A DNA stretch of 64,000 nt. It comes from Terriglobus albidus (GTDB lineage Bacteria > Acidobacteriota > Terriglobia > Terriglobales > Acidobacteriaceae). Made by a program: the position numbers and the translations under genes. Below the pieces are notes generated by a model. The model made no database searches. It saw nothing but the letters and a program-made list of their open reading frames with translations, and was not told the DNA's origin. The stretch lies in NCBI RefSeq assembly GCF_008000815.1, contig NZ_CP042806.1, positions 2,728,001 to 2,792,000 on the forward strand, given 5' to 3'. Numbering within the stretch: position 1 is the stretch's first letter; every line of letters begins with the position of its first letter. Positions 1-64,000 of the stretch are shown here, one piece after another.

Positions 1-282
1 TGCAGGACCAGCGATTCCCGCGTTGTTTACGAGAATGTCGATCTGTCCTGTGCGCTTAAGCACTTCGGCGACACATGCCTCGATCGAGGATTTGTCGCTG
101 ACATCCACCTTGAGAGCAAAGGCTCCGTTGTCGATGCGTGTGGCGACGCTCGTCGCGCCTTCGAGATCCAGATCCGCAACGGCTACAGTCGCACCGGCCT
201 TTCCAAGCCGCGTCGCGATGGCTTCACCGATGCCTGTGGCTGCGCCTGTGACAATAGCCGTCTGTCCTTTGAGTTCAAACAT
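1..282 (-). CDS. SDR-family oxidoreductase, N-terminal part (cut by window edge)
   Basis: First 94 codons of a short-chain dehydrogenase/reductase on the minus strand; the rest lies outside the window. The translation starts MFELKGQTAIVTGAATGIGE, carrying the TGxxxGIG dinucleotide-binding motif at residues 13-20. A cofactor-selecting acidic residue follows the second strand (VADLD, which favours NAD), and the NNAG motif comes near the cut end. An AGGAG ribosome-binding site lies about 8 bases before the ATG at 282. It follows the MFS transporter by 69 bases on the same strand, so co-transcription is likely and a role in oxidising the imported substrate is a reasonable inference. The catalytic YxxxK is not in view, so the substrate cannot be judged. 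Confidence 0.9.
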   Translation of the reverse strand, partial: MFELKGQTAIVTGAATGIGEAIATRLGKAGATVAVADLDLEGATSVATRIDNGAFALKVDVSDKSSIEACVAEVLKRTGQIDILVNNAGIAGPA

Positions 283-351
283 TCCAGCGCTCCTGCAGCG
301 AGCTCGAGATCCTCACCGTCCCGCGAAAATATTCTGTCATCAAGTAGGGTC

Positions 352-1659
352 TTACGTCGTGCTTTGGGCTGGACGACTTCTCACAAGCGCAATCAAACCC
401 GCATTTAAAACCGTAAGCGCTGCCAGAAGGTACAAGCCCGCGTGTTGCGAGCCGAAGTGTTGATCAGCCCAGACCTTGAGGTTGGGCGCCAGGAAGCCCC
501 CAAGATTACCCATTCCTATTACAGCGATTCCGCCCGCTGCTGCGCGGTCAGCCAGGTATCCCGTTGGAAACGTCCAGAAAAGCGGCTGGACGGCAATAAA
601 GCCGGCCACCGCAAGCGAAAGCATCACCAGGCCCATGCCTGCTCCGCAGGCAGGAAATGCAAAACTCGCGCAGCCCGAGATCAGTAAGGTCAACGATGCG
701 AGTTGCCGATGCCTGCGGAACTTGTCGGCGACATGCGGCAGGAGATAGACGGCAGCCAGCGTGCAGATCCACGGTATCGCCGACACCAGGCCGACTTCGA
801 TCCCCACGGGTCTATGCATAAGAGCCGATATTTCGGCCGGGAGATAGAAGACCGCGCCATACGTGCTGGTTTGGATGAGGGCATAGATCAACAGGAAGTG
901 CATGACTCGACGATCGCGAAACATGGGCAGGAGTTTCGTTGGCCCAGCGGAGCTCCGTTCTTCTTCTTCAAGCGTCAACCTATTCGCTAACGCCTGCTTT
1001 TCCTCGGCCGGCAGCCAGGAAGCATTGGACGGCCTGTCATCCAGATACCAGAAAGCGAACAGACCGAGAACGACAGCCATGAAGCCTTCCACGAGAAACA
1101 TCCACTGCCAGCTTTGAAGCCCCAAGAACGGGGGCATCTCAAGCAGCAAACCCGAGAGCGGTCCGCCGAAGATGAGTGCAAGTGGAACACCCAGGTAGAA
1201 CAATCCAAGAATCCGGCCACGAATGCCGTTAGGAAACCAATAGGTCAGGTAGAGAATTGCGCCTGGGAAGAAGCCTGCCTCCAGAACGCCTAGCAGGAAC
1301 CGTAAAAAGTAAAACGATGCAGGCCCCCTCACGAACATGGTGGCCATCGATATGGCTCCCCAACCCACCATGAGGATTGCAAGCCACTTCTTCGCACCTA
1401 CCTTGTGAAGAATCAGGTTGCTGGGAAATCCGCATAATGAATAGCCAACGAAAAACAGACCTGCGCCCAAAGCATAGACAGCTTCGGAGATGCCCTCCGA
1501 TCTCTCCAGAACCTGTTTTACAAACCCAATATTCGAGCGGTCGAGAAATGACACAACGTACATCAGCATAAGGAAGGGCACCAGCCGTTTCACCGTTCGC
1601 GAGGTCGCGCGGTTCAAGGTGGAATCAGAGGTGTCGAGAGCTGCGAGCGGTAGGTTCAA
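352..1659 (-). CDS. MFS transporter, anion:cation symporter (ACS) type
   Basis: A 435-residue membrane protein of the major facilitator superfamily. The order of segments and the motifs FLDRSNIGF (helix 1), RFLLGVLEAGFFPGA and YLTYWFP (helices 4-5) are those of the anion:cation symporter family, which carries hexuronates, glucarate, tartrate and similar acids with protons. It probably brings a sugar acid across the inner membrane. The start is a TTG preceded by GAAGAGG; the first ATG (within LMLMYVV) would cut into helix 1. The SDR gene follows 69 bases downstream, suggesting an import and oxidation pair. The exact substrate is unknown. Confidence 0.88.
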   Translation of the reverse strand: MNLPLAALDTSDSTLNRATSRTVKRLVPFLMLMYVVSFLDRSNIGFVKQVLERSEGISEAVYALGAGLFFVGYSLCGFPSNLILHKVGAKKWLAILMVGWGAISMATMFVRGPASFYFLRFLLGVLEAGFFPGAILYLTYWFPNGIRGRILGLFYLGVPLALIFGGPLSGLLLEMPPFLGLQSWQWMFLVEGFMAVVLGLFAFWYLDDRPSNASWLPAEEKQALANRLTLEEEERSSAGPTKLLPMFRDRRVMHFLLIYALIQTSTYGAVFYLPAEISALMHRPVGIEVGLVSAIPWICTLAAVYLLPHVADKFRRHRQLASLTLLISGCASFAFPACGAGMGLVMLSLAVAGFIAVQPLFWTFPTGYLADRAAAGGIAVIGMGNLGGFLAPNLKVWADQHFGSQHAGLYLLAALTVLNAGLIALVRSRPAQSTT

Positions 1660-1685
1660 TGCCGGCCTCTTCAGGTGGATTGAAT

Positions 1686-1714
1686 TCTATACAGTCGGAA
1701 ATGCTGCACTCCAA
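1686..1714 (-). promoter_or_regulatory. Candidate promoter of the MFS-SDR pair
   Basis: Read on the minus strand there is TTGGAG, a 17-base spacer and TATAGA, ending 27 bases before the TTG start of the MFS gene. It sits after the receptor terminator, where a promoter is expected. The -35 matches consensus at only three positions, so this is a tentative call. Confidence 0.35.
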
Positions 1715-1781
1715 CGATACGCGCGCTGCAAGGGGAGGACCGGTCCGTTTCTCTGATCCCGATTTCGATCTATTCCGCAAC

Positions 1782-1811
1782 AAAAAGGCCCGGCGAAGAA
1801 GCCGGGCCTTT
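1782..1811 (-). terminator. Rho-independent terminator of the TonB receptor gene
   Basis: An 11-base perfect stem (AAAGGCCCGGC with GCCGGGCCTTT, loop of 6), followed on the minus strand by a run of T. It lies 17 bases beyond the stop of the receptor gene at 1828 and separates it from the MFS-SDR pair. Confidence 0.9.
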
Positions 1812-1827
1812 CCTGTCGTAGTGGTTG

Positions 1828-4800
1828 TTAGAAAGAGAATCGGCCGGAGAACTGCATGCGGCGTGCCTGTTGCGCCGAATAGGTTGCTCCATAGACTCCG
1901 GTCTGAGAGCCATCAGTTGATTCGTTGGAGATGCTATGCGGGTCGAACCGGGCGGAATTTGTGACGTTGAAAGTCTCCCAGGCCAGCTCAAAGCGCGACG
2001 ACTCCTTGATGGCGAACGTCTTGTGGAGACCTGCATCCATGCCCCAGAAGCCATCGCCGCGGAACTTGTTTCTTTCGCCCGCTTCGCCCGGATAGGGGAG
2101 GCGCATATTGCTGAGCGCGCTTAGCGGATCATCGAAGGCCTGCACGTTTCCGTTCTTATCGATATGTTTCCGCATCTTGATCGGACCGGTTTGCACCATA
2201 CCAGACTCCCACTCCCAGTTCGTCGTCCAACCTTTACCATCGTAGATGGTGAAGGGAAGACCACTGGAGTAGCGGGTAATTCCAGTGAGCTGCCATCCGC
2301 CAAATGCAAGGTCGAGAGGACGGGAGATCTGATTGCCAAATTTACGCCCGCGGCCGTAAGGCAATGCGAGCACCCAGTCAGCATTCATGATGTGGGTCGC
2401 ATCGAAGTCCGAGACAGAACGATTCTTGCTTGGGTTGAATGCATCGTAGATTACGCCGTAATTGAACTCACCCGAAGATGCGTTGCTCTCTGTGTCGGAG
2501 CCCATGTCAATCGATCGCGAGATCGTATAACTGAAATCCACAGCGATGCCATGGGACATAGGATGGCGTAGAGTAAATTGTGCAGCGTTGTAGGAAGCGG
2601 AGCCGACCGACGACCATGCATACAACGATGAGTACTGCGTCGGCCAGAAGCGTGGCGTGGCCGAATTTCCGCATCCTGGATAGCATGCGAGGTCGAAGAA
2701 GTAGAGCATGTTTGTTTCATTGCCCCGGGATTGAAGCGGACCGAAATAAAGATTTGAAGCGCTATTCGTTCCACCGTCGTCGGTAAAGAAGTCGTTGTAG
2801 ATATTCTGCGTTGCGCTGGCGCCTGCAACGCCGTCGCCATAGGCGCCGACTCCCTTTGCATCCGGAAACATATTCTCCCAGTAGGCGATGGTGGGTACGG
2901 CAACCCGCCCCTGGTCGGAGTACTGTGCCAACTGCGTGGCTGCGGTGTAGTAGTCCATGCCCGACTTGGGATCGACCAGATTCAGAGGCTGAGCCAGGTC
3001 CATCTGCTGCAGCATGTGTCGGCCGAAGCGACCGACGTACGCTGCCTCGACCGTGAACCCTGCCTTTAACTCACGCTGTAGAGAAAAATCCACCACTTCC
3101 GAGTAGGGAGCTTTGAGGTGATCGTCCAGACCGTAGGTGATGGCGAAGCTGCCCGGAGCGAGCCCTTGCGGATAGCTGAAGGTGGAGGCGGGAACCGGGT
3201 TGATTCCGGCAGGGATGCTGTGGAGGCCGGCGTAACGCGGAGAGTCGGAGACTCCAAACTGGCTTGCAGGGTTGGTGAGCGCCGTGCTCAAACTGAATGA
3301 GCCATAGCGGCTGAAGTTCGATACGATGCCTTGGCCAAAGTGGTCGTAGTACATGCCGAAGCCGGCGCGAATCGCACTTTTGCCTGCGCCGCCCAACAGC
3401 TTATGGATCCACGTACCTTCTTCTGTCGCAGGTGAGTATGCGAGGGAGAAGCGAGGAGCGAAGTTCTTCCAGCTCATCGGGTAGAACGGTTTACCGTTAT
3501 GCGCTTTTCCTGAGGCGGCGAAGCCAAAGTCCGGTTGAATGCTCTGGCCTGTGAGAGCACCGGCGCCGCGGTTGACGAACCACTGATGCAGATCGATTGT
3601 CGGCTGTACCTGCTGTCCGTTCGCTTCATAGGGGGTCTGCAAAATAGTATGGCGCAAGCCGGCGGTGATAGTGAGGTTCGGAATGGGCTTAAAGGTGTCC
3701 TGGATGTACCACTCGAACTCATTCGTGCGATAGTCGCGTCCTACCGGTGCTCCCTGCCCGAGTGCCGTTCCAGTCTTTCCGTCTGCTGAGACTTTGTAGT
3801 TATAACGATTCGTTGTCTGGGACATAAGGCCCATCAGCGCCGTTGCGGCGTAATCGTAGTTGGTGGAGAAGTCATCGGACACCGCAGCATATCCATACGC
3901 CCCGGGATCGAGTGGGCCGCCGGTGTTCGAAATGCTGGAGCCCGTCAGGTAAGATGCGTTCGCAAGCGAATCATCCCACGAGTTCGTATCGGTCAGATTG
4001 TTGTAGTTGAAGTGCCGCCAGTTCGCTCCAAACTGAATGGTGTTGCGACCCTTCGCATAGCTATAGTCATCAATGACATTGAAGACCGGGACATTCGTTT
4101 TTGTGGAGCGGGAATTTGATTCGGGAAGATCAATATTGCGAAGCTTTGCATAGGCGCCCTGACCGATACCGATCGTTGCATAGCTCTGCCGGGTAAAACC
4201 AAATCGAACGTTGTTTACAACCGAGGGCAAAGGAGTCCACGTGTATCCGATCGCTAGTCCTTTGGAGTTGTTCGTTGAATTACCCACTGGCTTGCCCGGG
4301 TAGTACTGCAAGCTTGAGGTGCGGTCATTCATCATCGTCCCGCGCGCAAAAATCTGGTTGTGATCGTTCAGATTGAAGTCGATACGCGCGACATACGTGT
4401 TGAGGATGATGGGCTGCGGAGAGGAGAAGGTCAGTGTGCCCAGATTGTAGGCATCGCTCGATGTATTTGAGTTGGGTGCGGGGTAGAGAGCAAAAGTCGA
4501 CACAACATTCGGGTTGGGGCCCATTCCCCAGGGGCAGGTGGAGGTACAGCTATCCATGCCCGCGATCTGGCCGCTCGAAAGCGTCGTGACTCCGCCGTTT
4601 ACGTCCTCATATTTCAACTGACCAGCCCGCAGGCTCATGCTAGGAACGGTCCGTATTACTGGTACGCCTTCGTTCGTGCGCTGCCCCTCGTAGTTGCCGA
4701 AGTAGAAGAGCTTGTTCTTCTTCAGCGGGCCGCCAAGGGAAGCTCCATAGGTATTGCGGATCAGTTTGCCCGGACGGTTTGGCTCTCCCGAGCCCAACTG

Positions 4801-5613
4801 GGCTTGCTTTACCAGCCATTCGTTGGCTTGTCCGAAACTGTTGCGGTTGTACTCATATAAGGTGCCGTGGAGCGAGTTACTGCCGGACTTAGTGACAACA
4901 TTGGCTTGTCCGCCAGAACTACGGCCAGTGTCCGCGTTTGCGTTCGAGGTGACGACGCGGAACTCGGCGACCGAGTCGATTGGCGTGCGTAGAGCCCCAG
5001 AGAATGCTGCCGGGAAGATCTGATCGTTATTGTCGACACCATCCAGCGTGAGATTCGTCTGGTCTGAGCGCGCGCCAGAGACCGTGCCATTGCGACTCTC
5101 CGTCGAGTTCGACTGGTCGGAGATATAGCTCACCCCTGGCTGCAGGCTCATCAATGCTTCCACGTGACGGCCTTCGCTGGGAAGTGCCGTGATGGTCTCC
5201 GCGGCAATCGAATTGCCGATGGTTGCGTCGATGGTGTTGATCACCTGGCTGGTGCTGGCGACTTCAATCGTTACAGAATCCGAGCTCACTGTGAGTGTCG
5301 CATTGACGGTAGCAGGCTGAGCTACCAGGAGCTTCGTTGTTATGACTTGGCGGCCGAAGCCCGCAGCCGAGAAGGTTATCTGATAGTCTCCGGGCGGAAT
5401 CTGCAGGAAGGTATATTCCCCGGCATCACCACTGACCGTATCAAATGCGAGTGAGTTCGCCTGGTTGACCAGGTGCACGGCCGCACCTTTCACGGTTGCT
5501 CCGGTCGGGTCGACTACCGTTCCCCGTAATTGTGTGGTCGCTCCCTGTGACCACGAAAGGGTCGAGAGCAGGCATAGGTACACTACCGCCAGCCAGAACT
5601 TGGAAGGTCTCAT
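1828..5613 (-). CDS. TonB-dependent receptor, Oar-like, with carboxypeptidase-regulatory-like domain
   Basis: A 1261-residue outer-membrane protein predicted to import an oligosaccharide or other large ligand with energy from TonB. Residues 1-22 are a Sec signal peptide ending SWSQG. Residues about 27-110 form a CarboxypepD_reg beta-sandwich (LRGTVVDPTGATVKGA and onward). Residues about 115-260 are the plug, with the ITALPSEGRHVEAL and LTLDGVDNNDQ signatures, and the rest is a 22-strand barrel ending in the terminal aromatic SGRFSF. GGAGG precedes the ATG. A strong terminator follows. It diverges from the NIF3 pair with a 302-base gap. No SusD is present, which is usual for acidobacterial Oar-type receptors. 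The ligand cannot be read from sequence. Confidence 0.93.
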   Translation of the reverse strand: MRPSKFWLAVVYLCLLSTLSWSQGATTQLRGTVVDPTGATVKGAAVHLVNQANSLAFDTVSGDAGEYTFLQIPPGDYQITFSAAGFGRQVITTKLLVAQPATVNATLTVSSDSVTIEVASTSQVINTIDATIGNSIAAETITALPSEGRHVEALMSLQPGVSYISDQSNSTESRNGTVSGARSDQTNLTLDGVDNNDQIFPAAFSGALRTPIDSVAEFRVVTSNANADTGRSSGGQANVVTKSGSNSLHGTLYEYNRNSFGQANEWLVKQAQLGSGEPNRPGKLIRNTYGASLGGPLKKNKLFYFGNYEGQRTNEGVPVIRTVPSMSLRAGQLKYEDVNGGVTTLSSGQIAGMDSCTSTCPWGMGPNPNVVSTFALYPAPNSNTSSDAYNLGTLTFSSPQPIILNTYVARIDFNLNDHNQIFARGTMMNDRTSSLQYYPGKPVGNSTNNSKGLAIGYTWTPLPSVVNNVRFGFTRQSYATIGIGQGAYAKLRNIDLPESNSRSTKTNVPVFNVIDDYSYAKGRNTIQFGANWRHFNYNNLTDTNSWDDSLANASYLTGSSISNTGGPLDPGAYGYAAVSDDFSTNYDYAATALMGLMSQTTNRYNYKVSADGKTGTALGQGAPVGRDYRTNEFEWYIQDTFKPIPNLTITAGLRHTILQTPYEANGQQVQPTIDLHQWFVNRGAGALTGQSIQPDFGFAASGKAHNGKPFYPMSWKNFAPRFSLAYSPATEEGTWIHKLLGGAGKSAIRAGFGMYYDHFGQGIVSNFSRYGSFSLSTALTNPASQFGVSDSPRYAGLHSIPAGINPVPASTFSYPQGLAPGSFAITYGLDDHLKAPYSEVVDFSLQRELKAGFTVEAAYVGRFGRHMLQQMDLAQPLNLVDPKSGMDYYTAATQLAQYSDQGRVAVPTIAYWENMFPDAKGVGAYGDGVAGASATQNIYNDFFTDDGGTNSASNLYFGPLQSRGNETNMLYFFDLACYPGCGNSATPRFWPTQYSSLYAWSSVGSASYNAAQFTLRHPMSHGIAVDFSYTISRSIDMGSDTESNASSGEFNYGVIYDAFNPSKNRSVSDFDATHIMNADWVLALPYGRGRKFGNQISRPLDLAFGGWQLTGITRYSSGLPFTIYDGKGWTTNWEWESGMVQTGPIKMRKHIDKNGNVQAFDDPLSALSNMRLPYPGEAGERNKFRGDGFWGMDAGLHKTFAIKESSRFELAWETFNVTNSARFDPHSISNESTDGSQTGVYGATYSAQQARRMQFSGRFSF

Positions 5614-5915
5614 CAGTACTGCCTCCGAAAGTATTGGAAGTATTGTTTGTTCGCTATTCAGTTGTGATTTTGCGCGTCAATCGGTGGAGCTAAAACGTTG
5701 GGGGAAGACCGAAAAGGGGATACGCTGGTTATTTTGAACTGGCTTAAATACACCAGAGGCATGAACTTCTTGCAAGCTTTTAGAAAAGCTTTCGTAACAA
5801 ATACGTCCGATCGCGGATCGTGCGCCGGTTGCTGCACGGGTAAGGCTATGATGTTGTTCGCCTCTCAAACGAGCCACAATCGGCGTTTTACCGATGGGGC
5901 AAAAGACGAAACTCT
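5614..5915. other. Divergent intergenic region between TonB receptor and NIF3 pair
   Basis: 302 bases with no coding signal. It must hold promoters for both directions. It contains an 18-base palindrome at 5774-5791 and an AAAACGTT stretch near 5692-5699 that resembles half of a LacI-type operator. No convincing -35/-10 pair was identified. Confidence 0.5.
5774..5791. promoter_or_regulatory. 18-base palindrome, possible operator
   Basis: The sequence aagcttttagaaaagctt has two perfect 8-base arms around a central AG. It lies in the divergent promoter region, 125 bases before the NIF3 start and 160 bases before the receptor start, so a dimeric regulator could act on both genes. The regulator is unknown. 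Confidence 0.4.
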
Positions 5916-6851
5916 ATGGACCTTATTTCGAGACGTAAGTTTGTCGCCCTCACAGCAACCAGTGTTGCCTCTGCACCGCTGACATCCATGGCGCGTACGA
6001 TCAGCGGCAGTGTCACTGCGCAGGAGATTCTCGATCGTATACGGAAGAATGTCGGTATCGAATGGAAAGCGGATACCGTCGACACCTTCAAGGCGGGAGA
6101 CGCTGCAACGGCCATTACGGGAATCGTCACCACGGCGCTTGCCTCGCTGAATGTGCTCAACGCCGCGGTCAAAGCTGGAGCGAACATGATCGTTACCTGT
6201 GAACCCACCTTCTTTGCAAAGGCCGATTCACGGACTCCTCCGGTTCGCCGCATTCCAGGAATGCCTCAGAACGATGTCCCCAGTGCTCCGCCACCTGCCG
6301 ATCCCGTGTTCACTGCCAAGGCCGAGTTCCTGAAGAGGCACAATCTGGTTGTGTTGAGGCTGAGCGATCATTGGCGTCTACGCAAACCTGATCCATTTGC
6401 GCAGGGGCTTGCGACTGAGCTTGGGTGGTCGAAGTTCATCGCCTCAGGAGATCCGGCTCATCTTACCGTCCCGGAGACATCCCTCGATGCCCTCGCCTCC
6501 CACGTGAAGAGATCGCTTAAGTCTCGCGGTGGTATGCGCATCGTGGGGAATCAGAGTCTGCGCATTCGAAAGGTTGCTTTTCTTCCCGGATCGACGCCGA
6601 TCCAAGCCGCAATCGAAACCCTGCCTGAGGTAGACACGATAATCGCCGGCGAAGTACGTGAGTGGGAAACCGTCGAATATGTGCGCGACACGGTAGCGCT
6701 CGGCGGAAAGAAATCGCTGATTCTTGTTGGCCGCATCGTCTCGGAAGACCCTGGCATGCAGGCTTGCGCGCAATGGCTGAAGACGATTGTTCCTGAGGTT
6801 TCATCAACATGGATCCCCGCCGGTGATCCTTACTGGAGGCCGACGCTATGA
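5916..6851 (+). CDS. NIF3/DUF34-like protein with Tat-like signal, degenerate metal site
   Basis: A 311-residue member of the NIF3 (dinuclear metal) fold family. The N-terminus carries SRRKFVALTATS, a twin-arginine-like leader not usual in this family, so export is possible. The body shows TVDTFKAGDAATAITGIVTT near residue 54 and the C-terminal IAGEVREWE block. The position that normally reads HEPT is CEPT (C95), and the usual GHxxSE motif near the C-terminus reads GRIVSE. Two expected metal-binding histidines are therefore missing, whereas the downstream paralogue keeps them. Its stop overlaps the next start (ATGA), so the two are translationally coupled and may form a mixed oligomer. Catalysis by this copy is doubtful. 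Confidence 0.82.
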   Translation: MDLISRRKFVALTATSVASAPLTSMARTISGSVTAQEILDRIRKNVGIEWKADTVDTFKAGDAATAITGIVTTALASLNVLNAAVKAGANMIVTCEPTFFAKADSRTPPVRRIPGMPQNDVPSAPPPADPVFTAKAEFLKRHNLVVLRLSDHWRLRKPDPFAQGLATELGWSKFIASGDPAHLTVPETSLDALASHVKRSLKSRGGMRIVGNQSLRIRKVAFLPGSTPIQAAIETLPEVDTIIAGEVREWETVEYVRDTVALGGKKSLILVGRIVSEDPGMQACAQWLKTIVPEVSSTWIPAGDPYWRPTL

Positions 6852-7648
6852 GTACATTGACCGCAGGCGATGTTGTTGCCCGTATCAAGACCAACCTCGG
6901 TTTTCCGTGGCGTACAACTACTTATCGCGACACTTTCAAGTTCGGTGGGCCGGACACTGTCGTCAAGGGAATCGCAACGACGATGTTCTGTTCCTACGAC
7001 ATGATCCGCCGTGCTGTGGAGCAGGGATGTAACATGATCATCCCGCACGAAGACACGTATTGGAATGATCCGGATAAGACTGATATGGTGGGCGGGGACT
7101 CGACCTACAAACTGAAGACAGACTTTATGCGGCAACACGATATCGTTGTCTTTCGCATGCACGATCACATGCATGCGCAGAAGCCTGACTTTGTCTATGT
7201 CGGGGCCGCGCGTGCTCTCGGCCTGGAGAGCAAATATGAAACGGCTCCGCAATCGCACCATTTCACGTTGCCGGAGACGACGCTCGGCGAACTGGCAGCC
7301 GGGTTCCAAAAGAAGCTTGGGGATAGAGCTCTGAGAATCGTGGGCGATCCGAAGGCGAAGGTAAGCCGCGTGCAACTCGGTGTCGGCTATGCAACCCCCA
7401 CCATTAACAGTCCCGATGTGGATGTGATTGTCAGTGGAGAACAGCAGGAGAGCGATGGCTTCCTGGACAGCCCGGCATACGTGCTTGACGCGACCACTCT
7501 GGGTATTCCAAAGGGATGGATTATGCTCGGCCACAATATCTCAGAAGAGCAGGGAATGCTTGAGATGGCCCAGTGGATCAAATCTTTTATACCTGAGGTC
7601 CCGGTTCAGATCGTTCGCTCAGAGGAACCATTCTGGACGCCGAAATGA
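6848..7648 (+). CDS. NIF3/DUF34-like dinuclear metal-centre protein
   Basis: A 266-residue cytosolic paralogue of the preceding protein, lacking a signal peptide. It keeps the family metal-site motifs: HED at residues 67-69, SGEQQE in the C-terminal half, and GHNISEEQGM about residue 230. Proteins of this fold bind two metal ions; some are linked to GTP cyclohydrolase-like or metal-insertion roles, but the biological role is mostly unsettled. The start codon overlaps the stop of the upstream gene by 4 bases. The stop is 30 bases from the convergent SWIM gene. The acidobacterial pairing of two copies behind a TonB receptor suggests a catabolic role rather than housekeeping, which is inference. 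Confidence 0.85.
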   Translation: MSTLTAGDVVARIKTNLGFPWRTTTYRDTFKFGGPDTVVKGIATTMFCSYDMIRRAVEQGCNMIIPHEDTYWNDPDKTDMVGGDSTYKLKTDFMRQHDIVVFRMHDHMHAQKPDFVYVGAARALGLESKYETAPQSHHFTLPETTLGELAAGFQKKLGDRALRIVGDPKAKVSRVQLGVGYATPTINSPDVDVIVSGEQQESDGFLDSPAYVLDATTLGIPKGWIMLGHNISEEQGMLEMAQWIKSFIPEVPVQIVRSEEPFWTPK

Positions 7649-7678
7649 TCCAGGCCAGCTGACCTTGTCGCTCCGTGC

Positions 7679-9718
7679 TCATTTCCGCGTATTGGACTTT
7701 TGAAGGATTGGACCCGCCTCCAGGCGGTCGAGAATCTCCATAAATTTGCGGCGATTGCGATATCTGATACGTATCTCAGTGACCAATTCATTCCATCGCC
7801 AACCCTGGTCCAGCGACTTCATAATCGGGCGCATCCTCTTGAGTATTGCCGCTATCAGTTCGTAAGCGGGAATCTCCGCCCGGGTCAGGTTCGCGTCGAC
7901 AAGGGCCTGATAGATCTCCAAAGCTCGTTCGGGATGCGACTCCGTAATCGCTGTGGCCACTTTGTTAGCGTAGCCGGCTGCGAAATACGAGTCTGTTGTA
8001 CACCATTTGTCATACCAGCGCAGTACATCGTCCGGACTGCGTGCTGCAATGGCCATATCAACGAGCACGTTATAGTGTGGACGATTACCACGGAACTGCA
8101 ACACCGGTAGCAAATAGTCTGGAAGCGGCAGAGGCCAATCCGGCCGACATATAGCCTTGTAGGTGCCGTCTTTCCAGGCGCCGACTGAGAAAGGCGGATT
8201 TCCAGTTTCCAGGAATTCCATGGCCAGTCGGGCGACCGCTTCCCGGCACCCGGCACGGTCGGCGGCTGCCACCAATTCGTTGAAGCTTTCAGAGCTGGGA
8301 CGATCGAAGAATTCCCGTGCGGCATGCGTAGCGACCACGTCCCACTCTCGCTGCCGCCGGGCGATCTCGCACATCGCGCTTATAAGCGGGTTCATCGTAC
8401 CTAACTCTAGATTCGCCTTCTGAATCCCTTCCGCCGCCCATCGCTTAGCGTCGTCATATCGTTTTTGCTCAATGACCAACGATATAAATGGCATGTAGTT
8501 ACCGGTGATGCGAGCCTCCCGCTCGTGGAAAGCAAGGATTTCACCGTCGCGTCCAGCGCGTTTGAGCGCCTGCATAAGCCACTTGGAGACCCGCTCGTGT
8601 GTATATTCGTTTCCGCTCGGCAAGGACTTTAAACGCCCGTCTAGTTTATCGGCTACGGCGGACCAGTCGGAGCGGCTGACGTTGCCCTCGAAGACGGCTT
8701 TAAGCATCGCCACATCGATTACTTCGAATTCGTCAATGAGGTGAGCATCAATAGCGAAGAGCAGTTTCTGGACGGAGGGCAGGGTCGAAATCGTCAGCGC
8801 GCGGAAAACTGACGGAAGGCACTTCGCAAAGGCCATGGTCGTTTCACCCTCATCGTTGGATTGTTCGAGAAGCTCCGTGCCCCTATCCAGTATCTCCAGC
8901 CCCAGGTTCACGACAGCGTTTGCCTGGCCGCACTCAATCATCCGGTCCAGATAGCGGATGAGCCGACCGAAATCCGGAGTATAGCCTTCGCCACCCCAGT
9001 AATCCATCCAGCCAGGTTCTGAGGTCGCCTTACGAAGTTCTTTTCGTGCATTGGCGATCAGACGGCCTACGTCACCCTCGCTCAAGGCGATGCGCTCGCA
9101 GAACTCCTCCTGTACCTCTGGAAGCCGCTGCGTGAGTGACCAGAGCAGCTCGACGAGTTCATCCCGGCTCTTCGCCTCAATGTGTTTGCGAATCTTCTCG
9201 TCGTCAATCTCGCTTTTCCGCCTCTTTCCGGTACCCTGACGGGGAATAGGCAGTTCTTCGTATTCTTCCGAATCGCCTCCGTCTTCGGGCTCCTCATGTG
9301 GTGCTTCATGGGAGTCACGTTGTGGCTCTACCTGCTGGCTGGCCTCTGCGTCTGCAACCGGGACATGGACGTCCTTTGCCAGCATGTCAAGATAAGCCAC
9401 CACGACCGCGACGGCATGTTTACAACCATTCAAGATGACAGGGCAATTGCAATCGGATTGGAGCGTGTCATCTGCCTTTCGCCAGACGCGCGTTGTGTAT
9501 CGCTGCCCTCCGACAACCGTCGCCTGCAACTTGCCATCCTCTGAGATGACGAGATCGCGTACACGGCCATTTCGCTGATATGTCCGCCCGCGAGTCATCG
9601 AGCGCGCCCCGGACCATCTTTCGATATCGTCCCAGGTTATGGACGCCCAGTTCGACCGTAAGGATTGCGATTCTCCTGAAGCTTTTGTCCTCGCCGTGCC
9701 TGATGACTTGGTTGCCAT
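7679..9718 (-). CDS. SWIM zinc-finger domain protein
   Basis: A 679-residue protein with a SWIM zinc finger: C90-x-C92-x6-C99-x-H101 (CNCPVILNGCKH). An N-terminal extension (residues 25-80) with WDDIERW and RGRTYQRNGRV precedes it, as is typical of bacterial SWIM proteins. Residues about 110-165 are acidic and low in complexity (a linker). The remainder is helical and repeat-like (EREARITGNYMPFISLVIEQKRYDDAKRW and similar), which suggests TPR or HEAT-type solenoid packing. SWIM domains bind DNA or protein and accompany SWI2/SNF2 helicases in many bacteria, but no helicase is encoded here. AGGA precedes the ATG at 9718. No defined function. Confidence 0.85.
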   Translation of the reverse strand: MATKSSGTARTKASGESQSLRSNWASITWDDIERWSGARSMTRGRTYQRNGRVRDLVISEDGKLQATVVGGQRYTTRVWRKADDTLQSDCNCPVILNGCKHAVAVVVAYLDMLAKDVHVPVADAEASQQVEPQRDSHEAPHEEPEDGGDSEEYEELPIPRQGTGKRRKSEIDDEKIRKHIEAKSRDELVELLWSLTQRLPEVQEEFCERIALSEGDVGRLIANARKELRKATSEPGWMDYWGGEGYTPDFGRLIRYLDRMIECGQANAVVNLGLEILDRGTELLEQSNDEGETTMAFAKCLPSVFRALTISTLPSVQKLLFAIDAHLIDEFEVIDVAMLKAVFEGNVSRSDWSAVADKLDGRLKSLPSGNEYTHERVSKWLMQALKRAGRDGEILAFHEREARITGNYMPFISLVIEQKRYDDAKRWAAEGIQKANLELGTMNPLISAMCEIARRQREWDVVATHAAREFFDRPSSESFNELVAAADRAGCREAVARLAMEFLETGNPPFSVGAWKDGTYKAICRPDWPLPLPDYLLPVLQFRGNRPHYNVLVDMAIAARSPDDVLRWYDKWCTTDSYFAAGYANKVATAITESHPERALEIYQALVDANLTRAEIPAYELIAAILKRMRPIMKSLDQGWRWNELVTEIRIRYRNRRKFMEILDRLEAGPILQKSNTRK

Positions 9719-9816
9719 GAAGATGTCCTGAAAGCATCCTAAATGGTGACCGTCGTTCGGGTGGCGCGCCCTGAAGTTGAGGCTATTAGCCTCAGGGATC
9801 TGCCGGAAGGAAGGCC

Positions 9817-9852
9817 AAAAAAAAGAAAAAGCCTCTCGAAACCGAGAGGCTT
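9817..9852 (-). terminator. Rho-independent terminator downstream of TonB receptor
   Basis: The stem AAGCCTCTCG with CGAGAGGCTT is followed, on the minus strand, by a long T-rich tract (TTTTTCTTTTTTTT). It lies about 90 bases after the receptor stop and about 100 bases upstream of the SWIM gene start, so it ends the receptor transcript. Confidence 0.88.
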
Positions 9853-9889
9853 GGTCACGCTCACTGTTTGGAGCAGACCGTGAAGTGAT

Positions 9890-9925
9890 GATGAGGGAAG
9901 GACTGTTGCCAGTCTCTCCCTCATC
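9890..9925. other. Strong stem-loop in the 3' untranslated region of the TonB receptor
   Basis: Arms GATGAGGGA and TCCCTCATC enclose a second paired segment, GACTG with CAGTC, and a TTGC loop. Only one A-C mismatch and one G-T pair interrupt a 16-base helix. It lies 17 bases past the receptor stop and before the true terminator. It has no T tract on the minus strand, so it may protect the 3' end or be processed. Confidence 0.55.
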
Positions 9926-9941
9926 TTTTATGCCTACAATT

Positions 9942-12900
9942 CTAGAAATCGAACCGAAGAGCGAACTGCGTTAACCGTGGGTTGTAATTGTTGCTTAGTG
10001 CGGTGATGGTGCCAATTGTGCTGGTGCCCATCGTTACATTTGGGTTGGCAAAGTTCGCCTGATTGGCAACGTTGAACATCTCGGCACGGAATTGTGCCTT
10101 GACGCGTTCCGTCACATCGAATCCTTTGAATACCGAGATGTCGAGGTGGCGGTAGTTCGGCCCAATGATGTCGTTCCGATGTGCGTTACCCATCGTTCCG
10201 GCAGCCTGTACTACGTATGCATTTGGATTGAAGAAGTTAGTAATGCTTTTTGTACCGACCGGCGCCAGGCTAACACCCGGATTCCGGCTGGGGCGGTCTG
10301 CCGCGCCATTCGGGCTGGTGTTGGAGATATTGCTGCTGTTAATCCCATTAATGGGAAGGCCGTTGCCCCACACCTGAATGAGATTTGCCTGCCATCCCTT
10401 CGCAAGTACAGCCTTATATCCGGTGAAGGATTTTCCGGGCAGCGCATAGTTCAATGAAACGACATAGCGATTCGCCTGTTGCAGATCAGCATTTCCCCAG
10501 TCGTCGCGGCCATGTGTAGCAAGCACCTGGTTCAGTCCGCCACCTCCACCACCTGAGGGCGTGGAGACGTTATCCAGGTTCTTCGCGAAGGTGTAGTTCG
10601 CGCTGTAACCAAGGCCTCCGGCAAAACGACGCTCAGCCGAGAGCTGCAGCGAGTTGTAGGACGAAGAGCCATTCGATTGGAGCTGGTTGATCGTGGTGAT
10701 ATTTGGGATCTTCGAATAAAAGCGGCGGTTTACTGTCGCCGCGGCTGCAGTGGCGTAGCCGAGCGGAGCACGGTTGATATCGGCTACGTTGTTGTAGAGA
10801 AAACGTCCGAGGCTGGCGACGTAGGCCGCTGTCACCGTGTTTCCGAGGACGTCCCGCTGTACGGCCAGGTTGAACTGTTCGAGGTAGCTGTTGCGGAAGT
10901 TGTAATCTTCCGCGGCCGGGATATTGCCTGCGAGGTTCGTCGCGCTGGCCGCGACAGCGACCGGCAGTCCGTCCCCGAGGAAACGGTAACTGGAGTTACA
11001 GCCCGAAGCTCCCGTCTGCGCCGTAACGGAGGTGCAGGTGCCGTAGAGCGCGCTGTTGGGCTGGTTCTTGAGGTTTGAGGAAGAGGTAAAGTTCTCCGGG
11101 AAGAATGCAAGGCCGAAGCCGCCGCGGATAACTGTCTTCGGAGTGATGGAATATGCAAAGCCGACACGCGGAGCCAGGTTGCGGAAATCGGTGTTTACAT
11201 TCGCTGTGCGGCTGGCGCCGTTCAAGCCCGCCTGCACAATGGTTGCCGTGTTCACGTCGAAGTTGGAGATGTGATTGTTCTCCTCTGTGAACGGTGTGAA
11301 GATGTCGTAGCGAATGCCAAGATTAAGGGTGAGCTTCGGAGTGGCGTGCCAGTCATCGGCTACGTATCCGGCGATCTCCCAAAGACGATAGTGAGGAATA
11401 AAGAGTGAGTTGTTGCGTGTCACCGACGAGTAGAAGCCGGAGACCAGGCCGGGAAGTCCAACGGTGAATCCGAAGAGGCCCTCGCCGGCATTGTCCTGGG
11501 TCAACGCGGCATGCCTGCGGATCAGTGCGGCACCCACTTTATAGGAGTGATTGCCTCTTGAGTAGATGATCGAGGCCGTGCCCTGGTAGGTGGAGTCGTG
11601 GTTTGTAAGCGGCACGAAGTATCCGCCGTTCCCCAGTGATGTGAAGTTAGTAACGTTGACCTGGCCAAGGCCGGAGGTCAATGGACTGATGTTGATATTT
11701 GCCTGACCAAAGGCCGCGTTAGGGTTCAAGCCGTAGTTCAGCGGAAAGGAAGCAAGATTGACGAAGAGATAGCCAACGCTGGCATTGAGGAGCAGGCGGG
11801 GTGTAAAGGCATGGGTGTAGTTGATCTGCGCGTTGCGGGCCAATCCAGGCGCGCTTCCTGCAAAACCGCTCTGCGGATCAATCGTCATGCCGGCTGCCGT
11901 TGTAACAGGTAGCGGTGACGTAGCCGCGAGGCTGCTTACGTCATTATTGGTATAACGGCCGAAGATGGAGTCTCTGTCCGAGAACCTGTGGTCCAGACGA
12001 ACATCCCAGACAGTGGAGAACTGATTGCGTTTGCGATTGCCAATGTACTGGCCCGCGTTGGTGGGTGAGTTCGGCAAGGGGTAGAGGGAAAAGTACAGAA
12101 GACCCGCTTTATCGCGTTGCGAGACCGGTACAACGTTGCCGGCGACGTACTGGCCACTGTACCTGTCGTAGACGCAACCGTTCTTCTGTGCCGTGGGAGT
12201 GATATTGGGGTTCACCGTTCCGGAACCAACGGTATAGCCCAACAGTGACGCATTCGCGCTTGCGCAATAGGCGTCAAAGCCAGCCGGTCCAGCAGCATAG
12301 GTTCCTGAGCCCGCGAAGTTTGTACGGGTGTCAGAGAAGTCGCCCGGATTGCTGTGTTCGTACGCCGTCGGAACATTGGCGACGCTAAAGTTGGTACCGG
12401 CGATCAGGCGGAAGAACTCCACATCCCCGAAGAAGAATGTCTTGTCCTTGAAGATTGGGCCACCCAGGCTGCCGCCAAATTGGTTCTGGCGCAACTCCGG
12501 TTTCTGGAAGTGCTGACCAAACTGGAAGGCATTGGCGTTCAGTTCGTCGTTACGGAAATATTCGTAGATCGATCCGTGATAGGTGTTGGTACCGCTCTTA
12601 GTGATGATGTTGACTACCGCGCCCGCGCTTCGTCCGATATCTGCGGTATAGCTATTCGTCAGAATGCGGACCTCGGCAATGGAGTCAATGGATGGCCGTA
12701 CACCGATCGAGCCAATGATGCGCTCGTTGTTATCCAGGCCATCAATCTCCTGATTGTTGATGATGTCAGATTGGCCGTTTACCGAGATCGACGAACTTTG
12801 ACGTCGATCGTCTGGACGGTTACCGCTGGCTAATCCATTGTTCGTGCCTTCGTTGGCGCCAGCCGTGATCTGCACGAGTTGGATGTAGTTGCGCCCATTC

Positions 12901-13361
12901 AGTGGCAGGTCTTGTACTGCCTTTTCTGTCACTGTGCTCGCAATGGCGGAGCTGTCCGTCTGCAGGACAGGCGCCACTGAGCTGACTTCGATCGTTTCAG
13001 TCGAGCCGCCGATCTTCAGTTGCTCATCGAGACGCCGACGGTCACCGGCAGCGACTACAACCTCCGGAACAGAGAGTGATGAGAAACCTGTACCAGCCAG
13101 AACCAGTTTGTAATGCCCTGGGTTCAGGTTGGGGAAAACATATGATCCACTGCCGTCGGTCGTCAGCGAGCGGGAGTCCTGTGTGTCGAGATTCGTTAGA
13201 GTGACCGTTACGCCTGGGACAGAGGCTCCCATTGGGTCTGTAACATTGCCGAGGATGTCGGCTGTACTGGTGCTTTGTGCAGTAATGCGAGCGGTGGATG
13301 TAGACGCAATGATTAGAAGGAATAAGTAGAGAAGTTGTCTGGGTGATTTTTTTAGATTCAT
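9942..13361 (-). CDS. TonB-dependent receptor, Oar-like, with carboxypeptidase-regulatory-like domain
   Basis: A 1139-residue outer-membrane receptor. A signal peptide (residues 1-28, ending RITAQ) is followed by a CarboxypepD_reg domain at about 33-115 ([20 protein letters not shown]). The plug lies at about 120-280 with [13 protein letters not shown] and DGLDNNERI, and the barrel ends [10 protein letters not shown]. It should import a plant or microbial glycan fragment; the GH105 and polysaccharide-lyase genes lie 1.5-5 kb away. A candidate promoter and a 5' hairpin lie in the 80-120 bases upstream, and the ribosome-binding site is weak (a GGGGG stretch 5-9 bases before ATG). Two stem-loops follow the stop. 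The gene diverges from the LamG-like secreted protein. Confidence 0.93.
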
Positions 13362-13416
13362 TTACATGCCCCCGAATATAGCCAGAAGATCTGCTGGCAC
13401 TTTCATGAAGTGTGGC

Positions 13417-13442
13417 CTCCTCACGTTTTGTCTTGTGAGGAG
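13417..13442 (-). promoter_or_regulatory. 5' leader hairpin of the TonB receptor transcript
   Basis: Perfect 8-base arms CTCCTCAC and GTGAGGAG enclose a 10-base loop. The hairpin starts at or next to the transcription start predicted from the upstream promoter, so it would cap the 5' end of the receptor mRNA. Stabilisation of the messenger is a likely role; it is 55 bases from the start codon, too far to hide the ribosome site directly. Confidence 0.45.
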
Positions 13443-13446
13443 TCGA

Positions 13447-13476
13447 AACATAGCAGGCAGCAATTTGATTTGTCTA
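13447..13476 (-). promoter_or_regulatory. Candidate sigma-70-type promoter of the TonB receptor gene
   Basis: On the minus strand: TAGACA (five of six consensus positions), an 18-base spacer, and an extended -10, TGC-TATGTT. Transcription would start near 13440, giving a leader of about 80 bases that begins with a hairpin. Confidence 0.5.
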
Positions 13477-13488
13477 CGAATAATTCGT
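13476..13488. promoter_or_regulatory. Inverted repeat abutting the -35 box
   Basis: ACGAAT-A-ATTCGT, arms of 6 around one base, directly upstream of the candidate -35 of the TonB receptor. Overlapping copies (ATTCGTCGAAT; TTCGATATCG) continue to about 13540. The position suits an activator site. The regulator is unknown. Confidence 0.4.
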
Positions 13489-13984
13489 CGAATTTTTCTT
13501 GCGAAGTTATTCGATATCGCGCGTAAACCCTGGTTGTTTTGTGTCGTCTTAATTGGGTTACGTGTGTCTATATGTGACTCTATCGGTTACGTTGCCGGTG
13601 ATATATGTGCCCTGGATAAGTAGCAAATTCCTACCTCATCCAGCGTGTCAGAAGGCACACGCTCGCATGCGCGCTGGTACGCGACGTTGCAGCAATATTT
13701 GGACTTTCATGGCTTATAGTTGCGTACTAATTCAGTTCAAGCTGTTTGCGGCGCCGGCCTTTCGCCTAATAAACAATCAAAGCTAGAGTCCGCAATGCGC
13801 TGCGAGATGTTACCGCCTTTCCTTTTTAACTCGTGATGAAACGCAGTTTCTACGATCATTGCGTCCGCGACTTTTTGTTAAGGGCGGATTTGCGGAATAC
13901 ATGTTCAGGACGATCTCGTGTTTGTTGAAAATGACAGTACACGTATATTCAGCGCACGTTCTATTGTCAAGATGAAAGCAATGT

Positions 13985-13996
13985 CAAAACGTTTTG
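13985..13996. promoter_or_regulatory. LacI-type operator candidate
   Basis: CAAAACGTTTTG is a perfect 12-base palindrome with the central CG typical of LacI-family operators. It lies 149 bases before the secreted LamG-like gene and over 600 bases from the receptor. The two LacI regulators in the window, or one elsewhere, could bind it. Confidence 0.45.
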
Positions 13997-14144
13997 CTCT
14001 GCGCTATGTCGTTCAGGGAACTTTAAGGTAGATTTTTAGTCGCCGGTATGGCTTCTTCGTATGCGAGAGGTGTGTTCATGGGAACGATCTCGCAAGCTCC
14101 TTCGTAAAGAGGAGTGATCGTCGAAATGCTGAGGAGGGATATCT

Positions 14145-14822
14145 ATGAGAAAAATACGGATGACAACCGTTTCCAGGGCTGTTTTGTGGGCTTCCGTCGT
14201 CTTACCGTTTGCTTTCACACCCTTTGTCTTCGCACAAACGCTCAGTCAGCTCGTTCCTCACAAGGTGAAGCTGGCTGCGGTGGAATATCGTGGCAAACAT
14301 GCGATCAAAGTCACGGAGGAGGGAGTGGTCCCCAATGGCGAGGCATACGCCGTCATGAAAGATGCTGCCTGGCACAATGGTTCCATTGAGGTAGACCTTG
14401 CCGGCGCGCCGGCCCCCGGAGTTCCCGAGGGTGCGCGCGGCTTTATTGGAATCGCATTCCATCTCCAAAACGATCGATTCGAGTACATCTATCTGCGCCC
14501 CACCAATGGACGTGCAGATGACCAGGTGCGTCGTAACCATACAACACAGTACAGCTCCTACCCGGATTTCAGCTTCGCCGAATCCCGCAAACAGGCGCCG
14601 GAAAAATATGAGAGCTACGTGGATATTGAACCGGCGGTATGGATCCACTACCGCATCACAGTCGAAGGGACGAAGGCCAGGCTTTATGTGAACGGCGCAA
14701 GTCAGCCATGTTTGATTGTGAATGATCTCAAGTTAGGTGATTCTTCCGGCGGCATCGCTCTTTGGATCGGTCCGGGTACAGAAGGGCATTTCAGCGGCCT
14801 CTCATTCAAAGCGGCTCCATAG
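14145..14822 (+). CDS. Secreted concanavalin-like (LamG/DUF1080-like) protein
   Basis: A 225-residue exported protein: the signal peptide ends about residue 30 (FVFAQT), then one all-beta domain of about 190 residues. Segments such as GSIEVDLAGA, GFIGIAFHL, WIHYRITVEGTKARLYVNG and GGIALWIGPGTEGHFSGLSF follow the jelly-roll pattern of LamG and DUF1080 proteins. The latter include 3-keto-disaccharide hydrolases, but no catalytic assignment is possible from what is visible. A strong GAGGAGGG site precedes the ATG. The gene ends 9 bases from the convergent GH105 gene, so it shares its locus with uronate-polysaccharide enzymes; a binding or hydrolytic role on the same glycan is inference. Confidence 0.8.
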   Translation: MRKIRMTTVSRAVLWASVVLPFAFTPFVFAQTLSQLVPHKVKLAAVEYRGKHAIKVTEEGVVPNGEAYAVMKDAAWHNGSIEVDLAGAPAPGVPEGARGFIGIAFHLQNDRFEYIYLRPTNGRADDQVRRNHTTQYSSYPDFSFAESRKQAPEKYESYVDIEPAVWIHYRITVEGTKARLYVNGASQPCLIVNDLKLGDSSGGIALWIGPGTEGHFSGLSFKAAP

Positions 14823-14831
14823 AGGTCTCTT

Positions 14832-16031
14832 TTATCTGAGCCCAGCAGTTTTGCTAATGGACGCCCGATCGGCGACCCAGTGATCCAGTTCTGTTCCGGC
14901 CAGAAGAAAGGCGCCTACTCCAAATACATAACTGGCTCCAGGGCCATAAGCTCCGGGGGCTTCGCCGACAGGTTGAATATCACCGAGCCGGCCATCGGCG
15001 TAGATGTGTTTGAGTATCCCCGCCCATGCTCGCGTAATGACGGGTTCGTAGCGTTTCCGGTCGAGGATGCCGTTCCTTACTCCCCACGTCATCGCGTAGA
15101 CAAAGAATGCGGATCCCGAGATCTCCGGACGCGGATAGGCGCCGGCATCGAGCAACCCGGCGCGCCACAGTCCGTCAGTACCTTGAATGGCGGATACAGC
15201 TTCTGACATGTCTTTGAGCTTCTGAATATAGAACGTGCGCCTGCTATCTCCAGCAGGGAGCGCCTGCAGTATTTGAACGAGTCCGCCCATTACCCATCCG
15301 TTACCACGCGACCAGAAGACCTTTCGCCCATTGGCTTCCCGTTTGGCGAGATAGCTGGCATCGCGGGAGAAGAGCTTCTCGTGAGAATCCCAAAGTAGAT
15401 CGGCCGTGATATGCCACTCGCGATCCATGTACTCGACGTATTTACTATCCTGGGTTACAGCGGAGAGGTTCGCCCAGACCGGCGGCGCCATGAACAAAGC
15501 ATCGCACCACCACCAGACGGGCTTGGCCGGATCGTCGGGGATCTGCAAAATGCGATCGAACTGGGTACGTAATGGAGCAATCCGGGCCTGATCGGGCCGC
15601 TCCCGAGAGAGTTGCAGATACGCCTGGCCGATTGCCTGATCGTCCGCATGTGTCTGGCGAGGTCCAAGAGTCCACTGATAATGTTCCGCAACCTTCAGGA
15701 CCGTGTTTTCATAGCGCGGTTGATGCAGGGTCTTCGATGCGGCAAGCATCCCCATATATAGGGTGGCGAAGGTCCAGTCCTGACTGGGCGAATCAGCGAT
15801 GCGCGCGTTCTGCCAGTCCGCGACCTTCCTCATGGCCTTTTGAATCTCCGAATGCCGCAGGGCAGGGGAGAGATCGGACGCAAGTCTTCCAGGATCGGCC
15901 GGAGAGTCGCCTACGACGGCCTTCTTTTCATTTTCAGTCAACTGGCCCTCGGCCTGCGGCCCTATGAGGCCCGATAGGGCTATGACGAAGAGGAGAGCAA
16001 GAGTGACTGGCTTTTCCATGAGTATCTTCAC
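14832..16031 (-). CDS. Unsaturated uronyl hydrolase, GH105-type
   Basis: A 399-residue secreted enzyme with an (alpha/alpha)6 barrel, of the family that removes unsaturated galacturonyl or glucuronyl residues left by polysaccharide lyases. Visible family motifs: HADDQAIGQ (residues 128-136, with catalytic-type Asp), WWWCDALFMAPPVW, RDASY, FWSRGNGWVMGGL and the C-terminal GxGAFLLAGTE. The signal peptide spans residues 1-30. The start is GTG at 16031 with AAGGA four bases ahead; the ATG four codons later lacks a site. It follows the polysaccharide-lyase-like gene by 30 bases, which fits a lyase then hydrolase sequence on one substrate. Confidence 0.88.
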   Translation of the reverse strand: MKILMEKPVTLALLFVIALSGLIGPQAEGQLTENEKKAVVGDSPADPGRLASDLSPALRHSEIQKAMRKVADWQNARIADSPSQDWTFATLYMGMLAASKTLHQPRYENTVLKVAEHYQWTLGPRQTHADDQAIGQAYLQLSRERPDQARIAPLRTQFDRILQIPDDPAKPVWWWCDALFMAPPVWANLSAVTQDSKYVEYMDREWHITADLLWDSHEKLFSRDASYLAKREANGRKVFWSRGNGWVMGGLVQILQALPAGDSRRTFYIQKLKDMSEAVSAIQGTDGLWRAGLLDAGAYPRPEISGSAFFVYAMTWGVRNGILDRKRYEPVITRAWAGILKHIYADGRLGDIQPVGEAPGAYGPGASYVFGVGAFLLAGTELDHWVADRASISKTAGLR

Positions 16032-16061
16032 GTGGTCCTTAGAAAGGGAAACAGAATGTAA

Positions 16062-18038
16062 TTATTCGTGCGCCGGCTCTTCGACGAGTTCGAAGCGTAA
16101 GGCGGTGGAAGTTTGAGTGAGGCCGGAAGCTCCGATCAATCCCATCCGGCCACGAAGTACCATTCGGCTTTCACCGGCCTGTGCCCATGCGTGACCATCG
16201 AGCGAGTAAGCGGCAGTCACCGAGGAATCTCTACGCGTCATACGAAGCCACACTGGCTTCATCAGCCGGCCATATTGAACGACAGGAGCAGGTAATTCCA
16301 TTTGCGAGATTGGTGTTATGTCCCCGGAGAAGTCGCGCATGGAGAACCGCAATACCCAGCCGTGTCTCTCCATATCTCCCCGTGCTGGAGCGAGAAGCAG
16401 AGCAGCGCAGGGTGCGTTTTGCTCAGACCCGGTGCGATAGGCGAGACCGAATACGGCGGCTTGCGAGGCAACCTGGGGGATGAAACGGACCGCAAGGTGT
16501 GTCGCGGAGGCAGGTGTGGATACGAAAAGACCTTCGTCTTCGGGTTGCAGCAGACCTTTACCTGCAGTGATCAAGGTGAAGACCTTGCCATCGAACTGTG
16601 TATTTGCTGTACCTGGTGCGGAGCCGAGAGGCTGCTTTTTCCATCCCGGGGGAAGCCCTACCGTGATCTTCGTGGGCAATGGAGAAAAGCGATCACTCGT
16701 GGGTGCGGAGAAGCAGTAGGTATATAGCTGCCCATCATTGACATGGGTATCGGTGTAGTGCGTTGCACCGGCCGGAACTTGCCACCGCATTCCAGCGCGC
16801 TGTAGATCGAAGGACCTCTTCGTCCGAGGCGTCAGCCAGTCGAGTTGAATACCGTGGGCTGTATGCTCGGCATGAAGTGAGATTGGAGCGACGTCTGGCG
16901 CCGGTGAATCGGCATCTTGTGCCGGACGCGCATAGAGCAGGGTGCCAAATCCCGTGTGGTCGGCTCCCTGGCTCGGTCCTTCCGGCCTTGTCCGTTCCAC
17001 CGCCTTCGCGAGATTTGGAGTGGGAAGTCCGCGCAGCACGTGGTAGTGCGCAAAGATCTGTTCATAGATCGGGCGCAGCGTACTGGGTTCTGAAATGACC
17101 GCGTGTTTGTATTTGCCGGTGCGATCCAGGTCAGGCCGGAAATCCACCTGCCCGCCGAGATTGTAGGAGGCAGTGTACTCGAAGCCTCGCAGCAGCAGGT
17201 TGTCATGCGCACCGTAGAGATCCCATCCCTGGTTCCAGGCGATCTGGCAGGCATCGCCCAGGTGAGCCAGACCGAGCTGCGTGTGTTGCTGGTCGCGCCC
17301 GCTCTCCTGACATTGGCCGTTCTCATAGATATAGTGGGTGAGCCGGCCGTCACCGTCGCCGTGAAGATAATATGAGGTCGCTCGCTCGAACAGGACCGGA
17401 TCATCGCAAAAGATTGCGATCGCCAGCATGGTTTTGATGGCTGCGGTATCCCAGTTGCCGTTCGCGAACGGAGCAAAATCAAGGATGGCGGGAAGGATGG
17501 CTCGTCGCAGCATCGCCGAACAGGCCGTCGCGTCAGAGGGGCTCAACTCACCCAGCCAGCGCAGGATCTCAGCGGCGTTCACGAATTTGAATGGACCCAG
17601 ACTAGCCATCAATACGGCATCTGCCCCGGAGACGCGTTGAAGCGAATTTGACCATCCGCGCACGATCTCGCCGGCCAGGGCCGCGTACCGGTTTTCCCCG
17701 GTGATCGCGGCTATCAGGGCGCATTGATAGGCGGCGTTTGCATCGGAGTCGAACTCGATAAAGTTGACCGATGGATTCCGGCCGATCTCGTCGGCGAAAG
17801 TATGCGGTTTGTAGTTGGCTTGAGAAGAAGGATGCTCCCGAAGTTTTGCAAAGCCCTGAACCAGCGGGTCGACGTCGTTCCGGATACCGTGCTTCATCCG
17901 TTCAAAGTCGACGGCCGTATGAAGAATGCCAGGATGGGCGAACGCTTTGAATGCTCCTTGCTTCGCGTTGCCGATTCTGGAGCCCAGGAGCGTGGTCGTT
18001 GCGCTGAGTAGAACCTGATGAAACTCTCGCCGTGTCAA
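16062..18038 (-). CDS. Alginate-lyase-like (PL38-like) enzyme with C-terminal beta-sandwich domains
   Basis: A 658-residue protein. The N-terminus is a twin-arginine-type leader (MTRREFHQVLLSATTT). Residues about 35-350 form an (alpha/alpha) toroid of the alginate lyase superfamily, with FANGNWDTAAIKTML and QESGRDQQHTQLGL as the conserved substrate-cleft blocks. Closest in feel to family PL38 (glucuronan or alginate lyases), which is a judgement by eye. Residues about 385-460 resemble a fibronectin III module, and about 480-655 a DUF1349/LamG-like sandwich, probably for carbohydrate binding. The start is TTG: a TAG stop lies 12 bases upstream in frame, so no longer start is possible. It precedes the GH105 gene, probably in one transcript. 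Confidence 0.82.
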   Translation of the reverse strand: MTRREFHQVLLSATTTLLGSRIGNAKQGAFKAFAHPGILHTAVDFERMKHGIRNDVDPLVQGFAKLREHPSSQANYKPHTFADEIGRNPSVNFIEFDSDANAAYQCALIAAITGENRYAALAGEIVRGWSNSLQRVSGADAVLMASLGPFKFVNAAEILRWLGELSPSDATACSAMLRRAILPAILDFAPFANGNWDTAAIKTMLAIAIFCDDPVLFERATSYYLHGDGDGRLTHYIYENGQCQESGRDQQHTQLGLAHLGDACQIAWNQGWDLYGAHDNLLLRGFEYTASYNLGGQVDFRPDLDRTGKYKHAVISEPSTLRPIYEQIFAHYHVLRGLPTPNLAKAVERTRPEGPSQGADHTGFGTLLYARPAQDADSPAPDVAPISLHAEHTAHGIQLDWLTPRTKRSFDLQRAGMRWQVPAGATHYTDTHVNDGQLYTYCFSAPTSDRFSPLPTKITVGLPPGWKKQPLGSAPGTANTQFDGKVFTLITAGKGLLQPEDEGLFVSTPASATHLAVRFIPQVASQAAVFGLAYRTGSEQNAPCAALLLAPARGDMERHGWVLRFSMRDFSGDITPISQMELPAPVVQYGRLMKPVWLRMTRRDSSVTAAYSLDGHAWAQAGESRMVLRGRMGLIGASGLTQTSTALRFELVEEPAHE

Positions 18039-18379
18039 AGCTGATACCTGCTATGGGGAGGGGTGGGGAGAAGGAGATGTGCTTCGTAATGAATGACAGT
18101 CATTATTTCCTGGCCGGCGCAGCATTTGGGATCGTTTGGAAGCATCCTCGAGAATGTACGGGCAAAGTCTGGGGCCGGAGAGGCTGGCCAGGCAACGTTC
18201 TGAACAGTTCAGGCTGACGATACGGGTATAAGTCTTTTGAATTGAGTATCCAGCAAGAGCCACTGGTCCGTATCCAGAGCACGTTACGCCGCCAGTCTTC
18301 GAGGCATATGGGCAGAATCCTTACCTTAAAAAGAGAAGCCTCTCTTCGCGAGAGGCTCCGTGCGTTCGAACTTAGAGGC
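18039..18379. other. 341-base intergenic region upstream of the lyase gene
   Basis: It holds a terminator for the Bax-inhibitor-like gene at 18326-18357, and a 13-base palindrome CTGAAC-A-GTTCAG at 18200-18212 that could be an operator for the lyase-GH105 pair. No clear promoter boxes and no reading frame worth calling were seen. Confidence 0.5.
18326..18357 (-). terminator. Rho-independent terminator after the Bax-inhibitor-like gene
   Basis: The stem AGCCTCTC with GAGAGGCT (5-base loop) is followed on the minus strand by CTCTTTTT. It starts 22 bases past the stop at 18380. Confidence 0.85.
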
Positions 18380-19051
18380 TTAGTCGCGGCTGCGGCGGCC
18401 GCCCATCAACTGCAGAACAGCCATGAAGATGTTGATGCCGTCGAGATAAATGGATAGCGCAAGCGAGACCGCAGAAGCTCCGTCGCCGCCTGCGCGGATG
18501 CGGGCGAAGTCAGCAACCGTGAGCAGCGAAAAGATTCCGAGTGCAAGCCAGCTATAGGTGTCAGGAGCCAGGAAATGGAAGAACATGCTCGCGATTCCGG
18601 CAATCACCAGCAGCAACAGGGCCGCGAGAGCGATTCCAGCGACGCGGCGGTAGTTGATATTGAAGAGATAGGCAACGCAACCCATCACCGCCATGCCGCA
18701 GCCGGTGGTTCCGGCGGCATTGAACACGATCGTCGAGCCGAAGGCGCGGATGTAGCGATGGATCAGCGGGCCGATCTCCCAGCCCATAAAGTAGGCCAGG
18801 CAAAGGAATAGGCCGAGCGCCAGAGCCGGATTCCCACGGCGCGCAAAGTTGATGGCGAAGATCAATCCGAGGACCGCGATGAAGCCAATAAAGCTTCCGC
18901 CGGCCGGAGCCGTGGCCACGCCGAAGGCCGTGATCAGAAAGCCAAGCGCTGTAATGCCAAGCACTTTCGCCAGCAGCGCGGAGGCGCTCTCGCGCGGGAC
19001 GTCGATGATGGTGGGGTAGCTGTTGCTCAGACGGTAATCGTTCATGGGCAT
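18380..19051 (-). CDS. Bax inhibitor-1/YccA family membrane protein
   Basis: A 223-residue integral membrane protein with seven predicted hydrophobic helices and the family pattern: an N-terminal hydrophilic tail (MPMNDYRLSNSYPT), FMGWEIGPLIHRYI, and the closing SIYLDGINIFMAVLQLMGG block, where the family has a conserved acidic residue thought to gate calcium or proton leak. Its role in bacteria is poorly defined; relatives act with quality-control proteases. The ATG at 19051 is chosen because the longer frame to 19210 runs into the divergent oxidoreductase promoter and lacks similarity to the family; a second ATG lies two codons later. Confidence 0.87.
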   Translation of the reverse strand: MPMNDYRLSNSYPTIIDVPRESASALLAKVLGITALGFLITAFGVATAPAGGSFIGFIAVLGLIFAINFARRGNPALALGLFLCLAYFMGWEIGPLIHRYIRAFGSTIVFNAAGTTGCGMAVMGCVAYLFNINYRRVAGIALAALLLLVIAGIASMFFHFLAPDTYSWLALGIFSLLTVADFARIRAGGDGASAVSLALSIYLDGINIFMAVLQLMGGRRSRD

Positions 19052-19160
19052 ATTTTCTATTCCAACCTTATTGGACGCCTTTCCGGGAAATTTGTCATGT
19101 CGGGATGCCCTACCGCCGGGATGGATGGTAAAACGGTTGCGCACCAGAAAAGGAGCGTCT

Positions 19161-20345
19161 GTGGAGACTGGAATCAGCCGTCGCAATTTTCTTATCGCCG
19201 GGGGAATCACCGCCTTGAGCGCGACTCGCGTTCTGGGAGCGAACCAAACATTGCGGCTTGGGGTGATTGGAGCGGGCGGCCGTATGCGCGGCCTGCTCGA
19301 TGCGGCTGAGAGAACCGGAGTCCCCTTCGAGATTGCGGCGGTTTGCGATGTATATGCGCCTCGGTGCGAAGAGGTAAAGCAGAGGTCGAGAGCTACGGAC
19401 GCTACCGTGCATCATGACTTTCACGCCCTGCTCGACGACAAGACACTGGACGCCGTCATCATCGCGACTCCTGACCACTGGCATGTCCGTATCGCAGAGG
19501 CTGCGCTCGCCAGCGGGAAAGACGTCTATCTTGAAAAGCCGGTGACGCACACGCTGGAAGAAGGGGCTGTCCTGCTGAAAGCTGTTCGTTCCTGCAAGCA
19601 GATCCTGCAATGCGGCACGCAGCAGCGGAGCTGGTCACATTTCCGCAATGCCGTCAGCCTGATTCAGGGAGGGGCTCTGGGCCGGGTGACGCAGGTGCGG
19701 ACCTACTGGTGGCAGAACTACGACGTAAGTTGGGTTCCTAAACCGGTCGATGTTGCTCAGCTCGATTGGAAACAATGGCTCGGCGGAGCGAAAGACCAGC
19801 CGTTTGACCTGGAGAAGTTCAGCCGGTGGCGCTGGTTCTGGGACTTCGGCGGAGGCGCGATGACTGATCTCTTCAGCCACTGGATCGACGTCGTCCATTG
19901 GGCCATGAAGGCGAATGAGCCATCGATGGCGACGATGCTTGGCGACAAGCACGTCTTCACGCAATGGGACTGCCCAGATACGATCCAGGCAGCCTTTCGC
20001 TATCCCGGCTTCGATGTTGTCTACGAGGGCATGATGAGCTCGTCGATCGATGACGGCGGGCTCGAGTTCCGAGGAACGGAAGCGACTCTGAAGCTCAAGC
20101 GGTCCGGCATGAGTCTGTGGCGAGAGAGTGTGAAGTCAAATGAGAATCCCGTGCTGAAGGAAGACAGCTTTATAGACGGTACGGTCACGCATATGCGTAA
20201 CTTCTTCGATTGCGTTGTTAGCCGTCAGGAGCCGAACGCACCCGTCGAGGCCGGTATCGCAGCCGCCAATGCCGGGCATATCGGCAATCTAGCGTACCGC
20301 AAAGGCGGCTTGACGACCTGGCCGGTGAAGGGAAGCGGAAAATAG
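19161..20345 (+). CDS. Gfo/Idh/MocA oxidoreductase with twin-arginine leader
   Basis: A 394-residue NAD(P)-dependent sugar oxidoreductase. The leader SRRNFLIAGGITAL suggests Tat export already folded with cofactor. The Rossmann motif LGVIGAGGRMRG follows at about residue 33, then ATPDHWH, the catalytic-type EKP (YLEKPVTH), and the WRWFWDFGGGAMTDLFSHWID block that is common in the planctomycete and acidobacterial secreted subgroup. The start is GTG at 19161 with AGGAG five bases upstream; an ATG 117 bases earlier overlaps the divergent gene. It converges with the CadC-like regulator (18-base gap). The substrate is unknown. Confidence 0.88.
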   Translation: METGISRRNFLIAGGITALSATRVLGANQTLRLGVIGAGGRMRGLLDAAERTGVPFEIAAVCDVYAPRCEEVKQRSRATDATVHHDFHALLDDKTLDAVIIATPDHWHVRIAEAALASGKDVYLEKPVTHTLEEGAVLLKAVRSCKQILQCGTQQRSWSHFRNAVSLIQGGALGRVTQVRTYWWQNYDVSWVPKPVDVAQLDWKQWLGGAKDQPFDLEKFSRWRWFWDFGGGAMTDLFSHWIDVVHWAMKANEPSMATMLGDKHVFTQWDCPDTIQAAFRYPGFDVVYEGMMSSSIDDGGLEFRGTEATLKLKRSGMSLWRESVKSNENPVLKEDSFIDGTVTHMRNFFDCVVSRQEPNAPVEAGIAAANAGHIGNLAYRKGGLTTWPVKGSGK

Positions 20346-20363
20346 AGATTCGGCGTCGCTCGA

Positions 20364-21704
20364 TTACCAGAAGTAGGAGGCTTCGACCTTCGGTGTTCCC
20401 GGATGACCGTCGATAATCTGAGTGCTGAGCACAACTTCGAAGTTCGTTTTGTTACCGGCAGAGCGCATCGCGTCCAGCAGCGGCGCCAGGTGCTCCGCTT
20501 TGGTAAGAAATTCACCCGCCGCGATCGTTCCGCCTCGTCCGATTCCGGCAACAATGACCGCCGGCCTCCCGGTTGTCCCGTCAGTAAACCGAGCGGCGAT
20601 GGCATAGTCCTTATAGTTGTTCGTCTCAAGCTGTTGCGTGCGGTCGATCGTCCATGGCGTCGCGGAAGGGGTGTTGCTGTCGACGATCTGGAACTGTGTC
20701 ATCTGGGCGTCGTTTGCGAAATGGTATCGCAGGGGCTTTGTAAGACGAAGGGTCCATGCATTGTCGAATGCTCCGACATAGATTCCTGGACCACTTCGCA
20801 ACTCACTCAGGTTTGTGGCCTCGTGCCCCTTCAGAATGTAGCTCTTCCCTTGGGCCTGAATGGCTGACGCGACGCGCACGATGGCATCGAGGTCGTCGAT
20901 TACAACTGTCGAGAGCGTGTCGTTCAGAACCACCTGACGGCTGGGATCAGCAGAATCTCTCAGCGTGATAAAGGTGTATTTGTTTTGATCAGCAACGCAG
21001 AGGATGGCACTGTCTGGCGTGTTGAGAATAGAGCTCCAAAAGCGTTGCACCGCCGATGTCCGCATAGGACGCCAGAGGAAAAATCCGATAGCTAGTCCCA
21101 CAAGAGTGGCCGCTGCAAGAGCAATAGCCAGGAAACGCCCGGGGTTCGGGGCGACAGGTCTCGCTTTCTCTTCCTGTCTGGAAACTGTTGGCAGAAAGCT
21201 CTCCTGATCTGCGGCTTCGGAAGAAGAGGCGGGCGCGAGTTCTTCGAGAACTGCGATCGAAGCTGTGCCGTTGAGAGGAGGCAGAGCCGTTTCGCCGATA
21301 AGGAGCGTCCGATTCACGTTCTGATGGACCGCGGGGATGGATTCCAGGGCAGCATCCATATTAACTGCGGCGATCAGGCGATATCCGGCTTTGGGAATCG
21401 TCTGGATGATTTGAGGGGAGCGAGCATCATCTCCAAAGACGTAACGAATCTCGGAGATGCAACGGATCAGAGCGTCATCACCGACAAACGTGTCGCGCCA
21501 GACGGCTTCAATCAGCTTATCTTTCGAGCAGACTTTGTCGCGATGGAAGGCAAGGTATACCAATACCTGCATGACCTTGGGTTCGAGGTGCCAGCTCTGG
21601 CCTTCCTTCTCGATAGTGTTGATCTGCGGCTGGACCAGCCAGTCATTGATGAGGAAATCGCCTTCCACTGTTGAGACCCTGTTCGCGTCTACCGGTACCG
21701 GCAA
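20364..21704 (-). CDS. Membrane-anchored winged-helix transcriptional regulator (CadC-like)
   Basis: A 446-residue protein. Residues about 18-112 are an OmpR-type winged helix (WHLEPKVMQVLVYLAFHRDKVCSKDKL, then DDALIRCISEIRYVFGDD and PKAGYRLIA) without a receiver domain. A Ser/Glu/Ala-rich linker leads to one transmembrane helix at about 190-212 (FLAIALAAATLVGLAIGFFLW). The C-terminal 230 residues lie outside and have no obvious similarity, with repeated mixed alpha/beta pattern. Like CadC and ToxR it would sense a periplasmic cue and bind DNA from the membrane. The start is TTG, or a GTG 12 codons in with AGGG ahead. It diverges from the GH pair, so those genes are plausible targets. Confidence 0.83.
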   Translation of the reverse strand: MPVPVDANRVSTVEGDFLINDWLVQPQINTIEKEGQSWHLEPKVMQVLVYLAFHRDKVCSKDKLIEAVWRDTFVGDDALIRCISEIRYVFGDDARSPQIIQTIPKAGYRLIAAVNMDAALESIPAVHQNVNRTLLIGETALPPLNGTASIAVLEELAPASSSEAADQESFLPTVSRQEEKARPVAPNPGRFLAIALAAATLVGLAIGFFLWRPMRTSAVQRFWSSILNTPDSAILCVADQNKYTFITLRDSADPSRQVVLNDTLSTVVIDDLDAIVRVASAIQAQGKSYILKGHEATNLSELRSGPGIYVGAFDNAWTLRLTKPLRYHFANDAQMTQFQIVDSNTPSATPWTIDRTQQLETNNYKDYAIAARFTDGTTGRPAVIVAGIGRGGTIAAGEFLTKAEHLAPLLDAMRSAGNKTNFEVVLSTQIIDGHPGTPKVEASYFW

Positions 21705-21952
21705 AGGTTATAGAACGGGGGAGCCTGGGGGGCCGGAGACAGCGGAAGTGTACCAAAACTCTGCCTCCAGCCGGCAATTGCCTGAGGTTTTCCTGCTGAA
21801 GAGAAACCTCGGAGAAATATCGGCGCTCCGTCGCACGTTCGTAAGTGATGGATTGCTAGCTTTTCCTCCACGTGTTGCACTTCTTCGCGGCACTTGTTCA
21901 GCCTCACATCCCCCTCAGGGGCAATGCAAGCTAATCTTCAAAAGGAGTACCT

Positions 21953-23059
21953 ATGGCAGGCCTTAAACGCATCATGATCGTACTTCTCTGCTGCAGCCTG
22001 ATCGATATCACCATGCCTGTTCGCGCGATGGCCGCTGTTTCTTCGTGGGGAGTCAACGGCCCCAACAGCAGGTCAATCAGTATCAGCACGGTATTTCAGC
22101 TCCTGCAGGCGAGAGGGGTAAAAGATTACCGGTTTAACGTGAATATCACCACTGATACTGAATCCACTCTGGCTCCGATGGTGCACGATATGGTGACGGC
22201 GGCCAGTCAATACGGCATCACCCTCAAGCCGATCATTTTCACTGCCTTTCAGTATGGGGATCCAACAGATGCCGGCAAATATCCAGCCGGGGATGCAGCC
22301 GCCCTCTACGCCCAGGGATATAACCGCACCTACGGCTTCGTGAGCCAGTTCCGGAACGATATCCAGGAGTGGGAGATGGGCAATGAGATCAATTTGAAAG
22401 TTACGGACTCGAGCGGTAACCGTTTGTTTGGCAAGGGGTGGACAGCGGCCGAATTCGACACGCCTCTGATGAATCAATGGGCGTCTGTACTCAAAGGAAT
22501 CTCCGATGCGATCGGCCAGATTAACCTCGAAAACGGCACCAGCGTGCGGCGTACCTTGAATACCACGTCAACCATGTTCGGCTTTCTGGACTTCATGGCG
22601 TCGAAGGGCGTTGCCTTCGATGTGATCTCCTATCACTACTACGAAAAGTACGGAACCAACCCTCATAATTACTGGGGCGGCGTGCGCCCGAACTTCGACC
22701 TCTTCCAGCAGCTCGCCACCTATAACCGTCCGGTTGTCTTCAACGAAGTAAATTGCGGTGAGATCTACCTTTCGACATTTGAGAATCAGGCTGGCCAACC
22801 GGTGACAGAAACCTGTTTCAAAAGCCTGAATGCGATTCTGGGCTACATGAATACCCAGACCAGCGCGAATATCGAAAGCGTCGGCATCTATGAGCTTCTT
22901 GACGAACCCGCCAAGGCGGTTCCTGAAAACCGGTTCGGCTTGCTCTACGATCTCAATACGCCGAAGGTCTTGCTATACATCCTTACGTATTATGCCGGCG
23001 GAACCCTCTCGGCCGCAGAAAGACAGGAACTCATCAATCGGGGCTTCATCTCGAATTGA
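21953..23059 (+). CDS. Secreted clan GH-A-like glycoside hydrolase, copy 1
   Basis: A 368-residue protein with a signal peptide to about residue 27 and a TIM-barrel pattern. The acid/base candidate is Glu in WEMGNEIN (after strand 4) and the nucleophile candidate is Glu in VVFNEVNCGE (after strand 7), the spacing expected of clan GH-A; IYELLDEP near the end is also conserved. The family within the clan is not clear to me. AAGGAG precedes the ATG. It is highly similar along its length to the next gene, from which it is separated by 26 bases, so the two are a recent tandem duplication. The enzyme probably acts on oligosaccharide imported by the receptor 3' of it. Confidence 0.82.
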   Translation: MAGLKRIMIVLLCCSLIDITMPVRAMAAVSSWGVNGPNSRSISISTVFQLLQARGVKDYRFNVNITTDTESTLAPMVHDMVTAASQYGITLKPIIFTAFQYGDPTDAGKYPAGDAAALYAQGYNRTYGFVSQFRNDIQEWEMGNEINLKVTDSSGNRLFGKGWTAAEFDTPLMNQWASVLKGISDAIGQINLENGTSVRRTLNTTSTMFGFLDFMASKGVAFDVISYHYYEKYGTNPHNYWGGVRPNFDLFQQLATYNRPVVFNEVNCGEIYLSTFENQAGQPVTETCFKSLNAILGYMNTQTSANIESVGIYELLDEPAKAVPENRFGLLYDLNTPKVLLYILTYYAGGTLSAAERQELINRGFISN

Positions 23060-23085
23060 CAACTGATCCTGAAGGGGCGCGATCG

Positions 23086-24204
23086 ATGCATGGAATGAAG
23101 CTGATGGGAATAGCCCGCACGGTCGGACTCACTCTCCTGCTTGCTGTGTTATCGGCTACAGGCACGAACGCAGTTGCACAGGTCATGGCGTGGGGCGTCG
23201 ATGGCCCCACGTCCAAAAAAATGGATGTGAAGCCCATCTTTGCTTTGCTGCATGCCCGGGGGATTACCCAATATCGCATCAATGCCTACCTTGCCGATGG
23301 GACGGATGCCTTCCAGGTACAGACCTATCGCGAGATGATTCAGCTCGCGAAGGAATACCACATCAGTCTCAAGCCGATTCTCTTTAGTCCCTTCCAGGAG
23401 GGGGATCGTACTGACCACGGCAAGTATCCGAAAGGGGATGCTGCGGCTCTCTACGCCTCGGCCTACAACCGGACTTACAAGTTCGTCTCTGAGTTCAGAA
23501 ACGATCTGCCTGACTGGGAGCTGGGGAATGAGGTCAATCTCCAGATCAAGGATGCTGACGGGAAACGCCTCTTCGGCAAAGGGCAGACCGCTGCCGAGTT
23601 CGATACACCCCCGATGAACGACTGGGCAGCAGTACTGCGCGGTATGTCCGATGCCATCGAAAAGGTGAATACCGAGTACGGCCTCCATCTTCGCCGCGCG
23701 CTCAATACGACATCCACCATGTTCGGGTTTCTCGACTTCATGGCGTCAAGAGGTGTGAAGTTCGAGATCATCTCCTACCACTACTATGCGCACCTTGGGG
23801 TTAATCCTCACCATTTCTTCGGCCATCGGGACGAGGGTGGATTCGACCTCTTCAAGAAGCTGGCCTCCTATAAGAAGGCCGTTGTCTTGAATGAATTGAA
23901 CTGCGCCGAGATCTACGACAGCGATTACGAGAACGAAGCCGGGAAGCCGAAGACGGAGACCGGCTTCAAAAGTCTCTACAGCACACTGAAGTATTTTGCG
24001 GAGCAGACGGATCTGAAGATCGAAGCTCTCGACATCTATGAGCTTCTTGACGAACCCGCGAAGGCGCCGCCCGAGAACCGTTTCGGGCTGATGTACGACC
24101 TCGGCCGCCCGAAGGTGCCGTTCTTCTTACTCACCCAATTTGCGGGTGGAACTCTCTCGACAGACGAAAAGAAGCTGCTGATGGAGCGGGGTCTACTCCC
24201 CTAG
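23086..24204 (+). CDS. Secreted clan GH-A-like glycoside hydrolase, copy 2
   Basis: A 372-residue paralogue of copy 1, with the same blocks: WGVDGPTSKKM, SLKPILFSPFQEGD, LGNEVNL, HLRRALNTTSTMFGFLDFMASRG, ISYHYYAHLG, VLNELNCAE and YELLDEPAKAPPENRFGL. The signal peptide spans about 1-25 (ending AVAQ). The ATG at 23086 is chosen because GAAGGGG lies 8 bases upstream; a TTG at 23056 overlapping copy 1 has no such site. Both catalytic glutamates are kept, so both copies should be active; divergence lies mainly in loop segments, hinting at different substrate lengths. Confidence 0.82.
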   Translation: MHGMKLMGIARTVGLTLLLAVLSATGTNAVAQVMAWGVDGPTSKKMDVKPIFALLHARGITQYRINAYLADGTDAFQVQTYREMIQLAKEYHISLKPILFSPFQEGDRTDHGKYPKGDAAALYASAYNRTYKFVSEFRNDLPDWELGNEVNLQIKDADGKRLFGKGQTAAEFDTPPMNDWAAVLRGMSDAIEKVNTEYGLHLRRALNTTSTMFGFLDFMASRGVKFEIISYHYYAHLGVNPHHFFGHRDEGGFDLFKKLASYKKAVVLNELNCAEIYDSDYENEAGKPKTETGFKSLYSTLKYFAEQTDLKIEALDIYELLDEPAKAPPENRFGLMYDLGRPKVPFFLLTQFAGGTLSTDEKKLLMERGLLP

Positions 24205-24426
24205 TTTCTCCACCCTCTCCTTAAGGACTTCCCGTAAGTAACTGAAAAACAGCCAGATGTGGCATCGGGAAAAGATCGGCGAGCATCGGCAAAGCATCAG
24301 CTTCTACCCCGGGACACTTCTCCCCGTGCCTCGCTATTGTTGCCGTCGCTTTAAAGGTGTCCTGCAAAGCTGAGCGGAAATAAGGAACGCCTCGATAACA
24401 GAACGGATCTTTGGGAGAGGTCAGAG

Positions 24427-27400
24427 ATGAAGGATATCGATCTAGCACGCAGAATTTCAAGGGTGACCTGTGCAAGAACGGCGCTATTGCTTCTTTGGGG
24501 TCTCGTAGCCGTCTTCGGTGGAAGTTGGACCTGGGCGCAGGCGAGCAGCGGAACCATCACGGGGCTGGTCACTGACCCTAAAGGCGACGTCATCCCGGGC
24601 GCTCAGGTCACAGTTACCTCGTCAGCCGGCAACTTCACCACCCAGACGAAAACCAGCAACGAGGGTGTTTATGAGGTGCCCGCTGTCCCTCCCGGTTCCT
24701 ACCTCCTGAAGATTCACTCGCCGGGCTTCAACACAAAAAACATCTCCGGTATCAATGTGAGCGTGGGTGGCATCACCCAGGTTGACGCCAAACTCGATCT
24801 AGGTGCGACGACGGAGGTCGTTACTGTTACCGCTGAGGGCGAACTGCTGAATACCTCTTCGGCAACGCTTCAAACCACAATCGAAAAGGAAGTGCTTACT
24901 GATCTCCCCTTTCCCGAGCGCAATGTTCTCGCCGCCGTCCTCTTTGCTCCCGGCGTAACCGGCGATCCGCAGACGAATGACGGAGTGGGTTCCGAGCTCC
25001 CGAACGCCTATAACGGTCCCATTGCTCCAGGAGCGGGGCTTACCATCGGCGGCAGTCGTCAGGGGATGAACCCTCAGCTTGTCGATGGTTCTGACCTCAC
25101 GCTCGCAGGCTTTCCTCGCACAGGTGTGACTTTTTCGGGAGATGCAATCCAGTCGGTCTCGGTGCAAAGTATCGGTCTTCCGGCGCAGTACGGGCGATCT
25201 GGCGGCGGAGTGATCAATCAGGGCTCTCGCGCGGGTACCTCGAAGTATCACGGGGCGCTACGCTGGCGGCATCGTGACCCTGCCTTTATGATCCCGGCCC
25301 GTGGATCCGGTGGGGCGCCTCCAAATGAGCATCTGAATCTGTTCACCATTGCGGTGGGTGGACCTGTTCCGCTGCCGTTTCACAAGAACAAGACCTTTTT
25401 CTTCTTTGCCTACGAGCCGCTACGGAATACCAGCGCCACATACACCCGCAAGCGCTTCCTGACTCCGGATGAGATCGCTGGGCGGTTCAACAACAGTTTC
25501 GATCTTCTCGACCAGACCATTCTCCGCAACCAGGGATATGCCGCAGCGGTGAACGCTCCTCGAACGGGAGCCGTGGTCTATCAGTTTGCGCGGAACGCGC
25601 AGGGCTTTCCTGTAGGCAATCGTCTTCCTGTGGCTCAGTACCAGCGGGCCGCGAATAACGATATCTCGCAGCAGGCGGCGGCGAATCCGATTACAAAATT
25701 TTTGCTGGCATCGCAGCCGACACCGGATCAATCGACTTCATATGCCCGGTTCTTCTATCCAGACGGACATTACGATCCTGACGGTATGAATGGTTACGGT
25801 GTGCGTGGTGTGACAACGAACGACGACCGATATTCCCTCCGCGTCGATGAGAACCTCACAGCGAAAGACCGCATCTTTGTCCGCTATACCAATGTGCCGG
25901 TTTCAGGAATCCGCTACGACTATAACGGACCTTCGACGCCGGTTCTCAATCAGCCTTCCGAGTCGGTGAATGGATGGAATGTCTCGGCGAACTACGTGCG
26001 TACTGTGAAAGCGACGATGGTGAATGAGTTCCGCGCCACCTATCTGCGCTCCGACGATTCGCTTACGCCGGCACCGGCATCGCTCACCAAGGATTTCAAC
26101 ACGGGGCTGGGGTTACCGCCTTCAATTCGAGGAGAGGGGCTGGCGGGCTTTATCTTCAGCAATAACCTTACGACTCTGGGACAGAGTGTCGGATTCGGAA
26201 AGATTCTCAATGAGACCTATGGTTTCGGTGACGATTATTCGATGCTGATGGGGCGCCACTCTATCAAGTTCGGTGTGGACTATCGGGCGCTGCAGCTAAA
26301 CCGGTACGACGAAACCAATCTTTATGGTGGCAGCTTTACCTGCAACACTGGGCTGACGAACGGAGCGGGCTTTACCGGTTCCTCTTGCGTAGCGGGATAC
26401 ATGCTGGGACTCTTTAATACATTTACGGTGAATACGCCGCACGCCTATTACTACCGCTGGAAGTACGGCGCTGCTTATGTTCAGGATGACTGGCGCATTC
26501 TGCCCAGGCTTACGATCAATGTCGGCCTGCGCTATAACATCGAAACGCCGCGCATGGAGAAGTTCAACTACCAGGGAAGTTTTATTTCGAATGGAACAGG
26601 AACATTGAATGGCGTGGCCACTACCGGTGGCTTTGCATTCTCCGGAACCAACGGTTTACCAACGACGATGTGGCCCATCAACTACAAGGGCCTCGAACCG
26701 CGGCTTGGGCTGGCCTATCAGCCGGCACGCTTTATGACCATGCGCGCCTCCTATGCCATGATGCATACGCCGCTTACTGGACTTGGTAACAATATTGTCC
26801 CTAACCTGACGAGCGGCGCTGCCACGACAGGGACCAACGGGGTCGGCGGCGTTGGCTCCGGTTGGGTCAACCTCATCACCAATCCCATCGCCAACGCCGC
26901 TCCGCCCGCCGCTCCTGTCGTTAGCAACACGTTGCTTGAGTCATGGAATGGTACAAGCTATCTGCCTGCGGTTAATCAGTCCAGCGCTGCTCCCTATGTA
27001 CAACTCTGGTCGGCGTCGTTGCAGTTTCAACTGGGGAAGGGAACTCTTGTAGAGGCGGATTATGTCGGACAAAAGGGGACGCACCTTTATTCGACGCCCG
27101 TCCCTGTGAATGTGCCGAGCATTAACGCAATTACGGCTGCAATCAAAAGCCGGGCGAATCTCATTACTGCCAGCAAAGATCAATACGGCAACACCTCGAC
27201 CGCATTGCAACGAATGAAGCCGTACCCACAGTTCTTTCAGAACTCGATTTACACGGCGTACGACCGAAATGCCGGATCGAACTACAACGCACTCTATCTT
27301 TCCGGCAGGCAGCAGATGAAATTCGGTCTCAGCCTCTTCGCCAGTTTCTCCTGGTCGAAATCGCTGGATGATGCCTCAAGCGGTCAGGGCGGGCCGGGGG

Positions 27401-28194
27401 ATACCCAGATCGACGCTTACGGATACCTCTACCCGCAGGGCTACACCACCGCGGGTGACTACTCACTCTCGGCCTTCGATGTGCCGGTGCATCTCTCCAT
27501 CGGTGAAGTTTGGAATCTTCCTTTTGGCAGAGGGAAGACCTTCTTCAGTAATTCCTCGCGCTGGCTGGATGCCGTGATTGGTGGCTGGAATCTCTCCACC
27601 ACCACCTCGATGCAATCCGGCTATCCGCTGTCGATTGTTGCCGGCGTCAATGGCAGAAGCGCCGGTTTTTTCTGCTCGACTTCGCGTCCGTTTGTCCCCG
27701 GTGCCTCCAATAATCCCACGCCATGCGATTATGGCAACGCTCTCACCGATGTGTCGGTGCGTCCCAATCGGGTTCCTGGAGTTCCACTCATCAAGCCTGA
27801 TTGGAAGCGTGATCCTCTCGGAACAACCATTGGCGGCGGCATCCTGAATCCGAACGCGTTTTCTATGCCAGGGTCTTTAGACAACCCTGCATTTGGAAAC
27901 GTTCCCCGGACGATGGGAGATGCGCGGAATCCCCGCAGCATCATCTCCAATGCCACGCTTAGGAAGCGGTTCGACCTCTCTGAATCACGTGTGAAGCTTG
28001 AGCTTTGGACGGACGTGATCAACGTCATGAATCACACCAACTACTACCTTCTGAATAACAGTCCGGCTATCCACGGAGCGTTCTCTACGATTCGATCCGA
28101 TGGAACGTTCGCACAGAACGCTTCCTTCGGTCTGGCGAATGCGCAGGCTCCGGGAATGCGGCAGTTCAATCTGGGGATAGCTCTCACGTTCTGA
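24427..28194 (+). CDS. TonB-dependent receptor, Oar-like, with carboxypeptidase-regulatory-like domain
   Basis: A 1255-residue outer-membrane receptor. The long leader ends about residue 38 (WTWAQA), then a CarboxypepD_reg domain at 43-125 (ITGLVTDPKGDVIPGAQVTVTS). The plug at about 130-270 carries LPFPERNVLAAVLFAPGV and GGSRQGMNPQLVDGSDLTLAG, and the barrel ends in MRQFNLGIALTF. GAGG sits six bases before the ATG. It follows the tandem GH-A pair by 222 bases on the same strand, so import of their products is the likely job. The 3' side is closed by the 115-base hairpin element at 28203. Confidence 0.92.
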   Translation: MKDIDLARRISRVTCARTALLLLWGLVAVFGGSWTWAQASSGTITGLVTDPKGDVIPGAQVTVTSSAGNFTTQTKTSNEGVYEVPAVPPGSYLLKIHSPGFNTKNISGINVSVGGITQVDAKLDLGATTEVVTVTAEGELLNTSSATLQTTIEKEVLTDLPFPERNVLAAVLFAPGVTGDPQTNDGVGSELPNAYNGPIAPGAGLTIGGSRQGMNPQLVDGSDLTLAGFPRTGVTFSGDAIQSVSVQSIGLPAQYGRSGGGVINQGSRAGTSKYHGALRWRHRDPAFMIPARGSGGAPPNEHLNLFTIAVGGPVPLPFHKNKTFFFFAYEPLRNTSATYTRKRFLTPDEIAGRFNNSFDLLDQTILRNQGYAAAVNAPRTGAVVYQFARNAQGFPVGNRLPVAQYQRAANNDISQQAAANPITKFLLASQPTPDQSTSYARFFYPDGHYDPDGMNGYGVRGVTTNDDRYSLRVDENLTAKDRIFVRYTNVPVSGIRYDYNGPSTPVLNQPSESVNGWNVSANYVRTVKATMVNEFRATYLRSDDSLTPAPASLTKDFNTGLGLPPSIRGEGLAGFIFSNNLTTLGQSVGFGKILNETYGFGDDYSMLMGRHSIKFGVDYRALQLNRYDETNLYGGSFTCNTGLTNGAGFTGSSCVAGYMLGLFNTFTVNTPHAYYYRWKYGAAYVQDDWRILPRLTINVGLRYNIETPRMEKFNYQGSFISNGTGTLNGVATTGGFAFSGTNGLPTTMWPINYKGLEPRLGLAYQPARFMTMRASYAMMHTPLTGLGNNIVPNLTSGAATTGTNGVGGVGSGWVNLITNPIANAAPPAAPVVSNTLLESWNGTSYLPAVNQSSAAPYVQLWSASLQFQLGKGTLVEADYVGQKGTHLYSTPVPVNVPSINAITAAIKSRANLITASKDQYGNTSTALQRMKPYPQFFQNSIYTAYDRNAGSNYNALYLSGRQQMKFGLSLFASFSWSKSLDDASSGQGGPGDTQIDAYGYLYPQGYTTAGDYSLSAFDVPVHLSIGEVWNLPFGRGKTFFSNSSRWLDAVIGGWNLSTTTSMQSGYPLSIVAGVNGRSAGFFCSTSRPFVPGASNNPTPCDYGNALTDVSVRPNRVPGVPLIKPDWKRDPLGTTIGGGILNPNAFSMPGSLDNPAFGNVPRTMGDARNPRSIISNATLRKRFDLSESRVKLELWTDVINVMNHTNYYLLNNSPAIHGAFSTIRSDGTFAQNASFGLANAQAPGMRQFNLGIALTF

Positions 28195-28202
28195 TGAGGC
28201 AG

Positions 28203-28317
28203 TAGAGCATTTCTCCTGTAGGTGTAGTGCAGGGCTTTTGCATCTATGGGCGTTTTCCTCAATGAAAACGCCGCTGCACTCCCCTTTCAGGATCCCAGCA
28301 ACAGGAGAAATGCTCTA
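28203..28317. repeat. 115-base TA-bounded hairpin element, copy 1 (MITE-like)
   Basis: Terminal inverted repeats GAGCATTTCTCCTGT and ACAGGAGAAATGCTC are flanked by TA on both sides. The interior pairs AGTGCAG with CTGCACT, and GGCGTTTTC with GAAAACGCC at the tip, so nearly the whole element folds on itself. Its reverse complement aligns end to end with 47152-47266. It has no coding capacity. A TA target, internal self-complementarity and full-length copies suggest a non-autonomous element mobilised by an IS630/Tc1-type transposase encoded elsewhere. Here it lies between convergent genes and may also serve as a terminator. Confidence 0.75.
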
Positions 28318-28329
28318 AAGACGATGCCT

Positions 28330-29373
28330 TCACATCGAGGGTATCGTCTTTATTTCGCCCTTCCGTTTGCATCCGCAGGACTCCCGAATGACAAGCGAGG
28401 CCGGGATCTTGATACGAACACGAGATGGCTTTGTCTTCTGCTCAATCTGCTCCAGCAGCCGGAGAGTCGCCTGCTCGGCCATGGCTTCGATCGGCTGTTG
28501 TACTGCACTCAGGCGCGGGCGAATGGCCCGCGAGAGCGGGATATCGCCATAAGAGAAAAATGCCAGATCGCGTGGTATGGAGATACGCAGCTCTTCGAAA
28601 GCCTCCAGGAAGAGCACCGAGGTATCTCCGTTGAGAGGAAAGAGAGCTTCGATAGGCCGTTTGCCGCTTCTCAGTGTCTTGCAGATCTGTATCGCAGAGG
28701 CGGCATCGTCGCAGCGGATGTAGGGAAGAGCCGGCAGACCTGCAGCATGCATGGCATCCTGATAACCGAGGATGCGCTCCTGGATTGGTCTGATCTGGGC
28801 ATCGATACCGGTGATCGCAATTCGCTTGTACCCATGTTGCAGCAGGTGTGAGACGGCTTCGCGGGCAGCTGTCCGATCGTCGACGGTGACGAAGTCTACA
28901 CCGGCGCCTCGCAGTGGCCGGTCGATCGCAACCGTCGGAATCCCCCCCATCTTCTCCAGCGGAATGGTGCTGCCTGGAGAGGATGCAAGAAGCAGTCCAT
29001 CGACATGATGATCGTGCATCCGCTCAATCAGTTCGAGGTCGCTGCTGGGATCGTCGTTGGTTGCAGCGATCCACACAAGATAGCCTCGCGCGTGAGCCGC
29101 CTGTTGCACGCAATGCGCGATCAGCGAGAAGAACGGATTGGCAAGGTTGGGAAGGATCAACCCAATCACCTTGGACGGTTGGCCCATCAGCACGCGTGCC
29201 GCGTAGTTTGGCCGATATCCAAGGCGATCGATCGCAGCCTTCACCTTACGTGCGGTTGCGGCTGAGATATTCGGATTGCCATGCAGATAGCGTGACACCG
29301 TCATGGTGGCAACACCTGCTGCTTTGGCGACGTCGGCGAGGGTCACGCGACCCATGGGGCGAGAGACGGACAC
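28330..29373 (-). CDS. LacI-family transcriptional repressor
   Basis: A 347-residue regulator with a LacI helix-turn-helix at residues 10-30 (VTLADVAKAAGVATMTVSRYL), a hinge helix (AARVLMGQPS), then a periplasmic-binding-protein-like sugar domain, ending in the RESCGC tail. It opens divergently from the eight-gene glycan run, with an operator-like palindrome overlapping that run's promoter, so it very likely represses it until an imported sugar or intermediate binds. The start is GTG with a strong GGAGG five bases upstream; an in-frame ATG six codons later is the alternative. The ligand is unknown but should derive from a uronate-containing glycan. Confidence 0.9.
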   Translation of the reverse strand: MSVSRPMGRVTLADVAKAAGVATMTVSRYLHGNPNISAATARKVKAAIDRLGYRPNYAARVLMGQPSKVIGLILPNLANPFFSLIAHCVQQAAHARGYLVWIAATNDDPSSDLELIERMHDHHVDGLLLASSPGSTIPLEKMGGIPTVAIDRPLRGAGVDFVTVDDRTAAREAVSHLLQHGYKRIAITGIDAQIRPIQERILGYQDAMHAAGLPALPYIRCDDAASAIQICKTLRSGKRPIEALFPLNGDTSVLFLEAFEELRISIPRDLAFFSYGDIPLSRAIRPRLSAVQQPIEAMAEQATLRLLEQIEQKTKPSRVRIKIPASLVIRESCGCKRKGEIKTIPSM

Positions 29374-29431
29374 AGAGCCTCCATCATAGCCGCCGATCGG
29401 GGAAGATGGGCATCTTTTTATGATTCCAGCG

Positions 29432-29461
29432 TTGACAAGCCGGAGAAGCGATAACTAGATT
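29432..29461 (+). promoter_or_regulatory. Promoter of the eight-gene glycan operon
   Basis: TTGACA (full consensus) at 29432-29437, an 18-base spacer and TAGATT at 29456-29461. Transcription should begin near 29468, inside the palindrome, and run into the oxidoreductase start at 29544. Confidence 0.6.
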
Positions 29462-29476
29462 GTTAGCGCTCCCAAT
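29459..29476. promoter_or_regulatory. LacI-type operator over the -10 and start of the glycan operon
   Basis: attgttagcgctcccaat pairs at 14 of 18 positions: outer ATTG/CAAT and central AGCGCT, with the CG centre typical for LacI regulators. It overlaps the -10 box and presumed start point, the textbook place for repression, and lies 86 bases from the lacI-type gene. Confidence 0.6.
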
Positions 29477-29543
29477 AAGGGAGAATTGTGCGCTGGGTGG
29501 GTCTACATCCGGGTATGCGTTACCTGACTCAATGAGGGAGACA

Positions 29544-30710
29544 ATGGCGGAACGAATTGGAATCATCATGAACGGTGTGACCGGGCGCATGGGGTTGAAC
29601 CAGCACCTGGTGCGGTCGATCCTGCAACTTCGTGCTGAGGGCGGAGTTCTGCTCTCTGACGGCAGACGTCTCATGCCAGATCCGATTCTCGTCGGGCGCA
29701 ACCCACAGAAGCTAGAAGCGATCAGCAGGCAGCACGGAGGTCTCCGCTGGAGTACGGATCTCGATGCCTGCCTGGCGAACCCGGAGGACGCGATCTACTT
29801 CGATTCCGGTCTGACAGGAATGCGTGAGACCGGCGTACTGCGGGCGATCGAGCACGGAAAACATGTCTACTGCGAAAAGCCGTTATCGACGACTGCTGAC
29901 AGCGCCGCACGTCTTGCCGCGGCTGCCGATGCCGCCGAGGTCCGTCATGGCGTTGTGCAGGATAAGCTCTTCCTCCCCGGCATCCGGAAGCTGCGCCGCC
30001 TGGTGAACTCAGGCTACTTCGGCCGCATCCTGTCTATTCGAGGAGAGTTCGGTTATTGGGTTTTCGAGGGCGATTGGGGACTCCCGGCGCAGCGGCCTTC
30101 CTGGAACTACCGTAAGGAAGAGGATGGAGGCATCATCCTCGATATGTTCGCGCACTGGCGGTACGTGCTTGACCATACCTTTGCACCGGTAGAAGCGGTC
30201 TCCTGTCTAGGAGCAACGCACATTCCAACTCGCGTGGATGAGGCGGGGAAGACCTACGACTGCACGGCAGACGATGCCGCCTATGGAACTTTTCTATTGA
30301 AGGGTGGCATCATCGCGCAGTTCAACTCTTCATGGACAACCCGCGTCTACCGCGACGAACTGCTTACCATACATGTCGATGGCACAGAGGCAAGCGCGAT
30401 TGCCGGCCTGCGCGAGTGCCGCGTGCAGCATCGTGTGAACACGCCGCGTCCGGTCTGGAATCCCGATATCGCCAACCCTATCTCCTTCCGCGACAGTTGG
30501 ACAGACGTGCCCGACAACATGGAGTTCGGCAATGCCTTCAAGGTGCAGTGGGAGATGTATCTGAAGGCCGTTGCCGAAGGTAAGCCCTTCCCGCACGACT
30601 TCTGGGACGGGGCACGTGGTGTGCAACTGGCGGAGCTGGCGTTGCAGTCATGGGAAGAGAAACGGTGGATGCAGGTGCCGCCGATTGCTCCCATAAAGGC
30701 GGCGCACTAG
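29544..30710 (+). CDS. Gfo/Idh/MocA-family oxidoreductase
   Basis: A 388-residue cytosolic sugar dehydrogenase. Starts MAERIGIIMNGVTGRMG with a variant glycine-rich nucleotide loop, then DSGLTGMRE, the EKP motif (HVYCEKPLSTT), and a GGIILDMFAHWRYVLD block in the C-terminal dehydrogenase domain. GAGGGAG before the ATG at 29544 decides the start. As first gene of the run, it probably oxidises a hydroxyl of the imported sugar or reduces a keto-sugar; pairs with the following TIM-barrel protein, as in many inositol and keto-glycoside pathways. The final A of its stop context (TAG) overlaps the next GTG by one base. Confidence 0.88.
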   Translation: MAERIGIIMNGVTGRMGLNQHLVRSILQLRAEGGVLLSDGRRLMPDPILVGRNPQKLEAISRQHGGLRWSTDLDACLANPEDAIYFDSGLTGMRETGVLRAIEHGKHVYCEKPLSTTADSAARLAAAADAAEVRHGVVQDKLFLPGIRKLRRLVNSGYFGRILSIRGEFGYWVFEGDWGLPAQRPSWNYRKEEDGGIILDMFAHWRYVLDHTFAPVEAVSCLGATHIPTRVDEAGKTYDCTADDAAYGTFLLKGGIIAQFNSSWTTRVYRDELLTIHVDGTEASAIAGLRECRVQHRVNTPRPVWNPDIANPISFRDSWTDVPDNMEFGNAFKVQWEMYLKAVAEGKPFPHDFWDGARGVQLAELALQSWEEKRWMQVPPIAPIKAAH

Positions 30711-31522
30711 TGGCAGAGCTCTCACGGTTGTCGCTCAACCAGATCACGACTCCGGCGTGGAACGTCGGAGCGGCGGTAGAGGCCTGCGTGCGGCATAGCG
30801 TGCCTGGCGTCTCTTTGTGGCGGCATAAGATAAGTGAGTTCGGCCTGAAGCAAAGCGTGCAGTCCGTACGAGATGCCGGCCTGCATGTATCGAGCGTCTG
30901 CCGAGGCGGCATGTTTCCTGCCCCTGATGCAATCGAGCGCCGCGCAAAAATCGAAGATAATTTCCGTGCCATTGATGAAGCCGCCGCGCTTAATGCCGAT
31001 GTCCTTGTCTTCGTCGTAGGCGGTGCGGCTCCGGTAGGGATTGCCGCAGCAAGAGAGATGGTGCGCGACGGTATTGCCGCGCTCGTTCCGTATGCGGAGC
31101 AGGCAGGTGTGAGGCTCGGGCTCGAACCCTTGCATCCCATGTTTGCCGGTGACCGTTCTGTGCTGACCACCGTGGATGAGGCCCTGGATCTGGCAGCTCC
31201 GTATGCCGAAGACCGTGTCGGCGTGGTGCTCGATGTCTTTCATATCTGGTGGCACCCCAATGTCCTGCAGCAGATTGCCGCAGCTTCCCGCAGGATTATG
31301 GGATTTCACGTTTCGGACTGGCCTGTGCCGTTACCCGATACCCTGCTGGGACGATGCATGATGGGTGACGGCATCATTGATCTCCGCACGCTGCGTACCG
31401 CGGTTGACGCCGCTGGATACAGCGGACCGATCGAAGTCGAGATCTTCAATCAGGCGATCTGGGATGAAGATCCGGATGCCGTTCTGACAAGGACAAAACA
31501 GCGATTTCTGGAATTGGTGTAG
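30710..31522 (+). CDS. Sugar phosphate isomerase/epimerase-like TIM-barrel protein (AP_endonuc_2 fold)
   Basis: A 270-residue protein of the xylose-isomerase-like TIM-barrel superfamily. The metal-site pattern is present: GLEPLHP (Glu), VGVVLDVFHIWWHP (Asp and His), GFHVSDWP (His), and EVEIFN (Glu) near the end. Members isomerise, epimerise or dehydrate keto-sugars and inosose. Start GTG at 30710 overlaps the preceding stop codon; residues predicted upstream of it overlap the preceding gene and do not match the fold. With the preceding oxidoreductase it forms the common oxidise-then-isomerise pair. Confidence 0.86.
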   Translation: MAELSRLSLNQITTPAWNVGAAVEACVRHSVPGVSLWRHKISEFGLKQSVQSVRDAGLHVSSVCRGGMFPAPDAIERRAKIEDNFRAIDEAAALNADVLVFVVGGAAPVGIAAAREMVRDGIAALVPYAEQAGVRLGLEPLHPMFAGDRSVLTTVDEALDLAAPYAEDRVGVVLDVFHIWWHPNVLQQIAAASRRIMGFHVSDWPVPLPDTLLGRCMMGDGIIDLRTLRTAVDAAGYSGPIEVEIFNQAIWDEDPDAVLTRTKQRFLELV

Positions 31523-31531
31523 AGGCACAAC

Positions 31532-32899
31532 ATGCAGATCCATTCATCCATTCGCGCGACAGACCTCAAGGCAAAGGCTCTCACCACGGCAGAGCTTGCG
31601 GCCAACAAGACACAGGCGCTGCTGCGCCGCTGGAAGAGCGAAGATGGTGCGCCTGTCATTACCGTCAATGGGAAGTACACATCGCGCAGTTGGACAAACT
31701 GGACACACGGCTTTCTCTTCGGAAACGCATTGCTTGCTTTCGAGATCGGTGGAGACGCGAGTCTCGTCGGCCTGGCTCGCGAGCATATCCGGCATGAGAT
31801 GCCGGTTCATCTCACCCACACCGGCGTCCACGATCACGGGTTCAACTGCGTCTCTACCTACGGAAACCTCCGCCGCCTGATACGCTCCAACCGCATTGCG
31901 GATGACAGTGGCGATCTGGCGGCCTGCGAGATGGCCTTGAAGGTCAGCGGGGCGGTTCAGGCCAATCGCTGGACGCAGCTCTCGAACGACGCCGGCTACA
32001 TCTACTCCTTCAATGGAAGCCATTCGCTCTTTGTCGATACTTTCCGTACCTTGCGTATCTGCGGACTCTCTCATGTGCTCGGTCACTTGCTGTCGGGGGA
32101 ACAAGACAAGCGCATCGATCTTCTCGATCGCATGACGACGCACGCGCGAACATCGGCGCGCTACAACATCTATTACGGCGAACAGCGCGATTCCTATGAC
32201 CTTCCCGAAGATCGCGGCCGTACGGTTCATGAAGCGATCTTCAACCCGGCCAGCGGGGCCTTTCGTTGTCCTTCTACGCAACAAGGGTATTCTCCGTTCA
32301 CAACGTGGACTCGTGGCCTTGCCTGGGCCATGCTGGGAACTACGGAGCAGATTGAGTTTCTTGAGTCGTTGCCTGAAGACCAGTGGAAGAATCACAGCGC
32401 GTATCAGGAGACGCTTGATGCGCTTTACAAGGCGGCACATGCTACCTGCGACTTCTACATAGGCTGTGCTACGGCGCGTGACGGAATCTGCTATTGGGAC
32501 ACCGGTGCTCCCGGACTTGCGTCCTTTCTTGAGTGGAGGGACCGCGACGCCGAGCCGCAAAACCGGTTTGAGCCGGTCGATGCCTCGGCGAGTGCTATCG
32601 CCGCGCAGGGTCTGTTGCGTCTTGGTCATCTTCTCGGAGAGGCAGGAGTCCACTACACCTCTGCAGGACTGACCGTCGCTCAGACGCTTTTTGAGCCGCG
32701 CTATCTTTCCGGCTCCGCGGAACATGAGGGCTTACTGCTGCATAGCATCTATCACCGCCCCAATGGCTGGGATCATGTACCCGTGCCTGGACTGGCGCCG
32801 CATGGCGAGTCCAGTATGTGGGGAGATTACCACCTGCTGGAGCTGGCCCTTCTGATTACACGCATCGCCGACGGAAGCTACTACACCTTTTTCGAGTAA
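31532..32899 (+). CDS. Unsaturated glucuronyl hydrolase-like, GH88
   Basis: A 455-residue cytosolic (no signal peptide) enzyme of the (alpha/alpha)6-barrel GH88 family, which hydrates 4,5-unsaturated uronates released by lyases. Seen: THTGVHDHGFN (the HDxGF catalytic block, around residue 92), a second Asp in SLFVDTFRTLR, TQQGYSPFTTWTRGLAWAMLG, DASASAIAAQGLLRL, and the family ending HxxPNGWDHVPVPGLAPHGESSMWGDYHLLE. It points to an imported unsaturated uronide, hydrolysed in the cytosol to a keto-deoxyuronate that the neighbouring SDR and oxidoreductase could handle. The gene sits 9 bases after the isomerase-like gene and 2 bases before the SDR. Confidence 0.85.
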   Translation: MQIHSSIRATDLKAKALTTAELAANKTQALLRRWKSEDGAPVITVNGKYTSRSWTNWTHGFLFGNALLAFEIGGDASLVGLAREHIRHEMPVHLTHTGVHDHGFNCVSTYGNLRRLIRSNRIADDSGDLAACEMALKVSGAVQANRWTQLSNDAGYIYSFNGSHSLFVDTFRTLRICGLSHVLGHLLSGEQDKRIDLLDRMTTHARTSARYNIYYGEQRDSYDLPEDRGRTVHEAIFNPASGAFRCPSTQQGYSPFTTWTRGLAWAMLGTTEQIEFLESLPEDQWKNHSAYQETLDALYKAAHATCDFYIGCATARDGICYWDTGAPGLASFLEWRDRDAEPQNRFEPVDASASAIAAQGLLRLGHLLGEAGVHYTSAGLTVAQTLFEPRYLSGSAEHEGLLLHSIYHRPNGWDHVPVPGLAPHGESSMWGDYHLLELALLITRIADGSYYTFFE

Positions 32900-32901
32900 C
32901 C

Positions 32902-33675
32902 ATGACGACACGGAACGTTGCACTCATCACTGGGGGAACACGGGGTATCGGCGCAGGGATCGCAGAACGCCTCGCCTCCGACGGCTTTGATCTGATGCTG
33001 ACAGGCCGGCGCAGCGAGGAAGAGGTTGACCCATTCCTGATGTCGCTGGAGCAGCGGGGGGCAACCGTCCGTTACCTTCGCGCGGATGTCTCATCTCGCG
33101 ATGATCGCGAGGCGCTGCTCAACGCCACGGAAGAGGCATTCGGCCGCCTGGATGTTTTGGTGAATAACGCCGGGATGGCGCCGCGCCGCCGTGCCGATAT
33201 CCTCGAAGCTGATGAAGCAAGCTTTGAGGAGCTGATCCGCACGAATCTGCAGGGCCCGTACTTCCTTACGCAATCTGCGGCTCAGTGGATGATTCGGCAG
33301 CAAGCCGAGAGCAGGGTACACCGCGCGATCATCCATGTGGGTTCCGTCTCCGCAGAGGTTGTCAGCGTCAACCGCGGTGACTATTGCATCTCGAAGGCGG
33401 GCATCGCGATGGCGAGCCGTTTATGGGCAGTTCGCCTTGCAGAGTATGGCATCTCAGTTTACGAGGTCCGGCCAGGCATCATCGCAACCGACATGACCAG
33501 TGCCGTGAAAGAAAAATACGACCGTCTCATCCAGGAAGGTCTTCTGCTTGAGGCACGTTGGGGAACTCCTGAAGACGTCGGACGAGCTGTGAGTGTGCTC
33601 GCCCGCGGTGAGATCCCCTATGCAACTGGTTCTGTTCTGCATCTGGATGGTGGACTGACTGTACCGCGGTTATAG
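32902..33675 (+). CDS. SDR-family oxidoreductase (3-ketoacyl-reductase-like)
   Basis: A 257-residue complete classical SDR. TGGTRGIG at residues 10-17, NNAG, catalytic Ser in HVGSVSAE, and YCISK for the Tyr/Lys pair, then PGIIATDM and the closing YATGSVLHLDGGL. It could be a keto-deoxyuronate reductase in the lyase pathway, as several DEH reductases are SDRs with this layout; this is inference. ATG at 32902 is 2 bases after the preceding stop. A weak ribosome site suggests coupling with GH88. Confidence 0.88.
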   Translation: MTTRNVALITGGTRGIGAGIAERLASDGFDLMLTGRRSEEEVDPFLMSLEQRGATVRYLRADVSSRDDREALLNATEEAFGRLDVLVNNAGMAPRRRADILEADEASFEELIRTNLQGPYFLTQSAAQWMIRQQAESRVHRAIIHVGSVSAEVVSVNRGDYCISKAGIAMASRLWAVRLAEYGISVYEVRPGIIATDMTSAVKEKYDRLIQEGLLLEARWGTPEDVGRAVSVLARGEIPYATGSVLHLDGGLTVPRL

Positions 33676-33686
33676 GAGCGTGTGGA

Positions 33687-34883
33687 TTGATCGCAACAGG
33701 AAACAGGCGGTGGGGTTTTGCAGTGGCCAGCGGCATCCTTGGCTGGGTGCTCGATGCGTATGACTTCTTCATCCTCGTTTTTGTCATGGATGCGCTTGCG
33801 GCGCACTTCGGCGTTAGCAAAGGATCGATTGTTGCCACCATCACTGCCACGCTGGTCATGCGGCCTCTGGGAGCGTTCCTCTTCGGCTTCTGTGCCGACC
33901 GCTGGGGACGTCGCATTCCGCTCCTCTGCTGCGTGCTTTATTTCTCCCTCATTACCGCGCTGACCCCGTTAGCTCCAAGCTTCTCGGTCTTCCTCGTGCT
34001 GCGCGCGCTCTATGGCATCGGCATGGGTGGTTACTGGGGTGTCGGCGCTGCACTGGTGATGGAGAGCTGCCCTGTATCCCTGCGCGGACTCTTTTCTGGA
34101 ATTCTGCAGGCAGGCTACTCTCTGGGATATCTGCTCGCAGCGTTGATGGCGCGAACACTTGCTCCAGCCGTTGGATGGCAATGGCTCTTCTGGAGCGGGC
34201 TCTGTCTTGCGGTCTTGATTGTCCTGCTGATTTTATTTTCGTCAGATACCTATCGACAGGTATCCACGGAAGCTCGTCCGAATCTTCTGCGCACGATCGG
34301 TGCTCATTGGGGCAACTTCGTCCTGCTTACGGTTCTGATGACGCTGATCACCTGTCTCTCTCACGGAACGCAGGATCTCTATCCCGACTTCCTTCGCGTG
34401 GTGCACGGATTTAGTCTGCGCTCGGCGGCTAATATGGCGATCTTCTATAACGTCGGCGCCGTTCTGGGAGCGGTTGTCTTTGGCCGTGTTTCGGATTGGC
34501 TAGGCCGGCGCAACAGCATCTATATGGCATTGCTGATCTGCCTGTTGGCCGTGCCCGCATGGGCATTTGGAGGGTCGGTCGCGTGGCTTGCTGCAGGCGC
34601 CTTCATGATGCAGTTCGGCGTGCAGGGAGCCTTCGGCGTGATTCCGGCTCATCTCAATGAGCTCGCCCCGGAAGGCGCACGCGGGCTCTTCCCCGGACTT
34701 GTCTATCAGTTTGGGGTTCTCCTGGGAGCTCCATGCGTGATGGTGGAGTATGCGCTCCGCGACTCATTGGGATATGCAAGAGCGCTGGCCGTTTTTGAGC
34801 TCATTACTTTCGCACTGCTTGCGGCAGCACTTGCTGTCCGTAGGGAGCAGCGAGGCAGGGAACTGATGCGGGCGGATGCCTAG
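33687..34883 (+). CDS. MFS transporter (sialate/lactate-symporter-like)
   Basis: A 398-residue, 12-helix major facilitator. Helix 1 holds GWVLDAYDFFILVFVMDAL, loop 2-3 has FCADRWGRRIPL, and helix 4 has RALYGIGMGGYWGVGAALVMESCP, a pattern of the sialate:H+/lactate symporter branch that moves monocarboxylic sugar acids. Expected to be the inner-membrane importer of the operon's uronide, taking over from the TonB receptor. Start is TTG, supported by AGGAG (33675-33679 region) 7 bases upstream; the gene follows the SDR by 11 bases. Confidence 0.88.
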   Translation: MIATGNRRWGFAVASGILGWVLDAYDFFILVFVMDALAAHFGVSKGSIVATITATLVMRPLGAFLFGFCADRWGRRIPLLCCVLYFSLITALTPLAPSFSVFLVLRALYGIGMGGYWGVGAALVMESCPVSLRGLFSGILQAGYSLGYLLAALMARTLAPAVGWQWLFWSGLCLAVLIVLLILFSSDTYRQVSTEARPNLLRTIGAHWGNFVLLTVLMTLITCLSHGTQDLYPDFLRVVHGFSLRSAANMAIFYNVGAVLGAVVFGRVSDWLGRRNSIYMALLICLLAVPAWAFGGSVAWLAAGAFMMQFGVQGAFGVIPAHLNELAPEGARGLFPGLVYQFGVLLGAPCVMVEYALRDSLGYARALAVFELITFALLAAALAVRREQRGRELMRADA

Positions 34884-34946
34884 GGATTAGCGAAGGCCCG
34901 CACGCGGTTTTGGGATGTAGACTTTGCGATGAATCTTGGAGTGGCG

Positions 34947-35732
34947 ATGGAGAAACAAAAGAAGATTGGCTCCTATCTGTCGGCGGTTGCCCTTGTTGCC
35001 GCGTCGTTGCTATCCAGTGCAGCGAACGCCCAGAACGACCGTCATGGCATGTTGATCTACACCCGCAATGGAAAGGGCTACGTGCACGACAATATCGCCG
35101 CCAGTGTGGCCGCCGTCACGAAACTTGGCACGGAGGCTGGGTTAGAGGTCGATGTGACCGCCGATCCGGAGTATTTTGAGCCGGCACGCCTCAGCCGTTA
35201 CGCCGTACTTGTCTTTGCCAATACCAACAACGAAGCCTTCCTGACGGATCAGCAACGTGATGCCTTCAAAGGCTATATCGAACACGGCGGCGGGTTTGTT
35301 GGGCTTCATTCGGCTTCCGGTTCGGAACGCACCTGGCCATACTTTGCTTCAGTTCTTGGAGGCAGGTTTGTCGAGCATCCACCGCAGCAGATACTGACGG
35401 TGGATGTGTTGGATCACGTCAGTCCTTTCACCAAGGATTTGCCTGCCCACCTGCAACACAAAGATGAGTGCTACTTCTTTACGCTGATGAATCCTGACGT
35501 CCATCCTCTACTCGGCGTAAGGAAGTCGACACTCGTCAACACGGAGAAGATGAAGCTGGATCTCAACAGCTATCCGGAGATGCTGCCAGTTGCGTGGTAT
35601 CACACCTTCGATGGAGGACGTGAGTTCTACCTGGCGCTCGGACATAACAAGGAAGACTATGAGGATCCGATCATCCTCAATCTCATCCGGCGCGGTATTA
35701 AGTGGGCTAGCGGAGCAGAGGAGATGCGTTGA
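34947..35732 (+). CDS. Secreted ThuA-domain protein
   Basis: A 261-residue protein with a signal peptide (ends about residue 29, SSAANAQ) and a ThuA domain, a class I glutamine-amidotransferase-like fold. Seen: MLIYTRNGKGYVHDNIAAS, VFANTNNEAFLTDQQRDAF, EHGGGFVGLHSAS, GRFVEHPPQQ and PVAWYHTFDGGREFYLALGHNKEDY. ThuA members process trehalose, keto-sugars or uronate polysaccharides; the reaction is not fixed. The ATG at 34947 is chosen over one at 34929 because GGAG stands 5 bases before it. It lies in the glycan run and is probably periplasmic. Confidence 0.87.
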   Translation: MEKQKKIGSYLSAVALVAASLLSSAANAQNDRHGMLIYTRNGKGYVHDNIAASVAAVTKLGTEAGLEVDVTADPEYFEPARLSRYAVLVFANTNNEAFLTDQQRDAFKGYIEHGGGFVGLHSASGSERTWPYFASVLGGRFVEHPPQQILTVDVLDHVSPFTKDLPAHLQHKDECYFFTLMNPDVHPLLGVRKSTLVNTEKMKLDLNSYPEMLPVAWYHTFDGGREFYLALGHNKEDYEDPIILNLIRRGIKWASGAEEMR

Positions 35733-35856
35733 CCTGATCCCAGACGGGTATGTGTGCGGAAGATTGGAAATCCATTCACACAGCAGTGACACAAAACTCT
35801 GATAATGTCTATGTCGTGTTCCGTACACAACTCTAACCATAAGAGTCTGCCCGTTC

Positions 35857-36783
35857 ATGTTGAAGTCCGTCTTCGTATGTCTTATCGCCGTCTCTATGCC
35901 GGCGATTGCCCAGGTCAGCATCACTGAAAACCGTGACCGCATCGATGTCGTTATCGATGGTCAGCCGTTTACCTCTCTCCATAAGGGAGACGACGCAAAT
36001 AAACCGTATCTCTATCCCCTTCGTTCCGCGTCCGGAAAGCCGGTAACGCGTGGATTTCCCATGGAGCAGATCCCTGGCGAGTCGACGGACCATCCCCATC
36101 AGCGGAGTGTCTGGATTGGTGCGGAACATGTCAGCGGTATGGATTTCTGGGAGAACGAACCTGGTTCCGACCGGGCGCATAAAGGGAAGATCGTCTTCCA
36201 ACGCGTACTCGCCCTGCACCAGGGCAAACGGAAGGGTGACGTCACTGTCGTTGCCGCATGGGTGGGACCCAATGGTGAGGCTGTCCTGCACGAAACCCTG
36301 ACCTTGACTTTCTATGCCGGTACCGAGCGGAACAGGTTCTTCGATGTCGATGTGGATCTCAAGGCGGACAAGAAGATCGCCTTTGAAGATGATCATGATG
36401 CTTTGTTAGGTCTCCGTCTGGCGACCCCATTCGAAGAGAGTCATGGAGGCGTTGTAAAGAACGCTGAAGGTGTCACGGGCGCGGACCACGTGCGTGGTAC
36501 GCATTCTCCATGGGCTGATTGGCAGGCGGATCTTGGCGGGGAAAAGATCGGTGTTGCAATCATGGACTCACCCAGAAATCCTCGTCACCCCACACCATGG
36601 CATGTCCGTCCGTATGCCATGATCTTTGCCAGCCCATTCGCGCAACATGACTTCTCGAAAGACCTGCCTGACGGCAGCATCACGCTGGAAGCCGGAAAGG
36701 ATCTTCGTTTCCGCTATCGGATTCTCATCCACCCTGGAGATTTTTCAGTGGCTGCTGCCTTCAAAGAGTTCGCCGCGCAATGA
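35857..36783 (+). CDS. Secreted DUF6807 (PmoA-family) protein
   Basis: A 308-residue exported protein (signal peptide to about residue 18, MPAIAQ) of the DUF6807/PmoA-like beta-rich family that recurs with ThuA and Gfo/Idh/MocA genes in glycan loci. Motifs: KPYLYPLRSASGKPVTRGFP, ESTDHPHQRSVWIGAEHVSG, FEDDHDALLGLRLATPF, HPTPWHVRPYAMIFASPF, RFRYRILIHPGDF; several His and Asp residues suggest a metal or sugar site. No activity is established for most members. It is followed by a TonB receptor overlapping it by ATGA, so both are made together. Confidence 0.85.
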   Translation: MLKSVFVCLIAVSMPAIAQVSITENRDRIDVVIDGQPFTSLHKGDDANKPYLYPLRSASGKPVTRGFPMEQIPGESTDHPHQRSVWIGAEHVSGMDFWENEPGSDRAHKGKIVFQRVLALHQGKRKGDVTVVAAWVGPNGEAVLHETLTLTFYAGTERNRFFDVDVDLKADKKIAFEDDHDALLGLRLATPFEESHGGVVKNAEGVTGADHVRGTHSPWADWQADLGGEKIGVAIMDSPRNPRHPTPWHVRPYAMIFASPFAQHDFSKDLPDGSITLEAGKDLRFRYRILIHPGDFSVAAAFKEFAAQ

Positions 36784-39503
36784 AGGTCTTGGGTGCGATT
36801 GGGATTTGTCTGTTCGGGGTGTTTTCTTCTCCGTGGATATACGGCCAGGTGGTTGAGGTCGGCGGACGTGTCACAGTTGCGACTTCTCCGCTTCGCAACG
36901 CGCAGGTCACGTTGAGTGGCAAGACCTACCGGCTTGCAGCACGCACGGACTCTGACGGAAGGTACAGCTTTCAGTTGCCGGGAAATTGCCCCTGTACGCT
37001 GACAGTGGAAGCGCCCGGATTGCACACCGCGACCCGCACGGTTCCGGTACTGAGGACAGGGGAAGCCCGCAGCGTGGATGTGATGCTGGAGCTTTCCGGG
37101 GTTCAGGACTCAATCGATGTCTCCGCGAAGATGTGGGATGCCGGTAACGGAGGCGTCGCAATCAGCCAGACGGTCTCCCGGCAGGATCTGAGCGAACTGC
37201 CCACGGTCACGCGTTCGACAGCCAAGTCTGCGCTTCTCGACCCTCACGTGCGGCAGGCGATTGGTCTGGGGGCAGACTATCAGGACAGCAATCGCCTCTC
37301 CATCAATGCCGCCTCCTATCGCAATACCGCATACGTTCTGGATGGGACCACGACATACGACTGGATCTATTCGGTTACACCGACAGAGGTCGTCTCGATG
37401 GGAGCGACTCAGGAGATGAAGGTGCTCACGGGGAACTACTCCGCGCAGTATGGCGTCTCCACCAGCGGCATCCTCGCAATTACAACCAGGGCGGGTGGTC
37501 CGCAGTATCACGGAGAGGCATTCGCTTACATCCGTCCCAGCGGTATTCAGGCATCCGCTCCGCTTGCCGCCTTCCATATCCCAAACGAGCGCGAAGACTG
37601 GGGAGCGCTTGTCGGCGGACCGCTTGGCGGCGACCGTACTACGTTCTTCGCCAGCTATGAGGGGGCACAGCAGACTCGCGGTGCTTATATCCAGTCGCCC
37701 CTGCCAGGTTTCTTCAATGGCAAGGTCAAGGAGTACTACCCGCTTTTACGCTTCGACCGTCAGCTCACATCGACACAATCGCTTATGGTTCGATTCAACG
37801 GAAATCACTACGAATCGAATAACGTGAACGATCGTATCTCCGGCTTCAATCAGCCGAGTACGGGCCGGTACGCACGCACGCAGTCGTGGGGCGGACAGGT
37901 GGCGGAGCAGGCAGTCTTTCACAATAAGGTGAACCAGGCTCGCTTTTCGTTCGTGAACTATTTCCCGGATACAGCCATTCCATTGCAGTCGTCGGTTTCG
38001 GTGGTGAGGCCCAATTACAGCACTGAAGGCTACTCCACTGCCAACTGGGTGCATGCCCAGAGTTACACCGCGGGAGATCTCGTCTCGATTCATCAGCGAC
38101 GAAACGACTGGAAGATCGGAATGGAACTCTCTTATCTTCGCGCGAAAGACTATTCCTATACTCCGTTCGGCACCTACACTTTTGCGTCAGGAGCTCCGCA
38201 GCCAAACGAACACCCGCTTAGTTATAGTCAGACCTTCGGGACTGCATTTCTGCAATACAAGCAGACGGAGCTGAACGCTTTTGTTGAAGACAACGTAAAG
38301 TTGAACTCTCGATTGAGCGCTAGTCTCGGCCTGCGGTATGAGTTCCAGACGCTTACGGATAATGATGCGAACTTTGCTCCACGGTTAGGTCTCGCGTGGG
38401 ACATCCGAGGGAATGGGAAGACTATTCTGCGCGGGGCCTATGGCCTGTTTTACGACCAGTACTATCTCTATATCTCTCGCCGTTTCCTCACGCTTGGACC
38501 AAACGCTCCTACGGCAACGTACTCCTTGAACTATGGCGCGGCAGGATTCCCGACGTTCCCTAATTCGCTGATTGCACCGCCGAATGGAGTTTCGGGAGGG
38601 AAGCGCGATCTCTATTTGCGTCCGGCCCGGCTCGCAAATCCATATGCATCGCAGGTGTCCGCCGCCCTGGAACAGAATCTTGGACACGGACTTACGCTCG
38701 AGATTTCCGGATTGTACGTTCACACGCTGAAGCAGATGCGCGTGAACGATATCAACCATCCTGTTCCTTTCATCAGAACGGCATCGGGACAATACCGCGG
38801 AGGTACGCTCGCCGGGGCAGCGGCTGCCGCGGATGCAACACGTCCCTATCAGACCTATGCGAGACTTCCCGTGAGGGATATTGCGGTCATCGAAAACACT
38901 GCGTCAAGCGCGTATAGCGCGCTTGATGTGGGCATTACACAGCAGGCTGGAACACGTCTTCGACTGGCAGCGCACTACGTACTCTCGAACTCTGTCAGCT
39001 ATGCGATGTTCTACTCCGATGCCAATAGCGGGGTTCCCAATGAGTGGAATAACCTGGCGAGTGCCGAGCGTGGGCCCGGAGATTTCTATCAGAGAGACCG
39101 GTTCGTCGCGAACGCCTGGGCTCAGCTTCCAGCGCGCTTTCAGCTCGTGTCTGTTGTGACTCTCGCTTCCGGACTTCCGGTGAATCCCATTACCGGCGAT
39201 GACAACAACGGAGACAGCTACGCGGTCGATCGTCCTGTCGGATATGCACGGAACTCATTCCGCACACCGCTGCAGGCGAATGTCGATGCGGCGTTTTCCC
39301 GGAGGTTTTCCCTGGAACGGCATCTGCAGATAGAGGCGCGCGTCGAAGCCGACAATCTCTTCAACCGCCATAACTTCATTACAGTCAACAATGTGTTTGG
39401 AGAAGGCGCGACACCTCTGGCAAGCTTCCTCACACCGAAGTCCGGAATCACGAATGCAGATCCAGCCCGCCAGTTCCAGTTGGCCGCCCGGCTCATCTTT
39501 TAG
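36780..39503 (+). CDS. TonB-dependent receptor, short Oar-like form
   Basis: A 907-residue outer-membrane receptor, shorter than its four relatives here (1139-1261). Signal peptide to about residue 22 (WIYGQ), a compact CarboxypepD_reg domain (VGGRVTVATSPLRNAQVTLSGK), plug with YQDSNRLSINAASYRNTAYVLDG and GNYSAQYGVSTSGILAITTRAGG, then barrel ending ARQFQLAARLIF. ATG overlaps the DUF6807 stop by 4 bases, showing strict coupling. As last gene of the LacI-controlled run it supplies outer-membrane entry for the glycan handled by the other seven products. A bidirectional terminator follows. Confidence 0.92.
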   Translation: MKVLGAIGICLFGVFSSPWIYGQVVEVGGRVTVATSPLRNAQVTLSGKTYRLAARTDSDGRYSFQLPGNCPCTLTVEAPGLHTATRTVPVLRTGEARSVDVMLELSGVQDSIDVSAKMWDAGNGGVAISQTVSRQDLSELPTVTRSTAKSALLDPHVRQAIGLGADYQDSNRLSINAASYRNTAYVLDGTTTYDWIYSVTPTEVVSMGATQEMKVLTGNYSAQYGVSTSGILAITTRAGGPQYHGEAFAYIRPSGIQASAPLAAFHIPNEREDWGALVGGPLGGDRTTFFASYEGAQQTRGAYIQSPLPGFFNGKVKEYYPLLRFDRQLTSTQSLMVRFNGNHYESNNVNDRISGFNQPSTGRYARTQSWGGQVAEQAVFHNKVNQARFSFVNYFPDTAIPLQSSVSVVRPNYSTEGYSTANWVHAQSYTAGDLVSIHQRRNDWKIGMELSYLRAKDYSYTPFGTYTFASGAPQPNEHPLSYSQTFGTAFLQYKQTELNAFVEDNVKLNSRLSASLGLRYEFQTLTDNDANFAPRLGLAWDIRGNGKTILRGAYGLFYDQYYLYISRRFLTLGPNAPTATYSLNYGAAGFPTFPNSLIAPPNGVSGGKRDLYLRPARLANPYASQVSAALEQNLGHGLTLEISGLYVHTLKQMRVNDINHPVPFIRTASGQYRGGTLAGAAAAADATRPYQTYARLPVRDIAVIENTASSAYSALDVGITQQAGTRLRLAAHYVLSNSVSYAMFYSDANSGVPNEWNNLASAERGPGDFYQRDRFVANAWAQLPARFQLVSVVTLASGLPVNPITGDDNNGDSYAVDRPVGYARNSFRTPLQANVDAAFSRRFSLERHLQIEARVEADNLFNRHNFITVNNVFGEGATPLASFLTPKSGITNADPARQFQLAARLIF

Positions 39504-39515
39504 AGGTTGATCGCA

Positions 39516-39551
39516 AATAAGAAGGCCCAGCATAAGCCGGGCCTTCTTATT
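39516..39551. terminator. Bidirectional rho-independent terminator
   Basis: A 13-base perfect stem AATAAGAAGGCCC with GGGCCTTCTTATT, flanked by A-rich and T-rich sides, between convergent receptor genes ending at 39503 and 39587. It serves both strands. Confidence 0.9.
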
Positions 39552-39586
39552 ATTTGTTGGAATGCTAAGCGGAATTTTGCGTTCGC

Positions 39587-42500
39587 CTAGAAGTGATATT
39601 TGACTGACAACTGCATGTTACGAGGATTGTTGCGGACGGCCGTAATCTGGCCGAAGGTTGCAGGCGAGCCTACGTTGCTGGATGGATTAGACCAGTAGGC
39701 ACTGTTGAAGAGGTTATCGGCATCAGCGCGGAAGTTGATCTGATGCTCATTCCAGATCGTGAAGTCCTTGGTAATGGAGGCTCCGTAGGTCTGGAAACCT
39801 GGTGCGCGTTCCGAGGTAGGACGAGTGCTGCCGAAGGTTCCAGGTGCGGGCTGTCCGTAAGCGCAGACACCATTGTCTACGCCGGCGGCGCACGGAATCG
39901 CCGACGGATCAGTTCCGAACCAGTTGTTGATGGAACGATTGACAATCTTCAACGGGCGATAGTGATTTGCACGCTGTGAGTTGCCATTGACCATGGAGTT
40001 GTTGGTTGCGCTGATGTTGACGGGGAATCCTGCATAGTAGGAGATACCGGTCATACCCAGTTTCCATCCACCGATGACTTCGTCGAGGATCAGCGGCATA
40101 TTTCTGCCGAGCATCCGGCTGCGGCCGATCGGCAGGTCATACACCAGGTTGTAGTTGAGAGCATGACGGATGTCCTGTCCGATGGGACCCCATTCTGAGT
40201 GGAGATCATAGACATTTTCTGCATATGCGCTGCCTACCGTAACACTGGGCACACCATAGAAGCCGGTGCTGTTGGTGAGTCCCTTGCTGTAGGTGTAGTT
40301 GGCGGTGTACTGCAGACCATGCCAGGCGCGCTGGCGGAAGCTGACCTGCAGGGAGTTGTAGTTCATCGCGGCATTCGAGTCGGTGTAACGAATCACGCCG
40401 TTATAGCCCACACCTGGAGTTGTGTAGAAGGGAGCCGGAGCCAAGGTGAGGCAAGCCGGGTTGGGGTTGGCCGTGTTGACGGCTACCGGAGCTCCGTTGA
40501 TGACGCAGGGATTATGCAGCTGGTTGCGCTGGTTTGCGGTAACCAGGTGCTGACCAGACTCGCCGGCATAGCCGACCTGAAGGGAGGCTGTGCTGGTGAA
40601 CTGATACTCCAGCGTCAGGTTATAGATGCTGATGAATGCCGGCTTGATCTTCTTGTTCCAGACGTTATAGACGTTCGAGAGCGCCGAGGCTGCTCCAAAA
40701 CCACCCTGTACGTTATAGAAGGAACCAGCGGTATTGCCTGTACCAGGCAGATTTCCGCTGAGCTGCGAGGCTGACTGGAAGGGAAGGTTGGTGGTCATAC
40801 GGAGGTTTGCGCCGGTGCCTTCCATATAGTTCTGCAGGCCATATCCGGCGCGAACGACGAACTTAGGACTCACCGACAGGGCAAAACCAATGCGAGGCAT
40901 GATGCTGCCGTAGTACGGGTCAACCAATCCGCGGCCATAGCCAGCAGCACTGGCTGTGATGCAGGGGAGGCCGAACGGCTGGCATACGGAGGTATTGTTG
41001 CCGTCGACGATAATCCTGCCGGGATTCGCGGGGTCGATGGTCGACATCTTGCGGTTGACTTCATAGATCGGCTGCGAGTACTCGTAGCGGATACCGAGGT
41101 TAAGGGTAAGGGTTGGAAGGACCTTCCAGTCGTCCTGGATGAAGTAGGCATTGCGCCACTGACGCATGCCGACCGGACCGGCGACGCCGCCAATACTCTT
41201 GAAACCGGCTCGGTTCAGAAGGAAGTCAGCGGCGGTGTAGCCGGTGCTGTGTCCGTTGGCAAGCGTGGTGTTACTGGAGGTTCCCGGTCCGAGATAGAAG
41301 AAACCGCCGAGTGAGCCGTCATTACCCGGATAGAAGTTGTTCTGTTGCTGGCGCAGGAACTGCACACCAAATTTGAAGGTGTGGCGATCCTTGAGCCAAG
41401 TGAAGTTGTCACCATACAGGAAGGTGTTGATGGTGTAGTTTGTCCCGGTATTCTGGTTGCCGAGGGTGGTGTATTCGGTTCCGTTGGTTGCCAGAAAACC
41501 CTGTGGGCTATTGGAGTTGGTGAAGCCAAGAGCAGAGAAGCCGGCAAACTGCTGATTGACCGGATTACTGCTTCCGATGCCGAGAACGCTGTCTCCCCGG
41601 AGGCCAAAGACCCCGGTAGGATCAAGCAAAACCGCGCCATTATTCTGAATGCGAGTGTAGCCGGCGCGGAACTCATTGACCATCGCTGAGTTGAAGCTAT
41701 GGATCTCATTGATGGCAACGCCGCGTACCGGGAAGGTGGGGGCGCTGGCGAAGCTGGTAGGAAGAACATTCTGTGTCGTCTGTCCCTGGTTCGCATACGA
41801 GAAGCGGACAGACAGGTTGTCCTTTTGCGTAGCCTTCCAGTCAACCTTGATATCGAACTGGTTGCCATAGTTACGCTGTTTGGTGGGACCAACGTAGTTG
41901 TTGCGAGCCGGAGTGTTGCTGGCATCCGGCGCACGGTTTGCACGCGGATAGAGCTCAGGATGCGCCAATAGATACTGCGCCGCGGGGTTGGAGATCGTGA
42001 TCTGGTTATTGGCGTATCTGGGATTACCCGCGGTCGTCGCATCGTACAACTCGATCAGACGAGCGTTGTTCGCGCAGACTCCACCTGGATCGCCGGAGCA
42101 CATCAGAGCCGGGTTGAGCAGTTCAGAAAAATCGCCATTGCGCATCTTGTCGGTGAGCACGGTCGCGAGTCCGCTACCACCGGAGTGATAACGGCCACCC
42201 TGGTAGTCACCGAAGAAGAAGAGCTTATCTTTGAAGATAGGACCGCCAAACGTCGCGCCGAAGATGCTGCGAGTGAAGGTGCTCCTTGGAACAATGGTCG
42301 ATCCGTGCTTGTTGGCCCAGGTGTTGGCATTCAAAAGGTGATTGCCGAGGAAGTAGAAGGCACTGCCGTGAAACTGGTTCGTGCCGCTCTTGGTCTGATA
42401 GAGAATATCGCCGCCGAGTACATTCCCGTATTCCGCGGGAGCGTTGGCAGAGATGACCTGAACCTGACCGATCGCATCAACGCTGGGGTTGTAGCCCGGC

Positions 42501-43171
42501 GTGTCGTCCAGCGTCTGATTGATGTTCATACCATCAAGCAGATACTGATTAGTTTGTTGACGGTTGCCGTTGACGGAGACCGAGCTATTGCTGCTGGCAT
42601 TTGCCGGATTGTTTCCGCTGAGCGGACCGGAGATCGAGGCATTGCTGACGAAGCTGTTCGGCGAGGTGCTGATCGCGCCGGGAAGGAACATTGTCAGGGC
42701 ATTGAGATTGCGGCTAACCAGAGGAAGGTTCTCAATGGCGCGAGTATCCAACGTAGTAGCAAGGGTTGGACTCTCGGTATTGAGGAGAGGTGCGACCTCA
42801 GCTTCGACGGTAACCTTCTGCGATTGATTCGCAACCCCCAGCTTGCCGTCAATCTTTGCATTTTGACCCGTCTCCAGAGCGAAGGGGCCATACGTTGTGG
42901 TAGCGAACCCCGAAGAGGTGATCGTTACCTTATAGTTGCCGATCTGCAGGAAGCGAAGGCTGTAGATGCCTTCACTGTTGGTTGTGGTGGGAGTCTCAAC
43001 CCCGGTATCCACATTCGTTGCGACGACACTGGCGTTTGGAATAACGGCGCCGGAAGCGTCGGTCACGGTACCGTTGATGCTGCCGGTGATCGTCTGGGCC
43101 ATAGCAAAGCTGCTACAGACAGCCAGGAGCAACATCGTCATGAATCGAAAGAATCGAATTCGTTGCCGCAT
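39587..43171 (-). CDS. TonB-dependent receptor, Oar-like, with carboxypeptidase-regulatory-like domain
   Basis: A 1194-residue outer-membrane receptor. Signal peptide 1-25 (SSFAMAQ), CarboxypepD_reg at about 30-115 (SINGTVTDASGAVIPNASVVAT), plug at about 120-270 with LPLVSRNLNALTMFLPGA and NQYLLDGMNINQ, barrel ending MQLSVKYHF. AGGAG lies six bases before the ATG. A small secreted protein gene is 47 bases upstream on the same strand, probably in the same transcript. The ligand is not predictable. Confidence 0.92.
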   Translation of the reverse strand: MRQRIRFFRFMTMLLLAVCSSFAMAQTITGSINGTVTDASGAVIPNASVVATNVDTGVETPTTTNSEGIYSLRFLQIGNYKVTITSSGFATTTYGPFALETGQNAKIDGKLGVANQSQKVTVEAEVAPLLNTESPTLATTLDTRAIENLPLVSRNLNALTMFLPGAISTSPNSFVSNASISGPLSGNNPANASSNSSVSVNGNRQQTNQYLLDGMNINQTLDDTPGYNPSVDAIGQVQVISANAPAEYGNVLGGDILYQTKSGTNQFHGSAFYFLGNHLLNANTWANKHGSTIVPRSTFTRSIFGATFGGPIFKDKLFFFGDYQGGRYHSGGSGLATVLTDKMRNGDFSELLNPALMCSGDPGGVCANNARLIELYDATTAGNPRYANNQITISNPAAQYLLAHPELYPRANRAPDASNTPARNNYVGPTKQRNYGNQFDIKVDWKATQKDNLSVRFSYANQGQTTQNVLPTSFASAPTFPVRGVAINEIHSFNSAMVNEFRAGYTRIQNNGAVLLDPTGVFGLRGDSVLGIGSSNPVNQQFAGFSALGFTNSNSPQGFLATNGTEYTTLGNQNTGTNYTINTFLYGDNFTWLKDRHTFKFGVQFLRQQQNNFYPGNDGSLGGFFYLGPGTSSNTTLANGHSTGYTAADFLLNRAGFKSIGGVAGPVGMRQWRNAYFIQDDWKVLPTLTLNLGIRYEYSQPIYEVNRKMSTIDPANPGRIIVDGNNTSVCQPFGLPCITASAAGYGRGLVDPYYGSIMPRIGFALSVSPKFVVRAGYGLQNYMEGTGANLRMTTNLPFQSASQLSGNLPGTGNTAGSFYNVQGGFGAASALSNVYNVWNKKIKPAFISIYNLTLEYQFTSTASLQVGYAGESGQHLVTANQRNQLHNPCVINGAPVAVNTANPNPACLTLAPAPFYTTPGVGYNGVIRYTDSNAAMNYNSLQVSFRQRAWHGLQYTANYTYSKGLTNSTGFYGVPSVTVGSAYAENVYDLHSEWGPIGQDIRHALNYNLVYDLPIGRSRMLGRNMPLILDEVIGGWKLGMTGISYYAGFPVNISATNNSMVNGNSQRANHYRPLKIVNRSINNWFGTDPSAIPCAAGVDNGVCAYGQPAPGTFGSTRPTSERAPGFQTYGASITKDFTIWNEHQINFRADADNLFNSAYWSNPSSNVGSPATFGQITAVRNNPRNMQLSVKYHF

Positions 43172-43218
43172 CGGTGTCTCCTAAAAGTGTTGGTGCTGCG
43201 TGAAGGTGCTGCTTATCT

Positions 43219-43617
43219 CTACTTCTTTGTTGTGGGAGCCAGAACCTGTAGCGGATCTTCCGGTACTGCATCTTGCCCAGCGGAAGATCGAAGTGAATGT
43301 AAGTTTTGGGCGAGATCGTCGTGAGTCGACTCGGGGTGGAATCGCGAGGTCGATGAATCCAAGCTTTGCCGTGGCGTGAAGGAAGTGTCCGGTTCTACTG
43401 TCAGCGTGGAAGGTCCGAAGGGGTGCGAGGCAAATCCCTGGACAATGTCTATTCCAGGGAGGATCGGCGTGAGAGCGCCCACACGCGTTCCTGCGGCGCC
43501 GGCAACCACTCCGCGCAGACCTTCGACAGCCGTCTGGGCAAAGAGAAGATGAGTCGCCGAACCGACAAAACAACTGAACGAACAAAATGCGATGCGCTGG
43601 CTTAGTTTCACTGCCAT
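43219..43617 (-). CDS. Small secreted protein upstream of TonB receptor, function unknown
   Basis: A 132-residue reading frame with a plausible signal peptide (residues 1-28, ending LLFAQ) and then EGLRGVVAGAAGTRVGAL, which resembles the opening strand of a CarboxypepD_reg domain without the rest. The remainder (Pro, Ser, Asp and His-rich) looks disordered. GGAG lies two bases before the ATG, closer than usual. It may be a short accessory protein of the receptor, or a receptor N-terminus remnant that is decaying. Coding status rests on length, leader and position only. Confidence 0.5.
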   Translation of the reverse strand: MAVKLSQRIAFCSFSCFVGSATHLLFAQTAVEGLRGVVAGAAGTRVGALTPILPGIDIVQGFASHPFGPSTLTVEPDTSFTPRQSLDSSTSRFHPESTHDDLAQNLHSLRSSAGQDAVPEDPLQVLAPTTKK

Positions 43618-43973
43618 TACTCCACAGGGGGAACTAGGAAAACGGAGAAGCCAAACAAAGCGGACAGATTTTTACAGGCTTTTTGCGCGTTTATGGCGTA
43701 AAAGCTCAATTTTTCTGCTTGCGGGCAAGCTTATTTGCCTAGGCCATAGATGAACATCAGTCAAATGTCCTAGTGGCAGCCTCAGCGGAGATATCTGTTT
43801 CCATAGTGATATACCGATATATCCTTTGTTACCGCTATCTCCGGGCCTTTCCGTCGGTGTGCGGTTGTGAGGAGACAAGGGGAAGCGTGCCCGTGCGACA
43901 CGGGAAATCTGCTACGGTGTGCTATTCAGCCGGTATTAAGCCATGGCAGAGACAATATGGATGAGGTATAAGA
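43618..43973. other. 356-base divergent region before the two-component pair
   Basis: No gene. It contains a hairpin-prone pair GATATA...TATATC (43808-43823) and CCCGTG-CGA-CACGGG at about 43890-43905. The first lies 150 bases before the response regulator and could be its own binding region. No tRNA or recognised riboswitch pattern was found. Promoter boxes were not clear. Confidence 0.45.
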
Positions 43974-44654
43974 GTGCGTCTTCTCATCATTGAGGATGAA
44001 AAACGGCTCGCGGAGAATATTGCCCAGGCGCTTCGCGAGGCGGGTTTTGCGGTCGATTACGCGGCTGATGGTATTACCGGGTCTCACATGGCGGTGCAGG
44101 ATATCTTCGATGCCATCATCCTGGACCTGATGCTGCCAGGGAAAAGTGGCAAGCGGGTCCTGACCGAGCTTCGGCAGACGAAGTCCCGCACTCCCGTCCT
44201 GGTGCTGACGGCGCTCGAGGGCAAAGAGACGATCGTCGACCTGCTTAACAGCGGAGCAGACGATTACCTGGCCAAGCCGTTTGATCTGGGCGAACTGCTG
44301 GCCCGCGTCAAGGCGCTTATCCGCCGGGCGAAGGGTGTCTCCTCAACCATCATCCAGGTCGCCGACATGGAGATTGACACCGTCCGCCAGACGGTAAAGC
44401 GGCGTGGTCAGGAGATCGACCTCTCGCCGATGGAATACCGCATCCTGCAGTACCTCTCGTATCGTCCACGTGCGATCGTCTCAAAGCAGGAGTTGCTTGA
44501 GCATCTCTACGACTTCGAGTGGGAGCATCACTCCAACGTCATTGAGGCCCACATCTCCAATCTCCGCCGTAAGCTGAACCTTCAAGGAACAGAGCCTCTG
44601 ATCGAAACCCTGCGGCACCGTGGATACCGGTTGAGTGAGGAAGCTTCGTCGTGA
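43974..44654 (+). CDS. OmpR/PhoB-type response regulator
   Basis: A 226-residue two-domain regulator. The receiver (1-115) has acidic E7-D8, the phospho-acceptor D51 in IILDLMLPG, and the LAKPFD lysine near 101. The winged helix (130-222) includes QEIDLSPMEYRILQYLSYRP and SNLRRKLNLQ. Layout and sequence fit the CusR/CopR/QseB branch that answers metal or envelope stress. GTG start, with GAGG 7 bases ahead. Its stop overlaps the kinase start by 4 bases, so the two are produced together. Confidence 0.92.
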   Translation: MRLLIIEDEKRLAENIAQALREAGFAVDYAADGITGSHMAVQDIFDAIILDLMLPGKSGKRVLTELRQTKSRTPVLVLTALEGKETIVDLLNSGADDYLAKPFDLGELLARVKALIRRAKGVSSTIIQVADMEIDTVRQTVKRRGQEIDLSPMEYRILQYLSYRPRAIVSKQELLEHLYDFEWEHHSNVIEAHISNLRRKLNLQGTEPLIETLRHRGYRLSEEASS

Positions 44655-46048
44655 ACCAGGGTAGTTCGATCACGCGGCGGCTTATTACCGCTGTGCTGCT
44701 TCTGGAAGGGCTCGCCGCAGTTCTGCTGATCGTCGCTGTCATCGTCAATGAGCATCAGGATGAGTACAGTGCCTTCGATGCCAACCTCAGGGCCTCCGCA
44801 AACGCGTTTTTAGGCGCCGTGCAGGAAGCGGAAGACTCTTCCCCCAACATTGGCCTCGATGTGCGCAGAATTCCTCGAACGCCGCACGCGGTGTATCGCG
44901 TAACTGACGGCGAGGGACACGTTCTCGGCGCCGAGGGGCCGGTACCGGACCTCACCATCGAGCCCGATTCTTTTCGGCGAGTCAAAATTAACGGTCACTC
45001 CTATCGCTTCTTTGCTCTTGATGGAGAACGGGTCGTCGATCCCGGAACCCCAAGTGCTGTGATCCACCAGGTGCACATTCTCTACGGACAGCCGGATGGC
45101 CGTGTGTGGCACGAGATCTGGGAGGCGACACGCTTTTTCATGCTCGCGACAGCGATCTTGCTGGGGGTTACGGCGGTTCTGCTCGTCTGGATGATTCGCA
45201 GACTACTGTCTCCGATCCATGTGCTGGCATCTGAGGCGGACAAGGTGAACTCTGTGCATTGGAGCTTTACCGCGCCGGAAGTCGCGATGCACCTTGCGGA
45301 GCTGCGACCGCTCGCATCTGCTATTGAGCGAACCGTCAACCGGCTTCAGAGTTCCTTTGAGCAGCAGAAGCGCTTCACTCGCGATGCAGCGCATGAGCTG
45401 AAGACAGACCTCGCCATTGTTAAATCGTCGCTGCAGTTACTCACCATGAAGGAGCGGAGCGTCGAGGAGTATGGAAAGGGCCTCGGTATCGCCCTTGAAG
45501 ATTTCACGCGGCTGGAAGAGACGGTGCAGCAGATGCTGACGCTTGCGCGCCTGGAGCAGCCTGCCGATGCCGTTTCGCCAACGTGTGCCCTGCACCAGGT
45601 CCTGCAGGACAACGTCACCCAGAGCGCTTCGTTTGCTTCGCTGAACAAAGTCACCTTGATGGCCTCTCCTGTGGCAGCCGTCTCCGTTCCCGTGGATGCG
45701 CGAGATGCGGCGCTTCTTTGTTCCAACCTGATCGTGAATGCCCTGCAGCATAGTCCTGATCACGGGGCGGTTGAAATCGCCCTGCGGTCTGATGGACCTA
45801 CGGCAACGTTGACCATTCGCGACCATGGTGAAGGCATTGCGGAGGAAGATCGTCCTCACCTGTTTGAACCGTTCTATCGCGGTGATCCGTCACGCAGCCG
45901 GAAGAGCGGTGGCACCGGTCTCGGTCTCTCGATCTGTAAGGCGATCTGCGATCGTGCCGGCGGAAGCATCGAGATCGGCAATCATCGAGCCGGAGGCGCC
46001 ATTGTCACGGTGACGCTTCCGGTGTCGAGAGCCGGAAGGACAGGTTAG
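44651..46048 (+). CDS. Sensor histidine kinase partner of the response regulator
   Basis: A 465-residue inner-membrane kinase. Transmembrane helices lie at about 10-33 and 162-182, with a 125-residue periplasmic sensor between, then HAMP, HisKA and HATPase. The phospho-acceptor is H248 in DAAHELKTDLAIVKSSLQLL; the usual proline of HELxTP is aspartate. N-box CSNLIVNALQHSP, G boxes DHGEGI and GGTGLGLSICK are intact. GTG start overlapping the regulator stop. The stop overlaps the convergent LacI gene by 4 bases. The stimulus is unknown. Confidence 0.9.
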   Translation: MNQGSSITRRLITAVLLLEGLAAVLLIVAVIVNEHQDEYSAFDANLRASANAFLGAVQEAEDSSPNIGLDVRRIPRTPHAVYRVTDGEGHVLGAEGPVPDLTIEPDSFRRVKINGHSYRFFALDGERVVDPGTPSAVIHQVHILYGQPDGRVWHEIWEATRFFMLATAILLGVTAVLLVWMIRRLLSPIHVLASEADKVNSVHWSFTAPEVAMHLAELRPLASAIERTVNRLQSSFEQQKRFTRDAAHELKTDLAIVKSSLQLLTMKERSVEEYGKGLGIALEDFTRLEETVQQMLTLARLEQPADAVSPTCALHQVLQDNVTQSASFASLNKVTLMASPVAAVSVPVDARDAALLCSNLIVNALQHSPDHGAVEIALRSDGPTATLTIRDHGEGIAEEDRPHLFEPFYRGDPSRSRKSGGTGLGLSICKAICDRAGGSIEIGNHRAGGAIVTVTLPVSRAGRTG

Positions 46049-47118
46049 CGAGAGCGAGCCTTCCCGGATTTCTTGCGCAGGTCGGCGAGTGTGCCGGCCG
46101 GTACCGAAGTGGTTTGACGTACCACCAGCTTCGTTTCAACGTCCCGCGGAGGCGTGGAGGTGTCGAGCAGCGCCGTCACGGCACTGGCGGCAATGTCCCG
46201 TCCGGACATGCGGATTGTGGTGAGCGGCGGCAGCATGTATTCGCTGATACGGATGTCATCGAATCCGATCAGGGAGATATCTTTGGGAATCGACAACCCT
46301 GCCCGTGAGAGTGCATGCATGGCGCCGATGGCGGTCATGTCGTTCGAGCACATGATGGCGGTAGGTGGCTTGCTGAGGGCAAGCAGGTGATCAACACCAC
46401 GTTCACCGCCTTCCACGGTATGGTCTCCGTGAAAGATGTAGCTCTCCGGCACGCGCAATCCGATCTCGTCGACGGCGCTACGAAAGGCCTGCAGCCGGGC
46501 CACGGCAGAGTGAAGCCGGTCGGGTCCGGAGATGAATGCAAGCCTCCGGTGTCCGAGTACGGCCAGATGCTGCACTGCCTCGTGGATCCCTTTCTGGTAA
46601 TCCACCCTGATCGTCGAAATGCCCTTCTTCTTCGGAGCCAGGTCGATAAAGACCATTGGGATGCCCTGCGATGCCAGGCGATCGAGAAGCGGCTCTTCGA
46701 TACCGAAGGTCATCACCGCAACGCCTTCGACCTTGCGCTCCAGCATGCGCTGTACGCACTGCTCCATGCGCTGCAGGTCGTAGTTGGTCGAGCCGATGAG
46801 TGTCTCGTAGCCAACTTCGACGGCCTTGTCCTCGAAGCCCTGAATCAGCTCCGGAAAGAAGGGATTAGTGATGTCGGAGATGATGACCCCGAGCAGCTTG
46901 CTGCGGCCTGATACCAGGGCGCGAGCCTGGGTATTCGGAACATACCCAAGCTTCTGAATTGATTCCCATACCTTCTTTGCCAGGGCAGGATCGACAGACG
47001 GGACCTTATTGATGACCCGCGATACGGTTGCCACCGAAACTCCGGCCGCGTGAGCCACAGTGCGAATATCCAGACGGCTTTTAGCGTTCCTGGCGTCTGA
47101 CCGCTTGCGTTTTTTCAA
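46045..47118 (-). CDS. LacI-family transcriptional regulator, probable arabinose regulator
   Basis: A 357-residue LacI regulator. After a basic N-terminus (KKRKRSDARNAK), the helix-turn-helix is at about 18-40 (IRTVAHAAGVSVATVSRVI), the hinge at ARALVSGRSK, then the sugar-binding core (GVIISDITNPFFPELIQGFE; IMCSNDMTAIGAM; GFDDIRISEY). It lies immediately 3' of araA on the same strand, with operator-like sites at 48727-48840 in the ara control region. Control of ara genes is inferred from position. Start is TTG with GAGG 10 bases upstream; the first in-frame ATG is far inside the core, so TTG is preferred. Confidence 0.85.
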   Translation of the reverse strand: MKKRKRSDARNAKSRLDIRTVAHAAGVSVATVSRVINKVPSVDPALAKKVWESIQKLGYVPNTQARALVSGRSKLLGVIISDITNPFFPELIQGFEDKAVEVGYETLIGSTNYDLQRMEQCVQRMLERKVEGVAVMTFGIEEPLLDRLASQGIPMVFIDLAPKKKGISTIRVDYQKGIHEAVQHLAVLGHRRLAFISGPDRLHSAVARLQAFRSAVDEIGLRVPESYIFHGDHTVEGGERGVDHLLALSKPPTAIMCSNDMTAIGAMHALSRAGLSIPKDISLIGFDDIRISEYMLPPLTTIRMSGRDIAASAVTALLDTSTPPRDVETKLVVRQTTSVPAGTLADLRKKSGKARSR

Positions 47119-47151
47119 ACCGATCGATCCTCATCTCTGCCCGGCGCCTTC

Positions 47152-47266
47152 TAGAGCGTTTTCCTGTTGCTGGGTATCCCGGAAGGCGAGTGCAATGGCG
47201 TTTTCATTGCGGAAAATGCCCTATTATGTGTAAGCACTACATTACACCTTCAGGAAAAATGCTCTA
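47152..47266. repeat. 115-base TA-bounded hairpin element, copy 2 (MITE-like)
   Basis: Same design as 28203-28317 in the opposite orientation: TA-GAGCGTTTTCCTG ... CAGGAAAAATGCTC-TA, with GGCGTTTTC and GAAAATGCC at the tip. The two copies align over their whole length with scattered changes and two compensating one-base shifts. The terminal TA at 47265-47266 is part of the araA stop codon, so the insertion appears to have used that TA as its target and left the protein intact. It now lies between araA and the LacI gene and may act as their transcript boundary. Confidence 0.75.
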
Positions 47267-48724
47267 GCCGCGCGTTAGTGCCTGGCGGATATCGCGCAGC
47301 CTGGTCTCGGCATCGATGCGGATCAGCTCAATTCCGGCAATCGCTGCAAAGTCTTCCATGTGCTCCATCGTAAGCGCCTGGCTGAAACCTGTGTGGTGCG
47401 CTCCTCCGGCATAGATCCACGCGGCTGCTGCTGCCTTCAGGCTCGGTCGTGGAATCCAGACGGCCCGTGCGACTGGCAGACGGGGCAGATCGTGCTCCGC
47501 AGGAATTACATCCACATCGTTGACAATCATACGGAAACGGTCGCCCATATCAACAACGCTGGCAACAATGGCCGGACCCGCGGGAGTATTGAAGACCAGA
47601 CGAACTGGGTCCGCCTTGCCGCCAATGCCGAGAGGATGAACCTCAAGCGAGGGTTTGGCGTCGGCGATGGAAGGGCAGATCTCCAGCATGTGCGATCCCA
47701 GCACCTTGGGTGTGCCGGAGAAATCGTAGGTGTAGTCCTCCATGAACGAAGTTCCGCCCGTCAGGCCCTGCGCCATCACCTTCATCACCCGTACCAGTGC
47801 GGCCGTCTTCCAGTCGCCTTCTCCGCCGAATCCAAAGCCATCAGCCATCAGACGCTGTGTCGCGATGCCAGGGAGCTGACCCATGCCGTGCAGATCTTCA
47901 AAGGTGTCGGTAAATGCGCCGAAACCGCCTTCCGTCAGAAATGCGCGCAGTCCAAGCTCAATGCGGGCGGCTACGGTCAGCGAGTCGGCCCGGTCATGCT
48001 GGCTCGCGATCGAGTAGCTCTGACGGTATTCGCTGACCAGTCTGGCGACCTCCTGATCGCTGAACTGCGCCATGCGGTCGGTAAGGTCGCCGATGCCATA
48101 GCCGGAGACGGTGTACCCAAAAACACGCTGAGCCTCGACCTTGTCGCCTTCGGTGACGGCAACGTGACGCATGTTGTCGCCAAAGCGGGCGACCTTCAGG
48201 TTCTGGGATTCGTGCCAGCCGAGCGCGGCGCGGCTCCAGACGCCAATCTCGGCGACGGTCTCGGGATCTTCGAAGTAGCCGACGACGACCTTTCTGGGTA
48301 GACGGAGTCTGGCGGTGATGTGTCCGAACTCACGGTCGCCATGGGCGGCCTGGTTCAGATTCATAAAGTCCATGTCGATGGTCGCCCACGGCAGCTCGCG
48401 GTTGAACTGAGTGTGGAGCTGCAGGATCGGCTTGCGCAGCAGCGACAGGCCGGCGATCCACATCTTGGCCGGAGAAAACGTATGCATCCACAGCACCAAT
48501 CCAATGCAGCTCTTGCTGGAATTGGCCTCCTGGCACAGGTCTCGAATCGCTTCAGGAGAGGTCAGCGTTGGCTTCCAGACCACCTTTGCGGGAATAGCTG
48601 TGCTGCTGTCGAGCGATGCGGCAATTTTCGAAGAGTTCTCCGCGACCGTTGCCAGGGTTTCAGGACCATAGAGGTGCTGGCTGCCGGTCACAAACCAGAT
48701 TTCCAGAGAAGCTGTCGATGCCAT
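47264..48724 (-). CDS. araA: L-arabinose isomerase
   Basis: A 486-residue isomerase converting L-arabinose to L-ribulose with Mn2+. [17 protein letters not shown] opens the family sequence. The metal and catalytic residues are in view: Glu in [11 protein letters not shown], Glu in [10 protein letters not shown], His in [11 protein letters not shown], and His in [12 protein letters not shown] at 48724 starts at the family-typical place; AAAGGA lies about 10 bases upstream, and an 11-codon longer GTG start lacks support. It diverges from araD, so the 145-base gap holds both promoters. The stop codon coincides with the end of the 115-base hairpin element. Confidence 0.96.
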
Positions 48725-48726
48725 CG

Positions 48727-48736
48727 ATACGTTTTC
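48727..48736 (-). promoter_or_regulatory. GAAAACGTAT motif before araA
   Basis: On the minus strand GAAAACGTAT lies 3 bases before the araA ATG. An identical copy in the other direction stands before araD (48831-48840). The AAAACGT core recalls LacI-type half-sites. Confidence 0.4.
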
Positions 48737-48757
48737 CTTTCGCATTGCCCCCTTCAC

Positions 48758-48771
48758 GGTAATCGTTTACC
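48758..48771. promoter_or_regulatory. LacI-type operator candidate in the ara control region
   Basis: GGTAATCGTTTACC pairs at 12 of 14 positions around a central CG, the LacI-operator pattern. It lies 34 bases upstream of the araA start and could block its promoter. The LacI regulator at 46045 is the natural candidate to bind it. Confidence 0.5.
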
Positions 48772-48813
48772 CAAAGAGTTGCAAGGGTACCCTGATAACC
48801 TGCTTGCCTCTAC

Positions 48814-48843
48814 TTGTTCCGGGTTCTTCAGAAAACGTATACT
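48814..48843 (+). promoter_or_regulatory. Candidate promoter of araD-araB-galM
   Basis: TTGTTC, an 18-base spacer and TATACT (five of six consensus). It leads into the araD start at 48870 with a short leader. The GAAAACGTAT motif overlaps the -10 box. Confidence 0.5.
48831..48840 (+). promoter_or_regulatory. GAAAACGTAT motif over the araD -10 box
   Basis: The exact match of the araA-side motif, in inverted orientation. Overlap with the -10 hexamer suits a repressor half-site. Confidence 0.4.
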
Positions 48844-48869
48844 CACCGCAATTCCACATAAGGTGCGAC

Positions 48870-49556
48870 ATGCTGCAGGAACTGAAAGAGAAAACGCTCG
48901 AAGCCAACCTTGACCTCGTACGCCGCGGCCTCGTGCTCTATACCTTTGGCAACGCCAGCGGTATCGACCGCGAAAGCGGTCTGGTAGTCATCAAGCCGAG
49001 CGGCGTGGACTATGACGCGCTTCGCCCGGAACACATGGTGGTCTGCGATCTTGACGGCAATATCAGGGAAGGCGATCTCCGACCCTCCAGCGACCTGAAG
49101 ACCCACCTGGAGCTTTACCGCGCATTCCCAAGTGTTGGTGGAGTGGTGCACACCCATTCCGAAAACGCTACGGCATGGGCTCAGTCCGGCCGTGAGATCC
49201 CCGCGCTGGGAACCACCCATGCGGACTACTTCCACGGTCCCGTCCCATGCACTCGCGAGCTGACGGACGAGGAGATCAACGGTGATTACGTGCTGAATAC
49301 CGGGTATGCGATTACCGAACGGTTCAAGGGCATCGATCCGCTGGCCGTTCCTGCAGTTCTGGTGGCTGGACATGCACCCTTTGCCTGGGGCCGCGATCCG
49401 ATGGACGCCGCACACAATGCGGTCGTTCTGGAGGCCGTGGCGAAGATGGCTTTTATGACCGTGCTGTTAAATTCCACTGCCGGCGTGTCGCAGGCATTGC
49501 TGGACCGGCATTACTTCCGCAAACATGGCGCCAACGCCACCTACGGACAGAGGTAA
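48870..49556 (+). CDS. araD: L-ribulose-5-phosphate 4-epimerase
   Basis: A 228-residue class II aldolase-fold epimerase that makes D-xylulose-5-phosphate. Metal and substrate motifs: GNASGIDR, KPSGVDYD, the zinc site HTHSENATAW (two His), and GHAPFAWG (third His), with the C-terminal TYGQ. Length matches E. coli AraD (231). The ATG at 48870 has AAGG 7 bases ahead; the longer frame from 48804 overlaps the promoter. Seven bases separate it from araB. Confidence 0.95.
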   Translation: MLQELKEKTLEANLDLVRRGLVLYTFGNASGIDRESGLVVIKPSGVDYDALRPEHMVVCDLDGNIREGDLRPSSDLKTHLELYRAFPSVGGVVHTHSENATAWAQSGREIPALGTTHADYFHGPVPCTRELTDEEINGDYVLNTGYAITERFKGIDPLAVPAVLVAGHAPFAWGRDPMDAAHNAVVLEAVAKMAFMTVLLNSTAGVSQALLDRHYFRKHGANATYGQR

Positions 49557-49563
49557 GGAAAAG

Positions 49564-51165
49564 ATGGCTATCGTTGCAGGCGCAGACTTTGGAACGCTCA
49601 GCGTTCGTGTGACCTTATTGGATTCGGAGAAGGGAAGACTTGGCACAGCAGTCGCCGAGTATCCGCTGCATCGCCGTCGCGAAGATCCGGACTATGCCAC
49701 GCAGTCTCACGACGATCAGATGGAAGCCCTGGTCCGGGCCACGCGGCAGGTTTTGGAGCAGGCCGGTACGCGCGGTGAAGATGTCGCCGCGATGGCGCTG
49801 GATACCACCGGTTCCAGCGTGCTGATGGTGGACGACGCGATGCAGCCTATTGGGCCGTACTATCTGTGGTGCGATCATCGCGCACACCGAGAGGCCCGTG
49901 AGATCACCGAGCTGGCCCATACGACGGGACTGGAAGCAATCGAATGGTGCGGCGGCGTTTATTCCCACGAGTGGGGATGGGCGAAGCTGCTGCATTGGCT
50001 CCGTAATGCAACCTCGGAGGAGCGCGGCCGGTTCGGAACCGCGATCGAGAACTGTGACATGGTGGCGGCAACGCTTACCGGTGTTACTGATCCCGCCGGG
50101 ATCAAGCGATCTGTCTGCGCCATGGGCCACAAGTGGATGTGGAATCCGAAGTGGGGAGGCATGCCTTCGGAAGAGTTTCTGGTCAAGGTCGACCCGCTGC
50201 TCGAGGGCATTCGGGAGAAGATCGGCGGCGAATATCTGACCTCCGACCATATTTACGGAGGGCTGCATCCACACTGGGCCGACCGTATGGGCTTGAAGGC
50301 GGGCATTCCTATTCCTGTAGGAGCCTTCGACGCCCATTGGGATGCACTAGGAGCGGGCTGCAAAGAGGGCGATGTCGTCAATGTCGTTGGCACCTCGACC
50401 TGCATCATCGCTATGGCGGAGAAGACGCAGCTCGTCCCCGGAGTCTGCGGTGTGGTTCCAGGCAGCGTTGACCCGCAGCTCACCGGTATTGAAGCCGGCC
50501 TGTCTGCTGTCGGCGACATCTTTGAAGCGATTGCGCGACGTGCCGGGAAGAACGTGAAAGAACTGGCCCAGGGATTGGAGAGCTATCGTGCCGGCCAGAC
50601 CGGTCTGCTTCGCCTGAGCTGGGATAACGGAGACCGCACGGTTCTGGTGAATCCGGAGCTGGGAGGTATCACCCTCGGCTGGAACCTCATTCATACGGCA
50701 CAGGACGAGCTGCATGCCGCTATTGAAGGCACGGCCTTCCACACGCGCATCATCCTGGAGCGCATGGAAGAGTACGGAGTTCCGGTGGAACGGGTCATCA
50801 ATGGCGGCGGCATCCCGCAGAACAACGCAACCCTGAACCAGATCTATGCAAATGTTCTGAACAAGCCGGTGCTTGTTCCCGACGGTGTACCTACCAGCCT
50901 CGGTTCCGGCATCATCGCGCTGGTTGCTGCTGGGGTTTACCCGTCGATCGAGGCCGCACAAGCCGCGCTCTGCCTGCCGTTCAAGACCTACATGCCAGAG
51001 GCGAAGGCTGCGGCCGTCTATGAACGCCTGTACGCGCTTTACCGTAAGGTGTACTTTGCTTTTGGACGTCCGGATGCATCCGCGGCGGTTCTGGGAGATG
51101 TCCTTCCCCAACTTCGCGAGATCGCCCGGGAGAGTCTGGCGATGGACACAACAGGCAACGCCTGA
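49564..51165 (+). CDS. araB: Ribulokinase
   Basis: A 533-residue FGGY-type kinase phosphorylating L-ribulose. GADFGTLSVRVTLLD is the N-terminal phosphate loop, ALDTTGSSV and YLWCDHRAHREA line the sugar site, VVNVVGTSTCIIAM and VINGGGIPQNN follow in the C-terminal domain. ATG at 49564 follows TAAGGA; the 13 codons before it in frame overlap the araD end. araA, araD and araB together supply the whole arabinose-to-xylulose-5-phosphate route. Confidence 0.95.
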   Translation: MAIVAGADFGTLSVRVTLLDSEKGRLGTAVAEYPLHRRREDPDYATQSHDDQMEALVRATRQVLEQAGTRGEDVAAMALDTTGSSVLMVDDAMQPIGPYYLWCDHRAHREAREITELAHTTGLEAIEWCGGVYSHEWGWAKLLHWLRNATSEERGRFGTAIENCDMVAATLTGVTDPAGIKRSVCAMGHKWMWNPKWGGMPSEEFLVKVDPLLEGIREKIGGEYLTSDHIYGGLHPHWADRMGLKAGIPIPVGAFDAHWDALGAGCKEGDVVNVVGTSTCIIAMAEKTQLVPGVCGVVPGSVDPQLTGIEAGLSAVGDIFEAIARRAGKNVKELAQGLESYRAGQTGLLRLSWDNGDRTVLVNPELGGITLGWNLIHTAQDELHAAIEGTAFHTRIILERMEEYGVPVERVINGGGIPQNNATLNQIYANVLNKPVLVPDGVPTSLGSGIIALVAAGVYPSIEAAQAALCLPFKTYMPEAKAAAVYERLYALYRKVYFAFGRPDASAAVLGDVLPQLREIARESLAMDTTGNA

Positions 51166-51184
51166 AGCACACGAGGAGAAACGG

Positions 51185-52282
51185 ATGTTCAAGCGGTGGT
51201 TGACGGCTGTGATGATGACTGGAATGGCTCTGCATGCCATGGGCCAGGTAACGAAGGCGGCTTTCGGCAAAATGCCGGACGGACAGGGAGTAGATATCTA
51301 CACCCTCAAGAGCCCGCAGGTCGAAGCGAAGGTCATGACCTATGGAGCGAAGCTCATCAGCATCAAGACGGCTGATCGCACTGGCAAAGTCGCCGACGTG
51401 ATGCTGGGCTTCGATACGCTTCCTGAGTGGTTGAAGGACAAGACCTACAACGGTGCTGTGGTCGGCCGTTACGGTAACCGCATCGCCCTCGGTCAATTCA
51501 AAATCGATGGCCAAACCTATCAGGTGCCCACGAACGATGGTCCGAACGCCCTGCATGGCGGCCCGGTTGGCTTCGACAAGAAGTTGTGGACAGCGAAACA
51601 GGTGCCGAATGGCGTGGAACTGACTCTTATCTCTCCTGACGGCGACATGGGCTTTCCCGGCAAGTTGACCGCGCAGGTTACCTATACGCTGAAGGGCAGC
51701 GCCCTTCGCATCGACTACCGTATGACGACCGATAAGGCCACCGTCGTCAATCTCACGAATCATACCTACTTCAATCTCACGGGTGGAACGGAAGATATCC
51801 TTGGACATCAGATCCGCATCAATGCTAACCACTACACGCCCACCTCAAAGACGTTGATCCCGACCGGAAATATGGATGTCGTCGAAGGCACACCGATGGA
51901 CTTCCGTACCGCCCATGCGATCGGCGAGCGTATCAGCGCCAACTTCGAGCAGCTCACCGTTGCCGGTGGATATGACCATAACTGGATCCTGAATGGACCG
52001 AACGGCGTGATGAAGCTCGCGGCTGAAGTGGTTGAGCCGAAGAGCGGACGCACGCTGACGGTCACCACCACGGAGCCGGGTGTACAGTTCTACTCCGGTA
52101 ACTTTCTGGATGGCTCGTTGACAGGACGCGGTGGTGTGAAGTACACCAAGCGCATGGGTCTCTGCCTTGAGACACAGCACTATCCCGATTCACCCAACAA
52201 GCCAGGTTTCCCGACCACTCTGCTGAAACCCGGCGAAGTACGCACCTCGTCGACGGTCTTCACCTTCGGCGTAGCCCACTAA
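51185..52282 (+). CDS. galM: Aldose 1-epimerase (mutarotase), secreted
   Basis: A 365-residue mutarotase with a leader to about residue 21 (ALHAMGQ), so periplasmic. Active-site blocks: NALHGGPVGFDKKLW (His), VNLTNHTYFNLTGG (His), and GLCLETQHYPDSPN (Glu). It would interconvert anomers of arabinose or galactose before uptake. GAGGAG precedes the ATG at 51185, 19 bases after araB. A longer frame reading back into araB lacks similarity. A stem-loop follows. Confidence 0.93.
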   Translation: MFKRWLTAVMMTGMALHAMGQVTKAAFGKMPDGQGVDIYTLKSPQVEAKVMTYGAKLISIKTADRTGKVADVMLGFDTLPEWLKDKTYNGAVVGRYGNRIALGQFKIDGQTYQVPTNDGPNALHGGPVGFDKKLWTAKQVPNGVELTLISPDGDMGFPGKLTAQVTYTLKGSALRIDYRMTTDKATVVNLTNHTYFNLTGGTEDILGHQIRINANHYTPTSKTLIPTGNMDVVEGTPMDFRTAHAIGERISANFEQLTVAGGYDHNWILNGPNGVMKLAAEVVEPKSGRTLTVTTTEPGVQFYSGNFLDGSLTGRGGVKYTKRMGLCLETQHYPDSPNKPGFPTTLLKPGEVRTSSTVFTFGVAH

Positions 52283-52299
52283 AGATCACATGACTAAAA

Positions 52300-52336
52300 G
52301 CAATGGCCAGACACCGGAAGGGTATCTGGCCATTGC
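52300..52336 (+). terminator. Stem-loop after galM, probable terminator
   Basis: A 12-base perfect stem GCAATGGCCAGA with TCTGGCCATTGC, loop of 13. Only a short TTT follows, so termination may be partial. Confidence 0.5.
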
Positions 52337-52388
52337 AGTTTCTGAAGCCTCTTCGGTCAGCGTTGTTGACCGAGACTAAGATCTCCAC

Positions 52389-52500
52389 GCATTGCGTAGG
52401 CACTTCGCGCTGAAGCGCGAATGTCTTGCTTAAGGGGACGGCTTTAGCCGTCCCGTAGGAAGTCTCACAGGAAAGCGGCTTCAGCCGCTGAGGGCAATGC
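52389..52500. repeat. Composite palindromic element between galM and kdpC
   Basis: Ends GCATTGC (52389) and GCAATGC (52494) are inverted. Inside are three tight hairpins: TTCGCGC/GCGCGAA (52404-52421), GGGACGGCT/AGCCGTCCC (52435-52454) and AGCGGCT/AGCCGCT (52474-52489). It is non-coding and arranged like a REP doublet or triplet. Other copies cannot be checked within this window. Confidence 0.55.
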
Positions 52501-52516
52501 TAAACCTGCCCTGAAG

Positions 52517-52570
52517 AAAATGGGTATCAACCTTGGCTCAAAGGACAGAGCCAAAGCCGATACCCATTTT
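52517..52570. terminator. Long two-tier stem-loop after kdpC, bidirectional
   Basis: Outer stem AAAATGGGTATC with GATACCCATTTT (12 bases), inner stem TTGGCTC with GAGCCAA. On the minus strand TTTTCTTC follows, and on the plus strand TTTT occurs at the stem foot. It closes the kdp operon 24 bases past the kdpC stop. Confidence 0.75.
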
Positions 52571-52593
52571 CAATACAGATTCAGTTGTTCTGT

Positions 52594-53145
52594 CTAGATT
52601 CCACCATCAAGTGCCAGATTCAATGCCAGTACATTCACGCGCGGTTCTCCCAACAAACCAAACTGACGATCAGTGATGTGGCCTTCCACGAACGTCCGCA
52701 GTTTGGCTTCATCCAGATGGCGCTCGGCTGCTACCCGCGGTACCTGGGCCAATGCCGCAGCGGGCGAGATGTCCGGATCAAGACCCGACCCAGAGGCAGT
52801 GACTAGATCCACCGGGACGTCGCTCACCTTTTCAGCAGCAACGCTCGCGGTGACGCGATCGACTAATGCCTTGTTCGTCGGAGCGAGATTCGATCCGCTG
52901 GAGGCCGATGCGTCATAGCCAGTACCGGCCGCCGAAGGCCGGCTATGAAAGTAGGTCGGCCCGGTGAAGGGTTGGCCGATCAGCTTTGAGCCGATCAGCT
53001 CACCCTTCTGGGTCACAAGCTGTCCATTCGCCTTATCCCGAAAGACAAGCTGTGAGATCGCGGTGATTGCCAGCGGGTAGACAATCCCCAGTAGCACAGC
53101 TGTAACCAGGGTATAGAGGGTTGCGGTAATGAGATGTTTCTTCAT
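52594..53145 (-). CDS. kdpC: Potassium-transporting ATPase subunit C
   Basis: A 183-residue KdpC. One transmembrane helix (residues 7-30), then an extracytoplasmic domain with GSKLIGQPFTGPTYFHSRPSA, NLAPTNKAL, VPVDLVTASGSGLDPDISPAAA and FGLLGEPRVNVLALN. It raises ATP affinity of KdpB and aids complex assembly. AGAGGA site overlapping the kdpB end; 11 bases separate it from kdpB. Last gene of the operon. Confidence 0.96.
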   Translation of the reverse strand: MKKHLITATLYTLVTAVLLGIVYPLAITAISQLVFRDKANGQLVTQKGELIGSKLIGQPFTGPTYFHSRPSAAGTGYDASASSGSNLAPTNKALVDRVTASVAAEKVSDVPVDLVTASGSGLDPDISPAAALAQVPRVAAERHLDEAKLRTFVEGHITDRQFGLLGEPRVNVLALNLALDGGI

Positions 53146-53156
53146 GGTGAGTTCCT

Positions 53157-55193
53157 CTATGCAAGATGCATGGCGACGATGACGATATCAATCACCTTGA
53201 TGCCGACAAACGGTACGATGATGCCGCCCAGTCCATACACCAGCAGGTTGCGCTGCAACAGCGCGGCAGCGGACATTGGCCGGTAGCTGACACCGCGCAG
53301 TGCCAGCGGAATCAGGGCAATGATGATCAGTGCGTTGAAGATGATGGCCGAAAGGATGGCTGACTCCGCGTTGTGCAGGTGCATGATGTTCAACGCATTC
53401 AGCACCGGGAAGAAGCCCGCGAACATTGCCGGAATGATGGCAAAGTACTTCGCCACATCGTTAGCGATGGAGAAGGTGGTCAGGGCGCCTCGGGTCATCA
53501 GCAACTGTTTGCCGATGGCCACAATCTCGATCAGCTTCGTCGGGTTGCTGTCGAGGTCGACCATATTGCCTGCCTCTTTTGCCGCCTGCGTACCGCTGTT
53601 CATGGCGACGCCCACGTCGGCCTGTGCGAGTGCGGGAGCGTCGTTGGTGCCGTCGCCAGTCATGGCCACCAGCTTGCCTTCGGCCTGCTCGCGCTTGATC
53701 AGGTCCATCTTGTCCTTGGGTTTCGCTTCCGCCAGGAAGTCGTCCACGCCCGCCTCTCGCGCAATGGCTGCCGCGGTCAACGGATTGTCGCCGGTGATCA
53801 TGACCGTGCGAATGCCCATGGCGCGAAGCTGATCGAAGCGCTCGCGCATGCCGCCTTTCACAACGTCCTTCAGGTGAATGACGCCGAGAGCCGTCCCGTT
53901 CTCAGCAACGACCAGGGGGGTGCCGCCGCTGCGTGCGATCGTCTCCACGGCTGCGCGCACCTCGGCGGGCATCGTCGAGCCGTGCTCTTGCAGGTAGCGG
54001 GCGATGGCGTCGACCGCTCCTTTACGGATGCTTCTGCCTTCCACCTCGATGCCACTCATACGTGTGGTCGCGGAGAAGGGAACGAACTCAGCATGCATCT
54101 GTCCCAGCTCGCGTCCGCGAAGGTTGTACTTCTCCTTCGCCAGAACAACGATAGAACGTCCTTCCGGAGTCTCGTCTGCGAGCGATGAGAGCTGGGCAGC
54201 ATCGGCAAGCACTTCGGCCTTTACGCCTGAAGCGGGTACGAACTCCGACGCCTGGCGATTGCCGATGGTGATGGTTCCGGTCTTGTCCAGCAGAAGGGTA
54301 TTGACGTCGCCTGCGGCCTCCACGGCACGTCCTGAGGTCGCCAGCACATTGTGCTGTACCAGGCGATCCATACCGGCGATGCCGATGGCCGAGAGCAGGC
54401 CTCCGATGGTTGTCGGAATCAGACAGACCAGCAGCGAGACCAGAACGAAGACCGTCTGCGGTGCGGCGGAATAGATCGCGAAGGGTTGCAGCGTGACCAC
54501 GGCTAGCAGAAAGATGATGGTCAGTCCGGCCAGCAAGATATTCAGCGCGATCTCGTTCGGCGTCTTCTGTCGTTCCGCGCCTTCCACCAGAGCGATCATG
54601 CGATCGAGGAAGGTCTCACCCGGGTTGGAGGTGATGCGGACCGTGATGACGTCGCTGAGAACACGCGTTCCACCGGTGACGGCGGAACGGTCACCGCCTG
54701 CTTCACGGATCACCGGAGCAGATTCACCGGTGATGGCCGATTCATCCACCGAAGCGATGCCTTCAATGACTTCGCCATCGCCTGGGATCATCTGCCCGGC
54801 GCTGACCTGTACGACATCACCCGCTCGCAGTTGCGAGCTGGCGACTTGCTCGACGCCGTTTTTGCCAACGCGGAAAGCAGTCGTCTCTGACTTTGCCTGG
54901 CGCAGGGCATCGGCCTGCGCTTTGCCGCGGCCTTCGGCCATGGCTTCAGCGAAGTTCGCAAACAGGACCGTGAACCAAAGCCAGAGCGTGATCTGCAGAT
55001 CGAACTGGAAGTGCCCACGCTTGGTAATGAGATTGAGAATGAGCAGGACTGTGGTGAGTACGCTGCCGATCTCCACCACGAACATGACGGGATTCTTCAT
55101 CATGACCTTGGGGGAAAGCTTCAGCAGTGCATCCACCGCGGCGCGGCGAACGATCTTGCGATCAAACATGGAGCGGCGTTTTGCGTGCGACAT
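53157..55193 (-). CDS. kdpB: Potassium-transporting P-type ATPase subunit B
   Basis: A 678-residue catalytic P-type ATPase subunit. Phosphorylation site DKTGTITIG, actuator loop [10 protein letters not shown] (with the regulatory serine), hinge [22 protein letters not shown], and several transmembrane helices in M1-M7 arrangement including [21 protein letters not shown] overlaps the kdpA stop. Couples ATP hydrolysis to high-affinity K+ uptake with KdpA, C and F. Confidence 0.97.
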
Positions 55194-55204
55194 CTCCGGT
55201 CTCC

Positions 55205-56968
55205 TTAGAAAGTCTGTCCGGCGCCGAGCAGCAGATGCTCAAGAATCGGACCCAGTGAAAGTGCAGGGAAGAAGGTCAAAGCGCCGACGATCACGATGAC
55301 TGCGGTCAGCAGAATCGTGAACAGCGGGGTGGTGACCGGAAATGTACCGGAGGACGCCGGGACAATCTTCTTGCCGGCGAGGTTGCCCGCAATCGCCAGC
55401 ATCGGGATGATCATCATGAAGCGCCCGAAGAACATCGCAATGCCCAGCGTGTAGTTGTACCAGTGCGTGTTGGCGTTCAAGCCGGCGAAGGCAGAGCCGT
55501 TATTGCCGGTTGCCGATGTATAGGCGTAGAGGATCTCTGACAGACCGTGGGGTCCGTGATTGGCAAGACTGCTGAGGCCAAGATGTGGCATCAGCACCGT
55601 GACTGCGGCAAAGCCAAGAATCAGGAGCGGGAAGATCAGGACGTACAGCATTGAGAGCTGTACATCGTAGGCTTCGATCTTCTTGCCGAGATACTCCGGA
55701 GTCCGGCCTACCATCAGGCCCGCAATGAAGACCGCGACGATGACGAAGACGAGCATGCCGTACATGCCTGCTCCGACTCCGCCGAAGACGACCTCGCCAA
55801 GCAGGATGTTCACCATGGGCACCATGCCGCCGAGGGGCGTAAAGCTGTCATGCATGGAGTTCACGGCGCCGCAGCTCGCATCGGTAGTGACGGTGGCAAA
55901 CAGCGCGCTGTTGGTGATGCCGAAGCGTACCTCTTTGCCCTCCATGTTGCCGCCGGAGTGCAACGCGGAGACGTGCTGATCGACACCATGCAGCAGCGGA
56001 TTGCCATGTGCCTCCGCCCAGTAGCACGTCAACACGCCAACAAAACACAAGAGTGCCATGGCGGCGAAGACTGCCCATCCATGTTTGGGAGAGCCCACCA
56101 TTTGGCCAAGCGTCGCTGTCAGAGCCGCGGGAATCAGGAAGATTGCCAGGATTTGCAGGAAATTGGACAGCGGAGTTGGATTCTCGAACGGATGCGCGCT
56201 GTTCGCATTGAAGAATCCGCCGCCGTTGGTTCCCAGCATCTTGATCGCTTCCTGCGATGCGACCGGCCCCTGTGCAATGGTCTGTGTTGTGACGGTGGTC
56301 TGCTTCCCATCTGTGCCGGTGACCGTCTGCGGCTCGACGAGCTTGACTGTGTCGTACGGCTTGAGATTCTGGACTACACCCTGTGAGACCAGGGCCAGCG
56401 CGATGATGGTCGATAACGGAAGCAGGACCCACAGCGTTCCGCGCGTCAGATCCACCCAGAAGTTGCCTAGAGTCTTCATCTCGCGCCGTGCAATGCCGCG
56501 AATGAACGCGATTGCAAGGGCAAGCCCAACCGCTGCCGACCAGAAGTTATGCGTGGCCAGGCCCAGCATCTGGGTCAGGTAGCTCATCGTGGACTCGGGC
56601 ACATACGATTGCCAGTTCGTATTCGTAGTGAACGAGATTGCGGTATTCAGCGCGAGGTCTGGGGCTACGCCTGGAAGGTGCTGCGGGTTCAGCGGCAGTA
56701 CATGCTGTAACCGTTCCACCAGATAGGTCAGCACCAGCGTTGCGGCGCTGAAGACCAGCATGGCCGTGGCGTAAACGCCCCAGCTCATCTCCTGTTCGGG
56801 ATTAACTCCAGTCAGGCGGTAAAGTAAACGCTCGCATGGGCCGAAGATGAAATCAAGCGGTGTACGTTGTCTCTGGAAGACACGCGCCATGTAGGCGCCG
56901 AGAGGTTTTGTGAACAGCAGGACAGCGGCAAAGAAGACGACAATCTGAAGCCAGCCATTGAGAGACAT
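55205..56968 (-). CDS. kdpA: Potassium-transporting ATPase channel subunit A
   Basis: A 587-residue channel-like subunit with ten or more helices. The four filter loops are visible: [45 protein letters not shown] and [12 protein letters not shown]. Its ATG begins immediately after the kdpF stop (TAA ATG), so the two are coupled. It binds and passes K+. Confidence 0.97.
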
Positions 56969-57055
56969 TTAGAACTTCTCCGGGCGAAGCAATGCGTAAA
57001 CGAGATACGCCATTAGTGAAACCACAATGGCGAGAAGAACGCAGTTGAGAATCAT
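56969..57055 (-). CDS. kdpF: Potassium-transporting ATPase small subunit F
   Basis: A 28-residue single-helix peptide starting MILNCVLLAIVVSLMAYLVYALL and ending RPEKF, the typical KdpF signature. The ATG at 57055 follows AAAGGAAAG. It lies between the 32-residue peptide (overlap ATGA) and kdpA (stop abuts ATG). KdpF stabilises the Kdp complex in the membrane. Confidence 0.92.
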   Translation of the reverse strand: MILNCVLLAIVVSLMAYLVYALLRPEKF

Positions 57056-57150
57056 TGGTTCTTTCCTTTCAGCCGTGCACAGCCATGGACATACAGAAGG
57101 CTGAGCGGAAAAAGAAGGATGAGCGTTATGCCTGCGATGACATCGGGCAC
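57052..57150 (-). CDS. 32-residue membrane peptide upstream of kdpF, uncharacterised
   Basis: GTG start at 57150 preceded five bases upstream by the near-perfect AAGGAGGG. The peptide opens VPDVIAGITLILLFPLSLLY (first residue read as Met), has one transmembrane helix and a short basic tail ARLKGKNQ. Its TGA overlaps the kdpF ATG by 4 bases, so it is translationally coupled to kdpF. Position and coupling argue for a real subunit or accessory of the Kdp pump. Similar short frames sit near kdpF in other genomes, but no function is established to my knowledge. Confidence 0.72.
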   Translation of the reverse strand: MPDVIAGITLILLFPLSLLYVHGCARLKGKNQ

Positions 57151-57170
57151 GGTGTCCCTCCTTGAGCCAG

Positions 57171-58604
57171 TTACCACTGACCCTGTTTGTTACCCCACCA
57201 GAAGATAAGTCCGAGCGTTGCCGTCGGTTGTTGTTTGACCAGCACGCCCTCTCTGTCTGTGGTGAAGAAGTTTTGGTTGGAAAAATCTCTGCGGTACTCA
57301 GCACGGGCCAGCATGCCCGGCGCAAGCTTATGGTCGGCGACGAAGGTGAATTCCTTCAGGGCCTGTGTCTTTCCACTGAACAGGGCTCCGCGGTCGTCGA
57401 AGTACTCAAAGCGGCTGCCGATACTCCAGTCCTTCGGCAGCGCATAACGGATGTAAGCTGCTCCAATGGCTACATGCGCGGGGTTTGACTGCTGCTGCAC
57501 GCGGCTGATCACGTAATCCGCTTCGCCGACCAGCGTGAGCTTGGGGGTTACGTTCCACGTCGCATAGGTGTCGAAGATGTGGTTCCGTCCATTCGGCGCT
57601 GGCGTGATGTTGGTCGTGGGAAGGCCCGGCTGCGTGGGATAGGTCGGTGCTCCCGGGTTATCTGTCGGCAGGACGTCGCGCTGCTCCTGGCCAAAGTAAT
57701 AGTTCACGTTCCAGGAAACAGTGGAAGCGGGTTTGAAGTTGAAGATGAATGCCTGCGACTTGAAGCCGTTGAAGTCTTCCGTCTGCTGCGCGCCGTTCAC
57801 CAGCCAGTACGTGACGTTGATCTTCGGAGTGAGGTTGTAATTCGCGCGGACACCCATGTGGTAATAGGGCAGGTAGTTGAAGGTGAACGAGCGAGAGTAG
57901 GCGATCTGATCCTTGGTGTAGTTCCCCTCTACTCCCAGCGCGCTGGAAAACTTGCCGAAATCGATCTGCAGGCCGCTTCCTACCGGGGCAAGATAACTGC
58001 CGTATGCCTGAAACAGGTTGCGCCAGACCTGCGCCCGCTGCTCGTTCGCATAGGAGCCCTGCAGCGTCTCCGTCGCCTGGCCGAACTGCAGGTCGAGGCG
58101 TCCGCCGAAACGGCTGTCGATGGTTGGAATCCGCTCTACGACCAGGGAAGCCTGGTTGATGCTGAAACTATTGCTGGTGACATCGTAGACACGCAGCAGG
58201 TTGGCGCGTCCGATGGGCTGGTTGAAGTTGTAACCGTAGTAGCCGTCAAGGCCAAAGCCGAGCGTTGTGCCGTGCAGAAAGTCGTCCACGGTAGCCGGGG
58301 CGGGCGCGGGTGTGGATGCGGAAACTGCTGTAGATGGCGTTGCCGTCGAAGCCGCAGCAGAACTAGAGGAGGTGGGCGCCGAGGAAGCCGGGGCCGCAGT
58401 TCCCGCGGCAGATGTGACGGGTGTGGCTGCCGAGGCGGCTTCTGTCTTTTCCAGGGCGTCCAGCCGGGCTGCCAGGCGGGCAAGCTCTGCCCGCAGCTCC
58501 GCAATCTCAGCGCGTCGTGCGGCGGAAGGGTCCGGTGCTGATTGTGCGGTCAGCGGAAAGGCTGCGAGGAGGAGAAACGCTACGGTGCTGGCCAAAATCT
58601 TCAT
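57171..58604 (-). CDS. Outer-membrane porin, OmpL-like/BBP2 family
   Basis: A 477-residue protein. Signal peptide to about residue 21 (FPLTAQ), a coiled coil (RRAEIAELRAELARLAARL, about 28-52), an Ala/Ser/Thr/Pro linker (55-105), then a beta-barrel beginning TTLGFGLDGYYGYNFNQP and ending LGLIFWWGNKQGQW. Blocks RVYDVTSNSFSINQASLVVE and SRFGGRLDLQFGQATE are typical of BBP2 porins. Start at 58604 (CAGGG 5 bases before ATG) is preferred to a TTG 7 codons up. It lies between kdpE and the kdp pump, which suggests it provides outer-membrane passage for K+. That role is inference. Confidence 0.86.
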   Translation of the reverse strand: MKILASTVAFLLLAAFPLTAQSAPDPSAARRAEIAELRAELARLAARLDALEKTEAASAATPVTSAAGTAAPASSAPTSSSSAAASTATPSTAVSASTPAPAPATVDDFLHGTTLGFGLDGYYGYNFNQPIGRANLLRVYDVTSNSFSINQASLVVERIPTIDSRFGGRLDLQFGQATETLQGSYANEQRAQVWRNLFQAYGSYLAPVGSGLQIDFGKFSSALGVEGNYTKDQIAYSRSFTFNYLPYYHMGVRANYNLTPKINVTYWLVNGAQQTEDFNGFKSQAFIFNFKPASTVSWNVNYYFGQEQRDVLPTDNPGAPTYPTQPGLPTTNITPAPNGRNHIFDTYATWNVTPKLTLVGEADYVISRVQQQSNPAHVAIGAAYIRYALPKDWSIGSRFEYFDDRGALFSGKTQALKEFTFVADHKLAPGMLARAEYRRDFSNQNFFTTDREGVLVKQQPTATLGLIFWWGNKQGQW

Positions 58605-58668
58605 ACGAACCCTGAATAGATTCAACGGCCAGGGTCCGTATGAAATTCATAGGAAAAGCGTTAAAAAG

Positions 58669-59367
58669 TCATAAGAGATCATCCCGGCCCTCTGGGTTGA
58701 ACCGGTAGCCGACCCAGGGTTCGCTCTGGATGTACTTGGAGTCTTCCGTCTCGATCTTCTTCCGAAGTTGGGCCACCAGTACACGCAGGTATTCGGGCTG
58801 ATTGGTTCCGGCGACGCCCCAGATCGCCCGTAACAGGTTCTTGTGGGTAAGCACCTTTTGCGGCGCCTTTGCGAACAGGAGCAGCAGATCGAACTCCTTC
58901 GGCGAGAGATGGATATGCTCACCGCGCATGGTAACGGTATGACTGTCCTGGTCGATCTCGAAGTGGCCGACATGCAGCACAGGGTGTGGCGCGTCTTCTG
59001 CCTTATGGCTGCGGCGGAGATGGGCACGTACACGGGCCAGCAGCTCCGGGGTGCGGAAGGGTTTTGTGACGTAATCGTCTGCCCCCTCGTCCAGAGCCTG
59101 CACCTTGGCCTCGTCATTGTCCCGCACGCTCAACACAATGATTGGTAACGTGTGGGTCTCGCGAACCCGCTTTGTCAGCTCAATACCATCCATGCCGGGC
59201 ATGGCGATATCCGTGATCAGGAGGTCGGGTACCGTCTGCGCGATCGTTGATAACGCGGATCCTCCGCTCAAAGCCGTATTGACGGCGTATCCGCTGGCCT
59301 GCAGCGAAGTACGCAGCATGCGCAGGATCTGGGGATCGTCGTCCACGATCAGAATATTGGCGCTCAT
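58669..59367 (-). CDS. kdpE: KdpE-type response regulator
   Basis: A 232-residue OmpR-family regulator of the kdp operon. D9-D10 acidic pair, phospho-acceptor D53 (LLITDIAMPGMDG), YVTKPF lysine; winged helix with HIHLSPKEFDLLLLFAKAPQKVLTH and QSEPWVGYRFNPEG. ATG overlaps the kdpD-N stop by 4 bases. It should bind upstream of the porin-pump genes; the 64 bases between it and the porin gene contain an AT-rich stretch that may serve. Confidence 0.92.
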   Translation of the reverse strand: MSANILIVDDDPQILRMLRTSLQASGYAVNTALSGGSALSTIAQTVPDLLITDIAMPGMDGIELTKRVRETHTLPIIVLSVRDNDEAKVQALDEGADDYVTKPFRTPELLARVRAHLRRSHKAEDAPHPVLHVGHFEIDQDSHTVTMRGEHIHLSPKEFDLLLLFAKAPQKVLTHKNLLRAIWGVAGTNQPEYLRVLVAQLRKKIETEDSKYIQSEPWVGYRFNPEGRDDLL

Positions 59368-60494
59368 CGAGACTCCTGGGTGATGATGTGCAGGTCCACA
59401 TGCGGCGCTTCCGACATGAACTTCTGAATAGCCAGATAGTACAGATACTTTTTCAGACCGTGCAAAGCAGAGCGTCCGAACAGCGCCTGCGTAATGCGTT
59501 GTTCCTTGACGAAGGCCGCCGTGGCAGAGGCAACACTGCTACCGGTTAGATGAACCACCGTGGCGCCCAGATTCGTGGCGAACTGGATATGAGATTCCAG
59601 CGTCTTTTTGCGCTCAGGCTCTTTATCACGTTCACTGTCGACGTGCAGGACATAGAGCTCTCCGTCCAGAGCTTCGGCAAGCCGTGCGCCGCGCCCGATC
59701 AGGTCGCGAGCCTCGGGGTTTGCGCTGATACAAACAGCGATGCGCTCTGCCACGGTCCATTGGGGGCCAAGGCGCTTGCGTTTGACATAGTCGTCAAGCG
59801 TGCGGTCTACCGCCCGGGTTACCCGCTGCAGCGCCATCTCGCGCAGGGCGATCAGGTTCCCCTGGCGAAAGAAATTCGAGAGCGCTCGCTCGACACGTTC
59901 TGAAGGATAGATATCGCCGCGGCGCATACGCGTGATCAGGGCCTCCGGCGTCAGATCGCTGATCACGATCTCGTCTGCCTGATCCAGCACCCAGTCCGGG
60001 ACCTGCTCGTGTACCTTGATGCCGGTCAGGGCCTGCACCCGCATGCTCAGGCTCTCGACATGTTGGATATTGATCGTCGACAGCACATCGATCTTGTTTT
60101 CCAGAAGCAGCAGAACGTCTTCATACCGCTTTTTGGTGCGGCTGCCCTCGATGTTGGTATGGGCCAGCTCGTCCACCAGAGCCACCTGCGGCATACGCGC
60201 AAGAATGGCGTCAACGTCCATCTCGGTGAAGATCGTGCCTTTGTATTCGATCTCTTTGCGGGGAATCTGCTCGAGCTTTCCGGCCATCTCCAGGGTGCCG
60301 GCACGGCCATGGGTCTCCACGACGCCGATGACAACGTCTTCTCCACGGCTACGCCGGCGCACGCCTTCACTCAGCATGGCGTAGGTCTTGCCAACTCCCG
60401 GTGCGTATCCAAGAAAAACCTTAAAGCGCCCGCGTGTTTTTTCCGTGTCACTGGTCTTTAGCCATTCTTCCGGAGACTTGCGATAGTCAGACAA
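59364..60494 (-). CDS. kdpD: KdpD sensor half: KdpD N-terminal domain plus universal-stress domain, no kinase
   Basis: A 376-residue protein equal to the cytoplasmic N-terminal half of KdpD. Walker A GYAPGVGKT at residues 29-37, Walker B with VALVDELAHTN, and the closing universal stress-like domain (about 240-370) with AERIAVCISANPEARDLI and VHLTGSSVA. The transmembrane and histidine-kinase parts are absent; they are encoded by the divergent gene at 60503. Start is TTG, as no ATG exists before the Walker A loop. It overlaps kdpE by 4 bases. It should sense K+ or cyclic-di-AMP and act on the separate kinase. Confidence 0.9.
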   Translation of the reverse strand: MSDYRKSPEEWLKTSDTEKTRGRFKVFLGYAPGVGKTYAMLSEGVRRRSRGEDVVIGVVETHGRAGTLEMAGKLEQIPRKEIEYKGTIFTEMDVDAILARMPQVALVDELAHTNIEGSRTKKRYEDVLLLLENKIDVLSTINIQHVESLSMRVQALTGIKVHEQVPDWVLDQADEIVISDLTPEALITRMRRGDIYPSERVERALSNFFRQGNLIALREMALQRVTRAVDRTLDDYVKRKRLGPQWTVAERIAVCISANPEARDLIGRGARLAEALDGELYVLHVDSERDKEPERKKTLESHIQFATNLGATVVHLTGSSVASATAAFVKEQRITQALFGRSALHGLKKYLYYLAIQKFMSEAPHVDLHIITQESR

Positions 60495-60502
60495 GGCTTA
60501 GA

Positions 60503-61951
60503 ATGCTCCTCATGAACTCGCGCAGGATCGTCGCCATTACGCGCTGGACGTTCTCCATTGTCGCACTGACGGGGATCATCTTCGTCTATCGGCACTGGCT
60601 CCACGTCAATCCGACTACGGTCGCGCTTACGCTGTTGTTATACATCCTCGTGCTTGCCTCGACCTGGAGTCTGCGGCTCGCGGTCGTCACCTCGGTGCTG
60701 GCAACGCTGGGGTATAACTTCTATTTCCTTCCGCCGGTCGACACGCTTACCATCGCAGATCCACAGAACTGGCTTGCCTTGTTTTCCTTTCTGGCCACAG
60801 CGTTGATCGGCAGCCGTCTCTCTCAAAAAGCTCGGGACGAGGCAGAAGAAGCACGCGTGCGCCAAAGAGAGCTCGAAACGCTCTTCGCCCTCAGCCGCGA
60901 GATGCTGGCGACCGATAATGTTGCCGCCCTCATTGATGGAGTACCGCGGGCAGTAGTGGCGACGACCAAGGCTCGTTCTGCTGTTCTGTACCTGCTGGAT
61001 GAGGACCTCATGTTCCAGGCGGGAACGGAACAGCTGTCTGAGCATCAGCGGCTCTATCTCCGAGAGGAAGCAAAGGATGGCAGCGGAATAAGCCGTACCG
61101 GGGATGAGGTCAGGGTTGTATTGAAGGTTGGCGTGAAGCCCCGCGGCATCCTCATGTTGCGGGGAGCCGTTCTCTCTGACGGCGCTCTTGAAGCGATCGG
61201 CACCATCATCTCCGTTTCTCTCGATCGCGCCAAGGCGCTCGAGAACGTAGCTCATAGTGAGGCCACCAAAGAGAGCGAGCATCTTCGCAGCCTGATGATC
61301 GATTCCATCACTCATGAATTGCGTACGCCGCTTACGTCTATCAAGGGAGCGGCGAGCGCGCTGCTCTCCGATGAAATCCAGAAAGACGAGGACAGGCACG
61401 AGCTGTTGACCATCATCGATCAGGAGAGCGATCGCATCAATCGTCTGGTCTCTCAGGCCGTAGAGATGGCGCAGCTCGACGCGCGCCAGGTCCATATGAC
61501 CTTTGAGCCCGTGGATATCGGCGATGTCATCTTCGGCGCCATCAAGGAGGTTAGTTGGGTCGAGGAAAGAAATCCCATCGACGTGCGCATCCAGCAAAAG
61601 GAACCAGTACGCGCTGACTTCGAGTTTTTGAAGAAGGTGCTGGGCAATCTCCTCGAAAATGCAGCTAAATACTCCGCGGAAGGCAGCCCTATCGTTCTGA
61701 CGGCCGAAGTGCAGGGCCGCAAACTGGCTGTCAGTGTCGCCGACAAGGGAATCGGCATCGATCCGCATGAACAGAGCCTGATCTTCGATCGTTTCTATCG
61801 CGCTCCGATTCACAACCAGAGAATCTCCGGTACAGGGATGGGGCTTTCGATCAGTCGCTCCATCGTAGAGGCACATGGCGGTTCTATCGATGTCGTCAGC
61901 CGGCCAGGTGAAGGATCGGTCTTTACCTTTACCGTTCCTTTGGCTGCGTAG
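60503..61951 (+). CDS. kdpD: KdpD kinase half: DUF4118 membrane region, GAF-like, HisKA and HATPase
   Basis: A 482-residue protein carrying what the sensor half lacks. Four transmembrane helices (about 16-32, 40-56, 59-75, 90-104) form a KdpD-type DUF4118 domain with NFYFLPPVDTLTI; a GAF-like region follows (130-245), then phospho-acceptor H271 (DSITHELRTPLTSIKGA), N-box LGNLLENAAKYS, and G boxes DKGIGI and GTGMGLSISRS. ATG at 60503 with AAGG 6 bases upstream; a second ATG at 60512 is possible. It is transcribed divergently from the sensor half. KdpD cognate role is inferred from domain content and adjacency. Confidence 0.88.
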   Translation: MLLMNSRRIVAITRWTFSIVALTGIIFVYRHWLHVNPTTVALTLLLYILVLASTWSLRLAVVTSVLATLGYNFYFLPPVDTLTIADPQNWLALFSFLATALIGSRLSQKARDEAEEARVRQRELETLFALSREMLATDNVAALIDGVPRAVVATTKARSAVLYLLDEDLMFQAGTEQLSEHQRLYLREEAKDGSGISRTGDEVRVVLKVGVKPRGILMLRGAVLSDGALEAIGTIISVSLDRAKALENVAHSEATKESEHLRSLMIDSITHELRTPLTSIKGAASALLSDEIQKDEDRHELLTIIDQESDRINRLVSQAVEMAQLDARQVHMTFEPVDIGDVIFGAIKEVSWVEERNPIDVRIQQKEPVRADFEFLKKVLGNLLENAAKYSAEGSPIVLTAEVQGRKLAVSVADKGIGIDPHEQSLIFDRFYRAPIHNQRISGTGMGLSISRSIVEAHGGSIDVVSRPGEGSVFTFTVPLAA

Positions 61952-62065
61952 CCAAGTCTGCAGAGCAGCTACCCGAAAGGGGGTCGGACACGGTATCTCC
62001 TGTTTGGTCTAAACTCGGAAAAAGCAACTGGTTGCTGGTCAACTTCATCCCACTCCCATACACTC

Positions 62066-62872
62066 ATGCGAATGAACGGAATTAGCCGATTTTTGCTGGC
62101 AGGCTCACTTTTTTCCCTGTTGCCGCTCGTGTCCGCTGCGCAACCCGCCATCCACTCCGCTTCCGCTGAGTTTTTGCTGGCTGAGAGCGCGATGCCGGTA
62201 CTGCCCGACAGCCCTGGTTTTGTACGTTCTGCTGCGCTGAAGGTTCCTGCAGAGAATGAAAGTACGCTCGACGCGGCAGATGGCGCTCCGGTTGTCAAAA
62301 CCAATGTGGCAGAGAAGCATGCCCGTATCATTCAGCCGGGTCAGCAAGCCCAGCCGCTTACGCCCGGTGACAAGTTGATCTTTTCCATCCACAACCAGAC
62401 CCGGCCGATGTCCCCCGTAAACTGGGTCGTTTCCGCGGGCTTGAGTCATCTCAGGGATGGACGTCCGCATTATGGAACTGACAGTGGTGCCTTTGGGGAG
62501 CGTTTGGGGGCTGCGGCTCTAAAGCAGGGCACGCAGTCAATCCTGGTATTCGGCGTCTTCGCCAGTTTGTTTCACGAAGACCCGCGTTACTACAGGCAGG
62601 GTAACAGCCACCCATTCATGAAGCGTGCGGTCTATGCCGCGTCGCGTATCGTCATTACTCGAACCGACTCAGGACAGCCGAGCATCAATTGGGCACGGAT
62701 CTGCGGTATGGCCGGCTCCGCCGCCATGACCAATCTCTACTATCCTGAGCGCGATACCGGGTTAAATCCGACCTTGCGAAGCTATGGCGACTCCTTCGTT
62801 ACCGGTGCGGCGACGAATGAGCTACGAGAATTTATGGCCGATGCTATCGCCATGATTCGTCGAAAAAGGTAG
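62066..62872 (+). CDS. Secreted protein of unknown function
   Basis: A 268-residue protein with a signal peptide (to about residue 25, VSAAQ), a low-complexity linker (30-85) and a C-terminal half with PVNWVVSAGLSHLRDG, VFGVFASLFHEDPRYYRQGN, KRAVYAASRIVITRTDSGQPSINWARI and NLYYPERDTGLNPTLRSYGDSF. HEDPRYYR and the small hydrophobic segments are distinctive; I do not recognise the family. It may insert in or lie on the outer membrane. No Shine-Dalgarno sequence precedes either ATG (62066 or the third codon), so the start is uncertain. Confidence 0.75.
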   Translation: MRMNGISRFLLAGSLFSLLPLVSAAQPAIHSASAEFLLAESAMPVLPDSPGFVRSAALKVPAENESTLDAADGAPVVKTNVAEKHARIIQPGQQAQPLTPGDKLIFSIHNQTRPMSPVNWVVSAGLSHLRDGRPHYGTDSGAFGERLGAAALKQGTQSILVFGVFASLFHEDPRYYRQGNSHPFMKRAVYAASRIVITRTDSGQPSINWARICGMAGSAAMTNLYYPERDTGLNPTLRSYGDSFVTGAATNELREFMADAIAMIRRKR

Positions 62873-62898
62873 AAAATAGGACCGGGCTGGGCACTCAT

Positions 62899-64000
62899 AT
62901 GCCGAACGTCGCATCCGAGACGCGCCGCGAGCTGACCATCCTTGGGCTGCTTTCGCCCTATAAGAAGCAGCTTTGGCTCGGTCTGCTCGCAATCGCCGGT
63001 GAAAGCATCGCCGGCTTGCTCGAGCCGTGGCCTCTGAAGATCGTTCTCGACAATATCTTCAAGGGCAAGGATATGAGTGGCTGGCTCAACCGGTTTGTCC
63101 ATTTCACTGCCGGTCAGTCCACGCAGGGCATGTTGACCTTTGCCTGTGTTGCAGTCCTCGTCATAGCGGTCATGGATGCGGGCTGCAGCTATGCGGAGAA
63201 GTACCTCACTACCAGCGTCGGTCAATGGGTGACGCACGACCTGCGCCGCATGATCTACACCCAGGTACAAAGGCTCTCGCTCTCGTATCACGATCAGCAG
63301 CCGACCGGCGACCTTATCAGCCGCGTCACCAGTGATATCGATGCTATCCAGACGTTTATCGTCTCCGGTCTGCTCGGCATCCTGGTGAACGTCGCCACAC
63401 TGGTGGGCATGATCGGCGTGATGTTTTACATCAACTGGGAGTTCACGCTCATCGCGCTGGCGGTTGTGCCTGTGCTCTTCAGCATCGTCTACACCTATAC
63501 CCGCAAGGTGAAGAAGGCCTCCCGCGAGGTCCGCAAGAAGGAGGGCCGCCTCATCTCCATCGTTGCCGAGGTGGTGAACTCGGTCCGTGTGGTAAAGGCA
63601 TTCTCCCGGGAAGACTACGAGGTCAGACGCTTTGAGGGGGAAAGCCTGGAAACGGTACAGGCGGCGCTCACCGCTCGAACCCTGAAGGCGAGGCTAGTGC
63701 CGATGGTAGACATCATCACCGCGGTAGGGACGTGCGCGGTACTGTGGTTTGGCGCGCGGATGGTTCTGACCGGAGACCTGAGCGCCGGTTCCATGGTCGT
63801 CTTCATCTTCTACCTGGGCAAAATGTACAAGCCCATGCAGGAGATCTCCAAGACAATGGACGCCTATTCCAAGGCCGAGGTCGGGTACGAGCGTGTCCAG
63901 GAGATCCTTACCAGTCATGAGGAGATTCTGGATGTCCCCGGCGCCAAAGTTGCTCCATCGTTTCACGGCGAGATCGATCTGGAGAACATCGACTTCTCCT
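62899..64000 (+). CDS. ABC exporter, type 1 transmembrane domain (cut by window edge)
   Basis: Open from an ATG at 62899 to the window end (367 codons), so the nucleotide-binding part is mostly outside. The visible piece is an ABC transporter transmembrane domain: helix pattern LLSPYKKQLWLGLLAIAGE, LSYHDQQPTGDLISRVTSDID (intracellular coupling motif), VVNSVRVVKAFSRED and FIFYLGKMYKPMQEISKTMDAYSKAEVGYERVQEIL, after which the start of the ATPase domain is seen (GEIDLENIDFS). Likely an MsbA-like lipid or drug exporter. It follows the secreted protein by 26 bases. Confidence 0.9.
   Translation, partial: MPNVASETRRELTILGLLSPYKKQLWLGLLAIAGESIAGLLEPWPLKIVLDNIFKGKDMSGWLNRFVHFTAGQSTQGMLTFACVAVLVIAVMDAGCSYAEKYLTTSVGQWVTHDLRRMIYTQVQRLSLSYHDQQPTGDLISRVTSDIDAIQTFIVSGLLGILVNVATLVGMIGVMFYINWEFTLIALAVVPVLFSIVYTYTRKVKKASREVRKKEGRLISIVAEVVNSVRVVKAFSREDYEVRRFEGESLETVQAALTARTLKARLVPMVDIITAVGTCAVLWFGARMVLTGDLSAGSMVVFIFYLGKMYKPMQEISKTMDAYSKAEVGYERVQEILTSHEEILDVPGAKVAPSFHGEIDLENIDFS

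Follow-up and report, generated by a model that had tools for sequence, protein, structure and literature searches.

The window analysed here, a stretch of 64,000 nucleotides from Terriglobus albidus (contig NZ_CP042806.1), carries two copies of a repeat of about 115 bp belonging to a high-copy, mobile, non-autonomous element family. The observations as a whole are probably explained by a hairpin repeat which inserts in one orientation at an asymmetric TA target, is often seated within stop codons, and leaves the encoded protein unchanged. An earlier sequence-only reading of this DNA had proposed a non-autonomous mobile element with TA flanks and a stop codon as target, and this stood, as did the sharp ends and further copies that it required; its proposals that the element had replaced the end of araA and that it was moved by an IS630/Tc1-type transposase did not.

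The features of the two copies are given in Table 1. The reverse complement of copy 1 aligns end to end with copy 2, the coordinates of the sequence-only reading proved exact, and both copies are bounded by TA. A covariance model of the family also places both at full length with these ends, the two copies being themselves part of the model. The terminal 17-mer of the element has three matches in the window at up to three mismatches, compared with 0.05 expected from shuffled sequence. The arms of copy 1 span 22 nt and are 91% complementary, and its predicted single-stranded DNA fold is better than that of all 200 of 200 shuffles (z = −8.4). This copy lies outside any stop codon, and a TonB-receptor-like gene (ending at 28194) and a LacI-type gene (ending at 28330) converge on it from either side. 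Copy 2 is more decayed (fold z = −3.1, with 2 of 200 shuffles folding equally well) and is flanked by araA and a LacI-type gene, which share a strand. The names araA, LacI and TonB receptor are those of the sequence-only reading, which we take to be correct from recognition of the proteins. An intrinsic terminator was considered and rejected; one and two terminator-like matches were detected near the two copies against 0.3 and 0.4 expected from shuffles, and their tails are poor in T. A second short palindrome, followed by a few T residues, adjoins copy 1 between the convergent gene ends (window positions ~28317–28353).

Table 1. Features of the two element copies in the window
Feature	Position	Strand	Basis or remark
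Copy 1, TA to TA	28203..28317	−	Alignment, arms, fold, covariance model
Copy 1, right-end outer arm (element's own orientation)	28203..28219		
Copy 1, left-end outer arm	28301..28317		
Copy 1, apical hairpin	28249..28272		9-bp stem and 6-nt loop; homologous stem covaries across genera
Copy 2, in araA stop codon	47152..47266	+	Alignment, covariance model, araA comparison
Copy 2, apical hairpin	47197..47220		
araA TAG stop	47264..47266	−	Formed by the target TA and the adjoining first base of the element within it
araA ORF	47264..48757	−	497 aa; C-terminal 35 residues the same at L248, a locus without the insertion

The window's own genome (G000) is a single contig of 6.4 Mb, and L numbers in the following text denote fetched loci. 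The 22-base left end of the element occurs 279 times in G000 at up to three mismatches and its reversed control not at all. A first look by BLAST in the same genome returned 320 candidates, of which 40 were scored; at least 41 strong matches, 88–100% identical, were among those listed. When the genome and 40 relatives were searched for the left end at no more than one mismatch, it was found in 4 of the 41, all of one genus and with 130–221 matches each, and in none of the other 37. The covariance model gave at least 150 matches in each of these four carriers (150 being the number scored), 2, 4 and 6 matches in three other congeners, and none in the remaining 12 of the 19 congeners. The copy counts used below were obtained from fetched loci rather than from whole genomes, and comprise 148 copies from G000 and 104 from elsewhere after removal of duplicates. 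In being short, numerous, sharp-ended and bordered by terminal inverted repeats, the copies have the character of a MITE.

Related elements extend beyond the genus. The exact ends TAGAGCATTTYYCCTR were detected in 43 of 300 genomes and 15 of 79 genera (own genome and carriers included) of a family that is probably Acidobacteriaceae. In 74 such sister loci, 45 elements with paired ends could be read, 41 of them 113–118 bp in length, along with 37 further end matches that had no partner. Many of 40 of these stretches had been chosen for two ends lying ~100 bases apart, which favours this length; among 34 loci not chosen for a visible pair, 16 of 18 elements also measured 113–118 bp. Thirty-two of the 41 sister elements are less than 90% identical to each other. 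A match in Sinorhizobium (L100) consists of a single end and was taken as chance, and in viral contigs nine single 17-mer matches were found, none with a paired end.

Among 134 near-full copies from G000, TA is present at the left end in 118, at the right end in 95, at both in 87 and at neither in 8; at shifted positions it is found in at most 6 of the 134. Of 18 loci compared with a sequence lacking the copy, 9 showed a single TA replaced by TA...TA; small indels occur in the flanks of some, and at one of the nine (L139) the compared sequence is another copy of the host repeat. At the other nine the junctions have diverged or been rearranged, leaving no clean empty site, and these were left uncounted. 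As judged from sequence, the TA...TA structure is compatible with a 2-bp TA duplication and equally with insertion beside a TA. Another family, which shares the terminal repeat (ends AGAGCATTTCTCCTAATA) and has a different interior, is nested at the same TA of the first family in two separate copies from G000 (L139:1500–1612 and L200). High copy number, sharp ends, single-TA empty sites and this nested family together indicate that the element is mobile and non-autonomous, as the sequence-only reading had it.

Long terminal repeats, TA at both ends and one-TA empty sites would also be expected of an ordinary MITE of a TA-targeting DDE transposase of the IS630/Tc1 or IS5/IS427 type, with the fold and the stop-codon excess as side effects of its inverted repeats and of selection acting on insertions elsewhere. 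We hold this to be rather unlikely, in part because of the target itself. With copies oriented by their interior, a pyrimidine (C or T) precedes the left TA in 126 of 134 own copies, and beyond the right TA 76 copies have C at +2 and 75 have G at +3. The sister elements are similar, with C or T at −1 in 36 of 41 and C at +2 in 22 of 41. A flank matrix trained on the other genomes assigned the right orientation to 95 of 112 non-orthologous own copies; in the reverse test, 57 of 73 were assigned correctly. IS630/Tc1 enzymes are expected to use a symmetric TA target with no fixed orientation; the flank asymmetry and fixed orientation observed here are not what such a target predicts. The asymmetry also persists in 128 copies lying outside called stop codons, which speaks against an ordinary DDE-type MITE.

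As the sequence-only reading had noted, copy 2 shares its terminal TA with the araA TAG stop. That reading also took the element to have replaced the end of araA, a claim contradicted by L248, a locus of genome G008 where the element is absent and araA has the same C-terminal residues (Table 1) with TAG at the same codon. At L251 (G017), also without the element, araA stops at this codon with TAA, and two other carriers (L249 and L250) have the element at the same place; in seven more distant congeners (L252–L258) the C-terminal ends of araA differ and are uninformative. On these comparisons araA is intact, neither shortened nor replaced. Both ends of the element read TA-G inwards, so that an insertion in the TA of either TAA or TAG leaves TAG.

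The stop codon as target, suggested originally by copy 2, holds for more than a third of the copies examined. Such seats account for 49 of 127 own copies (a gene meets the right end in 36 and the left end in 13), or 43 if 10 ORF-overlapping copies are left out. They account for 27 of 77 copies in other carriers and for 20 of 41 sister elements, with two more of the latter having too little flank. These counts rely on a simple home-made codon-usage script which called 92% of the window coding and may err in single calls; by its calls, 17 of the 127 own copies lie inside an ORF once the copy is removed. Stop-codon TA sites make up 5.5% of stop and non-coding TA sites, or 9.6% when weighted by the target motif, and stop-codon use in the window's own genome is about four times that predicted by the local motif. 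Stratified by motif, the insertion rate at stop TA sites is 3.1 times that at TA sites within the following 60 bp, at which an insertion should do about as much harm, which argues against selection on an ordinary DDE-type MITE as the source of the excess.

Preservation of C-termini was assessed at 77 stop-codon gene ends (76 copies), of which 23 had a match near the C-terminus in another genome. Seven loci had a close relative (at least 87%) without the element, and TAA or TAG was located at exactly the same codon in six; at the seventh (L011 versus L270) the reading frame continues, and this looks like an insertion within the gene. Truncation as an alternative to seating was considered and rejected. 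Where a gene meets the left end, A or G follows the right TA in 21 of 23 cases versus 73 of 128 copies outside stop codons, as would be expected had the site been a real TAA or TAG.

When 32 sister elements were aligned with 7 own copies, the consensus contained outer and apical stems, and 12 of its 26 predicted pairs show compensatory changes. For a specified 32-pair structure, pairing is seen in 91.2% of cells versus a shuffled mean of 84.0, 120 cells are changed on both sides versus 43.7, and the covariation score of 0.274 compares with 0.138 in shuffles, none of 500 being as high; the shuffles keep relatedness in, and the structure was read from the same sequences and is thereby favoured. 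On two stricter measures the margin is smaller, with 14 pairs with double change versus 10.2 in shuffles (3 of 500 as high) and 39 further pair types versus 35.1 (15 of 500). Versions of the structure slid along the alignment scored 0.042–0.144. A covarying apical stem located far inside the terminal repeats speaks against an ordinary DDE-type MITE.

The covariation of the apical stem could reflect a role in RNA rather than in mobility. The compensatory stems and the seat at or just after stop codons are features of a structured 3'-UTR element whose hairpin protects or tunes mRNAs, its mobility being secondary. Against such an element stand the at least 150 matches in four congeners compared with 0 to 6 in the other 15 of 19, and Rfam gave no match in the window at the gathering threshold nor in 10 loci at E values up to 1. 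Same-site copies in different species gather unpaired changes, unlike a conserved regulatory part. We therefore consider a 3'-UTR RNA element very improbable. A settled copy seems free to decay, which would fit selection on the fold during movement rather than lasting function at each site.

The subtypes of the two arms match in 201 of 224 copies. Concerted evolution of the arms was considered and rejected: same-site copies across species, in a comparison where some listed pairs are neighbouring rather than same-site copies, retain their subtype, with changes that fall in a single arm each time, indicating that the arm match is inherited. Shared-site copies at L010, L081 and L105 differ in blocks (columns 30–37 and 77–84), and these may represent gene conversion between copies.

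The search for a mobilising enzyme covered DDE_3 genes and unusual ends in G000, DUF4096 and DDE_Tnp_1 genes in the four carriers, and Y1 genes in the 19 congeners. The only IS630-type element found in G000 (PF13358, 1160 bp, two identical copies at L132 and L133) has unrelated ends, and no IS630-type autonomous partner with the ends of the repeat was found in that genome. The IS5-type search, based on PF13340 and PF01609 only, gave no loci in G008 or G015; 20 IS5-type or DDE_Tnp_1 loci were found in G000 and G012, none bordered by the repeat's ends, and ordinary copies lie near three of them, away from the IS ends. This want of matching ends at the IS630-type element and the 20 loci is a further point against an ordinary DDE-type MITE, and with the target asymmetry and fixed orientation it goes against the IS630/Tc1-type transposase named in the sequence-only reading. 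In addition, among 22 pairs of ends spaced 170–4000 bp apart in G000, no IS was recognised, L136 having been read through and the others judged by their end letters only. At L136 (~1165–1427), another repeat with inverted ends GAGGGTGTGTCATCAAACTC lies inside a copy. Elements of the IS870 type insert at CTAG and make a TAG stop. The Terriglobus element resembles these and the IS630-family MITEs in its apparent TA duplication, the CTAG-like context of many copies and the making of a TAG stop, and differs in its asymmetric target and in that no IS630 element with these ends was found in G000.

The repeat also resembles a REPIN-like element moved as single-stranded DNA by a Y1 (RAYT) transposase, in its folded single-strand architecture, fixed length, oriented insertion and location near gene 3' ends. 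GTAG REPs, which are likewise folded and located near the 3' ends of genes, are reported often to provide flanking ORFs with a TAG stop from their own ends (PMC3733652), and so the supply of stops by a repeat has a precedent. Y1 genes are present in 17 of the 19 congeners regardless of carriage, all four carriers among them. Six of 18 stretches (4–8 kb) around carrier Y1 genes hold a copy, about as many as copy density alone would give, and none of the 18 holds a copy on both sides; among the carrier Y1 genes, examined to uneven depth, no RAYT gene was found to be flanked by the repeat. Ten Y1 regions in G000, G008 and G012 hold other inverted repeats, including a 52-nt pair that flanks the gene in one subfamily. 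The Y1 subfamily 'LGMLRIQDEGD' is found at 90–92% identity in G008 and G012, and no non-carrier compared exceeds 59%; it was rejected as a candidate since it lies between its own 52-nt repeats. Loci L318, L327 and L333, from three carrier genomes and with similar neighbours, each have a RAYT-like Y1 gene inside its own 52-nt inverted pair. The GTAG tail is also missing, as the TAG is preceded by G in just 3 of the 134 own copies and 4 of the 97 from elsewhere. With a TA-bounded unit of 115 bp, no such tail and no cognate Y1 gene in the regions examined, the repeat differs from GTAG REPs and REPINs, and movement by a RAYT enzyme appears improbable.

The closest known kinds are the TA-bounded MITE-like repeats and the GTAG REPs, and the repeat works like the former in other bacteria. 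ERIC/IRU/RU-1, RUP and Correia/NEMIS are described as elements of less than 200 bp with terminal inverted repeats, TA ends and a stem-loop, many of them intergenic and considered non-autonomous (PMC2229807, PMC2759123); the Terriglobus element shares their size, terminal repeats, TA ends and stem-loop. An oriented asymmetric target and strong stop-codon seating, as measured here, set it apart in a comparison made by description and Rfam only. According to the same accounts, RU-1 has been found fused to coding regions and once apparently eliminated a normal stop codon, whereas the Terriglobus element recreates the stop, and an IS630 partner has been proposed for RUP, whereas none was found for this element in G000. 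No account of this repeat family was found in the literature searched, which lay mostly outside subscription journals. As far as these searches show, three features are new: insertion in one orientation relative to the target, a measured excess in stop codons together with C-termini preserved in alleles without the element, and a covarying fold of fixed length shared across genera.

In the explanation we prefer, that of an oriented hairpin repeat, a single strand of the element would fold into one long hairpin, in which the terminal repeats pair as a 17-bp outer stem, followed inwards by a short inner stem and, at the tip, by 9–11 bp of apical stem. Insertion would occur at a TA within an asymmetric target, approximately YTAKCG in the element's orientation, and in one orientation relative to it. 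With G as the first base inside the TA at either end, TAG would be rebuilt in a TAA or TAG codon and the protein left the same. An enzyme acting in trans may recognise the folded strand, or both ends as duplex, and target choice together with tolerance may give rise to the excess in stop codons. It is a tentative and, on balance, doubtful suggestion that the repeat represents a distinct class in the Terriglobus family, in which an undescribed recombinase moves a single strand that is folded and of fixed length, with an asymmetric TA target and an adaptation to stop codons. If that were true, this would be a mobile element able to fill the ends of genes with no protein changed.

For an element of this kind, every gene offers in its stop codon a site where insertion does almost no harm. 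The family provides a natural system in which to ask whether mobile DNA can evolve its target choice and its end sequence jointly in a manner that spares the host. The presence of the same hairpin right after the stop codon of dozens of genes also means that effects on transcript ends are testable gene by gene against relatives that have no copy.
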